A DNA stretch of 64,000 bases from assembly GCF_900156335.1 (NCBI RefSeq), contig NZ_FTMZ01000019.1, forward strand, positions 1 through 64,000, written 5' to 3'. Numbering within the stretch: the first letter of the stretch is position 1; every line of letters begins with the position of its first letter. The translations under genes were made by a program, and so were the position numbers. Shown piece after piece: positions 1 through 64,000 of this stretch. This DNA comes from Sphaerotilus natans. GTDB taxonomy: Bacteria; Pseudomonadota; Gammaproteobacteria; Burkholderiales; Burkholderiaceae_C. Under the pieces are notes generated by a model. The model was not told the origin of the DNA. It saw nothing but the letters and a program-made list of their open reading frames with translations, and did no database searches.

Positions 1-204
1 TGGGTGCTGGACATGACCTTCTCCGAAGACGACTGTCGCATCCGCGTGGGCGACGGGGCCGAGAACTTCGCCATCCTCAGACGCATGAGCCTGAACCTGC
101 TCAGGCAGGAAAAATCCAGGAAGACCAGTCTCAACATCAAGCGCCAGAAGGCCGCCTGGAGCCCGAAGTATCTGGAGACCGTGCTCGGCATCAGCCCGAA
201 GTAG
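1..204 (+). CDS. ISAs1-family transposase, C-terminal fragment (cut by window edge)
   Basis: The frame is open from the first base (W-V-L-D-M-T-F-S-E-D) to a TAG stop, so only the last 67 residues are present. The D-x-x-F-x-E-D-x-x-R-I-R stretch and the following N-F-A-I-L-R-R-x-x-L-N-L-L segment are characteristic of the end of ISAs1/H-repeat type DDE transposases, where the catalytic glutamate region sits near the C-terminus. In an intact element this protein cuts and joins the IS ends. The conserved tail continues to the stop, so this end does not look decayed; the rest lies outside the window. The convergent neighbour is the sugar transferase, 11 bp away. Family assignment is from motif memory and is fairly secure. 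Confidence 0.85.
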   Translation, partial: WVLDMTFSEDDCRIRVGDGAENFAILRRMSLNLLRQEKSRKTSLNIKRQKAAWSPKYLETVLGISPK

Positions 205-231
205 GGGATCGGGCTTCATGCAATCGCCCTG
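1..231 (+). mobile_element. 3' end of an ISAs1-family insertion sequence
   Basis: It contains the transposase 3' end plus about 27 bp of downstream DNA that should include the terminal inverted repeat. The proposed outer boundary is the CCCTG at 227-231, where the coding sequence of the neighbouring sugar transferase stops resembling its family. The other end of the IS and the target duplication lie outside the window, so the exact terminus is inferred. Confidence 0.6.
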
Positions 232-971
232 ATCGACAGGTCGGTCCAGACGTTCCAGTTGTCGACGTAGTGGCGGTCGAGGTTGACGCGCTCGTCGTAG
301 CCGATGTCATTGCGACCGCTGACCTGCCACAGGCCGGTCAGGCCAGGCCGCACGCTCAGGTAATGATCGCGGGCGGCGTCGTAGTAGCGGTCCAGCTCCA
401 GCTGCACGATCGGGCGCGGGCCGACGATGCTCATCTCGCCGCGCAGCACGTTCCAGAGCTGCGGCAGCTCGTCCAGGCTGGTCTTGCGGATGAAACGGCC
501 GACACGGGTGATGCGCGGATCGTCCTTCAGCTTGAAGTCGCGTTCCCATTCGGCGCGCGCCTGCGGATCGCTCTCGAGCAGACGGCGCAGCACCTCGTCG
601 GCGTTGGGCACCATCGAGCGGAACTTGTAGCACTGGAACTCGCGACCGTCGCGGCCAATGCGAGTGTGACCGTAGATGACCTGCCGGCCCGTCGTCATGC
701 GCACGGCCAGCGCGATGCTCAGCATGATCGGTGCGAACAACATCAGCATCACCAACACGCCGACCAGGTCGAATAGACGCTTGGCCGCTCGCTCCAGCAT
801 GTTCAGTCCGACCCGGCCGCGTTCGAGCATGCCGTGGGTTGCCGGATCGCGCGGCGCTGCAGCGCCGGCGGCCGGTTTTGGCGGGGAACAGGGGGGGCTG
901 GAGGTTGACCGGGAGTCGGTTGCAGGCATTCGCGACAAGACCGCCATCGATGCTTCGCTGTGTGGATGCAT
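216..971 (-). CDS. Exopolysaccharide sugar transferase (bacterial sugar-transferase family), C-terminus replaced by IS DNA
   Basis: A 251-residue short-form polyprenyl-phosphate hexose-1-phosphate transferase of the WbaP/RfbP/WcaJ catalytic-domain type. It would load the first sugar phosphate onto undecaprenyl phosphate at the inner membrane for capsule, EPS or O-unit synthesis. One hydrophobic segment is seen at residues 66-90, followed by the family blocks KFRSM (116-120), [12 protein letters not shown] (167-178), GPRP (184-187) and [12 protein letters not shown] (209-220). An AGGAAGG ribosome site lies just upstream of the ATG. Family members normally end about 15 residues later with a (K)TxxVVLxxxGAY tail. 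Here the protein ends abruptly as RAIA, and those codons lie in the presumed IS terminus. Activity is therefore uncertain. The proline/alanine-rich first 50 residues are not conserved in the family. Confidence 0.85.
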
Positions 972-1421
972 GCCTTCCTTCCTGAGTCAGATGTGATTAG
1001 GGTAACTGCGGACCATTCTAGGTGGGGGGTCAGGTGCCGATCAGCGGCCCGCTTGTGACAAAATGCACGAGTGATGGCCGTCGCAATGTTGCAACTGTTG
1101 CTTCCTTGATACCCCTGGCTGCCCGAGTCGTGAAATGAAAGATCGAGGCCTGATCGACCCTTGCGGTCTGGCCTTCCCGTGATGGAGTGCCTGTCCTGCT
1201 CCAAGTTGTCTCGAAAGCAGGGGCAGTCACCTTAACTGGATTCGCCGGAAGTCAATCGCAGATGATGCTTTGTGGCGACAGTCGCGGCGGCGCAGCCATT
1301 CTAGGTGAACCGAGTTGGTGCCTGTGTAGGACATCAGGCTCCGATCAGGGACGCCGCCTGACGTTTTTGCAACTATGGGCGCGGTAATGGGCGCGGCAAA
1401 TCGTATCCGTCTCGGGCTTGA
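972..1421. other. 450-bp intergenic region with no convincing gene
   Basis: The short open frames here lack ribosome sites and family-like sequence. The region must carry the promoter of the minus-strand sugar transferase, but I cannot pick one hexamer pair with confidence. It contains a 12-bp direct repeat (CCATTCTAGGTG at 1013-1024 and 1296-1307) flanking about 270 bp. It is visibly less GC-rich than the flanking genes, which would suit an acquired or regulatory segment. Confidence 0.5.
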
Positions 1422-2240
1422 TCAGAATTGCTTTTTCGGCCACAGGTTCAGCAGCTGAGCCACCACGCTCACCGCCAGCACCGCCGGCTCCTTGCCGGCA
1501 ATGCCGGGCAGGCCGATCGGGCAGGTGAGGCGACCGCGCTGCGCCGCGCTCAGCCCCCGCGCCTCGAAGCGCGACAGGAAGCGCGCCCGCTTGGTGGCGC
1601 TGCCGATCAGGCCGCAGAAGGCGGCGTCACCTCGGCGCAGGATGGCCTCGGTGATCGCCTCGTCGAGGTCATGGCGGTGCGTCATGACCAGGAAGGCGGT
1701 GCCCGGCGCCGCCTGCGCGACCTCCATCTCGGGCGCATCGCTGACGATTCGGGTGATGTGCGGCTGCTCGAGCGGATCGTGCGGCGGGAACTCGTCTTCC
1801 CGGCCATCGACCCAGCGGACGCGGCCGTCGATGTCGGCCAGCAGCTTCACGATCGCGCGGCCGACATGGCCGGCGCCGTGCAGCTGCAGATGAAAGCGCG
1901 GCGGCGGCAGCGTCCAGGCGTCGAGCGCCTCGGGCGTCAGCCGCGACAGCCGCAGCTTCACCCGCCCGCCGCAGCACTGGCCGAGCGCCGGCCCCAGCGG
2001 CAGGTCGAGCGTCTCGGCCGGCGCGTCCGGCCGGGCGAGCAGGCGCCGCGCCGCCTCGATCGCCTTCCATTCCAGATGGCCGCCGCCGATGGTGCCGAGC
2101 ACCTCGGCCGGCGTCACCACCATGCGCGTGCCGGTCTCGCGCGGCGCCGAGCCCTGGTGCGCGGCGATCAGCACGTCGATGGCGGGCGTGCCCCGGGCGA
2201 GCCGGGCGCGCGCCTCGGCCTGCAGGCGCAGCGGCGTCAC
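1422..2240 (-). CDS. xdhC: Xanthine dehydrogenase accessory protein XdhC
   Basis: A 272-residue protein of the XdhC/CoxI family, which binds molybdenum cofactor, promotes its sulfuration and inserts it into the XdhB subunit. Seen in order: SAPRETGTRM (31-40), GTIGGGHLE (49-57), QCCGG (88-92), a Rossmann-type GAGHVG (122-127), and the C-terminal block GLPGIAGKEPAVLAVSV. The start is a GTG that overlaps the xdhB stop (GTGA, 2237-2240), so translation is coupled to xdhB. It is the last gene of the xdhABC operon, which fits a maturation factor made with its client. The following intergenic region separates it from the EPS gene. Confidence 0.93.
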   Translation of the reverse strand: MTPLRLQAEARARLARGTPAIDVLIAAHQGSAPRETGTRMVVTPAEVLGTIGGGHLEWKAIEAARRLLARPDAPAETLDLPLGPALGQCCGGRVKLRLSRLTPEALDAWTLPPPRFHLQLHGAGHVGRAIVKLLADIDGRVRWVDGREDEFPPHDPLEQPHITRIVSDAPEMEVAQAAPGTAFLVMTHRHDLDEAITEAILRRGDAAFCGLIGSATKRARFLSRFEARGLSAAQRGRLTCPIGLPGIAGKEPAVLAVSVVAQLLNLWPKKQF

Positions 2241-4675
2241 GCGCCGTCGCTCCCGGCCACTCCGCCCCCGTCATCGCCGCGAATCCCGTCATCCCCGCAA
2301 ATCCCGTCATCCCCACGAATCCCGTCATCCCCGCGCAGGCGGGGACCCACCCCCGCCGCCATGACCCCCGCCAGCGCGTCCAGAATCGCCTCCCCGGTCG
2401 CCGGCGCGCGCAGCGGCGGATCGGCGCGGTGCCCGCCCGCCGCCGACACCGCGTCCCGGATCGCCAGGAAGACGCTGAAGGGCAGCAGCAGCGGCGGCTC
2501 GCCCACGGCCTTGCTGCGGTGGATGCTGTCGGCCGGGTTGCGGTTGGCGTAGAGCCGCACGTCGAGTGCCCCAGGCTCCAGCGGAATGTCGTTGGCGGTC
2601 GGGATCTTGTAGGTGCTGGGCGCGTGCGTCAGCAGCAGGCCCGCGGCGCGCGAGCCGTCCATCGGCTGCCAGCGCAGCTCCTCGGTGGTCAGCCAGCCCA
2701 TGCCCTGCACGAAGGCGCCCTCGACCTGGCCGATGTCCAGCGCCGGGTTCAGCGAGGCGCCGACATCGTGCAGCACGTCGGCGCGCAGCAGCCGCCATTC
2801 GCCGGTCAGCGTGTCGACGATGACCTCGCTGAGCGCCGCGCCGTAGGCGAAGTAGAAGAAAGGCCGGCCCTGCAACCGCTCGCGGTCCCAGTGCAGGCCG
2901 GGCGTGGCGTAGAAGCCGTCGCTCCAGAGCTGGATGCGCGCGGCATAGGCCAGCGCGACCAGCTCGGGGAAGGCCAGCGCCTGCGCGCCCGCCGTCACCT
3001 GGCCGCCGGCGAACTGCACCGCCTCGGGCGCCACCTGCCAGCGCGCCGCCAGGAAGGCCGCCAGGCGGTCGCGGATCTGGCGCGCCGCGTCCTGCGCCGC
3101 CTTGCCGTTGAGGTCGGTGCCGGTGGAGGCGGCGGTGGCGGAGGTGTTGGCCACCTTGTGCGTGTCGGTGGCGCTGACCCGCACCCGCTCGAAGGGCAGA
3201 CCCAGCTCGTGCGCGACCACCTGCGCTACCTTGGTGTTCAGACCCTGGCCCATCTCGGTGCCGCCGTGGTTCACCAGCACCGAGCCGTCGGTGTAGACAT
3301 GCACCAGCGCGCCGGCCTGGTTGAAGTGCGCGACGTTGAAGCTGATGCCGAACTTCACCGGCGTCAGCGCCAGGCCCTTCTTCAGCACCGGGCTGGCGGC
3401 GTTGAAGGCGGCGATCTCGGCGCGGCGCGCGTCGTGGCGGGCGCGCTCGGCCAGCTCGTCGACCAGCGGCGCGATGATGTTGTCCTCGACCGTCTGGCCG
3501 TAGGGCGTGACGTTGCGGTCCTCGGTGCCGTAGAAGTTGGCGCGGCGTACCGCCAGCGCGTCGAGCCCGAGCCGGCGCGCCACCTCGTCGAGGATCACCT
3601 CCACCGCCAGGGCGCCCTGCGGCCCGCCGAAGCCGCGAAACGCCGTGTTGCTCTGCGTGTTCGTGCGCGCGCAGTAGCCGTGCAGATCGACGTCGGGCAG
3701 CCAGTAGGCGTTGTCGAAGTGGCACAGCGCGCGCGTCATCACCGGCGCCGACAGGTCGGCCGAGGCGCCGGCGTTGGAGACCATCTCGACCTCGGCGCCC
3801 AGCAGCCGCCCGGCCTCGTCATGACCGACGCTGTAGCGGAACTCGAAGCCGTGGCGCCGGCCGGTGATCAGGAAGTCGTCGTCGCGGTCCGGGCGCAGCT
3901 TGACCGGGCATTGCAGCCGCTGCGCCGCCAGCGCCGCGCAGGCCGCGAACAGCGCCGACTGCGACTCCTTGCCGCCGAAGCCGCCGCCCATGCGCCGGCA
4001 TTGCACCTGCACCTGGTGCGCCGCCAGCCCCAGCGCGTGCGCGACGACGTGCTGCATCTCGGTCGGGTGCTGGGTCGAGCTGTGCACCAGCAGGCCGTCG
4101 TTCTCCTGCGGCAGCGCGTAGGCGATCTGGCCCTCCAGGTAGAACTGCTCCTGGCCGCCGAGGCTGAAGCGGCCCTCCAGCCGGTGCGGCGCGGCGGCGA
4201 TCGCGGCCGCGGCGTCGCCGCGCTTCAGGCGCATCGGCGGCACGACGTACTGCTGCAGCCGGTGCGCCTCCAGCGCGTCGAGCACCGCCGGCAGCGGCTC
4301 GATCGTCGCGACCTGCGCCGCCAGCGCCGCCGCGCGCCGCGCCTCGCCGCGCGTGCGGGCCACGACCAGGAACATCGGCTGGCCGCGCCAGTTCACCGTG
4401 CCCTCGGCCAGGATCGGGTCGTCGTGCACGATCGGGCCGCAGTCGTTGACGCCGGGAATGTCGGCGGCCGACAGCACCGCGACCACGCCGGGCATCGCGC
4501 GCACCCGCGCTAGGTCGAGCGCGACCAGCCGCCCGTGCGCCACCGGCGACAGGCCGAGCGCGCCGTGCAGCGTGCCGGCCACCTCGGGCAGGTCGTCGAT
4601 GTAGGGCGCGCGGCCGGTGACGTGGAGCTGCGCGGATTCATGCGGGCGCGAGGTGCCGATGACGGTCGTGCTCAT
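2237..4675 (-). CDS. xdhB: Xanthine dehydrogenase, molybdopterin-binding large subunit
   Basis: An 812-residue catalytic subunit that hydroxylates hypoxanthine/xanthine to urate, passing electrons to XdhA. Molybdopterin-family motifs are present: GGGFGGKES, AFRGFGGPQG, GGTEMGQGL, and near the end VGEPPLLLPFSVFLA, which carries the catalytic glutamate. The chosen ATG (4673-4675) overlaps the xdhA stop as ATGA and gives the usual N-terminus (…GRAPYIDDLPEVAGTLHGALG); the frame is open further upstream only because it shadows xdhA. The normal C-terminus (AILDALAG) is followed by about 30 extra residues made of GDD-G-I-R hexapeptide repeats, encoded by an 18-bp tandem repeat. This tail is not a family feature and probably lies outside the folded enzyme. 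Confidence 0.95.
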   Translation of the reverse strand: MSTTVIGTSRPHESAQLHVTGRAPYIDDLPEVAGTLHGALGLSPVAHGRLVALDLARVRAMPGVVAVLSAADIPGVNDCGPIVHDDPILAEGTVNWRGQPMFLVVARTRGEARRAAALAAQVATIEPLPAVLDALEAHRLQQYVVPPMRLKRGDAAAAIAAAPHRLEGRFSLGGQEQFYLEGQIAYALPQENDGLLVHSSTQHPTEMQHVVAHALGLAAHQVQVQCRRMGGGFGGKESQSALFAACAALAAQRLQCPVKLRPDRDDDFLITGRRHGFEFRYSVGHDEAGRLLGAEVEMVSNAGASADLSAPVMTRALCHFDNAYWLPDVDLHGYCARTNTQSNTAFRGFGGPQGALAVEVILDEVARRLGLDALAVRRANFYGTEDRNVTPYGQTVEDNIIAPLVDELAERARHDARRAEIAAFNAASPVLKKGLALTPVKFGISFNVAHFNQAGALVHVYTDGSVLVNHGGTEMGQGLNTKVAQVVAHELGLPFERVRVSATDTHKVANTSATAASTGTDLNGKAAQDAARQIRDRLAAFLAARWQVAPEAVQFAGGQVTAGAQALAFPELVALAYAARIQLWSDGFYATPGLHWDRERLQGRPFFYFAYGAALSEVIVDTLTGEWRLLRADVLHDVGASLNPALDIGQVEGAFVQGMGWLTTEELRWQPMDGSRAAGLLLTHAPSTYKIPTANDIPLEPGALDVRLYANRNPADSIHRSKAVGEPPLLLPFSVFLAIRDAVSAAGGHRADPPLRAPATGEAILDALAGVMAAGVGPRLRGDDGIRGDDGICGDDGIRGDDGGGVAGSDGA
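2267..2344. repeat. 18-bp tandem repeat (4 copies) ending in a REP-like palindrome, inside the xdhB 3' end
   Basis: Units start at 2267, 2285, 2303 and 2321, each reading CCCGTCATCCCCGCGAAT with one or two differences. The last unit runs into CGCAGGCGGGG, so CCCCGC and GCGGGG form a stem. The period is a multiple of three, so the xdhB frame stays open and gains GDDGIR units. The core GTCATCCCCGCGCAGGCGGGGAC is of the REP type common in proteobacteria. Confidence 0.9.
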
Positions 4676-6222
4676 GCGCGGAACTCCCGGACCTGGGTGG
4701 CGCTGGCGGGCAGCGGATCGTCGGGCCGCGTCTCCAGCCAGAGCCGGCGCAGCAGGTTGGCGCTGACCGCGAGCCGGTAGCTGGCGCTGGCGCGCAGATC
4801 GCTCAAGGGGCGGAAGTCCTGCGCCAGCGCGACCTGGGCGGCCTGCAGCGCCGCCTCGTTCCAGGGGCGGCCGAGCAGCGCGGCCTCTGCGTGCGCGGCG
4901 CGCTTCGTGATCGCCGCCATGCCGCCGAAGGCCAGCCGCACCGCGGCGATCCGGCCGTCGGCATCCAGCCGCAGCGCGGCCGCCATCAGCACGGTGGAGA
5001 TGTCGCTGTCGAAGCGCTTGCTGATCTTCCAGGCGCGCACCTGCGTGCCCTCGGGCTGCGGCGGCACGATCAGCCGCTCGACGAACTCGCCCGGCGTGAG
5101 CGCGTTCTTCATGTAGTCGAGGTAGAAGTCCTCGAGGGCCAGCGTGCGGGTGTCGGGCCCGCGGCGCAGCACGATGCGCGCATCCAGCGCCATCAGCACC
5201 GGCGCGCCGTCGCCGATCGGCGAGCCGTTGGCGATGTTGCCGCCCAGCGTGCCGGCGTGGCGCACCGGCGGCGAGGCGAAGCGCCGCCAGACCTCGGTGA
5301 GCGCGGGCCAGCGCGCGGCCAGCGCCGCCCAGGCGTCTTCCAGCGAGGCGGCGGCGCCGATGTGCAGCGTGCCGTCGGCCTCGGTCGTGATGCGGCGCAT
5401 CTCGGTCACGCCACCGGTCCAGATCAGCCGCCCGAGTTCGCGGAACTGCTTGTTGACCCACAGCGCGATGTCGGTCGCGCCCGCCAGCAGCCGCGCCTCG
5501 GGATCGGCCAGGCGCAGGGCGGCCAGCTCGTCGAGGGTGCGCGGGGCGTGGAAGGCGTCACCGGCATGGGCAGGACTTTGTGGGTCCCCGCCTGCGCGGG
5601 GATGACGGCTGTCCACGCCGTCACCCTCGCGCAGGCGAGGGCCCACGTCCACCTGCAGCGCATCGAGCTGCGCGCGCAGCGCGGCGCGGTCGATCGGCGC
5701 GTCGGGCAGGTCGAACATGCGCTCGGCCGCGTCGACGATCGGACGGTAGCCGGTGCAGCGGCACAGGTTGCCGGCCAGCGCGTCGGCGATGGCCGGGCGC
5801 TCGGGGCGGGTGCCGGCGGCCGTGTGCGCCTCGCGCAGCGCGGTCATCGTCATCACGAAGCCGGGCGTGCAGAAGCCGCACTGCGAGCCGTGGCACTCGA
5901 CCAGCGCCTGCTGCACCGGATGGGCCGGCGGCAGGTCTTCCACCGTGAGCACCGCGCGGCCGTCGAGCGTGGGCAGGAAGCTCAGGCAGGCGTTGATGTT
6001 GCGGATCGCCACGCCGCCGGGCGCCGCGTCGTCGCGCTCGGCCACCAGCACGGTGCAGGCGCCGCAGTCGCCCTCGTTGCAGCCTTCCTTGGTGCCGGTG
6101 CAGCGCGGGCGGGCATCCTCGCGCAGCCAGTCGAGCAGCGTGCGCGTGGGCGCCACGCCCTCAAGCGCGACGGTGCGGCCGCGGTGGACGAAGCGGATCG
6201 GTCGGGGCGAAATCTCGGGCAT
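4672..6222 (-). CDS. xdhA: Xanthine dehydrogenase small subunit ([2Fe-2S] and FAD domains)
   Basis: About 516 residues. The N-terminal ferredoxin-like domain carries C48, C53, C56, C79 (in GCNEGDCGAC…NAC). The second iron-sulfur domain carries C115, C118, C154, C156 (QCGFC…LCRC). The FAD domain follows from about residue 222 (LLAGATDIALWVNK; GGNIANGSPIGD). It moves electrons from the molybdenum centre in XdhB to NAD+. Residues about 191-222, between the domains, are encoded by two inverted REP-like repeats and form an unusual arginine/glycine/aspartate-rich linker. The start is ambiguous: ATG at 6222 (used here) or the in-frame ATG at 6234; neither has a strong ribosome site. Divergent from the LysR gene. 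Confidence 0.93.
   Translation of the reverse strand: MPEISPRPIRFVHRGRTVALEGVAPTRTLLDWLREDARPRCTGTKEGCNEGDCGACTVLVAERDDAAPGGVAIRNINACLSFLPTLDGRAVLTVEDLPPAHPVQQALVECHGSQCGFCTPGFVMTMTALREAHTAAGTRPERPAIADALAGNLCRCTGYRPIVDAAERMFDLPDAPIDRAALRAQLDALQVDVGPRLREGDGVDSRHPRAGGDPQSPAHAGDAFHAPRTLDELAALRLADPEARLLAGATDIALWVNKQFRELGRLIWTGGVTEMRRITTEADGTLHIGAAASLEDAWAALAARWPALTEVWRRFASPPVRHAGTLGGNIANGSPIGDGAPVLMALDARIVLRRGPDTRTLALEDFYLDYMKNALTPGEFVERLIVPPQPEGTQVRAWKISKRFDSDISTVLMAAALRLDADGRIAAVRLAFGGMAAITKRAAHAEAALLGRPWNEAALQAAQVALAQDFRPLSDLRASASYRLAVSANLLRRLWLETRPDDPLPASATQVREFRA
5580..5648. repeat. Inverted pair of REP-like elements inside xdhA
   Basis: Two copies of the repeat seen in xdhB face each other: TGGGTCCCCGCCTGCGCGGGG at about 5581-5601 and the reverse-complement form CCTCGCGCAGGCGAGGGCCCA at about 5624-5645. 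Each copy is itself a stem, and together they form a larger inverted repeat. They keep the xdhA frame open and encode the interdomain linker. Confidence 0.88.
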
Positions 6223-6234
6223 GGGCCGGAACAT

Positions 6235-6293
6235 ACCCCAGCAGACGCCGCATGACATGCGCGTGAAATGATGACCTGCATGAGAATGAACGT
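6235..6293. promoter_or_regulatory. Divergent xdhA / LysR control region with an 11-bp palindrome
   Basis: The 59-70 bp between the two starts must hold both promoters. GCATG-A-CATGC at 6250-6260 is a perfect interrupted palindrome, plausible as a binding site for the adjacent LysR protein, which usually binds between itself and its divergent target. No good -35/-10 pair was recognised. Confidence 0.4.
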
Positions 6294-7301
6294 ATGACAC
6301 AGCGTGCCGTTTTCGACACCATCGAGCTCCATCTCGTCAGGGTCTTTCACACCGTGATTTCCGAACGCAGCGTCTCGCGTGCCGCGATGCGCCTGTCCTC
6401 CACGCAGCCGCAGGTCAGCGCGCAGCTTCGACGGCTGCGCGCGCTGATCGGCGACCCGCTGCTGGTGCGCGCCGGCGCCGGCATGGTGCCCACCGAGATC
6501 GCGCTGCAGCTGATGGCGCCGGCCGAGACGCTGCTGCGCAGCGCCGAGCAGCTCTTCGGTGGCAAGTCCGGCGCCCGCGCCTTCACGCCCGGCGCGGCCG
6601 AGATCGAGTTCCGCATCGCCGCCAGCGACTACCTCGACCCGCTGTTCCTGCCGATGCTGGTGGCGCGGCTGCGCCAGCAGGCGCCGCGCGCGCGGCTGAC
6701 CATTCACGCGCTGTCGGCCGAGTTCGACTACCGCGCCCGGCTGGCGCGCGGCGAGGTCGATCTGGTGATCGGCAACTGGCTGGAGCCGCCGGCCGAGCTG
6801 CACATCGGCCGGCTGTTCTCCGACGAGATCGTCTGCCTGGTCGGCGCCGACCACCTGGCGGCGCGCCGGCCGCGCGAGTGGACGCTGGAGCGCTACCTCG
6901 CCGCCGACCATGTCGCGCCGACGGCGCTGCACACCGGCGGCCACGGCGTGATCGACGAGCATCTGGCGCGTCAGGGCCTGCAGCGGCGCATCGTCGTGCG
7001 CAGCCCGCATTTCGCGCTGGTGCCGACGATGCTGGCGCACAGCGACGCGCTGGTGCTGACCACTGGCCGGCTGTTCTGCCAGCGCCATCTGGGCACGCTG
7101 CCGCTGCGCGTCGTGCGCTGTCCGGTCGACTTTCCCTCGCTGACCTACTACCAGCTCTGGCATGAGGTCACGCACGGCGCGGCCTCGCTGCGCTGGCTGC
7201 GCGAGACGGTGCGCGATGTCGCGCGCCGGCTGCCGGCGCCGGGGCTGTCCGCCGCCGCCGATCCCGTCCTCGTTCCTGTTCCCGCTGCTCCGTCCGCATG
7301 A
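6294..7301 (+). CDS. LysR-family transcriptional regulator of the purine-degradation cluster
   Basis: A 335-residue protein. The N-terminal winged helix-turn-helix spans about residues 15-75 (SVSRAAMRLSSTQPQVSAQLRRL…GDPLLVR), followed by a LysR substrate-binding domain (FRIAASDYLDPLFLPMLVARL onward). It lies divergent from xdhA, and its stop overlaps the guaD start (ATGA, 7298-7301), so it is co-translated with guanine deaminase. By family behaviour it would sense a purine intermediate and activate or repress xdhABC; the effector is not readable from sequence. The alanine/proline-rich last 20 residues are probably disordered. Confidence 0.9.
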   Translation: MTQRAVFDTIELHLVRVFHTVISERSVSRAAMRLSSTQPQVSAQLRRLRALIGDPLLVRAGAGMVPTEIALQLMAPAETLLRSAEQLFGGKSGARAFTPGAAEIEFRIAASDYLDPLFLPMLVARLRQQAPRARLTIHALSAEFDYRARLARGEVDLVIGNWLEPPAELHIGRLFSDEIVCLVGADHLAARRPREWTLERYLAADHVAPTALHTGGHGVIDEHLARQGLQRRIVVRSPHFALVPTMLAHSDALVLTTGRLFCQRHLGTLPLRVVRCPVDFPSLTYYQLWHEVTHGAASLRWLRETVRDVARRLPAPGLSAAADPVLVPVPAAPSA

Positions 7302-8635
7302 CCTCTGCTCCCGACCGCCTGGCGCTGCGCGCCGACCTGCTCGACTTCGACGCCGATCCCGGCTGGGCGGTGCCCGATCCGGCCACCGGCCTGGTGCCGG
7401 GCGTGCGCTGGCGGCCCGATCACTGGCTGCTGGTCGAGGACGGCCGCATCGCGGGCGTCGAGCCCGCGGCGGCCTTCACGCCGGACGCGGCCGTCTGGTC
7501 GGTCGAGGACCGGCGCGGCCGGCTGCTGATGCCGGGCTTCATCGACACCCATGTGCACAGCCCGCAGCTGGACGTGATCGCCAGCTACGGCACCGAGCTG
7601 CTCGACTGGCTGGAGACCTACACATTCCCCGCCGAGATGCGCCACGCCGACCCGGCGGTGGCCGTCGCCGGGGCCGAGCTGTTCCTCGATGCGCTGCTGG
7701 CGCACGGCACGACCAGCGCGGTGGTGTTCCCGACGGTGCATGTCAGCTCGACCGAGGCGCTGCTGGCCGGCGCGCACCACCGCGGCATGCGCCTGATCAC
7801 CGGCAAGGTGCTGATGGACCGCCACGCGCCCGAGGGCCTGCGCGACGACGTGCCCGGCGCCGAGCGCGACAGCCGCGCGCTGATCCGCCGCTGGCACGGC
7901 ACCGGCCGGCTGGCCTACGCGATGACGGTGCGCTTCGCGCCGACCAGCACGCCCGAGCAGCTGGCGATGGCCGGGCGGCTGATGATGGAGGTGCCCGGCC
8001 TCTACATGCAGACGCATGTGGCCGAGAACCGCGCCGAGGTGGCCTGGGTGGCCGAGCTCTTCCCCGAGGCGCGCAGCTACCTCGACGTCTATCACCGCGC
8101 CGGGCTGCTGGGCGAGCGCGCGGTGCTGGCGCACGGCATCTGGCTCGACGACGCCGACCGCGCGCTGCTGGCCGACACCGGCGCGCAGATCGCGCACAGC
8201 CCGAGCTCCAACCTCTTTCTCGGCAGCGGCCTGATCGGCTGGCCGGAGCTGGAGGCGGCCGGCGCGCGCGTGTCGCTGGCCAGCGACGTGGGCGGCGGCA
8301 CCAGCCTGTCGATGCTGCGCACGCTGGCCGACGCCTACAAGGTGCAGGCGCTGCGCGGCGTGCGGCTGACGGCCTGGAAGGCGCTGCACGGCGCGACGCT
8401 GGGCGCGGCCGAGGCGCTCGGCCTGGCGCACGAGATCGGCGCGCTGGAGGTCGGTCGCACCGCCGATCTGGCGCTGTGGGACTGGGCCGCCGGCCCGGTG
8501 GCCACGCACCGCGACGCGCGGGCGCGACAGTTGCATGAGCGGGTCTTCGCCTGGATGACACTCGGTGACGAGCGGAACCTGGCGGCGACCTGGATCGCCG
8601 GTCGCGCGCTTTTCCGGCGCGCGCCGATCCGCTGA
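7298..8635 (+). CDS. guaD: Guanine deaminase
   Basis: A 445-residue amidohydrolase that converts guanine to xanthine and ammonia, feeding XdhAB. Metal-site motifs are MPGFIDTHVHSPQ near residues 75-88, a mid-protein QTHVAEN, an active-site HGIWLDD, and the late SDVGGGTSLSML block typical of guanine deaminases. ELLDWLETYTFPAE is a further GuaD signature. The length matches the family (430-450). The start ATG overlaps the LysR stop. Its position between xdhABC and a nucleoside transporter supports the assignment. Confidence 0.95.
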   Translation: MTSAPDRLALRADLLDFDADPGWAVPDPATGLVPGVRWRPDHWLLVEDGRIAGVEPAAAFTPDAAVWSVEDRRGRLLMPGFIDTHVHSPQLDVIASYGTELLDWLETYTFPAEMRHADPAVAVAGAELFLDALLAHGTTSAVVFPTVHVSSTEALLAGAHHRGMRLITGKVLMDRHAPEGLRDDVPGAERDSRALIRRWHGTGRLAYAMTVRFAPTSTPEQLAMAGRLMMEVPGLYMQTHVAENRAEVAWVAELFPEARSYLDVYHRAGLLGERAVLAHGIWLDDADRALLADTGAQIAHSPSSNLFLGSGLIGWPELEAAGARVSLASDVGGGTSLSMLRTLADAYKVQALRGVRLTAWKALHGATLGAAEALGLAHEIGALEVGRTADLALWDWAAGPVATHRDARARQLHERVFAWMTLGDERNLAATWIAGRALFRRAPIR

Positions 8636-8640
8636 CGACA

Positions 8641-8670
8641 GTTTTTGTGACAATGCGCACCGTTTTTGTG
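8641..8670. promoter_or_regulatory. Paired 9-bp direct repeats upstream of the purine ABC operon (candidate operator)
   Basis: GTTTTTGTG occurs at 8641-8649 and again at 8662-8670, a spacing of 21 bp or two helical turns, in the 69-bp gap between guaD and the ABC ATPase. T-rich identical sites on one helix face are unusual in this GC-rich sequence and look like a dimer or tandem-dimer binding site. The protein that would bind is unknown. Confidence 0.45.
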
Positions 8671-8704
8671 CCGCACGACTGACCCGACCCGGAGTCCTCC
8701 CCCG

Positions 8705-10264
8705 ATGACCGCCCCTCCACGCCTGGAACTCCTGGGCATCACGAAGCAGTACCCCGCGGTGCGCGCCAATGACGGCGTGGCGCTGACGGTCGCGCCCGGG
8801 CAGATCCATGCCGTGCTGGGCGAGAACGGCGCTGGCAAGTCGACGATGATGAAGATCATCTACGGCGCGGTGAAGCCCGACGCCGGCGAGATCCGCTGGA
8901 ACGGCCAGCCGGTGCAGATCACCAGCCCCGCGCACGCGCGCCAGCTCGGCATCAGCATGGTCTACCAGCACTTCTCGCTGTTCGACACGCTGACCGCGGC
9001 CGAGAACGTCTGGCTCGGCCTGGACAAGTCGATGTCGCTGGCGCAGGTGAGCGAGCGCATCCGCGCGGTCTCGGGCGAGTACGGGCTGGAGGTCGATCCG
9101 CTGCGGCCGGTGCATTCCTTGAGCGTCGGCGAGCGCCAGCGCGTCGAGATCGTGCGCGCGCTGCTGACCGATCCGAAGCTGCTGATCCTCGACGAGCCGA
9201 CCTCGGTGCTGACGCCGCAGGCGGTCGAGAAGCTCTTCGTCACGCTGCGCCGGCTGGCCGACACCGGCTGCTCGATCCTCTACATCAGCCACAAGCTCGA
9301 CGAGATCCGCGCGCTGTGCCACCACTGCACGGTGCTGCGCGGCGGCAAGGTGACGGGCGAGGTCGATCCGACGCAGGAGACCAACGCCTCGCTGTCGAAG
9401 CTGATGATCGGCGCCGAGCCGCCGGCGCTGCGCAGCCGCCCGGCCGCGCCCGGCGAGGTGGTGCTGGCGGTCGAGGGGCTGGACCTGCCGCAGGTCGATC
9501 CGTTCGGCACCACGCTGTCGCGGCTGGCGCTGCAGGTGAGGGCGGGCGAGATCGTCGGCATCGCGGGCGTGTCGGGCAACGGCCAGCAGGAGCTGATGGC
9601 CGCGCTCTCCGGCGAGGACCGGCGCGCGCCGGCCGGCTCGGTGCGGCTCTCGGGCCAGGACATCGCGCGCGCCACGCCGGCGCAGCGCCGCCGCCTGGGG
9701 CTGCACTTCGTGCCCGAGGAGCGCCTGGGCCGCGGCGCGGTGCCGACGCTGTCGCTGGCGCACAACCTGCTGCTGACCCGCACCGAGAACGTCGGCCCGG
9801 GCGGCTGGCTCAAGATGGGCGCGATCCGCGCGCAGGCGGCCGAGCTGATCCAGCGCTACAACGTCAAGGCCGGCGGCCCGGACGCGGCGGCCAGGTCGCT
9901 CTCGGGCGGCAATCTGCAGAAGTACATCGTCGGCCGCGAGATCGACGCGCGTCCGAAGCTGCTGATCGTCAGCCAGCCGACCTGGGGCGTGGACGTCGGC
10001 GCGGCGGCGCAGATCCGCCAGGCGATGCTGGCGCTGCGCGAGGCCGGCTGCGCGCTGCTGGTGGTCAGCGAGGAGCTCGACGAGCTGTTCGAGATCAGCG
10101 ACCGGCTGGTGGTGATCGCGCAGGGGCGGCTCTCGCCCTCGATCGCCACCCGCGACGCCACCATCGAGCAGATCGGCGCCTGGATGTCGGGTCTGTGGCC
10201 GTCGGAGCCCTCGCCGCAGAACAAGCAGAACAACAACAAGGAGAGCGACCATGCTCAGGCTTGA
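8705..10264 (+). CDS. Nucleoside/purine ABC transporter ATP-binding protein (duplicated ATPase)
   Basis: A 519-residue double-ATPase of the sugar/nucleoside (RbsA/YufO/NupA) class. The first half has Walker A GENGAGKST, signature LSVGERQRVE and Walker B LLILDEPTS. The second half has a degenerate P-loop (GVSGNGQQEL, no GK) and signature LSGGNLQKYIVGRE, exactly the asymmetry of this family. It energises import through the two permeases that follow. The ATG at 8705 is chosen because GGAG lies about 10 nt upstream and the family N-terminus begins there; an upstream in-frame ATG at 8666 lacks support. Its 3' end overlaps the next gene by 14 bp. Confidence 0.92.
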   Translation: MTAPPRLELLGITKQYPAVRANDGVALTVAPGQIHAVLGENGAGKSTMMKIIYGAVKPDAGEIRWNGQPVQITSPAHARQLGISMVYQHFSLFDTLTAAENVWLGLDKSMSLAQVSERIRAVSGEYGLEVDPLRPVHSLSVGERQRVEIVRALLTDPKLLILDEPTSVLTPQAVEKLFVTLRRLADTGCSILYISHKLDEIRALCHHCTVLRGGKVTGEVDPTQETNASLSKLMIGAEPPALRSRPAAPGEVVLAVEGLDLPQVDPFGTTLSRLALQVRAGEIVGIAGVSGNGQQELMAALSGEDRRAPAGSVRLSGQDIARATPAQRRRLGLHFVPEERLGRGAVPTLSLAHNLLLTRTENVGPGGWLKMGAIRAQAAELIQRYNVKAGGPDAAARSLSGGNLQKYIVGREIDARPKLLIVSQPTWGVDVGAAAQIRQAMLALREAGCALLVVSEELDELFEISDRLVVIAQGRLSPSIATRDATIEQIGAWMSGLWPSEPSPQNKQNNNKESDHAQA

Positions 10265-11324
10265 AGCCCGGCCGCAGCCGTCGAAGGCGATGTCGCTGGC
10301 CTCGCCGCTGATCGCGCTGGTGCTGACCACGATCATCGGCATCGCGCTGTTCGCCCTCCTGGGCAAGGACCCGGTCAAGGGCCTGCAGGTCTTCTTCGTC
10401 GAGCCGCTGAAGGACGCCCGCGCGCTGTCCGAGCTGAGCGTCAAGGCGGTGCCGCTGGTGCTGATCGCGCTGGGGCTGGCGGTGTGCTTCCGCTCCAACC
10501 TGTGGAACATCGGCGCGGAGGGCCAGTTCATCGTCGGGGCGCTGGCCGGCGGATGGGTGGCGCTGCAGGCGCAGCCTGACTCCTCGCGCGGGATCGTGGT
10601 GCTGATCCTGGCTGCGGGCGTGCTCGGTGGCATGGCCTGGGCGGGTATCACCGCGCTGCTGCGCGACCGCTTCAACGCCAGCGAGATCCTCGTCAGCCTG
10701 ATGCTGGTCTATGTGGCCGAGATGCTGCTGAGCTATCTGGTCTACGGCCCCTGGAAGGATCCGAAGGGCTTCAACTTCCCGCAGACCATCACCTTTCTCG
10801 AGCCGACGAAGATTCCGCGCCTGGTCGACGGCCTGCGCGCCAACATCGGCGTGCTGATCGCGCTGGTGGCGGTGGGCGGCTTCACCGCCTTCCTGTTCCG
10901 TACTTACCGGGGCTTTGCGCTGCAGGTGGGCGGGCTGGCGCCGGCGGCGGCGCTGTATGCGGGCTTCTCGTCGCGCGGCGCGCTGTGGACGGCGCTGCTG
11001 GTGTCGGGCGGCATGGCCGGCCTGGCCGGCGCGCTGGAGGCCGCCGGACCGCTGGGCCAGCTCACGCCCTATGTACCGGTGGGCTACGGCTTCGCGGCGA
11101 TCATCGTCGCCTTCGTCGGCCGGCTGCATCCGGTGGGCATCGTCTTTTCGGCGCTGCTGATGAGCATGTTCTACATCGGCGGGGAGCTGGCGCAGTCGCG
11201 CCTGGGCCTGCCGAAATCGCTGACCGGCGTGTTCCAGGGGCTGCTGCTGTTCACGCTGCTGGCCTGCGACACGCTGATCGCCTATCGCGTGCGCTGGGGC
11301 GCCGCAGGAAAGGGTGCCCGATGA
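10251..11324 (+). CDS. Nucleoside/purine ABC transporter permease 1
   Basis: A 357-residue multi-pass inner-membrane protein of the BPD_transp_2 (YufP/NupP-like) family. It has a cytosolic N-terminus with the first helix around residues 17-37, then the conserved LCFRSNLWNIGAEGQ-type segment (here AVCFRSNLWNIGAEGQFIVG) that defines nucleoside permeases. It overlaps the ATPase gene upstream by 14 bp and the second permease by ATGA, so all three are one translationally coupled unit. It forms the channel with permease 2. Confidence 0.92.
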   Translation: MLRLEARPQPSKAMSLASPLIALVLTTIIGIALFALLGKDPVKGLQVFFVEPLKDARALSELSVKAVPLVLIALGLAVCFRSNLWNIGAEGQFIVGALAGGWVALQAQPDSSRGIVVLILAAGVLGGMAWAGITALLRDRFNASEILVSLMLVYVAEMLLSYLVYGPWKDPKGFNFPQTITFLEPTKIPRLVDGLRANIGVLIALVAVGGFTAFLFRTYRGFALQVGGLAPAAALYAGFSSRGALWTALLVSGGMAGLAGALEAAGPLGQLTPYVPVGYGFAAIIVAFVGRLHPVGIVFSALLMSMFYIGGELAQSRLGLPKSLTGVFQGLLLFTLLACDTLIAYRVRWGAAGKGAR

Positions 11325-12241
11325 ACGAGTTCGCGCTGCTGCTGGCGGCCACGCTGAGTGCCGGCACCGTGCTGGCGATCGCCGGCCTGGGCCTCCTGAT
11401 CAACGAGCGCGCCGGCGTGCTCAACCTCGGTGCCGAAGGCATGATGCTGGTGGCAGCGATCGCCGGCTTCGCCACCTCGGTGCACACCGGCAATGACTGG
11501 ATCGCGTTTGCCGCCGGCGCCGGGGCGGGCGCGCTGATGGCCGCGGCCTTCGGCGTGCTGGTGATCTGGCTGAACACCAACCAGTACGCCACCGGCCTGG
11601 CGCTGAGCCTGTTCGGCGCGGGCTTCTCGGCCTTCGTCGGCATCCGCTACACCCAGGAAAAGCTCGCCGAGCGGCCGAAGTTCGAGATTCCCGGACTGGC
11701 CGACATTCCCTTCTTCGGGCCGGCCTTCTTCAAGCACCACCCGATGGTCTACCTGACGATCGTGCTGATGGCCGCGCTGGCCTGGTTCCTGTACCGCTCG
11801 CGCGCCGGGCTGGTGCTGCGTGCGGTGGGCGAGTCGCCCGAGTCGGCGCATGCGCTGGGCTATTCCGTGCGGCGCATCCGGCTGCTGGCGGTGATGGCCG
11901 GCGGCGCGCTGTGCGGCGTGGCCGGCGCCTACCTGTCGGTGATCTACACGCCGCTGTGGGTCGAGGGCATGACCGCCGGCAAGGGCTGGATCGCGCTGGC
12001 GCTGACCACCTTCGCCACCTGGCGGCCGGCGCGCGTGCTGCTGGGCGCCTACCTGTTCGGCGGCGTGACGATGCTGCAGTTCCACCTGCAAGGCGAGGGC
12101 GTGCAGCTGCCCAGCCAGCTGCTGACCGCGCTGCCCTATCTGGCCACGATCGTGGTGCTGGTGCTGATCTCGCGCAACCCGGCGTGGATCCGCGCCAACA
12201 TGCCGGCCTCGATCGGCAAGCCTTTCTTCCCGGGATCCTGA
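11321..12241 (+). CDS. Nucleoside/purine ABC transporter permease 2
   Basis: A 306-residue multi-pass permease of the same family (YufQ/NupQ-like). Seen: LINERAGVLNLGAEGMMLVAA near the N-terminus, equivalent to the EGQ segment of permease 1, and multiple hydrophobic helices. The start ATG is inside the stop of permease 1 (ATGA, 11321-11324). It ends 70 bp before the binding-protein gene. Substrate is inferred from the neighbouring guanine/xanthine genes; family members carry nucleosides or purine bases. Confidence 0.92.
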   Translation: MNEFALLLAATLSAGTVLAIAGLGLLINERAGVLNLGAEGMMLVAAIAGFATSVHTGNDWIAFAAGAGAGALMAAAFGVLVIWLNTNQYATGLALSLFGAGFSAFVGIRYTQEKLAERPKFEIPGLADIPFFGPAFFKHHPMVYLTIVLMAALAWFLYRSRAGLVLRAVGESPESAHALGYSVRRIRLLAVMAGGALCGVAGAYLSVIYTPLWVEGMTAGKGWIALALTTFATWRPARVLLGAYLFGGVTMLQFHLQGEGVQLPSQLLTALPYLATIVVLVLISRNPAWIRANMPASIGKPFFPGS

Positions 12242-12311
12242 GCCGGATCCGATAATCCCCGCCTGCTGATCCAGGCACAACACGACCGACAGACTCTCAA
12301 CAGGAGAACCC

Positions 12312-13487
<1,176 letters not shown>

Positions 13488-13529
13488 CGGCTGATGGGCT
13501 GACGGGCTGATCGCTCATCGCCCTTTCTG

Positions 13530-13580
13530 AGCCTGCGAGCCGTGGTGCAGCCTGTCGCTGTGCTACACTCGCAGGCTTTT
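13530..13580 (+). terminator. Long-loop inverted repeat with T-tract after the purine importer
   Basis: AGCCTGCGAG (13530-13539) pairs perfectly with CTCGCAGGCT (13568-13577), followed by TTT. The 28-nt loop is long for an intrinsic terminator and contains a promoter-like element, so it may instead act as an operator or leader structure. Confidence 0.45.
13561..13569 (+). promoter_or_regulatory. Candidate extended -10 promoter for rplM-rpsI
   Basis: TGCTACACT is an extended -10 with core TACACT, about 140 bp upstream of rplM. No good -35 is seen at 17-18 bp. A strong ribosomal-protein promoter is expected somewhere in 13488-13707. Confidence 0.35.
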
Positions 13581-13707
13581 CCGTCATTGGCTGCACGGGA
13601 AAGACGGGTCGGAAGACCTGGCCGGAGACCTGAGAGGCTGCGTTCACAAGCAGCGCCGAGGGCCCGGATCAAGCAGCCAGCAGACCCCTGAAGCAAAGAG
13701 ATTTGCC

Positions 13708-14136
13708 ATGAAGACTTTCAGCGCCAAGCCGGCCGAGGTCGTGCATGAGTGGTTTGTGATTGACGCAACGGACAAGGTTCTCGGACGGGTGGCCAGCGAA
13801 GTCGCCCTCCGCCTGCGCGGCAAGCACAAGGCCATTTACACGCCTCACGTGGACACCGGTGACTACATCGTCATCGTCAATGCGGACAAGATCCGTGTCA
13901 CGGGCAACAAGGCCGAACAGAAGGTGTACTACCGTCATACCGGTCACCCGGGTGGCATCTACGGCACCAAGTTCAAGGACATGCAGGCCAAGCACCCGGG
14001 TCGCGCCATCGAAAAGGCCGTCAAGGGCATGCTGCCGAAGGGCCCGCTGGGCTACGCGATGATCAAGAAGCTGAAGGTCTACGCGGGCACCGAGCACCCG
14101 CACACCGCTCAGCAGCCCAAGTCGCTGGACATCTGA
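13708..14136 (+). CDS. rplM: 50S ribosomal protein L13
   Basis: A 142-residue protein, the standard length. Conserved blocks: [19 protein letters not shown] at the N-terminus, [28 protein letters not shown], and the C-terminal [16 protein letters not shown]. It binds 23S rRNA early in large-subunit assembly. Ten bases separate its stop from rpsI, the near-universal rplM-rpsI operon. The long leader upstream may allow regulation, but no known riboswitch is visible. Confidence 0.98.
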
Positions 14137-14146
14137 GGAGCCGACA

Positions 14147-14539
14147 ATGATTGGTGATTGGAACTACGGCACGGGCCGTCGCAAGTCGTCGGTCGCGCGT
14201 GTCTTCATCAAGAAGGGCACGGGCCAGATCACGGTCAATGGCAAGCCGGTCGAGCAATACTTCGGCCGTCAGACCTCGATCATGATCGTCAAGCAGCCGC
14301 TGGCGCTGACCAACAATGTCGAGACCTTCGACATCAAGGTCAACGTGCACGGTGGTGGCGAATCCGGCCAGGCCGGTGCCGTCCGTCACGGCGTCACCCG
14401 CGCCCTGATCGACTATGACGCGACCCTGAAGCCCGAGCTGAGCAACGCCGGCTTCGTGACCCGCGACGCTCGTGAAGTCGAGCGTAAGAAGGTCGGTCTG
14501 CACGGCGCGCGTCGCCGCAAGCAGTTCAGCAAGCGCTGA
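14147..14539 (+). CDS. rpsI: 30S ribosomal protein S9
   Basis: A 130-residue protein. Conserved blocks: [48 protein letters not shown], and the basic C-terminal tail ending KQFSKR that reaches towards the P-site tRNA. GGAG precedes the ATG by about 7 nt. Second and last gene of the operon, followed by a strong terminator. Confidence 0.98.
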
Positions 14540-14610
14540 TCTCCTGCTCTGCCTGCCGCCAAGTCTGCCCTCGAGCAGACCTGGGAGACCCGGCAGGCCC
14601 TGCAGCTTCG

Positions 14611-14642
14611 AAGGCCACCTCAGGGTGGCCTTCTGCTTTTTG
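14611..14642 (+). terminator. Intrinsic terminator of rplM-rpsI
   Basis: AAGGCCACC-tca-GGGTGGCCTT is a 9-10 bp stem with a short loop, followed by a CTTTTTG T-rich tract. Confidence 0.85.
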
Positions 14643-14727
14643 GCGGCCGGTGATGCTGACCGCAGTGGAACTCTGTCGTATCGTTCGGGCCTGTGCAACA
14701 GGATGTTGCTGCTGATCAGGATCTCGC

Positions 14728-15444
14728 ATGCGATGGAAACTGCTGCGCCGCCGGCTGTCGGTGAGCGCACCCCGGGTCACGGTGCGCAGCCGGCTGCCCT
14801 GGCCGATCCGCTGGCTGGTGCTGGCGCTGATGATGGGCGGCTCGGCTGCGGTGGCGGTCTGGACCTATGAATACGGCCGCGAGATCGCCGGGCTGGGGCG
14901 TGATGCGGGTGCGGAACTGCGCCTGCTGCGCCAGGAGCTCGAGCGGCTGCGTGAGGAGCACCAGCGCGCGGTGTCGGTCGCCAATGCCGCCGACAGCCTG
15001 CTGACCGCCTCCCGCACTGCCCAGGAGGCGCTGGCGGCCCGGGTCAAGGTGCTGGAGGTCGAGAACCTCGCATTGACCCGCGACATCGGCTTTCTCGAGA
15101 AGATGATGCCGGCGCCGACCGACAACCGGCCGCTGTCGGTGCGCGGCCTGCAGCTGCAGGCCGACGGGCCGCAGCGGCTGCGCTATCAGGCGCTGCTGAT
15201 GCAGGCGCTGGGGCAGCCTGCAGGGCTCAAGGGGCGCTACGATCTGGTACTTGTCGGATCCTCTGACGGAAAGCCCTGGTCGCAGACCGTGTCCCGACCG
15301 AACCAGACCATCGACATCAGGCAGTACCTGCGTCTCGATGGTGTGGTGGAGTATCCGTCGGGGGTCTCGGTCCGGCAGGTGGAGTTCCGGGTGCTCGGCG
15401 CGGACGGTCGCCTGCTGGTGGCCGAGACGGCCCGGCTCTTCTGA
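14728..15444 (+). CDS. Conserved membrane-anchored coiled-coil protein (DUF6776-like)
   Basis: A 238-residue protein. A basic N-terminus, one transmembrane helix (about residues 30-50), a coiled coil (about 55-125, rich in heptad leucine, glutamate and arginine) and a beta-rich C-terminal half, topology N-in with the bulk in the periplasm. This resembles the DUF6776 proteins found next to bactofilin in Burkholderiales. No catalytic motif. The genomic link to bactofilin suggests a role at the envelope-cytoskeleton interface, but that is inference. Confidence 0.7.
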   Translation: MRWKLLRRRLSVSAPRVTVRSRLPWPIRWLVLALMMGGSAAVAVWTYEYGREIAGLGRDAGAELRLLRQELERLREEHQRAVSVANAADSLLTASRTAQEALAARVKVLEVENLALTRDIGFLEKMMPAPTDNRPLSVRGLQLQADGPQRLRYQALLMQALGQPAGLKGRYDLVLVGSSDGKPWSQTVSRPNQTIDIRQYLRLDGVVEYPSGVSVRQVEFRVLGADGRLLVAETARLF

Positions 15445-15512
15445 GGGCGCGCGCCTGCCGGTCTGCGCCTGTTTTATGCACCTTTCAACCTCATCTCGAC
15501 AGGATTGATTCC

Positions 15513-15941
15513 ATGTTCAGTTCCAAGAAGCAGCCCGCGATCCGCAGCCTGATCGGCGAGGGCACCGTCATCCAGGGCACGCTGAGCTTCAGTGGCGGCC
15601 TGCGCATCGACGGCGAGGTCCAGGGCGATGTGGTGGCGGATGCCGGCAGCACCAGCATCCTGGTGATCAGCGAGAAAGCCAGGGTCACCGGCACGGTCAA
15701 GGCCGGTCATGTCATCATCAACGGCGCGGTTGTCGGGCCGATCGAGTCCAGCGTGCTGCTCGAGCTGCAACCCAAGGCGCACATCCAGGGCGATGTCGTC
15801 TACGAGGCGCTCGAGATGCACCAGGGTGCTACCATCGAAGGTGCCTTGCACCCGCTGTCGAAGGGCGCCCGCACCGATGCCGTGACGACCGACGACAAGC
15901 CTGCTCTCAAGCTGCTGGCCACCGGCAGCGACAAGAACTGA
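15513..15941 (+). CDS. Bactofilin family cytoskeletal protein
   Basis: A 142-residue polymerising scaffold. The central domain (about residues 12-112) is a right-handed beta-helix, visible as short hydrophobic/glycine repeats ([27 protein letters not shown], …[22 protein letters not shown]). Flexible tails flank it and there is no nucleotide site. Bactofilins self-assemble and localise cell-wall enzymes or polarity factors. Nearby is an M23 peptidase gene, as often seen for bactofilins, although here it lies on the other strand past erpA and anmK. Confidence 0.92.
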
Positions 15942-15972
15942 TCACCGACCTTCACTTCCACCGGAGCCCTTG

Positions 15973-16347
15973 ATGAGCGCCGTCGCCGAAACCCTCGACA
16001 CCTCTTTCACCGACCTGCCCGCCCCGATCGTCTTCACCGACAGCGCCGCCGCCAAGGTGGCCGATCTGGTGGCCGAGGAAGGCAATCCTGACCTGAAGCT
16101 GCGCGTGTTCGTGCAGGGTGGCGGCTGCTCCGGCTTCCAGTACGGCTTCACCTTCGACGAGATCGTCAACGATGACGACACCCAGATGTCAAAGAACGGC
16201 GTGACCCTGCTGATCGACGCGATGAGCCTGCAGTACCTGACGGGCGCCGAGATCGACTACAAGGAAGACCTGAGCGGCTCGCAGTTCGTCATCAAGAACC
16301 CGAACGCGACCACCACCTGCGGTTGCGGCTCGAGCTTCTCGGTCTGA
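15973..16347 (+). CDS. erpA: Iron-sulfur cluster insertion protein ErpA
   Basis: A 124-residue A-type carrier that receives Fe-S clusters from the scaffold and delivers them to apo-proteins. The three ligand cysteines are in [11 protein letters not shown] and in the C-terminal [11 protein letters not shown]. The ATG at 15973 is preferred over the adjacent in-frame TTG because GGAG lies 6 nt upstream. The N-terminal 20 residues are variable. Transcribed with the bactofilin gene (31-bp gap). Confidence 0.95.
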
Positions 16348-16374
16348 GCGCACGCCGCCCTGAACCTCGTGAAC

Positions 16375-16400
16375 AGGCCGCCTTCGGGCGGCCTGCGTCG
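16375..16400. terminator. Terminator hairpin between convergent erpA and anmK
   Basis: AGGCCGCC-ttc-GGGCGGCCT stem with short loop, then a weak T tract (GCGTCGTTT). It sits in the 55-bp convergent gap and could serve erpA. Confidence 0.7.
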
Positions 16401-16402
16401 TT

Positions 16403-17524
16403 TCAGGCCGGATAAAGCGCGCCGAGAATGCGCGGGCCGCGTGCGCCGGTCACCGCCGGTTCACCGGCCGGGCGGCGGTGCACCTGCATGCTCGCCAGCC
16501 AGGCGAAGGCGGCCGCCTCGACCTGCATGACCGGCAGGCCGCGCGTGTCGGTCGGCCGCACTGGCAGGCCGGGCAGCCGTGCCTGCAGGCGCGCCATCAG
16601 GTGGCGGTTGAGCGCGCCGCCGCCGCACACCAGCAGCTCGGTCGCGTCCGCGGCCTCGCGGCGCACGTCGTCGGCGATGGCGCGTGCCGTCAGCTCGCAC
16701 AGCGTGGCCTGCACGTCGACCGGTGCCAGCGCACTGCCCGCGGCCAGCCGAGGCTGCAGCCAGTCGGGCCGGAACAGGTCGCGGCCGGTGCTCTTCGGGG
16801 CAGGCTGGCGGAAATAGGGCTCGTCGAGCAGTCGCGCCAGCAGCGCGGTGTCGACCTGGCCGCCGGCAGCCCAGGCGCCATCTGCGTCATAGGCGCAGCT
16901 CTGGTGGCGCTCGATCCAGTGGTCCATCAGCGCGTTGCCGGGGCCGCAGTCGAAGCCACGCGGCGGCTGGCCGGGGCGCAGCACCGTCAGGTTCGAGATG
17001 CCGCCGATGTTGATGATCGCGCGGGCCTGACCGTCGGCGCCGAAAATGCCCTGATGGAACATCGGCACCAGCGGCGCGCCTTGGCCGCCGGCGGCGACAT
17101 CGCGGCTGCGCAGGTCGCAGACCACGTCGATGGCGGTCAGCTCGGCCAGCAGCGCGCCGTTGAGCAGCTGCACGGTGTAGCCGCAGCCGTCATGCAGGCC
17201 GGGCTGATGGCGCACCGTCTGGCCATGCGCACCGATCGCGCGGATCGCCGCAGCCGGCGTGGCGCTCTCCTGGAGCAGCTGCGCGACCACCTCGGCATAG
17301 GCCCGCGCCACGGCATTGGCGGCCAGCGCGCCACGGTGCAGCTCGTCGGGACCGCTGGCCTGCAGCGCCATCAGCCGTTCACGCCATGCCGGTGCAAAAG
17401 GCTGGTGCACATGCGCGATCAGCGCCTGCCAGGCGCTGTCGGCACCGATGCGGCACAGCACGCCGTCGACCCCGTCGAGCGAGGTGCCCGACATCAGGCC
17501 GACGAAGAGCTCGCCGTCGCTCAT
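16403..17524 (-). CDS. anmK: Anhydro-N-acetylmuramic acid kinase
   Basis: A 373-residue kinase that phosphorylates and hydrolyses 1,6-anhydroMurNAc to MurNAc-6-phosphate in cell-wall recycling. Motifs: GLMSGTSLDGVDG at the N-terminus, IGAHGQTVRHQP, NIGGISNLT, FDCGPGNALMD and LLVCGGGALNRHLM. The start ATG overlaps the stop of the upstream M23 peptidase gene (ATGA), pairing a wall hydrolase with a recycling enzyme. Length and motifs are normal. Confidence 0.95.
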   Translation of the reverse strand: MSDGELFVGLMSGTSLDGVDGVLCRIGADSAWQALIAHVHQPFAPAWRERLMALQASGPDELHRGALAANAVARAYAEVVAQLLQESATPAAAIRAIGAHGQTVRHQPGLHDGCGYTVQLLNGALLAELTAIDVVCDLRSRDVAAGGQGAPLVPMFHQGIFGADGQARAIINIGGISNLTVLRPGQPPRGFDCGPGNALMDHWIERHQSCAYDADGAWAAGGQVDTALLARLLDEPYFRQPAPKSTGRDLFRPDWLQPRLAAGSALAPVDVQATLCELTARAIADDVRREAADATELLVCGGGALNRHLMARLQARLPGLPVRPTDTRGLPVMQVEAAAFAWLASMQVHRRPAGEPAVTGARGPRILGALYPA

Positions 17525-18978
17525 TCCATGCGCTGGCGGCGCGGCACCGAGGCGCTGGCCGAGCGGGTGGCCTGGTCGCGCTCGGCGCTGGCGAGCTGCT
17601 CCTGCAGCTGGCGCGACATGCTGTCGAAGCGGGCACGCGCCGCGGCGGACAGTTCGGTGGCCTGGGCGGCCCGGGCGATCTGCATCGGGTCGACGTGGGC
17701 GCCCTTGACCTTGAACTCGAAGTGCAGGTGCGGGCCGGTGGCCCAGCCGGTGGCGCCGACCGCGCCGATCAGGTCGCTCTGGCTGACCGACTGGCCCTTG
17801 CGCACGTCGATGCGGCTCAGGTGGGCGTAGACGGTGGCGCGGTCGCCGCTGTGCTTGACGATGACCACATTGCCGTAGCCGTTCTGCACGCCGGCGAAGT
17901 CGACCACGCCGTCACCGACCACACGCACCGGCGTGCCGGTCGGCGCGCCATAGTCGACGCCCAGGTGGGCGCGCCAAGTCTGCATGATCGGGTGGAAGCG
18001 CATCGCGAAGCCGGAGGTGACCCGCGAGAAGGCCAGCGGCGAGGCCAGGAAGGCCTTGGCCTTGCTCTTGCCGTCCGGGCTGAAGTAGGCGCCCTTGCTG
18101 CCCGGCTCCTGGAACCAGACCGCCGCATGGGTGTCGTTGCCGTTGACGAAGCGCGCGGCCAGCACCCGGCCCGAGGAGGTTCCCCAGGTGACCGGCTCGC
18201 CGTCGGCGGTCATGGTCTCGTAGACCACCGAGAAGCGGTCGCCCTTGCGCAGTTCGCGGCGGAAGTCGATGTCGCTGCCGAACATCTCGGCGATCTGGCC
18301 GGTGACCGCATCGGGCAGACGTGCCTCGTCGGCGGCGGCGAACAGGGTCGAGCTGATCGTCGCGGCGCCGGTGCGGGTCTCGATCTGCATCGGCAACTGC
18401 TCGCTGGTCGCCTTCAGGCCGCTGTCGTCGCGGCGCACGGTGATGCGGGTGAAGTGGGTGCTGTTCTGCGCGCTGTCGGCGGCCGGGCCGCGCACGACCA
18501 GTTCCTGCAGCTGACCGCCACCCGGCGTCGATTCGGTCACGGCCTGCAGCATCTTGCCCGGCCTGCCCGAAAGGATGGTGCGTGCTGCCGGGTCGGTCCG
18601 CAAGAATTGCGCAGCCTCCGCATCGGACACGCCCAGGCGCCGCAGCAGGGTGTCGGCGGTGTCGGTCGAGCGGGTCAGGTCGGTGCGATGCAGCAGCATC
18701 TCGTACTCGGCCAGCGCCTCGGCCTGCTCGTCGAGGCCCGTCGGCGTGACCGTCTCGACGACGGTCTGCACGTTCTTCGGCGTCGAGTCGATCATGCTCA
18801 GCGGCGCCACGCCAAACGCGGTCACGCCGCTGAAGGTCAGCACGGCCGTGACGATCGCGCTGAAGGTCTTCGGATGTCGACGGATCGTGAGATCGGCGTG
18901 CGCCAGTTGCAGGCGCACCTTTTCACCCAGGTTGTTCACGAGCGATGTTCTTGGTTCGTGGAAGGTGCGCGAGCACAT
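17521..18978 (-). CDS. M23-family murein endopeptidase, membrane anchored
   Basis: A 485-residue protein. One N-terminal hydrophobic helix (about residues 38-60), a periplasmic region with an OapA/LysM-like fold (about 75-310), and an M23 LytM-type zinc peptidase domain (about 330-430) with HLGVDY (H and D ligands), YAHL and HLHFE. All metal ligands are present, so it should be an active D,D-endopeptidase related to MepM. The first ATG (used here) has a purine-rich sequence directly abutting it, which is poor spacing. A GTG 13 codons in is an alternative start. Divergent from tyrS. Confidence 0.9.
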   Translation of the reverse strand: MCSRTFHEPRTSLVNNLGEKVRLQLAHADLTIRRHPKTFSAIVTAVLTFSGVTAFGVAPLSMIDSTPKNVQTVVETVTPTGLDEQAEALAEYEMLLHRTDLTRSTDTADTLLRRLGVSDAEAAQFLRTDPAARTILSGRPGKMLQAVTESTPGGGQLQELVVRGPAADSAQNSTHFTRITVRRDDSGLKATSEQLPMQIETRTGAATISSTLFAAADEARLPDAVTGQIAEMFGSDIDFRRELRKGDRFSVVYETMTADGEPVTWGTSSGRVLAARFVNGNDTHAAVWFQEPGSKGAYFSPDGKSKAKAFLASPLAFSRVTSGFAMRFHPIMQTWRAHLGVDYGAPTGTPVRVVGDGVVDFAGVQNGYGNVVIVKHSGDRATVYAHLSRIDVRKGQSVSQSDLIGAVGATGWATGPHLHFEFKVKGAHVDPMQIARAAQATELSAAARARFDSMSRQLQEQLASAERDQATRSASASVPRRQRME

Positions 18979-19112
18979 CCTTCCCGGATTGACGTCCGGC
19001 CCCCGGTCTCTCCCTCCATGCTCGCCATCCGCCGGTGGCTCGTGCCGGCTGGGACTGACGCTCTAGAATCCGGGACCCGCTCTCGTTGGTGTCTGTTGTT
19101 CTTGGTTCTGTC

Positions 19113-19140
19113 TTGATCTGCGAAACCGGACCAGTATACC
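19113..19140 (+). promoter_or_regulatory. Candidate promoter of tyrS
   Basis: TTGATC (19113-19118), a 16-bp gap, and TATACC (19135-19140), about 44 bp upstream of the tyrS ATG. Confidence 0.5.
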
Positions 19141-19183
19141 CACGCACTTCGAAGTTACGAACCAATAACCCCCCGTTTCACTC

Positions 19184-20407
19184 ATGGGCCAACATTTAAC
19201 CGAAATTGAAGATTCCGTGCGTCAGGCGCTGGAGGTCACGCTGCGCGGCTGTGAAGAACTGCTGCCGCAGCCGGAATGGGTGGGGAAACTGCAACGCGCG
19301 CAACGCACCGGCCAGCCGCTGCGCATCAAGCTCGGCCTGGATCCGACCGCGCCCGACATCCATCTGGGGCACACCGTGGTCCTGAACAAGATGCGCCAGT
19401 TGCAGGATCTGGGGCATCAGGTGATCTTCCTGATTGGCGACTTCACCTCGATGATCGGCGACCCGTCGGGCCGCAACGCTACCCGTCCCCCTCTGACGGC
19501 CGAGCAGATCAAGGTCAACGCGGAGACCTACTACCGCCAGGCCAGCTTGGTGCTGGATCCGGCGCGCACCGAGATCCGTTACAACTCCGAGTGGTCGGAT
19601 CCGCTGGGCGCGCGCGGCATGATCGAGCTGGCCAGCCGCTACACGGTGGCGCGCATGATGGAGCGCGACGACTTCACCAAGCGCTTCAAGGCCGGCACGC
19701 CGATCTCGGTGCACGAGTTCCTGTACCCCCTGATGCAGGGGTATGACTCGGTCGCGCTGAAGTCCGATCTGGAACTGGGCGGCACGGACCAGAAGTTCAA
19801 TCTGCTGATGGGTCGCCACCTGCAGCAGGAGTATGGCCAGGAGCCGCAGTGCATCCTGACGATGCCGCTGCTGGTGGGCCTGGACGGCGTGGACAAGATG
19901 TCCAAGTCCAAGGGCAACTACATCGGCATCAGCGAGCCGGCCAACGCGATGTTCGCCAAGCTGCTGTCGATCAGCGACGACCTGATGTGGACCTACTTCA
20001 CGCTGCTGAGCTTCCGCAGCGAGGCGGAGATCGCCGCGCTGAAGGCCGAGGTCCAGGCCGGGCGCAATCCGAAGGATGCCAAGGTGATGCTGGCCAAGGA
20101 GATCACCACCCGCTTCCACGGCGCAGCGGCGGCCGACGCGGCCGAGCAGGACTTCCAGAACCGATCGAAGGGCGGCATTCCGGACGAGATCCCGGAGGTG
20201 ACGCTGTCGGGCGCGCCGCTGGGCATCGGCGCGCTGCTGAAGCAGGCCAATCTGGTGGCCTCGTCCAGCGAGGGCCTGCGCATGGTCGAGCAGGGCGGCG
20301 TGCGCATCGACGGCGCGGTCGTCAGCGACAAAGGCCTGAAGATCGAGGCGGGCACCTTCGTGGTGCAGGTCGGCAAGCGCAAGTTCGCCAAGGTCACGCT
20401 GGGCTGA
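19184..20407 (+). CDS. tyrS: Tyrosyl-tRNA synthetase
   Basis: A 407-residue class I synthetase. HIGH-type motif HLGH in [21 protein letters not shown] exactly present in [12 protein letters not shown] near residue 240; C-terminal S4 RNA-binding domain from about residue 345. The tyrosine-binding region, with [13 protein letters not shown], is typical. The long bacterial form rather than the short TyrZ-like architecture with WxxY is not resolved by eye. The second half of the intergenic region upstream is relatively AT-rich, which fits a promoter. Confidence 0.97.
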
Positions 20408-20440
20408 GTCACCCGGCGCCAGGTCGGGACCGCCAAGAAG

Positions 20441-20471
20441 AAGGGCCGCATCCGCGGCCCTTTCTCATTCT
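20441..20471 (+). terminator. Intrinsic terminator of tyrS
   Basis: AGGGCCGC-at-CCGCGGCCCT with a following TTTCTCATTCTT tract; it lies in the convergent gap before the Bug receptor gene. Confidence 0.8.
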
Positions 20472-20524
20472 TCCCGGGCCTCAGGCAGACCGGTGCGCAG
20501 CAGCCAGTGCCTGAGCCGGTGCCT

Positions 20525-21496
20525 TCAGTCGGCGTACTGGCCGGCGGCCTTGATGACCGGGCCCCACTTGGCGATCTCGGCCTCGACGAACTTCTTGTGC
20601 TCGGCCGGGTTGACGCGGCCGTCGTCGACGATGTCGGCGCCCAGCGCTTCCTGGTTCTTGATGAACTGGGCGTCCTTCAGCGCCGTCTTCAGCGCGGCGT
20701 TGACCTTGTCGAGCACCGGCTTCGGGGTGTTCTTCGGTGCGTACAGGCCGTGCCAGATGGTGACGTTGAAGCCCTTCAGCCCGACCTCGTTCAGGGTCGG
20801 CAGGTTCTTCACCGCCTCGCCGGTCAGGCGCTTGGTGGTGGTGACCGCATAGGCCTTGACCTTGCCGCCGCTGATCTGGCCGGTGGTGTTGGTGGTCTGG
20901 TCGCACATCAGGTCGACCTGGCCGCCGATCAGGTCGGTCATCGCCGGGCCGGTGCCCTTGTACGGCACGGTGGTCATGTCGATCTTGGTGCTCTGCTGGA
21001 ACAGCAGGCCGCACAGGTGCGAGGCCGATCCCAGGCCGGCGTTGGCCAGGTTGATCTTGCCCTTGTTGGCGTCGAGCCACTTGGCCAGCTCGCCATAGTT
21101 GGCCGCCGGCATCGTCGGACGCGCGATCAGCGTCATCGGCACCTCGTTGACCAGACCCAGGTATTCGAAGTCGTTGAGCGCGTCGTACTGCAGCTTGCGG
21201 TACAGCGCCGGCGCGGTAGCCATCGCGACGTGGGCCAGCAGCAGGGTGTAGCCATCCGCACCGGCCTTGGCGACCTTGGTGTGGCCCAGCGTGCCGCCGG
21301 CGCCGGCGACGTTCTCGATGATGACCTGGCCGCCCAGCGGCTTGCGGATCGCTTCGGCCAGATCACGGGCCACCTTGTCGGTCGGACCACCTGCGGCGAA
21401 CGGCACGACGATGGTGATCGGCTTTTCGGGATAGTTCTGGGCCGAGGCGCCAAGGGCCATCGTGGCGAGGGTCACGGCCGTGAGCAGACGCTTCAT
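20525..21496 (-). CDS. Bug/TctC-family periplasmic solute-binding protein
   Basis: A 323-residue protein with a cleavable signal peptide (MKRLLTAVTLATMALGASA) and the Bug fold opening YPEKPITIVVPFAAGGPTDKVARDLAE. These receptors, greatly expanded in Burkholderiales, bind carboxylates, amides or aromatic acids for tripartite tricarboxylate transporters. No TctA/TctB genes lie nearby, so it is an orphan receptor whose transporter would be elsewhere. A GGAGAC ribosome site precedes the ATG. Ligand unknown. Confidence 0.92.
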   Translation of the reverse strand: MKRLLTAVTLATMALGASAQNYPEKPITIVVPFAAGGPTDKVARDLAEAIRKPLGGQVIIENVAGAGGTLGHTKVAKAGADGYTLLLAHVAMATAPALYRKLQYDALNDFEYLGLVNEVPMTLIARPTMPAANYGELAKWLDANKGKINLANAGLGSASHLCGLLFQQSTKIDMTTVPYKGTGPAMTDLIGGQVDLMCDQTTNTTGQISGGKVKAYAVTTTKRLTGEAVKNLPTLNEVGLKGFNVTIWHGLYAPKNTPKPVLDKVNAALKTALKDAQFIKNQEALGADIVDDGRVNPAEHKKFVEAEIAKWGPVIKAAGQYAD

Positions 21497-21661
21497 GGGG
21501 TCTCCGGGATCTGTGGGCTAGGTGTTGTCCGCAAGGACGGGTAGATCAGTCGGCGCGCCAGCCCGAGCCAGCGCGCGAGCGCATGGTAGCGGCGCGTGCC
21601 CGCGCCGGTATCTCGGAAACTACTTAAGACCGTCAGTTCCTGTCAGCTTCTGTCTGGTTGT

Positions 21662-22930
21662 TCAACGGTAGCTGCGCCGGTCCTCGATGACCCGGCCGTC
21701 GTTGGGCAGACTGCCCGGCGCGGTCAGCACGATCGTCGCGCGCAGCTTGGTCACCTCGCGCACCGTGTCGGCCAGCCGATCGGCCAGGCCCTCGGGTGCC
21801 TGGGCGCACTCGACCTGCAGCGTCATGCGGTCGTCGGTCATCTCGCCCTCGACGACCAGCCGCGCGCGCCCGAGCCCGCCATCCGCATGGCGGCGCAGCA
21901 CCTCGGCTACCTGCGAGGGGTGAACGAACATGCCGCGCACCTTGGTGGTCTGATCGGCACGGCCGAGCCAGCCGCGGATGCGCGGTGCGCTGCGGCCGCT
22001 CGGGCAGGGTCCGGGCAGGATGGCCGACAGGTCGCCGGTGCCGAAGCGGATCAGCGGGTAGTCGGGGTTGAGCGTCGTCACCACCACCTCGCCGACCTCG
22101 CCGTCGGGCACCGGGTCGTTCGTGCCGGGGCGCACGATCTCGACGATCACGCCCTCGTCGAGCACCAGGCCCTCGCGCGCGGCGGTCTCGTAGGCGATCA
22201 GGCCGAGGTCTGCGGTGGCGTAGCACTGGAAGCCCTGCACGCCGCGCTCGGCCAGCCAGTCGCGCAGGCTGGGCGGAAAGGCCTCGCCGCTGACCAGCGC
22301 CTTGGTGACTGAACCGATGTCGGTGCCAGTCTCGGCCGCCTTCTCGACCAGGATCTTCAGGAAGCCGGGCGTGCCGATGTAGCCGTGCGGGCGCAGCTCG
22401 GTCATCGCCTGCAGCTGCAGCTCGGTGTTGCCGACGCCGCCGGCGAAGACCGCGCAGCCCAGCGCATGCGCGCCGGTCTCCATCATCGAGCCCGCTGGCG
22501 TCAGGTGGTAGCTGAAGCTGTTGTGGATCAGGTCGCCGGCGCGCAATCCCGCGGCGAAGATCGCGCGGGCCATGCGCCAGTAGTCGCGCCCGGCGCCTTC
22601 GGGCTCGTAGATCGGACCGGGCGACTGGAAGACCCGCAGCGCGCCGCGCCCCGGGCCCTGGCCACGCCAGCCGATCGCGGCGAAGCCGCCGAAGGCGTCG
22701 CGGGCGCGCTGCGCCTTCTGCCGCTCGAGCAGTTCGCCCTTGCGGATCACCGGCAGGCGCGCCAGCGCGGCGCGGTCGGTCACCGCGGCGGCATCGATGC
22801 CGGCCAGCAGCTCGGCGAAGGCCGGCGTGCCCGCCTGCGCATGCGCCACCTGGGCCGGCAGGGCTGCGAACTGCGCCGCCTCGCGTTCGGCCGGGTCGCG
22901 GGTTTCCAGTGCGTCGTAGAACTCGCTCAC
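21662..22930 (-). CDS. PaaK-like AMP-ligase homologue with degenerate active-site motifs
   Basis: A 422-residue protein resembling phenylacetate-CoA ligase across its length (HNSFSYHLTPAG, GNTELQLQAM, YIGTPGFLKIL, LVSGEAFPPSLRDWL, GEVGEVVVTTLNPDYPLIRFGTGDLSAI, GRADQTTKVRGMFVHPSQV). The ATP-binding P-loop expected as SSGTTGKP reads QSPGPIYEPEG, and the C-terminal segment that normally carries the catalytic lysine reads GSLPNDGRVIEDRR with no lysine. It may not adenylate in the usual way. GTG start with an AAAGG upstream. Last gene of the Liv-type operon. Confidence 0.85.
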   Translation of the reverse strand: MSEFYDALETRDPAEREAAQFAALPAQVAHAQAGTPAFAELLAGIDAAAVTDRAALARLPVIRKGELLERQKAQRARDAFGGFAAIGWRGQGPGRGALRVFQSPGPIYEPEGAGRDYWRMARAIFAAGLRAGDLIHNSFSYHLTPAGSMMETGAHALGCAVFAGGVGNTELQLQAMTELRPHGYIGTPGFLKILVEKAAETGTDIGSVTKALVSGEAFPPSLRDWLAERGVQGFQCYATADLGLIAYETAAREGLVLDEGVIVEIVRPGTNDPVPDGEVGEVVVTTLNPDYPLIRFGTGDLSAILPGPCPSGRSAPRIRGWLGRADQTTKVRGMFVHPSQVAEVLRRHADGGLGRARLVVEGEMTDDRMTLQVECAQAPEGLADRLADTVREVTKLRATIVLTAPGSLPNDGRVIEDRRSYR

Positions 22931-22958
22931 GGCGCAGCCTTTCTTTCTCGGGGTGAAG

Positions 22959-22983
22959 AGAGGAGGGGAGAGGGGAGAGGGGC
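22959..22983. repeat. Homopurine (7-bp) tandem repeat in the livF–PaaK-like gap
   Basis: GAGGGGA units repeat about three times, making a polypurine tract on plus and a CU-rich segment in the minus-strand mRNA between the two genes. Function unknown; slippage-prone. Confidence 0.6.
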
Positions 22984-22988
22984 CAGCC

Positions 22989-23801
<813 letters not shown>

Positions 23802-23841
23802 GGTGCGTGTCCGCTGGGGTGGGGGATCAGGGCTCAGGCGC

Positions 23842-25170
23842 TCAGGACTGGCAGTCCTCGGGCTTGCGGCGCTCGAGCTTCTTCTCGGTGGCGTACTTGT
23901 CGGCGGCGGCCTTGACCATCGGCTTGAGGATCATCTCGTCGGCCTGCAGCCAGTCGGAGGTGAAGCCCCATTTCTTGCCGTCCCAGGTGTGCACCCGGAC
24001 CCAGCCGGCGCCGACATGGTCCTGGCAGCTGGTCGAGACCGGCCGCATCACGCCGGCGAAGCCCAGGCCATCGAGCTTCTTCTGGTCGAGCGCGAGGTTT
24101 TCCAGGCCCCAGCGGACCTGCTCGCCGGTCATGACCTTGCCCTTGCCGAAGCGCTCCTGCGCCCGCTTGACGCCCTCGACGCCGAGCATGGCCGAGATCA
24201 TGCCGCGCATGTAGAGCACCGAGCCGACCTCCTCCTTCGGACCGGTGCCTTGGCCCTTGGCATGCAGCTTGGCCAGGATGTCCTGCACCACCTTGGCCTC
24301 GGGCTGCGCGCCGTGCTGGATGGCCGCGGCGTTGTAGCCCTTGGCCGCCTCGCCGACGTCCTTGACATCGGGCTCGGCGCCGGCCCACCACACGCCGTAC
24401 ATCTTCTCGCGCGGATAGCCGGTGGCCACCGCCTCCTTCAGCGCGGTGGAGTTCATCACGCCCCAGCCCCACAGGAAGACATAGTCCGGGCGGCTCTGGC
24501 GGATCTGCAGCCAGGTCGACTTCTGCTCGACGCCCGGCGCGGTCACCGGCAGCATCTGCAGCTCGAAGCCATGGGTCTTGGCGCGTTCCTGCAGCACCGG
24601 GATCGGCTCCTTGCCGAAGGGCGAGTCGTGGTAGACCAGCGCGATCTTCTTGCCCTTGAGCTTGTCGAGGCCGCCTTCTTTCTTGCCGACATGCTGCACC
24701 AGCGCGTCGGCGTTGATCCAGTAGGTGCCCAGCAGCGGGAAGTTCCACTTGAACACGCCGCCGTCGGCCGACTCCGAGCGACCGTAGCCGGCGGTGATCA
24801 GCGGGATCTTGTCGACGGGTGCCTTCTCGGTCAGCGCGAAGGTGATGCCGGTCGACAGCGGCTGGAACACGGTGGCGCCCTTGCCCTTCAGGCGCTCGTA
24901 GCACTCGACGCCGCGGTCGGTGGCGTAGCCGGTCTCGCATTCCTCGAAGGTGATCTTCACGCCGTTGAGGCCATTGTTCGCGTTGACCAGCTTCAGGTAG
25001 TCCACATAGCCGTTGGCGAAGGGCACGCCGTTGGGCGCGTACGGGCCGGTGCGGTAGACCAGCACCGGGAAGAACTGCTCCTTGGCCTGCGCGAAGGCGG
25101 CCGGGGCGGTGGTCGCGCCGGCGACGGCGGCGACGATCGAGGCGGCGAGGGCGAGCGACTTCAGCTTCAT
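23842..25170 (-). CDS. Liv-type ABC transporter periplasmic binding protein
   Basis: A 442-residue protein with signal peptide (cleavage near residue 27, …APAAFAQA) and a type I periplasmic binding fold (receptor family ligand-binding; VLVYRTGPYAPNGVPFANGYVDYLKLVNANNGLNGVKI-like opening seen in sections). It is longer than amino-acid LivK (about 370), as in receptors for aromatic or other organic acids. A conserved C-terminal DWLQADEMIL segment follows. Ligand is inferred only from the acyl-CoA ligases in the operon. Confidence 0.9.
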   Translation of the reverse strand: MKLKSLALAASIVAAVAGATTAPAAFAQAKEQFFPVLVYRTGPYAPNGVPFANGYVDYLKLVNANNGLNGVKITFEECETGYATDRGVECYERLKGKGATVFQPLSTGITFALTEKAPVDKIPLITAGYGRSESADGGVFKWNFPLLGTYWINADALVQHVGKKEGGLDKLKGKKIALVYHDSPFGKEPIPVLQERAKTHGFELQMLPVTAPGVEQKSTWLQIRQSRPDYVFLWGWGVMNSTALKEAVATGYPREKMYGVWWAGAEPDVKDVGEAAKGYNAAAIQHGAQPEAKVVQDILAKLHAKGQGTGPKEEVGSVLYMRGMISAMLGVEGVKRAQERFGKGKVMTGEQVRWGLENLALDQKKLDGLGFAGVMRPVSTSCQDHVGAGWVRVHTWDGKKWGFTSDWLQADEMILKPMVKAAADKYATEKKLERRKPEDCQS

Positions 25171-25236
25171 GGGAACCTCCGGGTCAGCAGGCGTGGGGGA
25201 ACACGCGGTGGGATGGGGGGACAGGACGGACGCGAT

Positions 25237-26301
25237 TCAGTGCGGGAAGGGCCACAGGCGCAGCTTTTCCTTGGCGATCGACCACAGCCGGGCCAGGCCG
25301 TGCGGCTCGACGATCAGGAAGAAGACGATCAGCGCGCCGAAGATCATGTATTCCAGGTGCGAGGCGGTCGCGGTGGAGATCGGCACGCCCAGCCAGGCCG
25401 GGATCTGGTTGAGCAGGATCGGCAGGATCACGATGAAGGCCGCGCCGAAGAAGCTGCCCATGATCGAGCCCAGGCCGCCGATGATGATCATGAACAGCAG
25501 CTGGAAGGAGCGGTCGATCGAGAACGCCGCCGGCTCCCACGAGCCCAGGTGCACGAAGCCCCACAGGCCGCCGGCCACGCCGACGATGAAGCTCGACACC
25601 GCGAAGGCGCTGAGCTTGGCCTGCACCGGGCGGATGCCGATCACCGAGGCGGCCACGTCCATGTCGCGCATCGCCATCCACTCGCGCCCGACATTGCCGC
25701 GCACCAGGTTCTTGGCCATCAGGGCGAACACGCACAGGAAGGCCAGGCAGAACAGGTATTTCGCCGCCGGCGTGTCGATCGGCAGGCCCAGCACCTGCAG
25801 GCCCGAGACGCTGACCGAGCCGGAGGCCGAGTCGTTGGTGAACCACTTGATGCGCAGGAAGCTCCAGTCGATGAAGAACTGCGCCGCCAGCGTCGCCACC
25901 GCCAGATAGAGGCCCTTGATGCGCAGCGACGGGATGCCGAACAGCACGCCCACCACCGTCGAGCAGACCCCGCCCAGCAGCAGCGCCGGGACCACCGGCA
26001 TGCCGTCGATGCGGACGAAGAAGTTGTAGGCCGCGTAGGCGCCGACGGCCATGAAGCCGCCGGTCCCCAGCGAGATCTGGCCGCAGTAGCCGACCAGGAT
26101 GTTGAGCCCGAGGGCTGCCAGCGACAGGATCAGGAAGGGAATCAGGATGGCGCGGAAGATGTATTCCGAGGCCAGCATTGGCACCACCGTCGCTGCGAAG
26201 GCGACGAGCAGCAGGATGCCCAGCCGGTCCTGCGCGATCGGGAAGATCTGCTGGTCCGAGGCGTAGCTGGTCTTGAACTGGCCGTTCTCACGGTAAAGCA
26301 T
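25237..26301 (-). CDS. livM: Liv-type ABC transporter permease (LivM-like)
   Basis: A 354-residue multi-pass permease. The family signature ALGLNILVGYCGQISLGTGGFMAVGAYAA is seen in pieces around residues 60-95. An N-terminal extension of about 20 residues (YRENGQFKTSYASDQQIF) resembles the LivM variants in acyl-CoA-ligase operons of Burkholderiales. The ribosome site is GAGGAGACACC. Thirty bases follow livH. Confidence 0.92.
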   Translation of the reverse strand: MLYRENGQFKTSYASDQQIFPIAQDRLGILLLVAFAATVVPMLASEYIFRAILIPFLILSLAALGLNILVGYCGQISLGTGGFMAVGAYAAYNFFVRIDGMPVVPALLLGGVCSTVVGVLFGIPSLRIKGLYLAVATLAAQFFIDWSFLRIKWFTNDSASGSVSVSGLQVLGLPIDTPAAKYLFCLAFLCVFALMAKNLVRGNVGREWMAMRDMDVAASVIGIRPVQAKLSAFAVSSFIVGVAGGLWGFVHLGSWEPAAFSIDRSFQLLFMIIIGGLGSIMGSFFGAAFIVILPILLNQIPAWLGVPISTATASHLEYMIFGALIVFFLIVEPHGLARLWSIAKEKLRLWPFPH

Positions 26302-26331
26302 GGGGGTGTCTCCTCAGACTCGGATTCGGAC

Positions 26332-27261
26332 TCAGACGCGATCGATGATCTTCTCGCCGAACAGGCCTTGCGGACGCACCAGCAGGAAGACCAGCGCCAG
26401 CGCATAGGCGAACCAGATCTCGATGCCGCCGCCCACCATCGAGCCGATGTAGACCTCCGAGAGCTTCTCGCCCACGCCGATGATCAGCCCGCCGATGATG
26501 GCGCCCGGCACCGAGGTCAGGCCGCCGAGGATCACCACCGGCAGCGCCTTCAGCGCCACCAGCGACAGCGAGAACTGCACGCCCAGCTTGCTGCCCCAGA
26601 TGATCCCGGCCACCAGCGCGACGAACCCGGCCACCGACCAGACGATCACCCAGATGCGGTTGAGCGGAATGCCGATGGACTGCGCCGCCTGGTGGTCGTC
26701 GGCCACTGCGCGCAGCGCGCGGCCGGTGGCGGTGTACTGGAAGAAGGCCGCCAGGACCGCCACCATCGAGGCGGCGATCAGCGCCGCATACAGATCCTCC
26801 TGACCCACCAGGATGCCGCCCTGGAAGACGTTCTCCAGCAGGAAGATCGGGTCCTTGGGCAGACCGACATCGATCTTGTAGATGTCCGAGCCGAAGATCG
26901 TCTGGCCGGCGCCGTCGAGGAAGTAGGTCACGCCCAGCGTGGCCATCAAGAGCGTGATGCCCTCCTGGTTGACCAGCTTGCCCAGCACCCAGCGCTCGAT
27001 CACCCAGGCCACGCCGACCATCACCGCCATCGCGGCGAGGAAGGCCAGGATGTTGCCCAGCGTCTTGCTCTCGATGCCCAGGCCGGCCGGGATCCATTCG
27101 GAGAAGCGCGCCATCGCCAGCGCGGCGAACAGCACCATCGCGCCCTGCGCGAAGTTGAAGACGCCGGAGGCCTTGAAGATCAGCACGAAGCCGAGGGCGA
27201 TCAGCGAATACAGCATGCCCGTCATCAGGCCGCCGATCAGGGTCTCGAGGAAGAATCCCAT
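26332..27261 (-). CDS. livH: Liv-type ABC transporter permease (LivH-like)
   Basis: A 309-residue multi-pass permease beginning MGFFLETLIGGLMTGMLYSLIALGFVLIFKA. The start is chosen at 27261, where that canonical LivH N-terminus begins with GGGAGAC upstream. The conserved FNFAQGAM segment and C-terminal LLVRPQGLFGEKI are present. Forms the channel with LivM. Confidence 0.93.
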   Translation of the reverse strand: MGFFLETLIGGLMTGMLYSLIALGFVLIFKASGVFNFAQGAMVLFAALAMARFSEWIPAGLGIESKTLGNILAFLAAMAVMVGVAWVIERWVLGKLVNQEGITLLMATLGVTYFLDGAGQTIFGSDIYKIDVGLPKDPIFLLENVFQGGILVGQEDLYAALIAASMVAVLAAFFQYTATGRALRAVADDHQAAQSIGIPLNRIWVIVWSVAGFVALVAGIIWGSKLGVQFSLSLVALKALPVVILGGLTSVPGAIIGGLIIGVGEKLSEVYIGSMVGGGIEIWFAYALALVFLLVRPQGLFGEKIIDRV

Positions 27262-27281
27262 GTTGCGTGTCTCCCTGCGGT

Positions 27282-28085
27282 TCAGTGGCTGGTGCCGAGG
27301 TACGCGCGGATGACGTCCTCGTTGCTGCGCACCTCGTCGGGCGTGCCGTCGCCGATCTTCTTGCCGTAGTCGAGCACGACGACGCGGTCGGAAATGTCCA
27401 TCACCACGCCCATGTCGTGCTCGATCAGCACGATCGTGGTGCCGAACTCCTCGTTGACGTCGAGGATGAAGCGGCACATGTCCTGCTTCTCCTCGACGTT
27501 CATGCCGGCCATCGGCTCGTCGAGCAGCAGCACCTGCGGCTCCATCGCCAGCGCGCGGCCGAGGTCGACGCGCTTCTGCAGGCCGTAGGGCAGCCGTCCG
27601 ACCGGCGTCTTGCGGAAGGCCTGGATCTCCAGGAAGTCGATGATGTGCTCGACCTGCTCGCGGTGCGCCGACTCCTCGCGCTCGGCCGGGCCCCAGCGCA
27701 GCGCCTGAAGGAAGAGGTTGCTCTTCATCTTCATGTTGCGCCCGGTCATGATGTTGTCGATCACGCTCATGCCCTTGAACAGCGCCAGGTTCTGGAAGGT
27801 GCGCGCCAGCCCCATCTCGGCGACCTGCCGGCGGTTCATGTGACCGAAGGTCTGGCCGCGGAAGGTGATCCTGCCCTCCTGCGGCGCGTAGACGCCGTTG
27901 ATGCAGTTGAGCATCGAGCTCTTGCCCGCGCCGTTCGGGCCGATGATCGAGCGGATCTCATGCTCGCGCACATTGAAGCTGATGTCGGTCAGCGCCTTGA
28001 CGCCGCCGAAGCGCAAGGAGATGTTGGCCACGTCCAGGATGACGTCGCCGATCTTCTTGCCGCTGCTGTCGTGGCTGTTGCTCAT
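27282..28085 (-). CDS. livG: Liv-type ABC transporter ATP-binding protein (LivG-like)
   Basis: A 267-residue ATPase. Walker A GPNGAGKSS, the LivG-specific GLARTFQNLALF block, signature LPYGLQKRVDLGRAL, Walker B VLLLDEPMAGMN and H-loop LIEHDM are all seen. The start at 28085 overlaps the stop of the upstream acyl-CoA ligase (ATGA), so ligase and transporter are co-translated. The first 15 residues (NSHDSSGKK) are variable. Confidence 0.94.
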   Translation of the reverse strand: MSNSHDSSGKKIGDVILDVANISLRFGGVKALTDISFNVREHEIRSIIGPNGAGKSSMLNCINGVYAPQEGRITFRGQTFGHMNRRQVAEMGLARTFQNLALFKGMSVIDNIMTGRNMKMKSNLFLQALRWGPAEREESAHREQVEHIIDFLEIQAFRKTPVGRLPYGLQKRVDLGRALAMEPQVLLLDEPMAGMNVEEKQDMCRFILDVNEEFGTTIVLIEHDMGVVMDISDRVVVLDYGKKIGDGTPDEVRSNEDVIRAYLGTSH

Positions 28086-30028
28086 GCCGCCCTCCGGACC
28101 GCAGGAAAGGTCTTCGCGTCGATGATCTTCAGCGTCGCCGAGACGCTGCCGCTGCGGCCGTCCTCGAACTTGACCGCCGTCTCGATGAACTGCTCGGGCC
28201 GGCCGCCGTACATCGCGTCGATCAGCACCCGGTACTTGTCGGCGATGGCGCCGCGCTTGACCTTGCGGGTGCGGGTCATCTCGCCGTCGTCGGCGTCGAG
28301 CTCCTTGTGCAGCACCAGGAAGCGGTGGATCTGGCTGCCGGCGAGCATCTCGTCCTGCGCCAGGTCGGCGTTGGTCTTCTCGACGCACTCGCGCATCAGC
28401 TCGAGCACCTCCTTCTTGCCGGCCAGGTCGGTGTAGCCGGCATAGGGCAGGTTGCGCCGCTCGGCCCAGTTGCCTGCGGCCTCCATGTCGAGGTTGATGA
28501 AGGCGCAGACCCGGTCGCGGCCGTCGCCAAAGGCCACCGCCTCCTTGATGAAGGGGTAGAACTTCAGCTTGTTCTCGACGTACTTCGGGGCGAACATCGC
28601 GCCGTCGTGCGCGCCGCCCTTGATGCGGCCGACATCCTTGGCGCGGTCGATGATCTTCAGGTGGCCGGTGGCGTCGATGAAGCCGGCGTCGCCGCTGTGG
28701 TACCAGCCGTCCTTGGTCAGCACTTCCTCGGTGGCCTTCGGGTTCTTGTAGTACTCCTTCAGCAGGCCCGGCGACTTGATCATGATCTCGCCGGACTCGG
28801 CCAGGCGGATCTCGACGCCGTCGCAGGGCACGCCCACCGTGTCGGCGCGCGCCTCGTGATCGGGCTGCAGGCAGACGAAGACGGCCGTCTCGGTCGAGCC
28901 GTAGAGCTGTTTCAGGTTGATGCCGATCGAGCGGTAGAAGGTGAACAGGTCCGGGCCGATCGCCTCGCCGGCGGTGTAGGCCACGCGCACCCGGCTCAGG
29001 CCCAGCGTGTTGCGCAGCGGGCCGTAGATGCACAGGTCGCCCAGGCGGTACTTCAGCCGGTCCATGAAGCCGACCGGCTTGCCGTCCATCAGGTCCGGGC
29101 CGACGCGGCGCGCGTGCTCCATGAAGGTCCTGAACAGGCGCTTCTTCAGCGTGCCGGCATCCTCCATGCGGATGGTCACGCTGGTCAGCAGGCCCTCGAA
29201 GACCCGCGGCGGCGCGAAGTAGTAGGTCGGGCCGATCTCCTTCAGGTCGATCGTGACGGTGGCGGCCGACTCCGGGCAGTTGACGACATAGCCGCAGGCC
29301 AGCCACTGCGCGTAGCTGAAGATGTTCTGGCCGATCCAGGCCGGCGGCAGGTAGGCGAGTACCTCCTCGGCGGCGCTGAGGCGGTCGAACTTCGCGCCGG
29401 CCTGCGCGCGGTCGATCAGCGAGCGGTGGGTGTGCACCACGCCCTTCGGGTTGCCGGTGGTGCCGGAGGTGAAGAACATCGCCGCCACATCGCCCGGCTG
29501 CACCGCCTCGACCGCCCGATCGAAGAAGCCTGCATGGCGCGCCGCCCAGGCCTCGCCCTCGGCCAGCAGCGTGTCGATCGAGGCCAGGCCGGGCTCGTCG
29601 TACTTGCGCAGGCCGCGCGGATCGTCGTACCAGATGCGTGCGAGCTGCGGGCACTGCTCGCGGGCCTCGAGCAGCTTGTCGACCTGCTCCTGGTCCTCGA
29701 CCACCGCGAAGCCGACCTCGGCGTTGTTCAGCGGAAAGACATACTCGGCGCCGGTCGCGTCCTGGTAGAGCGGCACCGGAATGGCGCCCAGGCATTGCGC
29801 GGCCAGCATGGCCATCGTCAGCCGCGGCCGGTTGTCGCCGACCACCACCAGATGCTGGCCACGCTGCAGGCCGGCCGCGGCCAGGCCGGCGGCCATGCGG
29901 GCGACCTCGTCAGCCAGTCGTCGCCAGCTGCGGGTCTGCCAGATGCCGTATTCCTTCTCCCGGATGGCGTCTGCATCGGGGCGCTGCCGGGCGTGTTCCA
30001 GCAGCAGGCGCGGAAAGGTCGAGCTCAC
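28082..30028 (-). CDS. AMP-forming acyl-CoA ligase (long-chain fatty-acid-CoA ligase type)
   Basis: A 648-residue ANL-superfamily enzyme: carboxylate + ATP + CoA to acyl-CoA. The P-loop FTSGTTGNPKGVVHTH is intact, as are YGSTETAVF, the hinge region YHSGDAGFIDATGHLKIIDRAKD and a late KVKRG region. Its sequence is closest in style to the FadD-like ligases that head Liv operons in Burkholderiales. GTG start with a GAGGAGAC ribosome site. First gene of the operon, so transport and CoA activation of an organic or aromatic acid are probably coupled. Confidence 0.93.
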   Translation of the reverse strand: MSSTFPRLLLEHARQRPDADAIREKEYGIWQTRSWRRLADEVARMAAGLAAAGLQRGQHLVVVGDNRPRLTMAMLAAQCLGAIPVPLYQDATGAEYVFPLNNAEVGFAVVEDQEQVDKLLEAREQCPQLARIWYDDPRGLRKYDEPGLASIDTLLAEGEAWAARHAGFFDRAVEAVQPGDVAAMFFTSGTTGNPKGVVHTHRSLIDRAQAGAKFDRLSAAEEVLAYLPPAWIGQNIFSYAQWLACGYVVNCPESAATVTIDLKEIGPTYYFAPPRVFEGLLTSVTIRMEDAGTLKKRLFRTFMEHARRVGPDLMDGKPVGFMDRLKYRLGDLCIYGPLRNTLGLSRVRVAYTAGEAIGPDLFTFYRSIGINLKQLYGSTETAVFVCLQPDHEARADTVGVPCDGVEIRLAESGEIMIKSPGLLKEYYKNPKATEEVLTKDGWYHSGDAGFIDATGHLKIIDRAKDVGRIKGGAHDGAMFAPKYVENKLKFYPFIKEAVAFGDGRDRVCAFINLDMEAAGNWAERRNLPYAGYTDLAGKKEVLELMRECVEKTNADLAQDEMLAGSQIHRFLVLHKELDADDGEMTRTRKVKRGAIADKYRVLIDAMYGGRPEQFIETAVKFEDGRSGSVSATLKIIDAKTFPAVRRAA

Positions 30029-30199
30029 CGTGGCGTCTCCTCGTCCTCGTTGTCGGGGGGGATGCGGATCGGTGCCGGGCGGCAGATCCGTCTTGTTGTC
30101 CGTGAGGCATGGTAAGTCCGGGTTTGACGCCAGGATGTCAGCCTGACGACAATCCTAGGGACTCTCCCAAGCGGAGTTTCCCGATCTGGAGGCATCCCG
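30029..30199. promoter_or_regulatory. Divergent control region with palindrome between ligase operon and Crp/Fnr gene
   Basis: A perfect GTCAG-C-CTGAC palindrome at 30137-30147 lies inside a longer imperfect one (about 30133-30155, GGAT…ATCC). A dyad of this size between a Crp/Fnr-type gene and its divergent operon is a plausible operator. No matching -35/-10 chosen. Confidence 0.4.
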
Positions 30200-30946
30200 A
30201 TGAGCCTGATGACGCTGCGCGAGCGCTCCCGCCTTCCCTCGGCTGCGGAGCTGGACGGCATTCTCTGGCTCGGCACGCTGTCGTCCTCGCACCGACGGCT
30301 GGCGGCCGGCGCGATGCGGGTGGTGCAGGCCGATCCGGGCGAGGTGCTGTGCCGAACCGGCCGGCCGGCGGTCTACTGGTTCGGTGTCGTCGACGGCCTG
30401 CTGAAGATGAGCAGCGATGCCTGCGACGGTGGTGCGCCGCTGACCTTCACCGGCGTGCCGCCCGGAGCCTGGTTCGGCGAGGGCACGCTGCTCAAGGGCG
30501 AGGCCTACCGCTACAACATCGAGGCGCTGCGCCGCTCGGTGGTGGCGGGCATTCCGGTCGAGGTCTTCCATGAGCTGCTCGCCCACAGCCTGCCGTTCAA
30601 TCGCTTCGTGGTGAATCAGCTCAACGAGCGGCTGGGCCAGTTCATCGCCGCGCGCGAGATCGACCGCATTCACGATCCCGACTCGCGGGTGGCGCGCAAT
30701 CTGGCGGCGCTGTTCCATCCGGTGCTCTACCCGGGTGTCGGCGAGATGCTGCGCATCACCCAGCAGGAGCTGGGCTATCTGGTCGGGCTGTCGCGCCAGC
30801 GGGTCAACGAGGCGCTGCGCACGCTGCAGGCGCAGCAGCTCATCCGCATCGAGTACGGCGGCGTGCGGGTGCTGGATCTTCCGGGGCTGCGCACCTACGC
30901 GCCGGCCGACCGCATGTCTTCCGGCCCGCAGAGGGTGGCGACATGA
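30200..30946 (+). CDS. Crp/Fnr-family transcriptional regulator
   Basis: A 248-residue protein. Cyclic-nucleotide-like sensor domain (about residues 35-150, GEVLCRTGRPAVYWFGVVDGLLKM…PPGAWFGEGTLLKGEAYRYN) and a C-terminal winged helix with TQQELGYLVGLSRQRVNEALRTLQ (about 193-216). No FNR cysteine cluster, and the cAMP phosphate-binding RTA-type motif is not apparent, so the ligand is unknown. Divergent from the acyl-CoA ligase/Liv operon, its likely target. Its stop overlaps the next gene (ATGA). Confidence 0.88.
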   Translation: MSLMTLRERSRLPSAAELDGILWLGTLSSSHRRLAAGAMRVVQADPGEVLCRTGRPAVYWFGVVDGLLKMSSDACDGGAPLTFTGVPPGAWFGEGTLLKGEAYRYNIEALRRSVVAGIPVEVFHELLAHSLPFNRFVVNQLNERLGQFIAAREIDRIHDPDSRVARNLAALFHPVLYPGVGEMLRITQQELGYLVGLSRQRVNEALRTLQAQQLIRIEYGGVRVLDLPGLRTYAPADRMSSGPQRVAT

Positions 30947-31551
30947 CGGCCGCGGCACCCGGCGCAAGGGCGCGAATCGTCCGGGCCTGCCATGCCGGCG
31001 TGGCCGTGCTGCTGGTGGGCGTGCTGTCGCAGGCGCTGGCCGCCGGGCCGGCCGGGAGCGACGCTGTCTGGCGAGCGATGGACGACGGCGCAGCGGTGCT
31101 GATGCGCCATGCCGAGGCGCCGGGCGGTGGCGATCCGCCGGGTTTCCGGCTCGACGACTGCGCGACGCAGCGCAATCTCGACGAGGTCGGGCGCGATCAG
31201 GCGCGGCGCATCGGCCAGGCCTTCCGCGAGCGCGGCATCCGGGTCGGCCGGGTGCTCAGTTCGCGCTGGTGCCGGGCGCGCGACACGGCACGCCTGGCCT
31301 TCGGCGAGCCTGTCCACGAGGTCGAGATCTTCGATTCCTTCTTCGGCGCTCCGCAGCGGCGCGAGGTGCAGACGGCCGACGCGCGGCAGCTGCTGAGGCA
31401 GTGGCGCGGGCCGGGCGTGCTGGTGGTGATCACGCATCAGGTCAACATCACCGCGCTGACCGGCGTCTTTCCGGCCTCCGGGGAGGCGGTGGTGCTGGAC
31501 GTGCGCGACGCCGACCTGCCGCTGCGGGGGCGGATCCGGCCGGCCCCCTGA
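30943..31551 (+). CDS. Histidine phosphatase family protein with signal peptide (SixA-like)
   Basis: A 202-residue protein. An N-terminal hydrophobic segment (about residues 13-34, ending LAAG) suggests export. Catalytic RHAEAPGGGDPP carries the family RHG-type histidine (here RHA), with later SSRWCRARDTARLAF and ITHQVNITAL (second histidine). It would remove phosphate from a small metabolite or phosphohistidine in the periplasm; substrate unknown. Co-translated with the Crp/Fnr regulator through ATGA overlap. Confidence 0.85.
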   Translation: MTAAAPGARARIVRACHAGVAVLLVGVLSQALAAGPAGSDAVWRAMDDGAAVLMRHAEAPGGGDPPGFRLDDCATQRNLDEVGRDQARRIGQAFRERGIRVGRVLSSRWCRARDTARLAFGEPVHEVEIFDSFFGAPQRREVQTADARQLLRQWRGPGVLVVITHQVNITALTGVFPASGEAVVLDVRDADLPLRGRIRPAP

Positions 31552-31553
31552 AC

Positions 31554-32570
31554 TCAGTGCACGAAGCCGATCGGCGAGCGCCGCCCGGTGCCGGCCTCGG
31601 GCAGGTCGGCCAGCAGGATGGTGGTGCGCCGTGCCAGCTTGGCGTTGCCGAAGGCGGTCATCCAGGCGCGGCGCATCTCGCGCGGGGCCATCTCGGCGAA
31701 GCGCTCGAGCACCGCCTCCGACGGCGTCTCGTCGAAGCGCCGGCCCCAGTCGTGCGCGGCGCGGATCGAGGCGTGCAGCCTGAGCGCGATCTGGCGCGCG
31801 GCGGCCGCGTCCGGCCGTTCGATCTCGTGCACGTTGACCCGGTTGAGGATGGGCTCGGGGATCGCGCGCTCGTCGTTGGCGGTGGCGACCCAGATGACCT
31901 GGCTGGCGTCGATCGGCACTTCGGCGAACTCGTCGGTGAAGCTGTGCGCGGTGTCGTGCTCGAGCAGGCTGTAGAGCGAGCCCAGCGGGTCGTAGGCCTG
32001 CTCGCCGCCGGCCTTGTCGATCTCGTCGATGACGATGACTGGATTGGCGTACTGACCGTCGACCAGCGTCTCGAAGACCTTGCCGGGGCGCGCGCCCTTC
32101 CATTGGCTGGAGGCGCCCGAGAGCACCCAGCCGGCGGTCAGCGAGCTCATCGGCACCATCCCCATTCCGGTGCCCAGCAGCCCGGCCAGCGCCCTGGCGA
32201 AGTGCGTCTTGCCCACGCCGGGCGGACCCAGCAGCAGCATCGGCGTGATCTCGAGCGCGTCGCCGCTGTCCTCGCACAGCGCGATCTGGCGGCGCACGTC
32301 GTCGAGCACCGCATGGAAGTTGGGCAGCTCCTCGTAGAGGTGTGCCATCGCCGGCAGACCGGCGGGCTTGACCTGGAAGCGCTCGGGGCCTTTTTCCAGC
32401 ATGCGCTCGTAGGTGGCACGCAGGTTCTCGTGTTCCTTGCCGGCGAGCTTGCCGAGGCGCCGCTCGACCTCGTCGAGCCGGTAGACGGAGCGCATCCGTG
32501 CGATCGGGATCGCTCCGCGGGGAGAGTCCGCACCCGTGGTGCAGACCAGTTCCGTGCGTGGGGGCAGCAT
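31554..32570 (-). CDS. Stand-alone AAA+ ATPase (Lon-like ATPase domain without protease)
   Basis: A 338-residue protein. Residues 1-105 form a helical N-domain; the AAA+ module follows with Walker A GPPGVGKTHFA, Walker B VIVIDEID, sensor 1 VATAND (IWVATANDE) and an arginine-finger-like NRV. The style is that of Lon, but there is no serine-lysine protease domain. The start at 32570 has AGGAG 8 nt upstream; the frame is open further upstream without support. It ends 2 bp from the convergent phosphatase. Remodelling or chaperone activity is likely; the client is unknown. It is on the same strand as the T2SS genes, 137 bp after gspF. Confidence 0.85.
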   Translation of the reverse strand: MLPPRTELVCTTGADSPRGAIPIARMRSVYRLDEVERRLGKLAGKEHENLRATYERMLEKGPERFQVKPAGLPAMAHLYEELPNFHAVLDDVRRQIALCEDSGDALEITPMLLLGPPGVGKTHFARALAGLLGTGMGMVPMSSLTAGWVLSGASSQWKGARPGKVFETLVDGQYANPVIVIDEIDKAGGEQAYDPLGSLYSLLEHDTAHSFTDEFAEVPIDASQVIWVATANDERAIPEPILNRVNVHEIERPDAAAARQIALRLHASIRAAHDWGRRFDETPSEAVLERFAEMAPREMRRAWMTAFGNAKLARRTTILLADLPEAGTGRRSPIGFVH

Positions 32571-32707
32571 GTCAGTCTCCTGAAGATCCGGGAATCCGGG
32601 AACCTGCGCTGAAGACAAGCATGCCGCAGGCCAGGGCGGCCTGTCACTCGGGGATGCTCCCGCAAGTCGGGGCTGATCCGCTGATCCGTGCCCTGCGGCA
32701 CGACCGC

Positions 32708-33934
32708 TCACTTGACGAAAGTATTGAGCTGGATGATCGGCAGCAGCACCGCCAGCACGATCACCATGACGATGCCGCCCATGCCGACGATCAGCAGCGG
32801 CTCCAGGATCGTGGCGGTCTGCATCGCGCGGCGCTGCACCTCGGCGCCGAGCTGGGTGGCGGCACGCTGCAGCATCAGCGGCAGCTCGCCGGTCTGCTCG
32901 CCCAGGCGAGCGAACATCGCCAGCAGCCCCGGAAAGCGCTTCTTGGCCGCCAGCGCCGAGGCCAGCGGCGCGCCCTCGCGCACCTGCACCAGCGCCTCCA
33001 TCGCGTCGGCGCGCATCGCGCGGTTGGAGAGCGTCTCGGCCGCGGCCTGCAGCGCCTTCAGGATCGGCACCCCTGAGCCGGCCAGCATCGCCAGCGTGCC
33101 GGCGAAGCGCGCCGCGTTGTAGCCGCGCGCCAGCCGCCCGAACAGCGGCAGGCGCAGCACCGCCGCGTCGAGCCGCTCGCGGGTGGCCTCGTTGCGGCGC
33201 ATCAGCACCAGGGCGGTGCCGGCGCCGATCAGCGCCAGCAGCAGTGCCCAGCCCCACTGGCGCAGGAAGGCGCTGATCGCCAGCATCGCGCTGGTCAGCA
33301 GCGGCAGCGCCTTCTTGCTGCCGGCGAAGACCTGCGCGACCTGCGGCACCACATAGGTGACCAGAAAGATGACGATCACGACCGCCACCACCGAGACGAT
33401 GGCCGGATACAGCGTCGCGCCGATCAGCTTGGCCTTGAGCGCCTGGCGCTCCTCCAGGTCGTCGGCCAGGCGCTCGAGCACCCGGCCGAGCTGGCCGCTC
33501 TGCTCGCCGGCGGCCACCACCGCGCGGTAGACCTCGTCGAACTCGCGCGGCGCGCCTGACAGCGCCCGCGCGAAGGGCGAGCCGGCGTTGACCTCGGCGC
33601 GCAGGTGCGCGAGCAGCTCGCGCTGACGCGGCTCCTCGGCCTCGTCGGCCAGCGCGGTCAGCGCGCGCTCCAGCGGCAGTCCGGCGGCCACCAGGCCGGC
33701 GAGCTGGCGTGTCCAGACCGCCAGCGTGGTCGCGGTGAAGACCCGCCGGCGCAGCAGCGAGGCGCCCGCACCGTTGCCGCTGGCCTCGCTCTCGGAGGTT
33801 ACCGGGCTGACCTCCAGCGGCACCAGCGACCGCGCGCGCAGCTGCGCGCGCACCGCACGGGCGCTGTCGCCCTCGAGCAGGCCGCTCTGCGTCTTGCCGC
33901 TGGCGTCGAGCGCCTCGAATCGGTAGGCAGGCAT
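32708..33934 (-). CDS. gspF: Type II secretion inner-membrane protein GspF
   Basis: A 408-residue polytopic platform protein with two GspF/PilC domains (about residues 70-195 and 275-400), each followed by hydrophobic helices (around 170-190, 220-240, 375-400). The opening YRFEALDASGKTQSGLLEGDSARAVRAQLR is typical. It connects the GspE ATPase to the pseudopilus. Last gene of the gsp operon, 15 bp after gspE. Confidence 0.96.
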   Translation of the reverse strand: MPAYRFEALDASGKTQSGLLEGDSARAVRAQLRARSLVPLEVSPVTSESEASGNGAGASLLRRRVFTATTLAVWTRQLAGLVAAGLPLERALTALADEAEEPRQRELLAHLRAEVNAGSPFARALSGAPREFDEVYRAVVAAGEQSGQLGRVLERLADDLEERQALKAKLIGATLYPAIVSVVAVVIVIFLVTYVVPQVAQVFAGSKKALPLLTSAMLAISAFLRQWGWALLLALIGAGTALVLMRRNEATRERLDAAVLRLPLFGRLARGYNAARFAGTLAMLAGSGVPILKALQAAAETLSNRAMRADAMEALVQVREGAPLASALAAKKRFPGLLAMFARLGEQTGELPLMLQRAATQLGAEVQRRAMQTATILEPLLIVGMGGIVMVIVLAVLLPIIQLNTFVK

Positions 33935-33949
33935 CAGGCTGGATTCCGG

Positions 33950-35365
33950 TCAGTCCCGCGTCACCCGCAGCAGCTCTTCCATCGAGGTGATGCCGGCGGC
34001 CACCAGGCGTTCGCCGTCCTCGCGCATCGAGCGCAGGCCGGCGGCGCGGGCGGCGGCGATCAGCTCGGACTCGGGCGCGCGTGCATGGATCAGCGCCTGC
34101 ACCCGCTCATCGACCGTCATCAGCTCGTAGACGCCGGTGCGGCCCTTGTAGCCGCTGTGGCCGCAGTGCTCGCAGCCGACCGGATGCCACAGGCCGTCCT
34201 CGCCCTGGCGGCGGCAGTGCGGGCAGAGCTTGCGCACCAGGCGCTGCGCCAGCACGCCCAGCAGCGACGACGACAGCAGGAAGGGCTCGATGCCCATGTC
34301 GGTCAGGCGGGTGACGGCGCTGGGCGCGTCGTTGGTGTGCAGCGTGGCCAGCACCAGGTGGCCAGTCAGCGAGGCCTGCACCGCGATCTGCGCCGTCTCG
34401 TGGTCGCGGATCTCGCCGATCATGATGACGTCCGGGTCCTGGCGCAGGATGGCGCGCAGCGCCTTGGCGAAGGTCAGGTCGATCTTGGCGTTGACCTGGG
34501 TCTGGCCGATGCCGGCGAGCTCGTACTCGACCGGATCCTCGACCGTCAGCACATTGGTGGTCGAGGTGTCGACCTGGCCGAGCGCGGCGTAGAGCGTGGT
34601 CGTCTTGCCCGAGCCGGTCGGGCCGGTCACCAGCACGATGCCGTGCGGCTGGGCGATGCGCTGCGAGAAGCGCGCCAGCGTGTCGCCCTGCATGCCGAGG
34701 CTGGCCAGCGAGAACTTCGCCTCGCCCTTGTCGAGCAGGCGCAGCACCGCGCGCTCGCCATGCACGCCCGGCAGCGTCGACACCCGCACGTCGATCGCGC
34801 GCCCGCCGATGCGCAGCGAGATGCGGCCGTCCTGCGGCAGCCGCTTCTCGGCGATGTCGAGCTCGGCCATGATCTTCAGCCGGCTGATCAGCGCGGCGTG
34901 CAGCGCCTTGTTGGGCTGCACCACCTCGCGCAGCGTGCCGTCGACGCGGAAGCGCACCGCCGACGAGCGCTCGTAGGGCTCGATGTGGATGTCGCTGGCG
35001 CCGTCCTTGGCCGCCTGGGTCAGCAGCGCGTTGAGCATGCGGATGATCGGCGCGTCATCGGCCGCCTCGAGCAGATCCTCCACGGCGGGCAGGTCCTGCA
35101 TCATGCGGCTCAGGTCGACCGCGCTCTCGACCTCGCCGATGACCGCCGCGGCGCTGGACTCGCCGCCGGCATAGGCCTGGGCGATGCGCTGGGCCAGACG
35201 CTCGGAGGCCTCCAGCTCGACCGCATCGACCGCATGCAGGCGCATGACCTCGGCCAGCGCGGCGCGCGGGGCCTGGGCGTCGGCCCACAGCACCAGGCGC
35301 TCGCCGTCGTCCTCGAGCAGCAGGCGCTGCGACTTGGCCCAGGCATAGGGCAGGGGATGGCGCAC
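33950..35365 (-). CDS. gspE: Type II secretion ATPase GspE
   Basis: A 471-residue hexameric motor. Seen: Walker [11 protein letters not shown], Asp box and Walker B region [16 protein letters not shown], histidine box [12 protein letters not shown], and a zinc-binding CPHC…CEHC pair. The N1 domain found in longer GspE proteins is mostly absent, so the GspL docking surface is short. The GTG start at 35365 is chosen because AAGGAA precedes it and the family N-terminus ([13 protein letters not shown]) begins there; the frame upstream shadows gspD. Confidence 0.95.
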
Positions 35366-35400
35366 GGCAGGATTCCTTGGCGGGATCGGGCTTGTCGGGG

Positions 35401-37638
35401 TCAGGGCAGGGAGCCGTTGGCGGCGGCCGGGGGCCGTGGCGCTGCCGGCGCTGTGGGCGCCGACGGTGTGGCGGCCGGCCGCTCGGGCAGGGCCGGCAGC
35501 ACCGGCGCGTCGTTGATGTTGCCCAGCGTCGCCGACGGGGTCGGCTGGCTGGTCTGCTGGCGGGCGCGGATCGCCTCGTAGCGGTCCAGCGTCAGTGCGG
35601 TGGCGTCGGCCTGGGTGCGCATCACCACCGGGCGCAGGAAGACCAGCAGATTGGTCTTGACCCGCTTGCGCGAGCCCGACTTGAACAGGTTGCCCACCAG
35701 CGGCAGCGAGGCCAGGCCCGGCACCCGGTCCTCGCCGTCGCCGAACTCGTCCTTGAGCAGACCGCCCAGCACCATGATCTGGCCGTCGTCGACCACCACG
35801 GTGGTCTCGATCGCGCTCTTGTCGGTGGTCGGCCCGCTGGTGGTGCTGGTGCTGACGACGCTGGAGTTTTCCTGATAGACCTGCATGCGCACCGTGCCGT
35901 TCTCGCCGATCTGCGGCTTCAGGCGCAGCGTCAGGCCCACGTCCTTGCGCTCGATGGTCTGGAAGGGGTTGGTGGAATTGCTGCTCGAGCCGGTGCCGGT
36001 GAAGCTGCCGGTGACGAAGGGCACGTTCTGGCCGATGACGATCTTGGCCTCCTCGTTGTCGAGCGCGACCAGGTTGGGCGTCGACAGCACGTTGGCGCCG
36101 GCCTCGGACTCCAGGAAGCGAGCCAGCGCGCCCAGCGTGTAGACGCCGTTGACCGCCTGGATCAGGCCGACGTTCAGGCCGTTGCCCAGCAGGCTCGAGG
36201 CGGTGGTGGTCGCGCTCAGCGAGGAGGTCGTCGTCGTCGACAGGTTGACGATGTTGCCGGTCGAGCCGTAGTTGGTGCCGGCCACCAGACCATACTTGTC
36301 GCCGTTCTTGCCCAGCAGGCCCTGCCACTGGAAGCCGAACTCGGCGGTCTTGTTCGCGTCGATCTTGACGATCATCGACTCGACATAGACCTGGGCGCGG
36401 CGCGCGTCGAGCTGGTCGATGACCGCGCGCAGCTGGCGGTACATCGGCTCCGGTGCGGTGATGATCAGCGCGTTGGTGGCCGGATCGGCCTGGATGAAGC
36501 CGCCGGTCGACGGGCTGGCCGCGGCGCTGACCGGGCTGGTCGACTGGGTCGAGGCACCGCTGCTGCCGGTCTGGCCAGCCGTCGTGCCCAGGCCGCCGCC
36601 GCTGGCGGCGGTGCCGCTGCCCAGGCCGCCCGCGCCCGACAGGCCGCCGGCGCTGCCGCTTCCGCCCCCGCTGCCGCCGGCGCTGAAGGCCGCGCGCAGC
36701 ACGGTGGCCAGCCGGGTGGCATCGGCGTTCTTCAGGTAGACGACGCGGATGTTGCCGGTCGCCTCGGCACCGGTGGGCGGCTGGTCCAGCTTGCTGATGA
36801 CCGAGCGGATGGCCGCCAGCCGCGCGGCATTGGGCGCGCGGATCAGCAGCGCGTTGGTGCGCGGGTCGGCCAGCACCGAGACCGCGCCGCCGGTGGTGGC
36901 CGGCGCCGCGCCGGGCGTGCCGCCGGCCGAGCTGTCGGCGAAGCGCTGCACCATCTGCGCGATGTCGGAGGCCACCGCATGCTTGACCGGAACCACCTCG
37001 ACATCGGTGGCTGCCGGCGTGTCCAGCGCGGCGATGATCTTGGCCAGCCGCTGCAGGTTGTCGGCGTAGTCGGTGATGATCAGCGTGTTGTTGCCCGGGT
37101 TGGCGTTGATGGTGTTGTTCGGCGAGATCAGCGGGCGCAGCACCGTCACCAGGTTGTTGACGTTCTCGTGCTTCAGGCTGAAGACCTGGGTCAGGATCTG
37201 GTCGCCCGAGCGCACCACCTGACCGACCGAGACGGTGCCGGTCTGCAGCTTGGCCTCGGCCTCGGGGACCACCTTGAGCAGGCCGGAGACCTCGATGACG
37301 GTGAAGCCCAGGCCGCGCAGCGCGGACATGAAGTTCAGGAAGGCCTCGCGCTCGGTCAGCGGCTGCTCGCTGTAGAGCGTCATCTGGCCGCGCACCCGCG
37401 GGTCGACCACGATCTGGCGCTTGACGATCGCCGCCATCGCCCGCGCGACCGCGTCGATCTCGGCATTGACGAAGTTGACGGTGACCTTCTGGGCGCTGGC
37501 GGCGGCCGCGCGGCGGCTGCCCTGCTGGGCCAGCGCGTCGGACGCGGGGGCGAGACCGCCCAGCGCGGTCAGGCCGGCCAGGGCGGCGGCGAGCAGGCGC
37601 GGCGGCACGGGAGGGCGGGAGCACGGCTTCATGGTCAT
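35401..37638 (-). CDS. gspD: Type II secretion outer-membrane secretin GspD
   Basis: A 745-residue secretin. Signal peptide at residues 1-38, then N0 ([27 protein letters not shown]), three N domains, and the C-terminal secretin domain ([20 protein letters not shown] end). Between N2 and N3 lies a long glycine/serine/threonine-rich insertion (about residues 320-385) not needed for the fold. The proline/alanine tail (last 50 residues) resembles pilotin-binding S-domains. The start is at 37638, overlapping the gspN stop as ATGA; ATG at 37632 is equally possible. Confidence 0.95.
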
Positions 37639-38561
37639 CCGATCGAGAGCAGGGACCGCGCGCCCTGGCGCCGTCCGATGATGTTGAGCAGGTTGTCGAG
37701 CGCGGGACGCTCGGCCTCGCGGGCGCTGGCCTCGCCGCGCAGGCGCAGGCCACCGGCGCCCCAGCTGCCGGTGGCGCTGAGCTGCAGCGCGCCGTCGAGG
37801 GTGTCGAGCCCGATCTGCGCGGTGCCGGCCTGGGCCGCGTCGCTGCGCACCGTCAGGCGGTAGCTGCCCAGGCGGGGCAGCGTGGTCAGGCGCGAGGAGA
37901 GGTCGCGCAGCTCCAGCGCCGCGCTGCCTTCCATCGAGAAGCGGCCCCGCGCCCAGGTCAGGCGCAGGTCCTGCGTGCCGAGCTGCAGCGCGCCGCCCGG
38001 TCGCATGGTGTTGAACGGCGTGCCCAGGCCGACCAGCCAGGCCGCCGGCCACTGGCCGATGCGCCCGTCCGGGCTGTCGGGCGCGGGCTGAACCCGCACC
38101 TCGACCCGACCCAGGCCGGGGCGCACGATCAGCCGGGGCTCGCCGCCCAGGCAGCAGTCATGGCGCAGCGCCAGCTGCGCGGCCAGACCCTCCAGGCTCA
38201 GCCGCCAGCCCAGCCGGCCGGGCAGGGCCATGGCCTCGCGGCTGCCGGGGCCGGCGGTCAGCACCAGCACTGCATCGCCCGCCCAGAGCGAGCCGCGGGC
38301 GTCGGCCAGCAGCACATGGCCGCGGGTGGCGGCACTGACCGCCTGGGCCAGCCAGGCGGCCGGCGCGACCAGCGGCAGCGTGACCAGCGCGCCGGTCAGC
38401 GCACCGGCCACCGCCCAGCGGCGGCTGGAGCGGGCCTGCGCGACCCAGCCGGTGCGCGAGCGCGTCAGCGCCTCGTCGAAGGTCGACAGCGGCCCGGCGC
38501 TGGGCTGGTAGGTCGGGCGCCATGGGCGGGCGTGCAGCGGCAGGTCAGGACGGCGGCTCAT
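37635..38561 (-). CDS. gspN: Type II secretion protein GspN
   Basis: A 308-residue accessory protein. An N-terminal cytosolic stretch, one membrane helix (about residues 48-72), then a beta-rich periplasmic region ([42 protein letters not shown]). GspN is present in only some T2SSs and is often dispensable; xanthomonads and Burkholderiales have it. Overlaps gspD by 4 bp and follows gspM by 13 bp. Confidence 0.9.
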
Positions 38562-38574
38562 GCGGTCGCCCTCG

Positions 38575-39099
38575 TCAGCGCGGCGCGGCCAGCGTCAGCA
38601 CGACGCTGCCGCTGTAGCCGTTGCCGCTGCGGCCGAGCTGGGCCTCGACCACCCGGGCCCGCGCGGCGCTGCGCACCTCGTCGAGCCAGGCGGCCAGCGC
38701 CGCCGGCTCGATGGCGGTGAACTGCACGGTGATGCGCTCGCCGCTGGCCTGCAGCCGCGCGGCAGCGCCCAGCCGCTGGGTGGCCGACTGCAGCGCGGCC
38801 TCGGCCTGGGGCGGCGCCACCGGTGGCAGCGCGCGCAGCTCGCTGGCTTCGGCGGCCAGGCGGCGCATCTGGGCGAGCTGCGCATCGACCTCGGCCAGCC
38901 GCGCCGGCGCGGTCGACAGGCTGCGCAGCGCCGGCGCGATCGCGGCGCTCCACAGCAGGAAGAGGCCGAGCACCAGCGCGGCGACGCCGATCAGCAGACG
39001 CTCCCGCGGGGCCAGCGCCGACCAGCGCTGGCGCAGCGGCGCGAGCTGCTGCATCCAGAGGCCGAGCCGCGGGTCCGACGCCGGGGTGGGGCGGCTCAT
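38575..39099 (-). CDS. gspM: Type II secretion protein GspM
   Basis: A 174-residue bitopic inner-membrane protein: a short cytosolic part, helix at about residues 35-57 (LLIGVAALVLGLFLLWSAAI), a coiled coil, then a ferredoxin-like periplasmic domain. The start is set at 39099 by the ATGA overlap with the gspL stop; the frame is open upstream only as a gspL shadow. It partners GspL. Confidence 0.92.
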   Translation of the reverse strand: MSRPTPASDPRLGLWMQQLAPLRQRWSALAPRERLLIGVAALVLGLFLLWSAAIAPALRSLSTAPARLAEVDAQLAQMRRLAAEASELRALPPVAPPQAEAALQSATQRLGAAARLQASGERITVQFTAIEPAALAAWLDEVRSAARARVVEAQLGRSGNGYSGSVVLTLAAPR

Positions 39100-40328
39100 C
39101 GGGGCGCTCCGCCACGGGCCTGGCTGATCTGCACCTGATCGGCGCCGGGCTCGAGCCGCCAGCCGCCGGGCGCCAGCGTGGCGCGCATCTGCTCGAGCAG
39201 CTCGGGCGGCAGGCCCTGCACGCCCAGGCGGATCTGGCCCGGCTCGAAGGCCAGGGTCTGCGGCGGGCGGCCCTCGGGCCAGACGCTGGCGGCCACCTGC
39301 ATCAGCGTTTCCAGGTCGCCGTCGCCGGCGCGGCCGGCGCTGGTTCGCAGCATCTCGTTCTCCCGTTCCATCTGCACCGGCGCATCCAGCACTGCACGTA
39401 CCTGCGGATGGGTGCGGGTCAGCAGCTGGGTCATTTCCAGCCGGCGGCTGCGGATCTCGCGCTCCTGCAGCCAGGCCCAGGCGTTGAGGCCGATCACCTG
39501 CACCAGCACCAGCCCGAGCAGGCCCAGGCGCACCGGCCGCCAGGCCGGGGTCATGAAGCGGCGCCAGCCCTCGCGCAGCTGCGCCAGGCCGCGGTGGCGC
39601 GGCGCCAGCTCGAACTGGCGCAGGTTCCAGGGGCTCTGCGCGGCGGCCAGCAGCAGCTCGGCCTGACGGGTGACCTGCACCGGCTGACCGAGCCAGCGCT
39701 CGGCGGGTGCGGCCGCGGCCGGCTCGGCGGTCCACAGCGTGTCGCCCGGCAGCGGCTCGGGCAGCAGCGAGCGCGCCAGCGAGCCCGCCACCGGCCAGGT
39801 CGACACGCCCTGCGCGTCGGCCCAGCTCAGGCGCGGTCGCGGCGGCTCGTCGGCCGGGTCGACATGGAAGTGGCCGCGCGCCAGCGTATCGGGCCACAGC
39901 ATCGGCACGATCCGGTCGACCGCACGGCCGCTGGCCTCGATCGCACCGATCTGCGCCACCAGCCAGTCGCGGTCGATCGCGGCCAGCCAGCCGGGCTCGC
40001 CGGCCCGCGCGTCGGGCGCGGCGGCCAGGTGCAGCGCGTCGGTCTCGTCGAGCAGCATTTCCTCGGCCAGACCGGCCAGCGCCGCGCGCAGCCGGGCCGG
40101 CGGCGCCTTGGGCCAGTCGATGCGGTGGAAGGCCACATCGGCCGGTCCGCAGGCCAGCACCGTGGTGCCGGCCTGGGGCAGCAGCGCGGCGGCGCAGCGG
40201 CCTTCGGACTGGACGGTGCGGCCGTCCGGACTCAGCACCCAGCCCAGTTCCTGTGCGGGTGCCGCAGCCGTGCGGGCCTGCGGATGCAGGCGGGGACGGT
40301 CGGGCAGTTGGACAACGAGCAGGCTCAT
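39096..40328 (-). CDS. gspL: Type II secretion protein GspL
   Basis: A 410-residue protein. An actin-like cytosolic domain (residues about 1-240) that recruits GspE, one transmembrane helix (about 272-292, LGLLGLVLVQVIGLNAWAWL), and a periplasmic ferredoxin-like domain. ATGA overlap with gspM. A 132-bp gap separates it from gspK, unusual inside this otherwise overlapping operon and perhaps marking an internal promoter. Confidence 0.93.
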   Translation of the reverse strand: MSLLVVQLPDRPRLHPQARTAAAPAQELGWVLSPDGRTVQSEGRCAAALLPQAGTTVLACGPADVAFHRIDWPKAPPARLRAALAGLAEEMLLDETDALHLAAAPDARAGEPGWLAAIDRDWLVAQIGAIEASGRAVDRIVPMLWPDTLARGHFHVDPADEPPRPRLSWADAQGVSTWPVAGSLARSLLPEPLPGDTLWTAEPAAAAPAERWLGQPVQVTRQAELLLAAAQSPWNLRQFELAPRHRGLAQLREGWRRFMTPAWRPVRLGLLGLVLVQVIGLNAWAWLQEREIRSRRLEMTQLLTRTHPQVRAVLDAPVQMERENEMLRTSAGRAGDGDLETLMQVAASVWPEGRPPQTLAFEPGQIRLGVQGLPPELLEQMRATLAPGGWRLEPGADQVQISQARGGAPR

Positions 40329-40351
40329 GCGGGTTCGGTCAATTCGGGCCG

Positions 40352-40357
40352 ATTGTA
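40352..40357 (-). promoter_or_regulatory. Candidate internal -10 upstream of gspL
   Basis: On the minus strand TACAAT lies 24 bp before the gspL start, inside the 132-bp gap after gspK. The -35 is not convincing. It would allow gspL-M-N-D-E-F to be expressed separately from the pseudopilin genes. Confidence 0.3.
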
Positions 40358-40460
40358 GGGCGCGGGGCGGGGGCGGACTGTGACCGGGCGTGGTGTCCGT
40401 TTCATGAACAGAGCGGCATTTCCGGCCCGGTTCTGCATCGATCGGTGCGGGCTCGTCGCC

Positions 40461-41465
40461 TCAGGGCTGCAGCAGGGCCTGCAGTTCGAGCGGATCGGTC
40501 AGCCGCCGGGTCGACAGCAGGCGCACCTCGCGGCCCTGGCGCTCGATCAGCGAGCGCTGCGCGATCATCATCGTGTCGAGCCGCAGCGAGCCGGTCACCA
40601 CGAAATAGGCGCTGTTGACGCTGACCCGGCGTGCGTCGGTGAGCGCGCGCTCGCCCAGCACCCGCTGGACCTCGTCGGGCGAGCGCAGCGGGTCGCGCTG
40701 GCGCGACTGCACCAGGCGCTGCGCGCCGGCCAGGTCGATGCCGGGCAGCACCGCGGCGATCACCTCCTTGGGCGCGGTGTTCAGATTGACCGGCGTCTCG
40801 CGCGGCAGCAGCACCACATAGGGCCTGAGCGTGCGCACCACCGGCTCGGACAGGCCCAGCCAGCCCAGCTCGTCGACCGAAGGCGGCATCAGCGGCAATG
40901 CGGCCGTGCCGGTGGCCGATTCGGCCTCGGCCTCGGTGGCGCCACCGGGCGTGGCGCGGCGCAGCGCCAGCGCCAGCCGCTGCGCGACATCGGCGCCCAG
41001 GCCGATGTGCTCGCACAGCCGCGTCAGCGTCTGCAGCTCGGGCGGGCTGATCTTGCCCTGCTGGATCAGGTTGCGCAGGTTGTAGCGCGCCTGCGCATCC
41101 TCGATGCGGCCGGACAGGAAGGCGTCGGGCATGCCCTCGCTCATCTGGCGGTCGGCGGCCAGGAAGGTCGACAGGCGCGCCTCGGCCAGCGGCGCAGCCC
41201 AGGGCTCGTTGAGGTGGTCGGTGCCGCCGCTGCGGGCGTCCTCGCGCAGGATCATGCGCGACCAGTCCATCGCGCCCTGCAGCAGCCATTGCGCCTGGGT
41301 CTGGGTGCGCTCGGCCGCCTCGACCTGCAGTGCGCGCCACTGCTGCCAGAGCATGCCGGCGGCCAGCGTCGCCACCACGGTGACCAGGATCATCGCGGTC
41401 AGCAGCGCCGCGCCGCGGGGGCGGGCCGGCAGCGCGCGGCGTCGGGCGGGCAGGGGCGGTCTCAT
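40461..41465 (-). CDS. gspK: Type II secretion minor pseudopilin GspK
   Basis: A 334-residue tip pseudopilin. The prepilin-type N-terminus is RG-AALLTAMILVTVVATLAAG. Position +5 is threonine instead of glutamate, as in GspK proteins, which cap the pseudopilus. The large globular domain (to the end) carries the saposin-like helical insertion. It is processed by GspO, not in the window. ATGA overlap with gspJ. Confidence 0.95.
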   Translation of the reverse strand: MRPPLPARRRALPARPRGAALLTAMILVTVVATLAAGMLWQQWRALQVEAAERTQTQAQWLLQGAMDWSRMILREDARSGGTDHLNEPWAAPLAEARLSTFLAADRQMSEGMPDAFLSGRIEDAQARYNLRNLIQQGKISPPELQTLTRLCEHIGLGADVAQRLALALRRATPGGATEAEAESATGTAALPLMPPSVDELGWLGLSEPVVRTLRPYVVLLPRETPVNLNTAPKEVIAAVLPGIDLAGAQRLVQSRQRDPLRSPDEVQRVLGERALTDARRVSVNSAYFVVTGSLRLDTMMIAQRSLIERQGREVRLLSTRRLTDPLELQALLQP

Positions 41466-42250
41466 GGGTGGATCAGGCGGATGTCGCGGGTCAGCGTGCC
41501 GGCGGCGGTGCCGCCCTCGCCGAACTGCAGCAGCAGGCGCACGCCGTCGGGCAGGGCCTCCTGGTTGACGATGACCGGCGGTGTCGCGCTGTTGTTGCTC
41601 GCGCTGGCACCGCCGCCGTCCGGGCTCTGGCCCTCCTGCCGCCCGGGCCGATCAGGCCGATCGGGCCGATCGGGCGTCGGCGGTGCGGGCGGCGGGGCTT
41701 CGGCCGCAGGCGGGCTGCCGGCCATGTCGCCGCTGGACTGCGCATTGCTCCAGCTGCTGCTGCTCTGGTGATAGTGATAGAGCTGCCACTGGCTGACCCC
41801 GTGCAGCATCGCCAGCGTGCCGGGCTCGCTGCCCAGCAGCTGGTAGCTGCGCATCCAGTGCTCCTGCAGCGCATCCATCGCGGTGACCGCCGGCGAGCTC
41901 CAGCGCCACAGCGTGCCGCCGCGCAGCGTCCAGGCCACCACCTGCAGGCCCTCGGGGCGGCGGCGGGTCAGGCGCAGCGTGGCGCCGTCGAAGTTCAGCC
42001 CGGGCACGACCTGGGAGTCATGCACCTCGCGCAGGTCGATCTCCCACTGCGACATGACCGACTGCAGGCGCAGCAGCCGCTCCATGTGCGCCTGGGTGAT
42101 CTCGCGGCTGCGCACCACCGCGTCGACGCCCTGCCAGGCCATCGCGGCCATGACGGCCATGATCGACAGCGCGACCAGCAGCTCGATCAGCGTGAAGCCG
42201 CGCGAGCTTGCGCGCGAGCGTGATCCGGGAACGGGAGGGCGCATCGGCAT
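41462..42250 (-). CDS. gspJ: Type II secretion minor pseudopilin GspJ
   Basis: A 262-residue pseudopilin. The prepilin cleavage site is RG-FTLIELLVALSIM (E at +5). A Pro/Ala/Asp/Arg-rich segment (about residues 190-230, with three RPD units encoded by a 9-bp tandem repeat) is inserted before the C-terminal strand; most GspJ proteins are about 200 residues. The start at 42250 overlaps the gspI stop by one base. Confidence 0.93.
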   Translation of the reverse strand: MPMRPPVPGSRSRASSRGFTLIELLVALSIMAVMAAMAWQGVDAVVRSREITQAHMERLLRLQSVMSQWEIDLREVHDSQVVPGLNFDGATLRLTRRRPEGLQVVAWTLRGGTLWRWSSPAVTAMDALQEHWMRSYQLLGSEPGTLAMLHGVSQWQLYHYHQSSSSWSNAQSSGDMAGSPPAAEAPPPAPPTPDRPDRPDRPGRQEGQSPDGGGASASNNSATPPVIVNQEALPDGVRLLLQFGEGGTAAGTLTRDIRLIHP

Positions 42251-42615
42251 CAGAGCCTCGACATCACGGTGCTGTAGGTCAGCAGGCTCTGGCCGTCGGC
42301 ATCGAGCATGCGCACGTCGATGCGGCGGAACAGCGGATTGGGCGTCGGTCGCACCGAGACCCGACCGGCATAGCTGCGCCCGAGCTGCTCGCAGCTGAAC
42401 TCGCTGTCGCCCACCGGGGGCAGCTGGCGCGACAGGCGCAGGTTGGCCAGATGGCTGTCGGCACACCACTGCGCGGCCAGCGTGCCCTCCAGCCGCTCGG
42501 CGTTGCCGCTGAGCGCGCCGGCGGCCTTGATGCCCGCGGCCAGCGTCAGCGCGACGATGGTCAGCGCCACCAGCACCTCGACCAGGGTCAGGCCGCGTTC
42601 AGCGCCGCGTCGCAT
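42250..42615 (-). CDS. gspI: Type II secretion minor pseudopilin GspI
   Basis: A 121-residue protein with prepilin motif RG-LTLVEVLVALTIV and the short beta-rich GspI body (SRQLPPVGDSEFSCEQLG, RRIDVRMLDADGQ). With GspJ and GspK it forms the pseudopilus tip. Its start lies 17 bp inside gspH. Confidence 0.93.
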   Translation of the reverse strand: MRRGAERGLTLVEVLVALTIVALTLAAGIKAAGALSGNAERLEGTLAAQWCADSHLANLRLSRQLPPVGDSEFSCEQLGRSYAGRVSVRPTPNPLFRRIDVRMLDADGQSLLTYSTVMSRL

Positions 42616-43102
42616 CGCCGTCCTCGCTGATCACCGCGAAAGGCGCCAGGCCGTCGCTGCCCAGGCGCACGCTGCGGTCCTCGAGCCGCAGCACCAGCTG
42701 CTGTGCCGGAATGACCGGCTCCGGCCCGAGCACCAGCGCACGCTGGCCGGGCGGCAGCTGAACCTCGATGCGGCCGGAGAGCTCGCGCTCGGCCCAGTGC
42801 TGCGGCAGGCCGTGCTGCGGGGGCAGGCCCTGGAAATGGAAGTCGGCATCCTCGGCCCGATCGTCCGGGCCGAAGCTGCTGGGTCGGCCCGGCCCGGGCG
42901 CCCAGCCGGCCAGCGTGCCCGAGGCGCGGGCCTGCACCCGTGCGGCCTCCAGGATCGCGGCCAGCCGCGAGGCCTCGCGTTCCAGCCGGGTCGAGGCCGG
43001 ATCCGGCAGCGCCATCGTGACGACCGCACTGGCCAGCGCGACGATGGCGACCACCACCAGCAGCTCCAGCAGCGTGAAGCCGCGCTGGCCGGAGGGGCTC
43101 AC
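42599..43102 (-). CDS. gspH: Type II secretion minor pseudopilin GspH
   Basis: A 167-residue protein. The prepilin motif RG-FTLLELLVVVAIV is near the N-terminus. The start is set at the GTG (43102) that overlaps the gspG stop (GTGA), leaving a short leader (M-SPSGQRG) typical of type IV prepilins; upstream in-frame sequence shadows gspG. GspH links tip to shaft. Confidence 0.92.
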   Translation of the reverse strand: MSPSGQRGFTLLELLVVVAIVALASAVVTMALPDPASTRLEREASRLAAILEAARVQARASGTLAGWAPGPGRPSSFGPDDRAEDADFHFQGLPPQHGLPQHWAERELSGRIEVQLPPGQRALVLGPEPVIPAQQLVLRLEDRSVRLGSDGLAPFAVISEDGDATRR

Positions 43103-43533
43103 TGCCAGGAGCCGATGTCGGCGTCCTTGCCTTCGCCGCCTGCCTGGCCGTCCGCGCCGTAGCTGAAGACGTCGATCGGGCCCTTCACGCCCGGATTGGC
43201 GTACTGGTAGGCGCGACCCCAGGGGTCGGCCGGCAGCTTGTCCAGATAGGGCTTCCAGTTGCCCGGCACCGGCGCGGCGCTCGGCTTGGCCACCAGCGCC
43301 TGCAGGCCCTGCTCGCTGGTCGGGTAGCGCTGGTTGTCGAGCCGGTAGAGCTTGAGCGCCTGCATCAGGTTGTTGACATCGGTGCGGGCGGCGGTGGCGC
43401 GGGCATCGTCGGCACGGTCGAGCACGTTGGGCACGACCAGCGCGGCCAGCACGCCGATGATGACCAGCACCACCATCAGCTCGATCAGCGTGAAGCCGCG
43501 TGCGGCAGTGCGGGCGAGACGCGAACTTTTCAT
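43099..43533 (-). CDS. gspG: Type II secretion major pseudopilin GspG
   Basis: A 144-residue major pseudopilin. Prepilin cleavage RG-FTLIELMVVLVIIGVLAALVVP, then the conserved YRLDNQRYPTSEQGLQAL and PADPWGRAYQYANPG, and a calcium-loop-like C-terminus. The start at 43533 has AGGA upstream and gives a short basic leader; an upstream in-frame ATG at 43611 would run into the gspC region. It polymerises into the secretion piston. First gene of the minus-strand gsp operon. Confidence 0.95.
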   Translation of the reverse strand: MKSSRLARTAARGFTLIELMVVLVIIGVLAALVVPNVLDRADDARATAARTDVNNLMQALKLYRLDNQRYPTSEQGLQALVAKPSAAPVPGNWKPYLDKLPADPWGRAYQYANPGVKGPIDVFSYGADGQAGGEGKDADIGSWQ

Positions 43534-43589
43534 TCGGGCAATCCTGTCGGGCGATGAGTCGGCGGGGTCGTCGATCATAATCCGGCGCC
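43534..43589. promoter_or_regulatory. Divergent gspG / gspC promoter region
   Basis: A 56-bp gap. On minus, TATGAT (43574-43579) lies about 41 bp upstream of gspG and is a good -10. On plus, the overlapping CATAAT (43576-43581) is only 8 bp before the gspC ATG, so it would give a nearly leaderless gspC transcript or be irrelevant. The -35 sites are weak. Confidence 0.35.
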
Positions 43590-44213
43590 ATGGCAGCACG
43601 TTGGACAGCATGGTTGGTGTGGGCCGCCCTGGCGGGCAGCCTGGTCTTCTGGGGCCTGCGCCTGGGCGTGCGTCCGGGCGGTCTGCCGCCGCAGGTGCAG
43701 ACGGTCGCCACCGACCAGGCGGTGCGGGGCGATGTGCTGCGCATGCTCGGTGCGGTGCCAGTCGCGCCTGTCGGCCAGCCGACCGCTGCGTCCGAAGCTG
43801 CGGCGCGCTTTCGCCTGATCGGCGCAGTGGCCCGCAGCGGCGGCGAAGGCTGGGCGACGCTGGCGGTCGACGGTCAGCCGGCGCGCGTGGTGCGCGTCGG
43901 TGCCGCGGTGGATGCGCGCTGGGTGCTGCAGTCGGTGAGCGCCCGTCAGGTCACGCTCGGCCCGGCCGGTGCGCCGGCGCAGCTCACGCTCGATCTTCCG
44001 CAGCTGCCGCCGCCGGCCACCGGCGTGCCGGGTCAGCAGAGCGCGGCCGCCGCGCCGCCGGCCGGGGTGATGCCCGAGGGCATGCAGCCGGTGCCGCCCA
44101 TCCAGGTTCCGCCCGACGGCGTGATGCCGGGGCAGCCGCCGATCATCCAGGCGCCGCCCGAGGGGGCCGGCACCGTCAGCGGCGGCGTGGTCGAGCCGCC
44201 CATGGTGCGCTGA
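43590..44213 (+). CDS. gspC: Type II secretion protein GspC
   Basis: A 207-residue bitopic protein: membrane helix at residues 6-24, periplasmic HR domain (about 65-130, FRLIGAVARSGGEGWATLAVDGQPARVVRVGAAVD), then a proline/glycine/alanine-rich tail (about 140-207). No PDZ domain is visible; a tail replaces it. The HR domain contacts GspD N0. It is transcribed away from the other gsp genes, an arrangement known in several Burkholderiales. Confidence 0.9.
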   Translation: MAARWTAWLVWAALAGSLVFWGLRLGVRPGGLPPQVQTVATDQAVRGDVLRMLGAVPVAPVGQPTAASEAAARFRLIGAVARSGGEGWATLAVDGQPARVVRVGAAVDARWVLQSVSARQVTLGPAGAPAQLTLDLPQLPPPATGVPGQQSAAAAPPAGVMPEGMQPVPPIQVPPDGVMPGQPPIIQAPPEGAGTVSGGVVEPPMVR

Positions 44214-44219
44214 AGCGCC

Positions 44220-45305
44220 TCAGCCGCGCACCGGGCGCGGGTCGAAGTCCGATGGCGTGGTCTCGGCGGGCTCGGCCGGCGGCGGCATCGGCTCGACGGT
44301 GTCCTCGACCTCGGTGAGCAGTGCGCAGGCGGCGCGCACCAGCGGCCAGCTCAGCGTGGTGCCGGTGCCGTCGATCGACTCCAGGCCCAGCGCCAGCAGC
44401 GCTGCGCTCTCGAAGCCGGCCAGCACCACGTCCAGACCGCGGTGATCGGTGCTGCGGCAGAACAGCGCGTAGTCCACCACCGCCGGTGCGATCTGCGAGG
44501 CCACCAGCAGCGCGGCGCAGGCGCTCATGCCGTCGACCAGGATCAGCATGCGCCGCTCGGCCGCGCTCAGCATCGCGCCGACCATGACCGCCATCTCGAA
44601 GCCGCCGAAGCTGGCCAGCGCCTGCACCGGATCCTCGCTGCCGGGATGGCGGGAGTGGGCGCTGTGCAGCACGGCCAGCACATGGTTGAGCTCGTCCTCG
44701 TCCATCCGGGCGCCCGAGCGCACCAGCTCGCGCAGCGGCAGGCCGGTGATGCGCGAGATGACCAGCGCGGCCGAGGCGCCCGAGCCCACGCCGAGCCCGG
44801 CGCAGCCCAGCACATTGCCCGGCAGGGCCTTGGCGATCTCCATGCCGGCCCGCAGCGCGGCATTGACCTGGTCGAGCGTCATCGCCGCGGTGACGCGGCC
44901 GTTGCGGGTGCCGTGCGCGATCTTGCGCAGCAGCATGCCGGGTCGGGCGGGCATCGCGCTGGCCAGGCCGCAGTCGACGATGTCGAGCGTCATGCCCTGC
45001 TGGTGGGCGAACACCGGCAGCGGCACCCGGCAGGCCAGCAGGTCCTCGATCTGCGCGGCGGTGCTGTGGTGCTGCGGCGGATTCAGGTCGACCGCCAGGC
45101 CGTGGTCGCCCGCGAACAGCAGCAATTGCGGCTGGCGCAGTCGTGGACGCAGCGTGCCCTGGATCAGCCCCAGGCGCAGCGCCAGCGGCACCAGCTCGCC
45201 GAGTCCGCCGGCGGTGGCGACGCGGCGTTCGAGCTTGAAGCGCAGCGCCTCCTCGAGCTGGGGGTGGGCGGTCGGGACGATCAGGGGCCGGGCAGCGGAA
45301 GACAT
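44220..45305 (-). CDS. CobT-like phosphoribosyltransferase homologue with altered catalytic site
   Basis: A 361-residue relative of nicotinate-nucleotide:dimethylbenzimidazole phosphoribosyltransferase. Shared blocks: LLLFAGDHGLAVD, STAAQIEDLL, IVDCGL, CAGLGVGSGASAAL, LASFGGFEMAVMVGAML, LVDGMSACAALLVASQIAP, and TGTTLSWPLVRAACALL. In Salmonella CobT the GELGMANTT and RLGEGSGAAL segments carry glutamates; here these read AGLGVGSGA and SIDGTGTTL. The catalytic glutamate is therefore aspartate and the first glutamate is glycine, and the loop before it is shortened. No other cobalamin gene or cobalamin riboswitch is nearby. Function is unsettled. The proline/glutamate tail (last 25 residues) is not conserved. 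Confidence 0.8.
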   Translation of the reverse strand: MSSAARPLIVPTAHPQLEEALRFKLERRVATAGGLGELVPLALRLGLIQGTLRPRLRQPQLLLFAGDHGLAVDLNPPQHHSTAAQIEDLLACRVPLPVFAHQQGMTLDIVDCGLASAMPARPGMLLRKIAHGTRNGRVTAAMTLDQVNAALRAGMEIAKALPGNVLGCAGLGVGSGASAALVISRITGLPLRELVRSGARMDEDELNHVLAVLHSAHSRHPGSEDPVQALASFGGFEMAVMVGAMLSAAERRMLILVDGMSACAALLVASQIAPAVVDYALFCRSTDHRGLDVVLAGFESAALLALGLESIDGTGTTLSWPLVRAACALLTEVEDTVEPMPPPAEPAETTPSDFDPRPVRG

Positions 45306-45427
45306 CGGAAATCCGGGTTCAGGACAGGGCGACAGACAAGGCGACAGATTGTGTGCGCCAGCCCGTCCGGCCGTGACCCGTGCACCCCGGCGTCCCGCGG
45401 CGCTTCAGTGCATTCCGGCGCGTGAAT

Positions 45428-46960
45428 TCAGCGCAGGAACAGCCGGTAGACCGGGTTGTCGGTCTCTTCGGTGAAGGGATAGGCCAGCGTGTCGAGGAAT
45501 TCGCCGAAGGCCGCCTCGTCGGCCGCCGGCACCTGGATGCCGACCAGGATGCGGCCGTAGTCGGCGCCCTGGTTGCGGTAGTGGAACAGGCTGATGTTCC
45601 AGTCCGGGTGCATGCTGGAGAGAAAGCGCATCAGCGCGCCCGGCCGCTCCGGGAACTCGAAGCGGAAGACCCGCTCGTCGCGGGCCAGTTCCGAGCGCCC
45701 GCCCACCAGGTGGCGCAGGTGCGTCTTGGCCAGTTCGTCGTGCGTCAGGTCGATCGCGCCGAAGCCCTGGGCCGCGAACAGCGCGCCGATCTCGGCCGAC
45801 TCGCCGCGCGTCTTCGTGCTCAGGCCGACGAAGATGTGCGCCACGCGCTCGTCGCTGATGCGGTAGTTGAACTCGGTGACGCTGCGCGGGCCGATCAGCT
45901 CGCAGAAACGCTTGAACGAGCCGCGCTCCTCGGGGATCGTCACCGCGAACAGGGCCTCGCGCTCCTCGCCGACCTCGGCGCGCTCGGCGACGAAGCGCAG
46001 GCGGTCGAAGTTCATGTTGGCGCCGCAGGTGATCGCCACGAAGGTCTTGCCGGTGCAGCCCTCGCGCGCGACGTATTGTTTCAGCGCCGCCACCGACAGC
46101 GCGCCCGAGGGCTCCAGGATCGAGCGGGTGTCCTGGAAGACATCCTTCATCGCTGCGCAGACCGCATCGGTGTCCACGACGATGAACTCGTCGACCAGCT
46201 CGCGCGCGACGCGGAAGGTCTCCTCGCCGACGAACTTCACCGCGGTGCCGTCGGCGAAGAGGCCGACGTCGTTCAGGCGCACGCGCTGGCCGGCGCGCAC
46301 CGACTGCAGCATCGCGTCGGAATCGACCGTCTGCACGCCGATGATGCGGATCTCCGGGCGCACCGCCTTGATGTAGGCCGCCACGCCCGAGATCAGGCCG
46401 CCGCCGCCGATGGCGACGAAGATCGCGTCGATCGGGCCCTCGTGCTGGCGCAGGATCTCCATGCCGATGGTGCCCTGGCCGGCGATCACGTCCGGGTCGT
46501 CGAAGGGATGGACGAAGGTCAGGCCCTCGGCCTCGGCGACCTTCAGCGCGTGGTCGTAGGCGTCGTTGTAGCTGTCGCCGTGCAGTACGACCTCGCCGCC
46601 GAGGTGGCGTACCGCGTCGACCTTGACCTGCGGCGTCGTCACCGGCATCACGATGACGGCGCGGCAGCCCAGGCGCTGGCTGCCCAGCGCCACGCCCTGG
46701 GCGTGGTTGCCGGCCGAGGCGCAGATGACGCCGCGCGCACGCTGTTCCGGGCTGAGGTGCGCCATCTTGTTGTAGGCGCCGCGCAGCTTGAAGCTGAAGA
46801 CGGGCTGGTTGTCCTCGCGCTTGAGCAGCACCTGGTTGCCCACTCGGCGCGAGAGCTGGCGTGCCGGCTCCAGCTCGGTCTCGCGCGCGACGTCGTAGAC
46901 CCGGGCGGTCAGGATGCGCTTCAGGTAGTGGTTCAGCAGGGTCTGGCGATCGTCGGACAT
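45428..46960 (-). CDS. ilvA: Threonine ammonia-lyase, biosynthetic
   Basis: A 510-residue PLP enzyme: threonine to 2-oxobutanoate plus ammonia, the first step to isoleucine. PLP lysine in FSFKLRGAYNKM, the phosphate loop GGGGLISG, the serine/asparagine block SAGNHAQGVA, and two C-terminal ACT-like regulatory domains (from about residue 325, ALFAVTIPEERGSFKRF and VFRFEFPERPGAL) that bind isoleucine and valine. The start at ATG 46960 (MSDDRQTLL) is the family N-terminus; an in-frame TTG 17 codons upstream is rejected. A terminator-containing leader lies upstream. Confidence 0.96.
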   Translation of the reverse strand: MSDDRQTLLNHYLKRILTARVYDVARETELEPARQLSRRVGNQVLLKREDNQPVFSFKLRGAYNKMAHLSPEQRARGVICASAGNHAQGVALGSQRLGCRAVIVMPVTTPQVKVDAVRHLGGEVVLHGDSYNDAYDHALKVAEAEGLTFVHPFDDPDVIAGQGTIGMEILRQHEGPIDAIFVAIGGGGLISGVAAYIKAVRPEIRIIGVQTVDSDAMLQSVRAGQRVRLNDVGLFADGTAVKFVGEETFRVARELVDEFIVVDTDAVCAAMKDVFQDTRSILEPSGALSVAALKQYVAREGCTGKTFVAITCGANMNFDRLRFVAERAEVGEEREALFAVTIPEERGSFKRFCELIGPRSVTEFNYRISDERVAHIFVGLSTKTRGESAEIGALFAAQGFGAIDLTHDELAKTHLRHLVGGRSELARDERVFRFEFPERPGALMRFLSSMHPDWNISLFHYRNQGADYGRILVGIQVPAADEAAFGEFLDTLAYPFTEETDNPVYRLFLR

Positions 46961-47027
46961 GGGCGAGAACAAGGGCAGAGTCGGGCAGAAGCGGCCGCTA
47001 GTGTCGCGCAAACCCGGCAGCGGGACG

Positions 47028-47058
47028 AAAAAAAGCCCGAGGCTTGAGGCCTCGGGCT
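47028..47058 (-). terminator. Strong intrinsic terminator between the small-RNA promoter and ilvA
   Basis: 10-bp perfect GC-rich stem, 5-nt loop, six following Ts on the minus strand. Reading minus, it would end the transcript starting at 47149 before reaching ilvA. Confidence 0.88.
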
Positions 47059-47149
47059 CAATCCACCTATGGAGGAGGGTGGAGGAGACAACCAGTGCTT
47101 GGGAGTGTCCGTCGTTCGAAAAGTTCTAGGGGACAGTCCCGATTGCTTG
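47028..47149 (-). ncRNA. Candidate small RNA or ilvA leader/attenuator, about 122 nt
   Basis: On minus, the promoter TTGCAA-N17-TACACT (47184-47156) predicts a start near 47149. The transcript would carry a CU-rich single-stranded stretch (47091-47071: UGUCUCCUCC ACCCUCCUCC), a small TCCACC/GGTGGA hairpin overlapping it, and then a perfect 10-bp stem AGCCCGAGGC-ctcaa-GCCTCGGGCT followed by TTTTTT (47058-47028). It contains no ATG and no leader peptide of isoleucine, valine or leucine codons. It therefore looks like a discrete sRNA with two anti-Shine-Dalgarno motifs, or alternatively a terminator-attenuated leader of ilvA, whose ATG is 68 nt further on. Inferred from sequence only. Confidence 0.6.
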
Positions 47150-47155
47150 TTCGAA

Positions 47156-47184
47156 AGTGTACCAAAGCGATTGCTGCATTGCAA
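47156..47184 (-). promoter_or_regulatory. Sigma-70-type promoter for the ilvA-upstream transcript
   Basis: -35 TTGCAA (47179-47184), spacer exactly 17 bp, -10 TACACT (47156-47161), read on the minus strand. It is the best-matching hexamer pair I found in this window. Confidence 0.65.
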
Positions 47185-47280
47185 CGAGAACTGGAGGCGT
47201 CCTGTCCAGGCCCCGCCGGTCCGTGCAGGGCATCGCGGTCGCACGTCACAATCGCTCCCTTTTCTGCGGAGACACGAGCG

Positions 47281-47718
47281 ATGGAGTGCACGATCAACTG
47301 GATGCCGGCCTCGGGCATGGCCTTTTCCGCCGAGACCGGCAGCGGCCACCTGCTGATGATGGACGGTGCGCCCGAGGGCGGCGGGCGCAACCTCGCCCCG
47401 CGGCCGATGGAGACGATGCTGGCCGGCGCCGGCGCCTGCACTGCCTATGACGTGGTGCTGATCCTCAAGCGCGGCCGCCATGCGGTGCAGGGCTGCCAGG
47501 TGAAGATGAGCGCCGACCGCGCCGAGACCGAGCCCAAGGTCTTCACCCGCATCGTCATGAAGTTCGTCGTCAGCGGCGCGAAGCTGCCCGAGGCGGCGGT
47601 GAAGCGCGCGGTGCAGATGTCCTACGAGAAATACTGCTCGGCCACTGCGATGCTGGCCAAGACGGCGCAGATCGATCTGGAGGTCGAGATCGTCGACACG
47701 GCGTTGCCGGCGGCTTGA
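47281..47718 (+). CDS. OsmC/Ohr-family peroxidase-like protein
   Basis: A 145-residue protein of the OsmC superfamily (YhfA-like branch). The first conserved cysteine lies in GAGACTAYDVVLIL (about residue 52) and the second in YCSATAML (about 121), the usual pair that reduces organic hydroperoxides; the arginine in the N-terminal APRPME segment is also kept. The start at 47281 has GGAGAC 8 nt upstream. Cytoplasmic detoxification is likely. Convergent with coq7. Confidence 0.9.
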   Translation: MECTINWMPASGMAFSAETGSGHLLMMDGAPEGGGRNLAPRPMETMLAGAGACTAYDVVLILKRGRHAVQGCQVKMSADRAETEPKVFTRIVMKFVVSGAKLPEAAVKRAVQMSYEKYCSATAMLAKTAQIDLEVEIVDTALPAA

Positions 47719-47734
47719 GTCCGACTGATCGGCT

Positions 47735-48385
47735 TCAGATGCGGTGCGCAGTGGCGGTCATGACCTTGGCGGCCGCGCGCATCAGCCAGCGCGCCGGCAG
47801 CGGCGGACGGATCCCGCCGGCGGCCTGCGCGGCTTCGGCGTGACGGATCTCGTCGTCGCGCATCTGCGCGACGATCGCCCGCGAGGCGTGATCGCCGACG
47901 GGCAGGCGCTGCAGGTGGCCGTCGAGATGCTGCTCGACCTGGCGCTCGGTCTCGATGACGAAGCCCAGGCTGGCACGGTCGCCCAGGCGCGCCGCGCCCC
48001 AGCCGATCGCGAACGCGCCGGCATACCAGAGCGGATTGAGCAGCGAGGGCCGGTCGCCGAGCTCCTTCAGGCGCTGTTCGGTCCAGGCCAGGTGGTCGGT
48101 CTCCTCGCGCGAGGCTTCTTCGAGCTGCTCGCGCAGCCGCTCGTCGCGGGTGGCCAGCGCCTGTGCGGTGTAGAGCGCCTGCGCGCAGACCTCGCCGACA
48201 TGGTTGACCCGCATCAGCGCGCCCGAGAGCCGGCGCTCGGCCTCGTCCAGCTCAGGCGTCTCGGCCGCGACCTGAGCGTCGGGCCGCGGCGTCGGCCGGC
48301 TGGCGTGGTGGTGGCTCCAGACGGTGCGCAGGCTCTGGTCCATGACCGACACCAGGCGGTCGATCGGCGAAAAGGTGATCTTCAT
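47735..48385 (-). CDS. coq7: 2-polyprenyl-3-methyl-6-methoxy-1,4-benzoquinone monooxygenase (Coq7)
   Basis: A 216-residue di-iron hydroxylase of ubiquinone biosynthesis. Ligand motifs: [16 protein letters not shown] (E and H-V-G-E), EETDHLAW, and late [11 protein letters not shown] and DDEIRHAE, giving the EXXH pairs of this family. The start at 48385 ([12 protein letters not shown]) is the family N-terminus. Peripheral inner-membrane association is expected. Ends 16 bp from the OsmC gene stop. Confidence 0.94.
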
Positions 48386-48689
48386 GGCGCTCGCAGTGTA
48401 GTGGGGCGCCAATGACGGATTGCGACAGATGCGGGCGTTTCCACGGCACTTGCTGCGCTGTTGCGTGACAGTCGCGAGGCACTTGCGACTTGTCAGTGTC
48501 ACGAAAGCCCCGCTTGTTGTGTTGCAGCAACGGCCAATTCCCGCTCGGTGTTGTCTCGCTTGGCAATGCAAGAACGGCTCTGGTGCAATACCGTCAGCTT
48601 CCGATGAGGAGGTCGGCCTGGCCCGGGCAGTGTCGTGTGACGACACCTCGTGCTGCAGGACCCTCTAGTTCAACCTAGGAGATATTTGC
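48386..48689. other. 304-bp region upstream of the porin: promoter and structured 5' leader
   Basis: It holds no gene. It contains the porin promoter candidate (48560-48589), a GGAGG-containing leader segment (48606-48612), and a perfect hairpin GTGTCGT-gtg-ACGACAC (48630-48646). The left half must carry the coq7 promoter on the minus strand; none was chosen. Confidence 0.6.
48560..48589 (+). promoter_or_regulatory. Candidate promoter of the major porin
   Basis: TTGGCA (48560-48565), 18-bp spacer, TGCAAT (48584-48589). It would give a leader of about 95 nt including the GTGTCGT/ACGACAC hairpin. Confidence 0.45.
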
Positions 48690-49616
48690 ATGAAGAAGTC
48701 TCTGCTCGCTCTCGCCGTCCTGGGCGCTTTCGCCGGTGCCGCTTCGGCCCAGTCGTCGGTCACGCTGTACGGCAAGCTGGATCTGGGCTTCGCCAAGACC
48801 GCCGGCTCGGCTGACAAGCAAGTCCGTGACGGTTCGGGCAGCCGCGTCGGCTTCCGTGGCGTCGAGGACCTGGGTGGCGGTCTGAAGGCCATGTTCCAGT
48901 TCGAGCACCGCTTCAACCCGGACACCGGTGACCAGGCTGCCACGCTGTTCTGGCAAGGCGTCTCGACCGTCGGTCTGGGCGGATCGTTCGGCACCGTGAA
49001 CCTGGGCCGCCAGTACACCGCTGCCTTCTCGCTGGCCACCAACGTCATCGACCCGTTCGGTGGTGATACCGTCGCCGGCCTGCGTGGCGAATCGCTGACC
49101 AAGTCGGTCGGCCGCCTGCGCACCGAGAACTCGGTCCGCTACGACGGCGCCTTCGGTGGCCTGAAGGTCGCTGCCGACATCGCCGAGACCCCGGCTGGTG
49201 GCGTGGATCGTCCGTACTCGGTCGCTGCCCAGTACGCTGCCGGCCCGTTCATGGTCGCCGCTTCGTACGACAACCCGACCGGCGCCAACGACAACCTGGC
49301 CACCCTGGGCGGTTCGTACGCCTTCGGCCCGGCCAAGGTCTCGCTGGGCATCGGCCGTGGCGACAACAACAGCAACGTGCGCGTCAAGCAGGCTCTGGCC
49401 GGCGTGACCGTCAATGTCGGCGCCGCTGGCCAGGTCCTGGCTGGCTACGCTCAGCAGGAAGTCGGCACCGCTGACGCGACCAAGAAGGTCTCGCTGGGCT
49501 ATCGCCACAACCTGTCGAAGCGCACCCAGCTGTACACCGACGTTACCCGCGTCAACGATCTGCTGAGCAAGACCGAGAAGACCGGTTACGACTTCGGCGT
49601 GATCCACACCTTCTGA
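48690..49616 (+). CDS. Outer-membrane porin (Gram-negative porin, Omp32 type)
   Basis: A 308-residue protein with signal peptide MKKSLLALAVLGAFAGAASA and a beta-barrel opening SSVTLYGKLDLGF; SRVGFRGVEDLGGGLKAMFQFEHRF and the terminal aromatic GVIHTF end are typical. It forms a trimeric general diffusion channel. Codon use is more regular than in neighbours (many CTG, GGC, AAG), which suggests high expression. AGGAG is 8 nt upstream. Followed by a strong terminator. Confidence 0.95.
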   Translation: MKKSLLALAVLGAFAGAASAQSSVTLYGKLDLGFAKTAGSADKQVRDGSGSRVGFRGVEDLGGGLKAMFQFEHRFNPDTGDQAATLFWQGVSTVGLGGSFGTVNLGRQYTAAFSLATNVIDPFGGDTVAGLRGESLTKSVGRLRTENSVRYDGAFGGLKVAADIAETPAGGVDRPYSVAAQYAAGPFMVAASYDNPTGANDNLATLGGSYAFGPAKVSLGIGRGDNNSNVRVKQALAGVTVNVGAAGQVLAGYAQQEVGTADATKKVSLGYRHNLSKRTQLYTDVTRVNDLLSKTEKTGYDFGVIHTF

Positions 49617-49658
49617 TGTCCGGCCTGCGTCCTGCAGGCTTGAAGATCGAAGATGCGC

Positions 49659-49691
49659 AAAAGGCCACCCTCGGGTGGCCTTTTGCCTTTT
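49659..49691 (+). terminator. Intrinsic terminator of the porin gene
   Basis: AAAAGGCCACCC-tc-GGGTGGCCTTTT, a long stem with A-tract and T-tract, so it can work in both directions. Confidence 0.88.
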
Positions 49692-49740
49692 GTCATGGGT
49701 AGACGGACTGATACCTTGCTGTTCCATGGCGCCTCTCTCC

Positions 49741-50472
49741 ATGACCTCCTTCCTTTCCCAGTGCGGGCTCGCGCTAGCGGGCAGCTTCGTGCTGGCGGGT
49801 TGCGCCGGGCTGCCTGCCGCGGTCGATCGCTCCAGCCTGCCGGATGATCCGCAGTCGCCGGCGGTGTCGGTCGATGCCGGGGGCGTGCAACGCCTGCCGG
49901 GCAAGCGCGAGACGTTCTATCGCCCGGCCCAGCGGCTCGGTCAACCCTGCCTGCACGCGCGTGCCGAGCGCTCGGCCAGCCTGTGGCGGATGCGGCTGCA
50001 GGCGCCGCGCACCGAGGCCCGCCTGCTGCGCTTTTCCTGGTGGGCCGCCGATCTGGATGAGCGCGCCACGGTGGCGCAGGCCGACAGCGACGATGCGGTG
50101 GCCCGGGTGGTGCTGGCCTTCGACGGCGACCTGTCGCGCCTGAACGCGCGCAACCGCATGCTCTTCGACCTGGCACACACCCTGACCGGCGAGATGCCGC
50201 CCTATGCCACGCTGATGTATGTGTGGGATGCCCAGGCGCCGGTCGGCAGCGTCATCGTCAGCAGCCGCAGCGACCGCATCCGCAAGATCGTCGTCGAGTC
50301 CGGTCGCGGCCAGCTCAATGGCTGGCGCCACTACGAGCGGGATGTGCGCGCCGACTTCGAGCGCGCCTTCGGCGAACCGTCGGGTCCGCTGACCAGCCTG
50401 GCCTACATGACCGATGCCGACAACACCCAGGGCCGCGCCGAGGCCTGCTACGGGCCGGCGCGGCTTTTCTGA
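49741..50472 (+). CDS. DUF3047-like lipoprotein of unknown function
   Basis: About 243 residues. N-terminal lipobox (LAGC, cysteine near residue 21) predicts an outer-membrane lipoprotein. The body matches the DUF3047 pattern: LRFSWWAADLDERATVAQADSDDAVARVVLAF, YATLMYVWDAQAPVGSVIVSSRSDRIRKIVVESG, and LTSLAYMTDADNTQGRAEACYG. The fold is unassigned and there are no catalytic residues to name. The start is uncertain: ATG at 49741 gives the shortest signal peptide; ATG at 49726 is also in frame, and neither has a clear ribosome site. Sits between two porins. Confidence 0.75.
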   Translation: MTSFLSQCGLALAGSFVLAGCAGLPAAVDRSSLPDDPQSPAVSVDAGGVQRLPGKRETFYRPAQRLGQPCLHARAERSASLWRMRLQAPRTEARLLRFSWWAADLDERATVAQADSDDAVARVVLAFDGDLSRLNARNRMLFDLAHTLTGEMPPYATLMYVWDAQAPVGSVIVSSRSDRIRKIVVESGRGQLNGWRHYERDVRADFERAFGEPSGPLTSLAYMTDADNTQGRAEACYGPARLF

Positions 50473-50513
50473 GCATCGAGCCGGCGCCTCGCCTCGACAT
50501 CCATGCCCCTTCT

Positions 50514-50527
50514 GTCACTGTGGTGAC
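50514..50527. promoter_or_regulatory. GTCAC/GTGAC inverted repeat upstream of the second porin
   Basis: GTCAC-tgtg-GTGAC dyad in the 150-bp gap before the second porin, about 100 bp upstream of its ATG. It may be an operator or the end of the preceding transcript; no T tract follows. Confidence 0.35.
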
Positions 50528-50622
50528 GAGATGTGAGGCGGTGCACTCGGGATCTTCCAGACTGCACGTCCGGCTGGCCAGAGCCAAGAATGGCGCTGTC
50601 TCACCTTGCTGACGGAGTCCCC

Positions 50623-51705
50623 ATGAAGAAGACCCTCCTGTTCGCCGCAGCGGCCGCGGCCGTGCACGGCGGCGCGCTGGCCCAGACGCCTGCGGCACCG
50701 AGCGCGGTGTCGATCTACGGCATCGTCGATCTGGCGCTGCGCCACACCACCAACGATGGCGCGACCGCCGCCACCCGGGGCGATTCCCAGAGCCAGGTGA
50801 CCGCCGGCATGTCGCAGAGCCGGCTGGGTCTGAACATTTCCGAGGATCTCGGTGGTGGCCTGCGCGCGCTGGGCAACCTCGAGCACCGCTTCAATGCCGA
50901 CGAGGGTACACAGGCGGCGACCGACTTCTGGCGCCAGTCCTGGGTCGGCCTGCAGGGCGGATTCGGCCGCATCACCGTGGGTCGTCAGTACAACGTGCTG
51001 TTCGATGTCTTCACCTCGACCTACGCGTCCTTCCGCTACTCGCCCTACATCGAGGCCTTCAAGCCGGAGATCGGCTTCTCGCTGGGCGCGCGCAACAGCA
51101 ACATGGTCAAGTACCTGGTCGAAAGCGGTCCGTGGCGCGCAGCGGTCCAGGCCAGCGTGTCCGAGGGTGCGGCCACCGGCGGCAAGTCGAGCGGGGGCTA
51201 TGTGCGCTATGCCAGCGGCGGCTTCGCGGCCGGTGGTGCCTATCTGGCGCTGCGCGACGGCGCGGCGCGCAAGAGCGAGGTCATGACCCTGGGCGGCTCC
51301 TACAACAGTGGTCCGTGGAGCACTTCGCTCGGTCTGGCGCGCAACAAGTTCGAGAGCGGCTTCAATCCGCTGATCATCGCCTCGCTGCTGGGCAATGGCG
51401 GCACCAACGGCACCTTCGCGCTGGGCAATGTCGAGCACCGCGACATGCTGTCGGTCGGCGCCGGCTACCAGCTCACGCCGCAGCTCAATCTGGGCGCGCA
51501 TTACTGGCATGCACGCCAGACCGGTCGCACCACCGCGGGTGACGGCAAGGCCGATTTCTATGCGGTGGTGGCCGACTACGCCTTCTCGAAGCGCACCGAT
51601 GTCTATCTGGAGATCGACCGCACCCGCTTCCGCGACAGCCTGACCTTCGCCAACGGCGCGACCAGCCGGGTCGGCACGATGATGGGCGTGCGCCACCGCT
51701 TCTGA
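50623..51705 (+). CDS. Outer-membrane porin, second paralogue
   Basis: A 360-residue porin with signal peptide MKKTLLFAAAAAAVHGGALA, barrel opening SAVSIYGIVDLAL, and the conserved SQSRLGLNISEDLGGGLRALGNLEHRF and terminal VGTMMGVRHRF. It is 52 residues longer than the first porin, with extra loop sequence around residues 120-200. The start ATG at 50623 is preceded by GGAG. Probably a loop-variant channel with different selectivity or regulation. Confidence 0.94.
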   Translation: MKKTLLFAAAAAAVHGGALAQTPAAPSAVSIYGIVDLALRHTTNDGATAATRGDSQSQVTAGMSQSRLGLNISEDLGGGLRALGNLEHRFNADEGTQAATDFWRQSWVGLQGGFGRITVGRQYNVLFDVFTSTYASFRYSPYIEAFKPEIGFSLGARNSNMVKYLVESGPWRAAVQASVSEGAATGGKSSGGYVRYASGGFAAGGAYLALRDGAARKSEVMTLGGSYNSGPWSTSLGLARNKFESGFNPLIIASLLGNGGTNGTFALGNVEHRDMLSVGAGYQLTPQLNLGAHYWHARQTGRTTAGDGKADFYAVVADYAFSKRTDVYLEIDRTRFRDSLTFANGATSRVGTMMGVRHRF

Positions 51706-51718
51706 GCGGCCCGTGGCT

Positions 51719-51877
51719 TCAGCGTGCGGCGCCGGGCTGTGCCGGCGCTGAGGCCGGCGTGGGCGAGGCCGTGACTGCTTCGCGGGGCAGGGTCAGCGGC
51801 CCTTTCTGGCCACATCCCGTCACCAGCAGGAGGGTGCAGGCCAGCGCTACACTCGTTTTCAGCAGACCTTGCAACAT
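51719..51877 (-). CDS. lptM: LptM-type small lipoprotein
   Basis: A 52-residue lipoprotein. Signal peptide MLQGLLKTSVALACTLLLV and lipobox TGC with cysteine 22, then the family's QKGPLTLP motif, which in LptM (YifL) contacts LptD/LptE and helps its disulfide maturation. Rest is an Ala/Pro-rich tail. The start at 51877 is the family N-terminus. On the minus strand, divergent from cyaY. Confidence 0.85.
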   Translation of the reverse strand: MLQGLLKTSVALACTLLLVTGCGQKGPLTLPREAVTASPTPASAPAQPGAAR

Positions 51878-51901
51878 GAAGACGATTCTAGCCTGAGCAC
51901 C

Positions 51902-52282
51902 ATGACCCCTCCGGACACCTCCGACCGCAGCACGCCCTCCGGCCTCGCCGATGCCGAGTACCTTCGCCTGGCCCATGCGGCGCTGGCGGCGATCGAGACC
52001 ACGATCGATCGCTGGCTCGACGAGGACCTCATCGACATCGACACCCACCGCACTGGCGGCCTGCTGGAGCTGAGCTTTCCCGGCGGCAGCAAGATCATCC
52101 TGAACACCCAGCCGCCGCTGCACGAGATCTGGATGGCCGCGCGTGCCGGCGGCTATCACTACCGCTGGGTCGACGGTGCCTGGCGCGACACCCGCAGCGG
52201 CGAGGAGTTCTTCGCCGCGCTGTCGGCGCAGGCCAGCGCCCAGGGCGGCCGGGCGCTGCGCTTCGAGGCGCCGGCGGCCTGA
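51902..52282 (+). CDS. cyaY: Frataxin-like iron-donor protein CyaY
   Basis: A 126-residue frataxin homologue with an acidic N-terminal helix (DAEYLRLAHAALAAIETTIDRW), a DEDLIDIDTHRTGG-LLELSFPGGSKIILNTQPPLHEIWMAARAGGYHY sheet and a C-terminal helix. It supplies or regulates iron for Fe-S cluster assembly with IscS. Length is slightly above the usual 105-115 because of a short N-terminal extension. Twenty-four bases from lptM, divergent. Confidence 0.94.
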   Translation: MTPPDTSDRSTPSGLADAEYLRLAHAALAAIETTIDRWLDEDLIDIDTHRTGGLLELSFPGGSKIILNTQPPLHEIWMAARAGGYHYRWVDGAWRDTRSGEEFFAALSAQASAQGGRALRFEAPAA

Positions 52283-52297
52283 ACGCCGGCCGCCGGC

Positions 52298-54685
52298 TCA
52301 CTGGGGTGCGCTGGCGCCGCTCTCGTCGGAGCGGAACAGGTCGAGAATGCCCTTGCGCTCTTCCTCGCCTGTGCGTGGCTGGCCCTCGTCGAGGCCCAGC
52401 GAGCGTACGCCGCCGCCCTGCGCGTTCTCGGTGTAGTACCACTCGCCGCCGACCTGCGTCACGCCATCGGGCGGGGTGTACTCGACCACCGGCGCCCCGC
52501 GCAGCGCGTGGCTCATGTAGTCGATCCAGACCGGCAGGGCCAGGCCGCCGCCGGTCTCGCGTGCGCCCAGCGAGCGCGGCTTGTCGTAGCCGATCCACAC
52601 CACCGCGACCCGCGACGCGCTGAAGCCGGTGAACCAGGCATCCTGCGAATCGTTGGTGGTGCCGGTCTTGCCGTACAGGTCCGGCCGCTTGAGCCGCGCC
52701 TGCGCGCTGGCGGCGGTGCCGCTGCGGGTGATTTCCTGCAGCAGGCTGTTGGTCATGAAGGCATTGCGCTCGGGGATGACCCGCAGGCGCTCGTCATGGG
52801 CGGCGGGCACGCGGGCCTGGGCGAGCACCTGGCCGCGCGCATCGGTGATGCGGGTGATCAGCACCGGATCGACCCGCATGCCGCTGTTGGCGAAGACCGC
52901 ATAGGCGTCGGCCATCTCCATCGGCGTGACCGAGCCGGCGCCCAGCGCCATCGTCAGGTAGGCGGGATGCTTGTCGGCCTCGAAGCCGAACTTCGTCACC
53001 CACTGCTGCGCGTAGCTCGGACCGATCGACTTGAGGATGCGGATCGAGACCATGTTCTTCGACTTGGCCAGCGCGCGACGCATCGACATCGGGCCGTCGA
53101 ACTGGCCGTCGTAGTTCTTCGGCTCCCAGGGCTGGCTGCCGGTGGTGCCGGCGTCGAAGAACAGCGGCGCGTCGTTGATGACGGTCGCTGGCGAAAAGCC
53201 CTTTTCCAGCGCCGCCGAGTAGACGAAGGGCTTGAAGCTCGAGCCCGGCTGGCGCCAGGCCTGGGTCACATGATTGAACTTGTTCTTGGCGTAGTCGAAG
53301 CCGCCGACCATCGCGCGGATGTGGCCGGTGCGCGGGTCCAGCGCGACGAATGCGCCCTCGACCTCGGGCTGGCTGACGATGCTCCAGTCGCCGGCGCTGC
53401 CTGACTTCATGACCCGGATGATCGCACCGCGCCGCACGCGCTGCGCCGGTGGTGCCTGTTCGCCGAGCGCCGAGGCCGCCAGCTTCAGGCCAGCGCCGCT
53501 GATCGTGATGGTCTCGCCGTTCTGCAGCATCGCGCTGACTTTGCGCGGCGAGGCCACGGTCACGATGGCCGCGCGCACGTCGTCGTAGTCGGGATGGTCC
53601 TCCAGCGCCTCGGCGATGCGCACGTCCAGGCCGGTGTCGGTCACCGGCAGCTCGACGAAGCCGATCGGGCCGCGGTAGGCACGGCGCTGCTCGTAGTTCA
53701 GCAGCCCGCGGCGCAGCGCGCGGTAGGCCTGCATCTGCTCGCCGGCATCGAGCGAGAGCTCGACCGTCAGGCCGCGGGTGTAGGCCTCTTCGCCATACTG
53801 GGCGAAGATCAGCTGGCGTGCGGCCTCGACCGCGTACTCGGCATGAATGTCACTGCCGCGCGGGCTGGGATAGCTCAGCTCCTGAGCCAGCGCTTCGTCG
53901 CGCTGGGCCTCGGTGATGAAGCCGTTCTCGACCATTCGTTCCAGGATGTAACGCTGGCGCACGGTCGCGCGCTTGCGGTTGCGGATCGGGTTGTAGGCCG
54001 ACGGCGCCTTGGGCAGGCCGGCGAGCATCGCGGCTTCCGCCACCGTGATGTCCTTCAGGGGCTTGCCGAAGTAGATCTCGCTGGCCGCCGCGAAGCCGTA
54101 GGCGCGCTGACCCAGGAAGATCTGGTTCATGTAGACCTCGAGGATCTTGCGCTTGCTCAGCTGGCTCTCGATCTTCAGCGACAGCAGGATCTCGTAGATC
54201 TTGCGGGTGAAGGTCTTCTCGGTCGACAGATAGAAGTTGCGTGCCACCTGCATCGTGATCGTCGAGGCGCCCTGGCTGCGCGAGTCGCGCAGGTTCTCGA
54301 CCGCCGCGCGCAGGATGCCCTTGTAGTCGATGCCGCCGTGCTCGTAGAAGCGCGCGTCCTCGATGGCCAGCACCGCGTCCTGCATCACCTTCGGAATCTG
54401 CTCGATCGGCAGGTAGCTGCGGCGCTCCTCGCCGTACTCGCCCAGCATCACGCCGTCGGAGGAGATGACCCGCATCGGCAGCTTGGGCCGGTAGTCGACC
54501 AGGGAGTTGATCTCCGGCAGGTTCGGGTAGGCCATCGCCAGCGCGATGCCCAGCAGCAGCGTGCCCGTCAGCAGCAGGGCCAGCGGCAGGCCGACGATCC
54601 AGCCCAGGGTTCGCAGCACCTTCCGGGCGCCGGTCGCCGTCCCGGCCGGACTCGGCGTGTTCGGGGAAGTGCCTTTATCGCTCAT
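52298..54685 (-). CDS. mrcA: Penicillin-binding protein 1A (bifunctional)
   Basis: A 795-residue class A PBP. Residues 25-50 form the membrane anchor; a GT51 transglycosylase with EDARFYEHGGIDYKG and the QGASTITMQ segment; then a transpeptidase with SSFKPF (nucleophile serine), SKNMV (SXN) and GKTGTTNDSQDAWF (KTG). An S1-like OB domain lies between the two catalytic parts. Divergent from the pilMNOPQ operon, an arrangement conserved in proteobacteria. It builds peptidoglycan in the periplasm. Confidence 0.96.
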   Translation of the reverse strand: MSDKGTSPNTPSPAGTATGARKVLRTLGWIVGLPLALLLTGTLLLGIALAMAYPNLPEINSLVDYRPKLPMRVISSDGVMLGEYGEERRSYLPIEQIPKVMQDAVLAIEDARFYEHGGIDYKGILRAAVENLRDSRSQGASTITMQVARNFYLSTEKTFTRKIYEILLSLKIESQLSKRKILEVYMNQIFLGQRAYGFAAASEIYFGKPLKDITVAEAAMLAGLPKAPSAYNPIRNRKRATVRQRYILERMVENGFITEAQRDEALAQELSYPSPRGSDIHAEYAVEAARQLIFAQYGEEAYTRGLTVELSLDAGEQMQAYRALRRGLLNYEQRRAYRGPIGFVELPVTDTGLDVRIAEALEDHPDYDDVRAAIVTVASPRKVSAMLQNGETITISGAGLKLAASALGEQAPPAQRVRRGAIIRVMKSGSAGDWSIVSQPEVEGAFVALDPRTGHIRAMVGGFDYAKNKFNHVTQAWRQPGSSFKPFVYSAALEKGFSPATVINDAPLFFDAGTTGSQPWEPKNYDGQFDGPMSMRRALAKSKNMVSIRILKSIGPSYAQQWVTKFGFEADKHPAYLTMALGAGSVTPMEMADAYAVFANSGMRVDPVLITRITDARGQVLAQARVPAAHDERLRVIPERNAFMTNSLLQEITRSGTAASAQARLKRPDLYGKTGTTNDSQDAWFTGFSASRVAVVWIGYDKPRSLGARETGGGLALPVWIDYMSHALRGAPVVEYTPPDGVTQVGGEWYYTENAQGGGVRSLGLDEGQPRTGEEERKGILDLFRSDESGASAPQ

Positions 54686-54732
54686 GGACTCTCGGGACAG
54701 GGGGCCGCCGGATGGCAGGCCGATCGCGGCGG

Positions 54733-54738
54733 ATTATA
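54733..54738 (-). promoter_or_regulatory. Candidate -10 of mrcA
   Basis: A perfect TATAAT on the minus strand 48 bp upstream of the mrcA start; no good -35 at 16-18 bp. Confidence 0.4.
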
Positions 54739-54897
54739 GGAACTGGTCACGAACCGCGAGATACGTTTGTAACGGCGGGCGAGCCCCCCCTTGCCCGGGC
54801 TCCTGTATCGTGATCGCATGACAAGCTTTGCCTTGCGCGGCCAGTTGACGGGTTTGCAACATCCTCGGAATGCGAAAGCCGGGATATCCTTGGGCCC

Positions 54898-54937
54898 TCA
54901 ATGCCTTTGTTGATAGCATTGAAGTGATTTGTTAACA
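54898..54937 (+). promoter_or_regulatory. Putative pilM promoter overlapping a TCAATGC/GCATTGA dyad
   Basis: TCAATGC (54898-54904) and GCATTGA (54916-54922) form an inverted repeat overlapping TTGATA (54910-54915, -35-like). TTAACA (54932-54937) at 16 bp spacing is a weak -10. The dyad may be an operator controlling pilMNOPQ. Confidence 0.35.
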
Positions 54938-54973
54938 GTCCGGCGCGTTTTCGGACGTGCATTGGGGAATTGC

Positions 54974-56053
54974 GTGGGCTTTCTTGACCTCCTGCTGGGC
55001 CGTCGTCATGCGTCCCTGATCGGGCTGGACATCAACTCGTCCGGCGCCAAGCTGGTCGAACTCGGTCAGACCGCCTCCGGGGAGTACATCGTCGAGCGCT
55101 TCGCCAGCGAGAACTTCGAGAAGGGCTGGATCAACGACGGCACCATCGAGAAGTTCGACGAGGTGGCCGAGGCGGTGCAGCGGCTGGTGCAGCGCAGCGG
55201 CACCCGCACCAAGCAGGTCGCGATGGCGATGCCGCAGTCGGCGGTCATCACCAAGAAGATCGTGCTGCCGGGCGGGCTGACCGAGGAGGAGATGGAGCTG
55301 CAGGTCGAGGCCGAGGCCCACCAGTACATTCCGTTCCCGCTCGACGATGTCAGCCTCGACTTCTGCGTCATCGGTCCCAGCACCGAGCAGGTCGGCGATG
55401 TCGAGGTGATGCTGGCGGCCTCGCGCAAGGACCGCATCCAGGACCGCCAGGGCCTGGCCGAGTCGGCCGGACTGAAGCTGGTGGTGCTCGACATCGAGTC
55501 CAACGCCTCGCGGCTGGCGATGAGCCGCGTCGTCGAGGCCCTGCCCAACCAGGGCCGCGACGTGCTGGTGGCGCTGTTCGAGATCGGGGCCGACTCGACC
55601 AGCCTGAAGGTGCTGCGCGACGACGACATCCTCTACGACCGCGACCAGACCTTCGGCAGCGCGCAGCTCACGCAGCTGATCGTGCGCCAGTACGGCCTGA
55701 CCTTCGACGAGGCCGAGCAGCGCCGCGCCAACGGCGACCTGCCCGAGGACTACGAGTCGACGCTGCTGGCGCCCTTCATCGACAGCCTGGCGCAGGAGAT
55801 CGGCCGCGCGCTGCAGTACTTCTTCACCAGCACGCCGCACCACAAGGTCCACTACGTGATGCTGTCGGGCAACTCGGCGACGCTGCCCGGCCTGAAGGAG
55901 CGGGTGACCGAGTTCACCGGCTTCGCCACCCAGATCGTCAGCCCGTTCAACGGCATGCGCATCGGCTCCGCGGTGCGCGAGAGCAAGCTGCGCCGCGAGG
56001 CGCCGTCCTACCTGACCGCCTGCGGCCTGGCGATGCGGAGATTCCTCCAATGA
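54974..56053 (+). CDS. pilM: Type IV pilus assembly protein PilM
   Basis: A 359-residue actin-like cytoplasmic ATP-binding protein of the alignment complex. It opens LIGLDINSSGAKLVEL (phosphate-1-like) and contains VLVALFEIGADSTSLKVL (phosphate-2) and a late LSGNSATLPGLKERV (adenosine motif). It binds the NLLP tip of PilN. The GTG start is chosen because GGGGAA precedes it and because the family N-terminus is short. Confidence 0.95.
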   Translation: MGFLDLLLGRRHASLIGLDINSSGAKLVELGQTASGEYIVERFASENFEKGWINDGTIEKFDEVAEAVQRLVQRSGTRTKQVAMAMPQSAVITKKIVLPGGLTEEEMELQVEAEAHQYIPFPLDDVSLDFCVIGPSTEQVGDVEVMLAASRKDRIQDRQGLAESAGLKLVVLDIESNASRLAMSRVVEALPNQGRDVLVALFEIGADSTSLKVLRDDDILYDRDQTFGSAQLTQLIVRQYGLTFDEAEQRRANGDLPEDYESTLLAPFIDSLAQEIGRALQYFFTSTPHHKVHYVMLSGNSATLPGLKERVTEFTGFATQIVSPFNGMRIGSAVRESKLRREAPSYLTACGLAMRRFLQ

Positions 56054-56694
56054 TCCTGATCAACCTCCTCCCGCATCGGGAAGAGAAGCGGCGCCGACGC
56101 CGCCAGGCCTTCTTCGTGGGCCTGGGCGCGGCGGCGCTCGCGGGCGCGGCCATCGCGCTGGGCTGGAACGCGGTGCTGGGCGAGCTCACCGCGCAGCAGA
56201 ACTCGCGCAACACCTTCCTGCAGTCCGAGATCCAGCGGCTCGAGAACCAGATCAAGGACATCGCGTCGCTCAAGACCGAGATCGAGGCCTTGAAGGCCCG
56301 CCAGCAGGTGGTCGAGAACTTCCAGATCGACCGCAACATGCCGGTGCACCTGCTCAACGAGCTGGCCGCGCAGACGCCCGAGGGCATGTACCTGACCACG
56401 GTGCGCCAGGACGGCCAGAGCATCGCGGTGACCGCGGTGGCGCAGACCAACGAGCGGGTGTCGGAGTTCCTGCGCAACACCGCGCGCAGCTCGACCTGGC
56501 TGGAAAAGCCCGAGCTGGTCGAGATCAAGGCCGCGCCGGTCTCGACGGTGCGCGATGCCAAGCGGCTCTACGACGTCTCGGTGCGGCTGACGCTGCGCCG
56601 TCCGCAGGATCTCGAGCCGGCAGCGCCGCTGCCGGGTGCTGCGGCTTCCCGTGCCGGGCAGCCGGCGGCCGCAGCAGCCTCCCGCCAGGGCTGA
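56050..56694 (+). CDS. pilN: Type IV pilus assembly protein PilN
   Basis: A 214-residue bitopic inner-membrane protein. The N-terminal INLLPHREEK motif docks in PilM; one helix (about residues 22-42), a coiled coil, and a ferredoxin-like periplasmic domain pairing with PilO. Ala/Pro-rich tail. ATGA overlap with pilM. Confidence 0.95.
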   Translation: MILINLLPHREEKRRRRRQAFFVGLGAAALAGAAIALGWNAVLGELTAQQNSRNTFLQSEIQRLENQIKDIASLKTEIEALKARQQVVENFQIDRNMPVHLLNELAAQTPEGMYLTTVRQDGQSIAVTAVAQTNERVSEFLRNTARSSTWLEKPELVEIKAAPVSTVRDAKRLYDVSVRLTLRRPQDLEPAAPLPGAAASRAGQPAAAAASRQG

Positions 56695-56719
56695 CGGGCG
56701 CCATCGCACCGGCATCACC

Positions 56720-57460
56720 ATGGCTCCTCCCCGCATGTCCATGAACATCGAGCTCGACACCCTGGTCGACCAGGTGTCGTCCCAGTTCCGCAACCTCAAT
56801 CCGAACGAGCCCGGCCAGTGGCCGCTGCTGCCCAAGGTGGCCGCCTGGACGGCGATGACCGCGCTGGTGGTGCTGCTGGGCTGGCTCGGTCTGGTCTCGC
56901 TCACCGCCGACGAGCTGGAGGCCGAGCGCAACCGCGAGGCCGCGCTCAAGACCGAGTACCAGGCCAAGCTGGCGCAGGCGATCAATCTCGACGAGCTGCG
57001 CAAGCAGAAGCTGCAGGTGCAGGAATATGTCACCCAGCTCGAGCGCCAGCTGCCCGGCAAGGCCGAGATGGACGCGCTGCTGTCGGACATCAACCAGGCC
57101 GGCCTCGGCCGCGGCCTGCAGTTCGAGCTGTTCCGGCCCGGCCAGGTCATCATCAAGGACTACTACGCCGAGCTGCCGATCGCGCTGCGGGTGACCGGCC
57201 GCTATCACGACATCGGCGCCTTCGCGGCGGATGTGGCCAACCTGTCGCGCATCGTCACGCTGCACAACCTGGTGATCACCACGCCAGGCCAGGCCAGCGG
57301 CCAGATGCTGCCCAGCGCCAACGGCCTGCTGGCGATGGAGGCCACCGCGCGCACCTACCGCTATCTCGATCCGGCCGAGGTCACCGAGCACCGCAAGGCG
57401 CAGCAGGCGGCCAAGGGCGGCAAGCCCGGCGGCGCGCCGCAGTCCGGAGGCCAGCCATGA
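56720..57460 (+). CDS. pilO: Type IV pilus assembly protein PilO
   Basis: A 246-residue bitopic protein: short cytosolic start, helix (about residues 38-60, AAWTAMTALVVLLGWLGLV), coiled coil (AKLAQAINLDELRKQKLQVQEYVTQLERQLP seen in pieces), and a ferredoxin-like periplasmic domain. Heterodimer with PilN. ATG at 56720 or 56735 are both possible. Confidence 0.93.
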   Translation: MAPPRMSMNIELDTLVDQVSSQFRNLNPNEPGQWPLLPKVAAWTAMTALVVLLGWLGLVSLTADELEAERNREAALKTEYQAKLAQAINLDELRKQKLQVQEYVTQLERQLPGKAEMDALLSDINQAGLGRGLQFELFRPGQVIIKDYYAELPIALRVTGRYHDIGAFAADVANLSRIVTLHNLVITTPGQASGQMLPSANGLLAMEATARTYRYLDPAEVTEHRKAQQAAKGGKPGGAPQSGGQP

Positions 57461-58035
57461 TGCCCGCCCGTTTTTGCCGCCGGTCGCGGCGACCGTCCCG
57501 TGCCGCGCTGGCCCTGTTGGTGCTGACCGGCCTGGCGGGCCTGTCGGGCTGCTCCGATCCGCACGAGGAGCTGCGCGCCTGGATGGAGGAGCAGCGCCGG
57601 GTGGCGAAGCCGCAGGTCTCGCCGCTGGTGGCGCCGCGCAAGTTCGATCCCCAGCCCTATGCGGCCTTCTCGCAGACCGAGCCCTTCAGCAGCCAGAAGA
57701 TGCAGGGCGCGCTCAAGCAGGAGAGCCGCCAGCCCAACTCGTTGCTCGCCGCCGAGATGAACCGGCGCCGCGAGCCGCTCGAGGCCTATCCGCTCGATGC
57801 GCTGATGATGGTCGGCAGCGTCGTGCGCGGCGGGCGGCCCTACGCGCTGCTGAAGGCCGACAACCTGCTCTACCAAGTCAAGGTGGGTGACTATCTCGGC
57901 CAGAACTACGGCCGGGTCACCCGCATCACGGAAACCGAGATTGCCCTGCGCGAACTCGTGCCCGACACCCTCGGAGAAATCGTCGAGCGCGCCAGCACGC
58001 TGACCCTCCAGGAGCGGGCCCAGGAGAAGCGATGA
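57457..58035 (+). CDS. pilP: Type IV pilus lipoprotein PilP
   Basis: A 192-residue inner-membrane lipoprotein: signal peptide with lipobox SGC (cysteine near residue 32), then a flexible region and the HR-like C-terminal beta domain (MMVGSVVRGGRPYALLKADNLLYQVKVGDYLG) that contacts PilQ. GGAGG 7 nt upstream; ATGA overlap with pilO and pilQ. Confidence 0.95.
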   Translation: MMPARFCRRSRRPSRAALALLVLTGLAGLSGCSDPHEELRAWMEEQRRVAKPQVSPLVAPRKFDPQPYAAFSQTEPFSSQKMQGALKQESRQPNSLLAAEMNRRREPLEAYPLDALMMVGSVVRGGRPYALLKADNLLYQVKVGDYLGQNYGRVTRITETEIALRELVPDTLGEIVERASTLTLQERAQEKR

Positions 58036-60236
58036 AGACGACCCAGAAAGCCCCCATCCCCCGCTGGAGCGTTCGCCTGGCGACGCTGGCCGCGCTGGCC
58101 GCCGCTCCGGTGCTCGGCTGGGCGCAGAACGCCATCCAGTCGCTGTCGAGCGGCGTGAAGGACGGCGGCGAGGTGATCCGGCTGGAGTTCTCCGAGCCGC
58201 TGGCCGCGCTGCCCGCCGGCTTCGTGCTGCAGTCGCCCGCCCGGGTGGCGCTGGACCTGCCCGGCGTGATCAACGCCACCGGCCGGGCGCAGCAGGAGGT
58301 CAACCAGGGCAACCTGCGCTCGATGGCGCTGGCTCAGTCCGGTGACCGCACCCGGCTGGTGCTGAACCTGAAGCAGTCCACCCGCTACCGTGCCGAGATC
58401 GACGGCAAGGCGCTGGTGGTCACGCTTGATCCGGTGCAGGTGTCTTCCGGGACGCCTGCCACCGCGGCCGCCGGCGTGCGTGCCTCGGCCGAGCCGCTGC
58501 ACTTCGCCGACAGCCGCAACACCGCCGCCGAGACGCTGCGCGACATCGACTTCCGCCGCGGGCGTGACGGTGCTGGCCGGGTGGTGGTCGATCTGCCGAG
58601 CAACCAGGTCGGCGTCGACATCCGCCAGCAGGGCCAGAACCTGATCGTCGAGTTCCTGCGCTCGACCGCGCCGGAGGGGCTGCGCCGCCGCCTCGACGTG
58701 ACCGACTTCGGCACGCCGGTGCAGTCGGTCTCCACCACCCAGGTCGGCGACCGGGTGCGCATGACGATCGAGCCGCGCGGCAGCTGGGAGCACAGCGCCT
58801 ACCAGAGCGACAACCAGTTCGTGCTGGAGGTCCGCCCGGTCAAGGTCGATCCGCAGAAGCTCACCGCCGGCCCCGGCTTCAGCGGCGACAAGCTGTCGCT
58901 GAACTTCCAGAGCATCGAGGTGCGCGCGCTGCTGCAGGTCATCGCCGACTTCACCAACTTCAACATCGTCACCAGCGACACCGTGACCGGCAATGTCACG
59001 CTGCGGCTGAAGGACGTGCCCTGGGACCAGGCGCTCGACATCATCATGCAGGCCAAGGGCCTGGGCGTGAAGAAGACCGGCAACGTGCTGTGGGTCGCGC
59101 CCAAGGAAGAACTCGCCGCCAAGGAGAAGGCCGAGCTCGAGGCGCGCGCCCAGGTCGCCGCGCTGGAGCCGCTGCGCACCCAGGCCTTCCAGCTCAACTA
59201 CACCAAGGCCGAGGAAATCTCGCGTGCGCTGACCGGCCAGCAGACCGGCTCCGGCGGGGCGTCCGGCGCCAGCACCGGTGCCACCACCAGCGCCACCCGG
59301 CTGCTGTCGGCGCGCGGCAGCGTGCTCTACGAGGCGCGCACCAACCAGCTCTTCGTGACCGACATCCCGGCCAAGCTCGAGGAGGTCGCGCAGATGGTCT
59401 CGCGCATCGACATCCCGGTGCGCCAGGTGATGATCGAGGCGCGCATCGTCGAGGCCGAGGACACCTTCGGTCGTTCGCTGGGCGTCAAGCTGGGCGCCAA
59501 CGACCTGCGGGGCGTCAACGGCGGTGTGCCGGGCTGGAATGCCGGCGTGGGCAACGTGGCGGTGGGGGGCACTTACGCGGGTGTCGGCTACAGCACCGGG
59601 CAGTCCTCGACCAACGACTACGGCAACACCCAGTTCGTCAATCTGCCGGCCAACACCTCGAGCCTGGGCGGCGCGACAGCCGCCAGCTTTGCGCTGTCGC
59701 TGTTCGGTGCGGCGTCCAACCGCTTCCTGAACCTGGAGCTGTCGGCGCTGGAGGCCGAAGGGCGCGGCAAGCTGGTGTCGAGCCCGCGGGTCATCACCGC
59801 CGACCAGGTGAAAGCGCTGATCGAGCAGGGCACCGAGCTGCCTTACCAGTCGGCCACCTCCAGCGGCGCCACCGCGATCCAGTTCCGCAAGGCCAATCTC
59901 AAGCTCGAGGTGACGCCGCAGATCACGCCCGAGGGCAGCGTCATTCTCGATGTCGATGTCAACAAGGACAGCGTCGGCCAGTCGACCTCGGCCGGCTTCG
60001 CGATCAACACCAAGCATGTGAAGACGCAGGTGCTGGTGGAGAACGGCGGCACCGTGGTGATCGGCGGCATCTTCCAGATCGACGAGACCGAATCGGTCAA
60101 CAAGGTGCCGGTGCTGGGCGACATTCCCTACGTGGGCGCGCTGTTCCGCAACAAGACCCGCGCCTCGAACAAGACCGAGCTGCTGGTCTTCCTGACGCCC
60201 AAGGTCATCACCGACCGCAACGCGCCGGCACGCTGA
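58032..60236 (+). CDS. pilQ: Type IV pilus secretin PilQ
   Basis: A 734-residue secretin. Signal peptide (1-31), two AMIN domains (about 35-130 and 155-265, IDFRRGRDGAGRVVVDLPSN), STN/N0 domain (LSLNFQSIEVRALLQVIADFTNFNIVTSD), N1, and the secretin domain with VPVLGDIPYVGALFRNK and the ending LLVFLTPKVI. It forms the outer-membrane channel for the pilus. ATGA overlap with pilP; the last alignment-complex gene. Confidence 0.96.
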   Translation: MKTTQKAPIPRWSVRLATLAALAAAPVLGWAQNAIQSLSSGVKDGGEVIRLEFSEPLAALPAGFVLQSPARVALDLPGVINATGRAQQEVNQGNLRSMALAQSGDRTRLVLNLKQSTRYRAEIDGKALVVTLDPVQVSSGTPATAAAGVRASAEPLHFADSRNTAAETLRDIDFRRGRDGAGRVVVDLPSNQVGVDIRQQGQNLIVEFLRSTAPEGLRRRLDVTDFGTPVQSVSTTQVGDRVRMTIEPRGSWEHSAYQSDNQFVLEVRPVKVDPQKLTAGPGFSGDKLSLNFQSIEVRALLQVIADFTNFNIVTSDTVTGNVTLRLKDVPWDQALDIIMQAKGLGVKKTGNVLWVAPKEELAAKEKAELEARAQVAALEPLRTQAFQLNYTKAEEISRALTGQQTGSGGASGASTGATTSATRLLSARGSVLYEARTNQLFVTDIPAKLEEVAQMVSRIDIPVRQVMIEARIVEAEDTFGRSLGVKLGANDLRGVNGGVPGWNAGVGNVAVGGTYAGVGYSTGQSSTNDYGNTQFVNLPANTSSLGGATAASFALSLFGAASNRFLNLELSALEAEGRGKLVSSPRVITADQVKALIEQGTELPYQSATSSGATAIQFRKANLKLEVTPQITPEGSVILDVDVNKDSVGQSTSAGFAINTKHVKTQVLVENGGTVVIGGIFQIDETESVNKVPVLGDIPYVGALFRNKTRASNKTELLVFLTPKVITDRNAPAR

Positions 60237-60300
60237 GCCCGCCCGCGAGGGCAGGGTGGCCACAAGACGAACATCGACCGACAGGCAGGGGCTTGATTTC

Positions 60301-62274
60301 ATGACGACGACGATCACGGCGCTGCGCGCCAGTGCACTGGCCCTGGCGGCAGCGGCCGTGCTGGCCGGCTGCGGCGGGGGTGGCAGCGATGCGGGCTGCG
60401 TGAGCTTCTCGGGCAGCTGCACCACCAGCACCGATTCCAGCTCAAGCAGCGGGTCAAGCTCCGGCTCGACGACGGCGGCCGCGGCCAGCATCACGGTGGA
60501 CATGAGCGCCGACACCATCAGCGCCTCGACGCCCGGCACGGTGACCGCCGTGGCCAAGAACGCCGATGGAACGCCTGCGGCTGGCGCGCTGGTGACTTTC
60601 GCGGTAGCCAATGGTGCCGCGACGCTGACGCTGGAGCGCGTGAAGACCGACGCCAACGGGCGCGCGACGACGACGCTTCAGCCGGTCGCCGGCAAGATCG
60701 GTGCGGACATCGTGGCGGCCAGCTTCACGCCCGCGAGCAGCACGACGGCGCTGTCGGCGCAGACGGTCTTTTCCGTGTCGGCCACGAATGTCAGCCTGAA
60801 TGCGGTGACGGCTGCGCCCGCGAGCATTTCGTCGTACGGCGCATCGGTCATCACGGTCAGCGTGACCGGCGCCTCGTCGGCCTCGCCGGTCACGATCGAT
60901 TTCTCGTCGACCTGCGCCACGGCGGGCAAGGCCACCCTGTCACCGACCTCGATCACCGTGACCGGCTCCAGCGCCTCGACCACCTACCAGGACAAGGGCT
61001 GCGCCGCGACCGATCGCATCAGTGCTTCGATCAGTGCCACCAGCCAGCAGAAGCAGGTCGATCTGGTGGTGGCCGCGCCGATCGCTCAGTCGCTCGAGTT
61101 CGTCTCGGCCTCGCCGGACAAGATCTGCCTGGCTGGCAGCGGCTGCGAGATCTCGTCGAAGGTCTCCTTCAAGCTGAAAGACCAGTACAACAACCCGATC
61201 ACCAACCGCACCGTCAACTTCTCGCTCGACATCCCGAACGTGGCGACGCTGGGTTCGACCGCGCTGCCGACCGATGCCAGCGGTGTGGTCACCGTCTCGG
61301 TGACGGCCAAGGCGACGCCGACGCCGGTGCGGGTGCGGGCACAGGTCGCTGACGACCCGACGCTGTCGACGGTGTCGAACGCGCTGGCGATCAACGCCGG
61401 CCTGCCGACGCAGAACGCCTTCAGCTTCTCGGCCTCGACCTACAACCCGGATGGCTGGAGCCGCGACGGCACCGAGAGCGACATCCGCGTCCAGCTCAAC
61501 GACCGGTTCGGCAACCCGGTGCCGGATGGCACCGTGATCAGCTTCGTCGCCGAGGGCGCCAGTGTCATTCCGGCCAAGTGCGCCACCGCCAGCGGGGTCT
61601 GCACGACCAAGTTCGTCACCAGCAACGCCCGTCCGGCCGACGGTCGGGTCGATGTGGTGGCCTATGCGCAGGGTGAAGAGACCTTCGTCGATGCCGACGG
61701 CAACCAGCAGTACACCGCCGGCGAGAGCTTCAATGATCTCGGCAAGGTCTTCGTCGATGCGAACGAGAACGGCGTGATGGACCTGGCCACCGGCGAGTTC
61801 GTGGCCGGCCTGGACGCCAATGGCCAGTGGGATGGCAATACCTATGTGCGTGTCAGCCGCCGCTTCGTGCTGGCCGATGCCAGCCGCCCGCCGCGTCTGC
61901 AGGCCGGGCTGTGCACGTCGGGCGCCACGCCGGTGGCCAGCGGTCTGGGGCTGGTGTTGCAGCCGACGACCTCGACTTGCCGGGTCAAGCAGCTGATCTG
62001 CGTGCGCGATGCCAACACCGCGGCCGATGCCAAGGGCGGCAACCCGATCCCGTCGGGCGCGACGCTGGCGGTCACCACCAAGGCCAAGGGCGCATCGGTC
62101 AAGATCGACAACACGCCAGTGGTCAGCCAGCTCGACAACACGCCGACCCAGCATCTGCTGACCGTCGAGCTTGACGACTGCACCAAGGCGCTGGAAGCCG
62201 GCGGCGCGATCGACCTGACGATCAAGATGCCCAACGGCCAGAGCTACCCCTACGACCTCGGCCGCATCAACTGA
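60301..62274 (+). CDS. Large Ig-like (invasin/Big_1-type) surface lipoprotein
   Basis: A 657-residue protein. Lipobox LAGC (cysteine 24), a serine-rich linker (about 40-60), then Ig-like domains of the bacterial invasin type, at about residues 62-165, 285-365 and 390-470, each with DxxGNPVxxxxVxF and TDAxGxxTxxx hallmarks. Residues 460-510 carry acidic, calcium-site-like repeats (DADGNQQY, DANENGVMD, DANGQWDG). Eight cysteines in the body suggest disulfides. It would be anchored at the outer membrane and act in adhesion or matrix contact. It lies between pilQ and aroK, so a type-IV-pilus link is only inference. Confidence 0.8.
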   Translation: MTTTITALRASALALAAAAVLAGCGGGGSDAGCVSFSGSCTTSTDSSSSSGSSSGSTTAAAASITVDMSADTISASTPGTVTAVAKNADGTPAAGALVTFAVANGAATLTLERVKTDANGRATTTLQPVAGKIGADIVAASFTPASSTTALSAQTVFSVSATNVSLNAVTAAPASISSYGASVITVSVTGASSASPVTIDFSSTCATAGKATLSPTSITVTGSSASTTYQDKGCAATDRISASISATSQQKQVDLVVAAPIAQSLEFVSASPDKICLAGSGCEISSKVSFKLKDQYNNPITNRTVNFSLDIPNVATLGSTALPTDASGVVTVSVTAKATPTPVRVRAQVADDPTLSTVSNALAINAGLPTQNAFSFSASTYNPDGWSRDGTESDIRVQLNDRFGNPVPDGTVISFVAEGASVIPAKCATASGVCTTKFVTSNARPADGRVDVVAYAQGEETFVDADGNQQYTAGESFNDLGKVFVDANENGVMDLATGEFVAGLDANGQWDGNTYVRVSRRFVLADASRPPRLQAGLCTSGATPVASGLGLVLQPTTSTCRVKQLICVRDANTAADAKGGNPIPSGATLAVTTKAKGASVKIDNTPVVSQLDNTPTQHLLTVELDDCTKALEAGGAIDLTIKMPNGQSYPYDLGRIN

Positions 62275-62336
62275 TCCGCCGGGCGCGGCTGCGTCAGCGG
62301 CCTGAGGCTGCGCCCGCGTTAGACTTGACGCCCGTG

Positions 62337-62375
62337 ACGGCGCCGGAACTCCGCGTTCCGGCGCCGTTCGCGTCT
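62337..62375 (+). terminator. Strong hairpin between the Ig-like lipoprotein and aroK
   Basis: ACGGCGCCGGAAC-tccgc-GTTCCGGCGCCGT, a 13-bp perfect stem, followed by TCGCGTCTTTT. Likely the end of the upstream transcript. Confidence 0.75.
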
Positions 62376-62409
62376 TTTCCCGACCTGTCCGACTTCCTCC
62401 CCCGCCCGC

Positions 62410-63027
62410 GTGTCTTCCATCTCGTCCGACGGGGGCGACCCCCGCGTCCGCCCCGGCTCCTCCGTCAGCCTCGTCGCCATGCCCGGCGCCGGCAAGTCCA
62501 CCGCCGGCCGGCATCTGGCCGCCGCCCTGGGCTGGCGCTTCGTCGATGCCGACGTCGAGATCGAGCAGCGCATCGGCCTGTCGATCCGCGCCTACTTCGA
62601 GCGCGAGGGCGAGCAGGCCTTCCGCGACCTGGAGCAGCAGGTCATCGCCGAGCTGGTGCAGATCCGTCCGCCGATCGTGCTGGCCACCGGCGGCGGCTCG
62701 GTGCTGCGCGAGGCCAACCGCCGCGCGCTCAAGGAGAACTCGGTCGTCGTCTACCTGCGCGCCTCGCCGGAGGAGCTGTTCCGCCGGCTGCGCCACGACA
62801 CCCAGCGCCCGCTGCTGCAGGTGGCCGACCCGCTGCGCAAGCTGCGCGAGCTCTACCGCGACCGCGACGCGTTCTACCGCGAGACCGCGCACTTCGTCAT
62901 CGAGACCGGCCGCCCCTCGGTGCCGACGCTGGTCAACATGATCCTGATGCAGCTGGAGCTGGCCGGCGTCGTGCCCGACGACGAGCGCCCGCTGCCCGGC
63001 AGCCTGCCTTCCCGTTCCCGCCGCTGA
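62410..63027 (+). CDS. aroK: Shikimate kinase
   Basis: A 205-residue kinase (shikimate to shikimate-3-phosphate). P-loop GAGKST, here in [11 protein letters not shown]; DxD ([20 protein letters not shown]); GGG motif ([11 protein letters not shown]); and the lid arginines [16 protein letters not shown] start at 62410 with no strong ribosome site; a shorter start within VSLVAMPG is possible. The N-terminal 20 residues (serine/glycine-rich) are poorly conserved. Precedes aroB as usual. Confidence 0.94.
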
Positions 63028-63058
63028 CCCGGCCGCCGACGACGCTCATCCGCCCGCC

Positions 63059-64000
63059 ATGATGCCGACGACCTCCGCCGCTCCTTCTTCTTCCCCCGCC
63101 GCCCCGATCCGCGAGACCGTCCGCGTCGAGCTGGGCGATCGCAGCTACGACATCCTGATCGGCACCGGCCTGCTGGACGATCCGGCCGCCTGGGCCGGGC
63201 TGCCCAAGGCGCAGACCGCGATGATCGTCACCAACACCACCGTCGGGCCGCTGTACGCCGCCAGGCTGCAGGCGGCGCTGGTGCCGCACTACGCGCGGGT
63301 GCTGACGGTCGAGCTGCCCGACGGCGAGGCCTTCAAGGACGCCGCCACGCTCGAGCGCATCTACGCCGCGCTGCTGGGCGCCACCTGCGACCGCAAGACG
63401 GTGCTGTTCGCGCTGGGCGGCGGCGTGGTGGGCGACATGACCGGCTTCGCCGCGGCCTGCTACATGCGCGGCGTGCCCTTCGTGCAGGTGCCCACGACGC
63501 TGCTGTCGCAGGTCGACTCGTCGGTCGGTGGCAAGACCGCGATCAACCACCCGCTGGGCAAGAACATGATCGGCGCGTTCTACCAGCCGGTGCGCGTCAT
63601 CTGCGACCTCGACACGCTCGACACGCTGCCCGAGCGCGAGCTTTCGGCGGGACTCGCCGAGGTCATCAAGTACGGCCCGATCGCCGACGCCGACTTCCTC
63701 GCCTGGATCGAGGCCAACATCGAGCCGCTGCGCGCACGCGACAAGACGGCGCTGGCGCAGGCGGTCAAGCGCTCCTGCCAGATCAAGGCGCAGGTGGTCG
63801 GCTGCGACGAGCGCGAGAGCGGCCTGCGCGCCATCCTGAACTTCGGCCACACCTTCGGCCACGCGATCGAGGCGGGCCTGGGCTACGGCGAATGGCTGCA
63901 CGGCGAGGCGGTCGGCTGCGGCATGGTCATGGCCGCGGACCTCTCGGCGCGCCTGGGCCTGATGCCGGCCGAGTTCGTCGCGCGGGTGCGGGGGCTGTGC
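63059..64000 (+). CDS. aroB: 3-dehydroquinate synthase, N-terminal 314 codons (cut by window edge)
   Basis: The frame is open to the last base. Seen: the N-terminal domain [55 protein letters not shown] (nucleotide and metal region), [39 protein letters not shown] and the zinc-ligand [11 protein letters not shown] with HGEAV. It converts DAHP to 3-dehydroquinate. ATG at 63059 is followed by a second ATG; the 15-residue Ser/Ala-rich lead is variable. About 50 residues remain beyond the window. Confidence 0.95.

Follow-up and report, generated by a model that had tools for sequence, protein, structure and literature searches.

Between an OsmC-family gene and ilvA, the 64,000-nucleotide stretch of Sphaerotilus natans DNA analysed here (the window) carries on its minus strand a short segment with a promoter-like element, two CUCCUCC segments and a terminator. 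This raises the question whether the segment encodes a free small RNA or a leader of ilvA, and what would switch it on. We consider it probable that the locus as a whole is explained by a trans-acting sRNA gene of the RF02278 family (47149-47027, minus strand), which is repressed by PhaR and serves as a brake once carbon stores are full. Sequence comparison suggests that the sRNA is switched on when the cell fills with storage polymer, and that it would then brake further food uptake. The argument draws on the following features.

45428-46960, minus strand: ilvA, threonine ammonia-lyase, a neighbour outside the sRNA unit
47027-47090, minus strand: sRNA body, RF02278 double hairpin, 64 nt (cmscan 67.3 bits, model positions 1-64)
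47028-47059, minus strand: intrinsic terminator of 11 pairs with a 5-nt loop, followed by seven T
47062-47083, minus strand: hairpin 1 (fold; 47083-47078 pairs with 47067-47062)
47071-47077, minus strand: second CUCCUCC (Site 2), unpaired in the loop of hairpin 1 (fold)
47081-47087, minus strand: first CUCCUCC (Site 1), partly unpaired, the rest forming the base of hairpin 1
47091-47149, minus strand: 5' leader, probably removed by processing (promoter-to-body distance; analogy with S17L and S17S)
47156-47184, minus strand: promoter, -35 TTGCAA (47184-47179) and -10 TACACT (47161-47156), recurring in relatives
47169-47189, minus strand: predicted PhaR-type operator, 21-bp frame overlapping the -35, core TGCAATGCA at 47183-47175
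47275-47718, plus strand: OsmC-family gene, a conserved neighbour
47735-48358, minus strand: coq7, a conserved neighbour, also beside S17 in Bordetella pertussis

A double-hairpin RNA between osmC and ilvA

A covariance search, by which an earlier note on this DNA had proposed to check its candidate sRNA, gave a full-length match to RF02278 ("Betaproteobacteria toxic sRNA") at 47090-47027 (minus strand; Rfam cmscan of the window) of 67.3 bits against a cut-off of 50, with E = 2.1e-11 in the 64 kb. The segment is a member of a known small-RNA family that covers the ribosome-binding sites of mRNAs. Since the RNA belongs to a catalogued family, the finding as such is not new; the earlier note missed both this family and the PhaR-like operator. 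Going by the family, the mature 5' end would lie at 47090. Fold, alignment and pair counts agree with the RF02278 layout of two hairpins, the second being an intrinsic terminator, and of unpaired CU segments, and in the fold of the 64-nt RNA the UGUCUCC at the 5' end (47090-47084) is unpaired. The first 11 bases are invariant in an alignment of 31 rows, in which one pair of hairpin 1 changes from C-G to U-A in two rows and the terminator stem drifts, with both sides of pairs changed. A terminator scan returned two overlapping candidates, against 0.4 in shuffles; the hairpin described in the earlier note is present at 47059-47033, but with 11 pairs instead of ten and with seven T, two of them also counted in the stem, instead of six.

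TTGCAA-N17-TACACT, the two CUCCUCC segments, the strong terminator and the lack of an ATG were all found on the minus strand where the earlier note had placed them, and the promoter arrangement recurs in relatives. With a spacer of 17 nt and a TGG preceding TACACT (extended -10), this sigma-70-type promoter would yield a precursor of about 120 nt ending at the terminator. It is weak by consensus (4+4 of 12), and a scanner with a threshold of 9 of 12 called no promoter, so that it gains weight solely through its conservation in relatives.

RF02278 matches occur in all 13 genomes of the window's genus, its own included, and in 170 of 200 genomes of its taxonomic family, 141 of these lying above the cut-off. 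We compared two sets of loci: 40 family loci, consisting of the 13 genus loci (own included) and 27 from the 30 best family matches and hence biased to strong matches, and at least 120 named loci, found by an exact 20-mer in many genera, with the taxonomic family of each left unassigned. Upstream lies osmC or coq7 in 40 of 40 family loci and, among the matches listed, in 87 of the 93 named loci whose sequence reaches far enough; coq7 itself is upstream on the same strand in 37/40 and, among the matches listed, 58/93. In the window, osmC stands between coq7 and the sRNA.

The window sRNA is probably the local counterpart of S17 of Bordetella pertussis, which adjoins coq7 and is reported to be transcribed from a sigma-A promoter as a 190-nt RNA and processed to 67 nt, with RNase E implicated; S17 binds Hfq and represses mRNAs with complementary ribosome sites, and in its absence 92 genes rise, 70 of which carry such sites (PMC11722255). 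Its authors liken it to RF02278 RNAs (PMC11722255). The coq7 neighbourhood, a leader before the CU-rich body and a sigma-70-type promoter are alike at both loci, whereas the predicted leader measures about 59 nt in the window and 123 nt in S17, and the window transcript lacks an ATG where S17 holds a putative 32-aa frame. As criterion for a counterpart we took an identical 27-nt 5' segment across Betaproteobacteria, compared with a locus of Bordetella genomosp. 2 (L074) as a stand-in rather than with S17 itself; two first-loop bases of L074 differ from the window sRNA. By analogy with S17, the precursor is probably cut near 47090 to leave the 64-nt double-hairpin RNA.

With S17 in mind, the other branch of the earlier note, a terminator-controlled leader (attenuator) of ilvA, can be weighed. 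A leader peptide was rejected, as 47148-47027 (minus strand) holds no ATG. In 39 of 40 family loci ilvA does follow the sRNA and its terminator on the same strand; among the named loci listed, however, it does so in 4 of 100, while the sRNA is kept and so is osmC/coq7. Moreover, it is the first 11 bases that are invariant and the terminator stem that drifts, and S17 is a free, Hfq-bound RNA (PMC11722255). We thus find attenuation of ilvA hardly credible, and the RF02278 match together with the reports on S17 supports the first branch, in which the sRNA is free and pairs with ribosome sites through its CU segments. The synteny counts link the sRNA to osmC/coq7, in the way that S17 is linked to coq7, and make ilvA a local neighbour: the sRNA is independent of ilvA.

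Further family members are reported from Herbaspirillum seropedicae (four; PMC7011215) and from Burkholderia cenocepacia, where four are expressed, one has a processing site, and the predicted targets concern the transport and metabolism of carbon and amino acids (PMC4603805, PMC5688073). With Burkholderia ncS03, ncS05, ncS27 and ncS62 the window RNA has in common the whole-length sequence and structure model of RF02278, CU segments both in the first loop and in the tail at the 5' end, and the terminator; it differs from these double-hairpin RNAs in sitting between osmC and ilvA. Weak similarity over hairpin and terminator to Burkholderia anti-hemB (RF02837, 27.1 bits, cut-off 49.5) and alphaproteobacterial ar14 (RF02344, 26.9 bits, cut-off 58.8) stays below threshold in both cases.

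A PhaR-type palindrome at the sRNA promoter

PhaR is a repressor that senses polyhydroxybutyrate (PHB). In Sinorhizobium meliloti its site is reported to have a core YGCRNYGCR with A/T-rich arms (PMC12542648), and the palindrome at 47189-47169 of the window agrees with 19 of the 21 positions of this consensus, which is that of another organism. The -35 hexamer of the sRNA promoter sits inside GTTGCAATGCAGCA. The core has 102 matches in the GC-rich window, and the site at 47169 scores no better than several of them; with so short and frequent a core, the case for PhaR rests on conservation, position and co-occurrence.

Concerning conservation, the 200 nt preceding the sRNA contain YGCRNYGCR in 38 of the 40 family loci and, among the matches listed, in 105 of the 115 named loci for which sufficient sequence was available, as compared to 4 and 9 (the latter among the matches listed) for the reversed motif and 3.5 and 3.8 for mononucleotide shuffles. 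Its position was counted, without a control, in 142 loci with a scorable -10-like hexamer: the core starts 22 nt ahead of the hexamer in 58 loci, or in 73 if 21-23 nt is allowed, and 42 nt ahead in 24, or in 40 for the range 38-44 nt. L074 of Bordetella genomosp. 2 has the 22-nt spacing. In the remaining 29 the core lies elsewhere, in 20 of them 9-12 nt before the -10, where the wrong hexamer was probably picked. The palindrome has been lost or moved in some Burkholderia and Cupriavidus loci, whereas a Herbaspirillum locus (L079) retains it.

The window's genome has PhaR (TIGR01848 match at G000:C43:9484-9804, besides matches to PF07879 and PF05233). In a set of 220 genomes from the order, RF02278 is found in 141 and PhaR in 151, the two not always coinciding; given the many genomes with RF02278 but without PhaR, no tie to PhaR holds for the whole family, and we rejected a strict dependence of this kind. 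Joint loss of sRNA and PhaR within the window's own family proved uninformative, PhaR being present in 195 of 200 genomes; of the five without PhaR, three retain the sRNA, and completeness is below 90% in four.

We turned to loci from PhaR-bearing and PhaR-less genomes, hand-picked among the matches listed and making up a part of these: 25 loci from 25 PhaR-bearing genomes outside the window's family, and 35 loci from 27 PhaR-less genomes. One of the loci, L374, has 164 nt of upstream sequence only. Among these matches, the core lies upstream in 22 of 25 PhaR-bearing and 2 of 35 PhaR-less loci, compared with two and two for the reversed motif; the Fisher p of 4e-11 is overstated, as are such p-values in general here, because the loci and genomes are related. 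Restricted to the osmC/coq7 arrangement, again among the matches listed, the core is found in 20/21 PhaR-bearing and 0/4 PhaR-less loci (p 4e-4). Both PhaR-less positives have the core 145-194 nt upstream, outside the promoter; like these, one PhaR-bearing positive (L387), with its core at -142 and a promoter of the ATTAG type next to it, is probably a chance match. The PhaR-bearing loci without a core are L359, L360 and L363, of which L360 has the osmC arrangement. The palindrome is conserved at the sRNA promoter and follows the presence of PhaR.

In most of the RF02278 promoters picked from PhaR-less genomes (L331-L350, L371-L385), a shared palindrome of a different sequence, about ATATTAGATAATTCTAATAA, stands near the -10.

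PhaR bound to the palindrome at 47189-47169 would repress the sRNA promoter, and PHB granules, by taking up PhaR, would release the sRNA together with the phasins. The nearest working analogue is the sRNA MmgR of Sinorhizobium, which is reported to be repressed by S. meliloti PhaR (PMC12542648) through a dyad within the -35/-10 region (PMC8401924). The two systems would work alike, a dyad for PhaR at the sRNA promoter, a predicted one in the window, being common to both; the window RNA is no member of the MmgR family (RF00519; 23.1 bits, below the cut-off of 41), and MmgR is reported to lower phasins, whereas the candidate targets here are transport and catabolism genes.

The published PhaR core with its 19 agreeing positions, its presence following the phaR gene and the like palindromes before phasin and phaZ genes of the window's genome all argue against a regulator other than PhaR at the palindrome of an otherwise real sRNA that pairs with ribosome sites. 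This alternative draws on the different conserved palindrome near the -10 of most PhaR-less loci, where other regulators may hold the promoter, and on the fact that PhaR has been assigned to the window's palindrome by comparing sequences; we judge it unlikely, and keep PhaR as the candidate repressor.

Candidate targets of the sRNA

As reported for S17, the 5' UGUCUCC and the loop CUCCUCC would base-pair with GGAGACA-type ribosome sites and block translation, and the sRNA, once released from PhaR, would lower the uptake and breakdown of external carbon sources. The claim of the earlier note that GGAGGAGAC-type ribosome sites are common here did not hold up: the single occurrence in the window is the complement of the sRNA itself. 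Among the genes that it gave as examples, livM and OsmC do have GGAGACA, but the acyl-CoA ligase and AAA+ genes lack an exact match. Besides the sRNA complement, GGAGACA occurs three times in the window, before the ATG of livM (26313, minus strand; ribosome site GAGGAGACA), of a gene which we take to be livH-like (27274, minus strand) and of the OsmC gene. The livM and livH-like matches are not kept in relatives, GGAGACA being present in 1/30 livM and 1/27 livH genes, each time the window's own; for osmC it is present in 1/40 family loci (the window's own) and, among the matches listed, in 0 of 92 named loci scored, three more having no ATG. All three genes were hence rejected as conserved targets.

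In the window's genome, GAGGAGACA followed by an ATG at 2-10 bases gives 30 matches at 29 sites (one 56-codon frame was kept), and 13 of the 29 genes are transport genes by Pfam, including three TctC, DctP, DctQ, sugar and amino-acid binding proteins, livM, an ABC ATPase and a sugar transporter. Among the others are a phenol hydroxylase, a gluconolactonase-like protein, a serine dehydratase and a 3-hydroxybutyrate-oligomer hydrolase, as well as three genes without a Pfam match. The control GAGGAGAMC, which covers two triplets, gives 29 matches at 28 sites, of which four with frames of 7-22 codons were dropped; transport genes number 2 of 24, or 4 of 24 counting two internal ABC fragments (Fisher p 0.005 or 0.04 against GAGGAGACA). 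The number of sites was discarded as evidence of targeting, at 30 versus 29 matches; only the kind of gene differs. GGAGACA serves as a ribosome site in 10/26 cases, against 220/2467 for all other GGAGNNN, a preference rejected as proof of targeting for being too weak against GGAGAAC (14/68, p 0.11). With site numbers equal between the sets and the window's own candidates not conserved, the evidence for carbon-uptake targets is suggestive only.

This enrichment for transporters bears on a further explanation, in which a toxin-like anti-Shine-Dalgarno RNA decreases translation in general and has no special role in carbon storage. Ordinary ribosome sites have a core that the CU segments match, and RF02278 is named for growth inhibition in E. 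coli, reported for some members on overexpression (PMC4603805, PMC5688073). However, S17S overexpression is reported to inhibit growth slightly and to leave the exponential growth of E. coli unimpaired (PMC11722255), and according to a review, whether ncS27 overexpression slows growth depends on the substrate (PMC10987360). Together with the kind of genes found here, this makes a general toxin improbable in our view, and we return to the PhaR-controlled brake.

Storage genes, a second copy and a wider reading

YTGCRNYGCAGCA matches the window's genome at 59 places, and the reversed pattern at 4. We examined 20 stretches of this genome, 19 picked around YTGCRNYGCAGCA matches and one around phaR; about half of the examined sites fall inside reading frames. 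In two stretches a phasin gene is preceded by a pair of PhaR-type dyads spaced 58 bp apart, and in one a PhaR-type site lies 55 nt before the PHB depolymerase gene (phaZ). PhaR-like sites also precede genes for a succinate dehydrogenase membrane subunit, a patatin-like protein and a solute-binding protein. The first of these lies 40 nt before its gene (L205 1544; G000:C12, about 56343); S. meliloti PhaR is reported to have bound the sdhC promoter (PMC12542648). The solute-binding-protein gene (L207/L236; G000:C23, about 318461-318720) combines an upstream PhaR-like site with a GAGGAGACA ribosome site, and so may be hit at both levels.

A second RF02278-like RNA of the window's genome, at 36.3 bits below the cut-off, lies directly behind a phasin gene (L002 1501-1565; G000:C35:61351-61415); it keeps UGUCUCCUC and lacks the second CU segment. 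Across the genus, 8 of 10 below-cut-off RF02278 matches lie behind a phasin gene, all eight with PhaR-type dyads upstream, a count made without a control.

Taken jointly, these observations could mean that the 'toxic' sRNAs of the S17/ncS27 family are the RNA arm of a carbon-storage switch in PhaR-bearing Betaproteobacteria, a reading for and against which we see the chances evenly balanced. PhaR would directly repress the osmC/coq7-linked gene, and in the window's genus a second copy would be cut from the 3' UTR of a PhaR-controlled phasin mRNA; storage granules would thereby silence the uptake and catabolism of further carbon. PhaR-less lineages would keep the sRNA with a different operator near the -10, and the repressor of Bordetella PS17 would be PhaR. 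The authors of the 2024 S17 preprint postulate that PS17 is under repression, with no repressor named (PMC11722255), a 2017 Burkholderia paper states that the regulation of the accumulation of these sRNAs is yet to be found (PMC5688073), and a 2021 review calls PHB riboregulation in Cupriavidus necator undeciphered (PMC8401924). The titles and abstract openings searched, mostly of non-subscription literature, contained no link of PhaR to RF02278, S17 or ncS27, and neither PHB nor PhaR occurs in the main texts of PMC11722255, PMC5688073 and PMC10987360. PhaR control of the sRNA is thus apparently a new link, and a testable one. The operator evidence names a candidate repressor and a signal for this sRNA family; if true, the system would be the counterpart in Betaproteobacteria of rhizobial MmgR, and relevant to bioplastic producers.

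Two further RF02278-like RNAs (near 1501 in L022 and L023) lie behind another, non-phasin gene, with no PhaR-type dyads upstream in the locus. Finally, three genomes of one family of the order (G216, G264 and G384) hold 8 or 9 RF02278 matches each, which suggests a local expansion.
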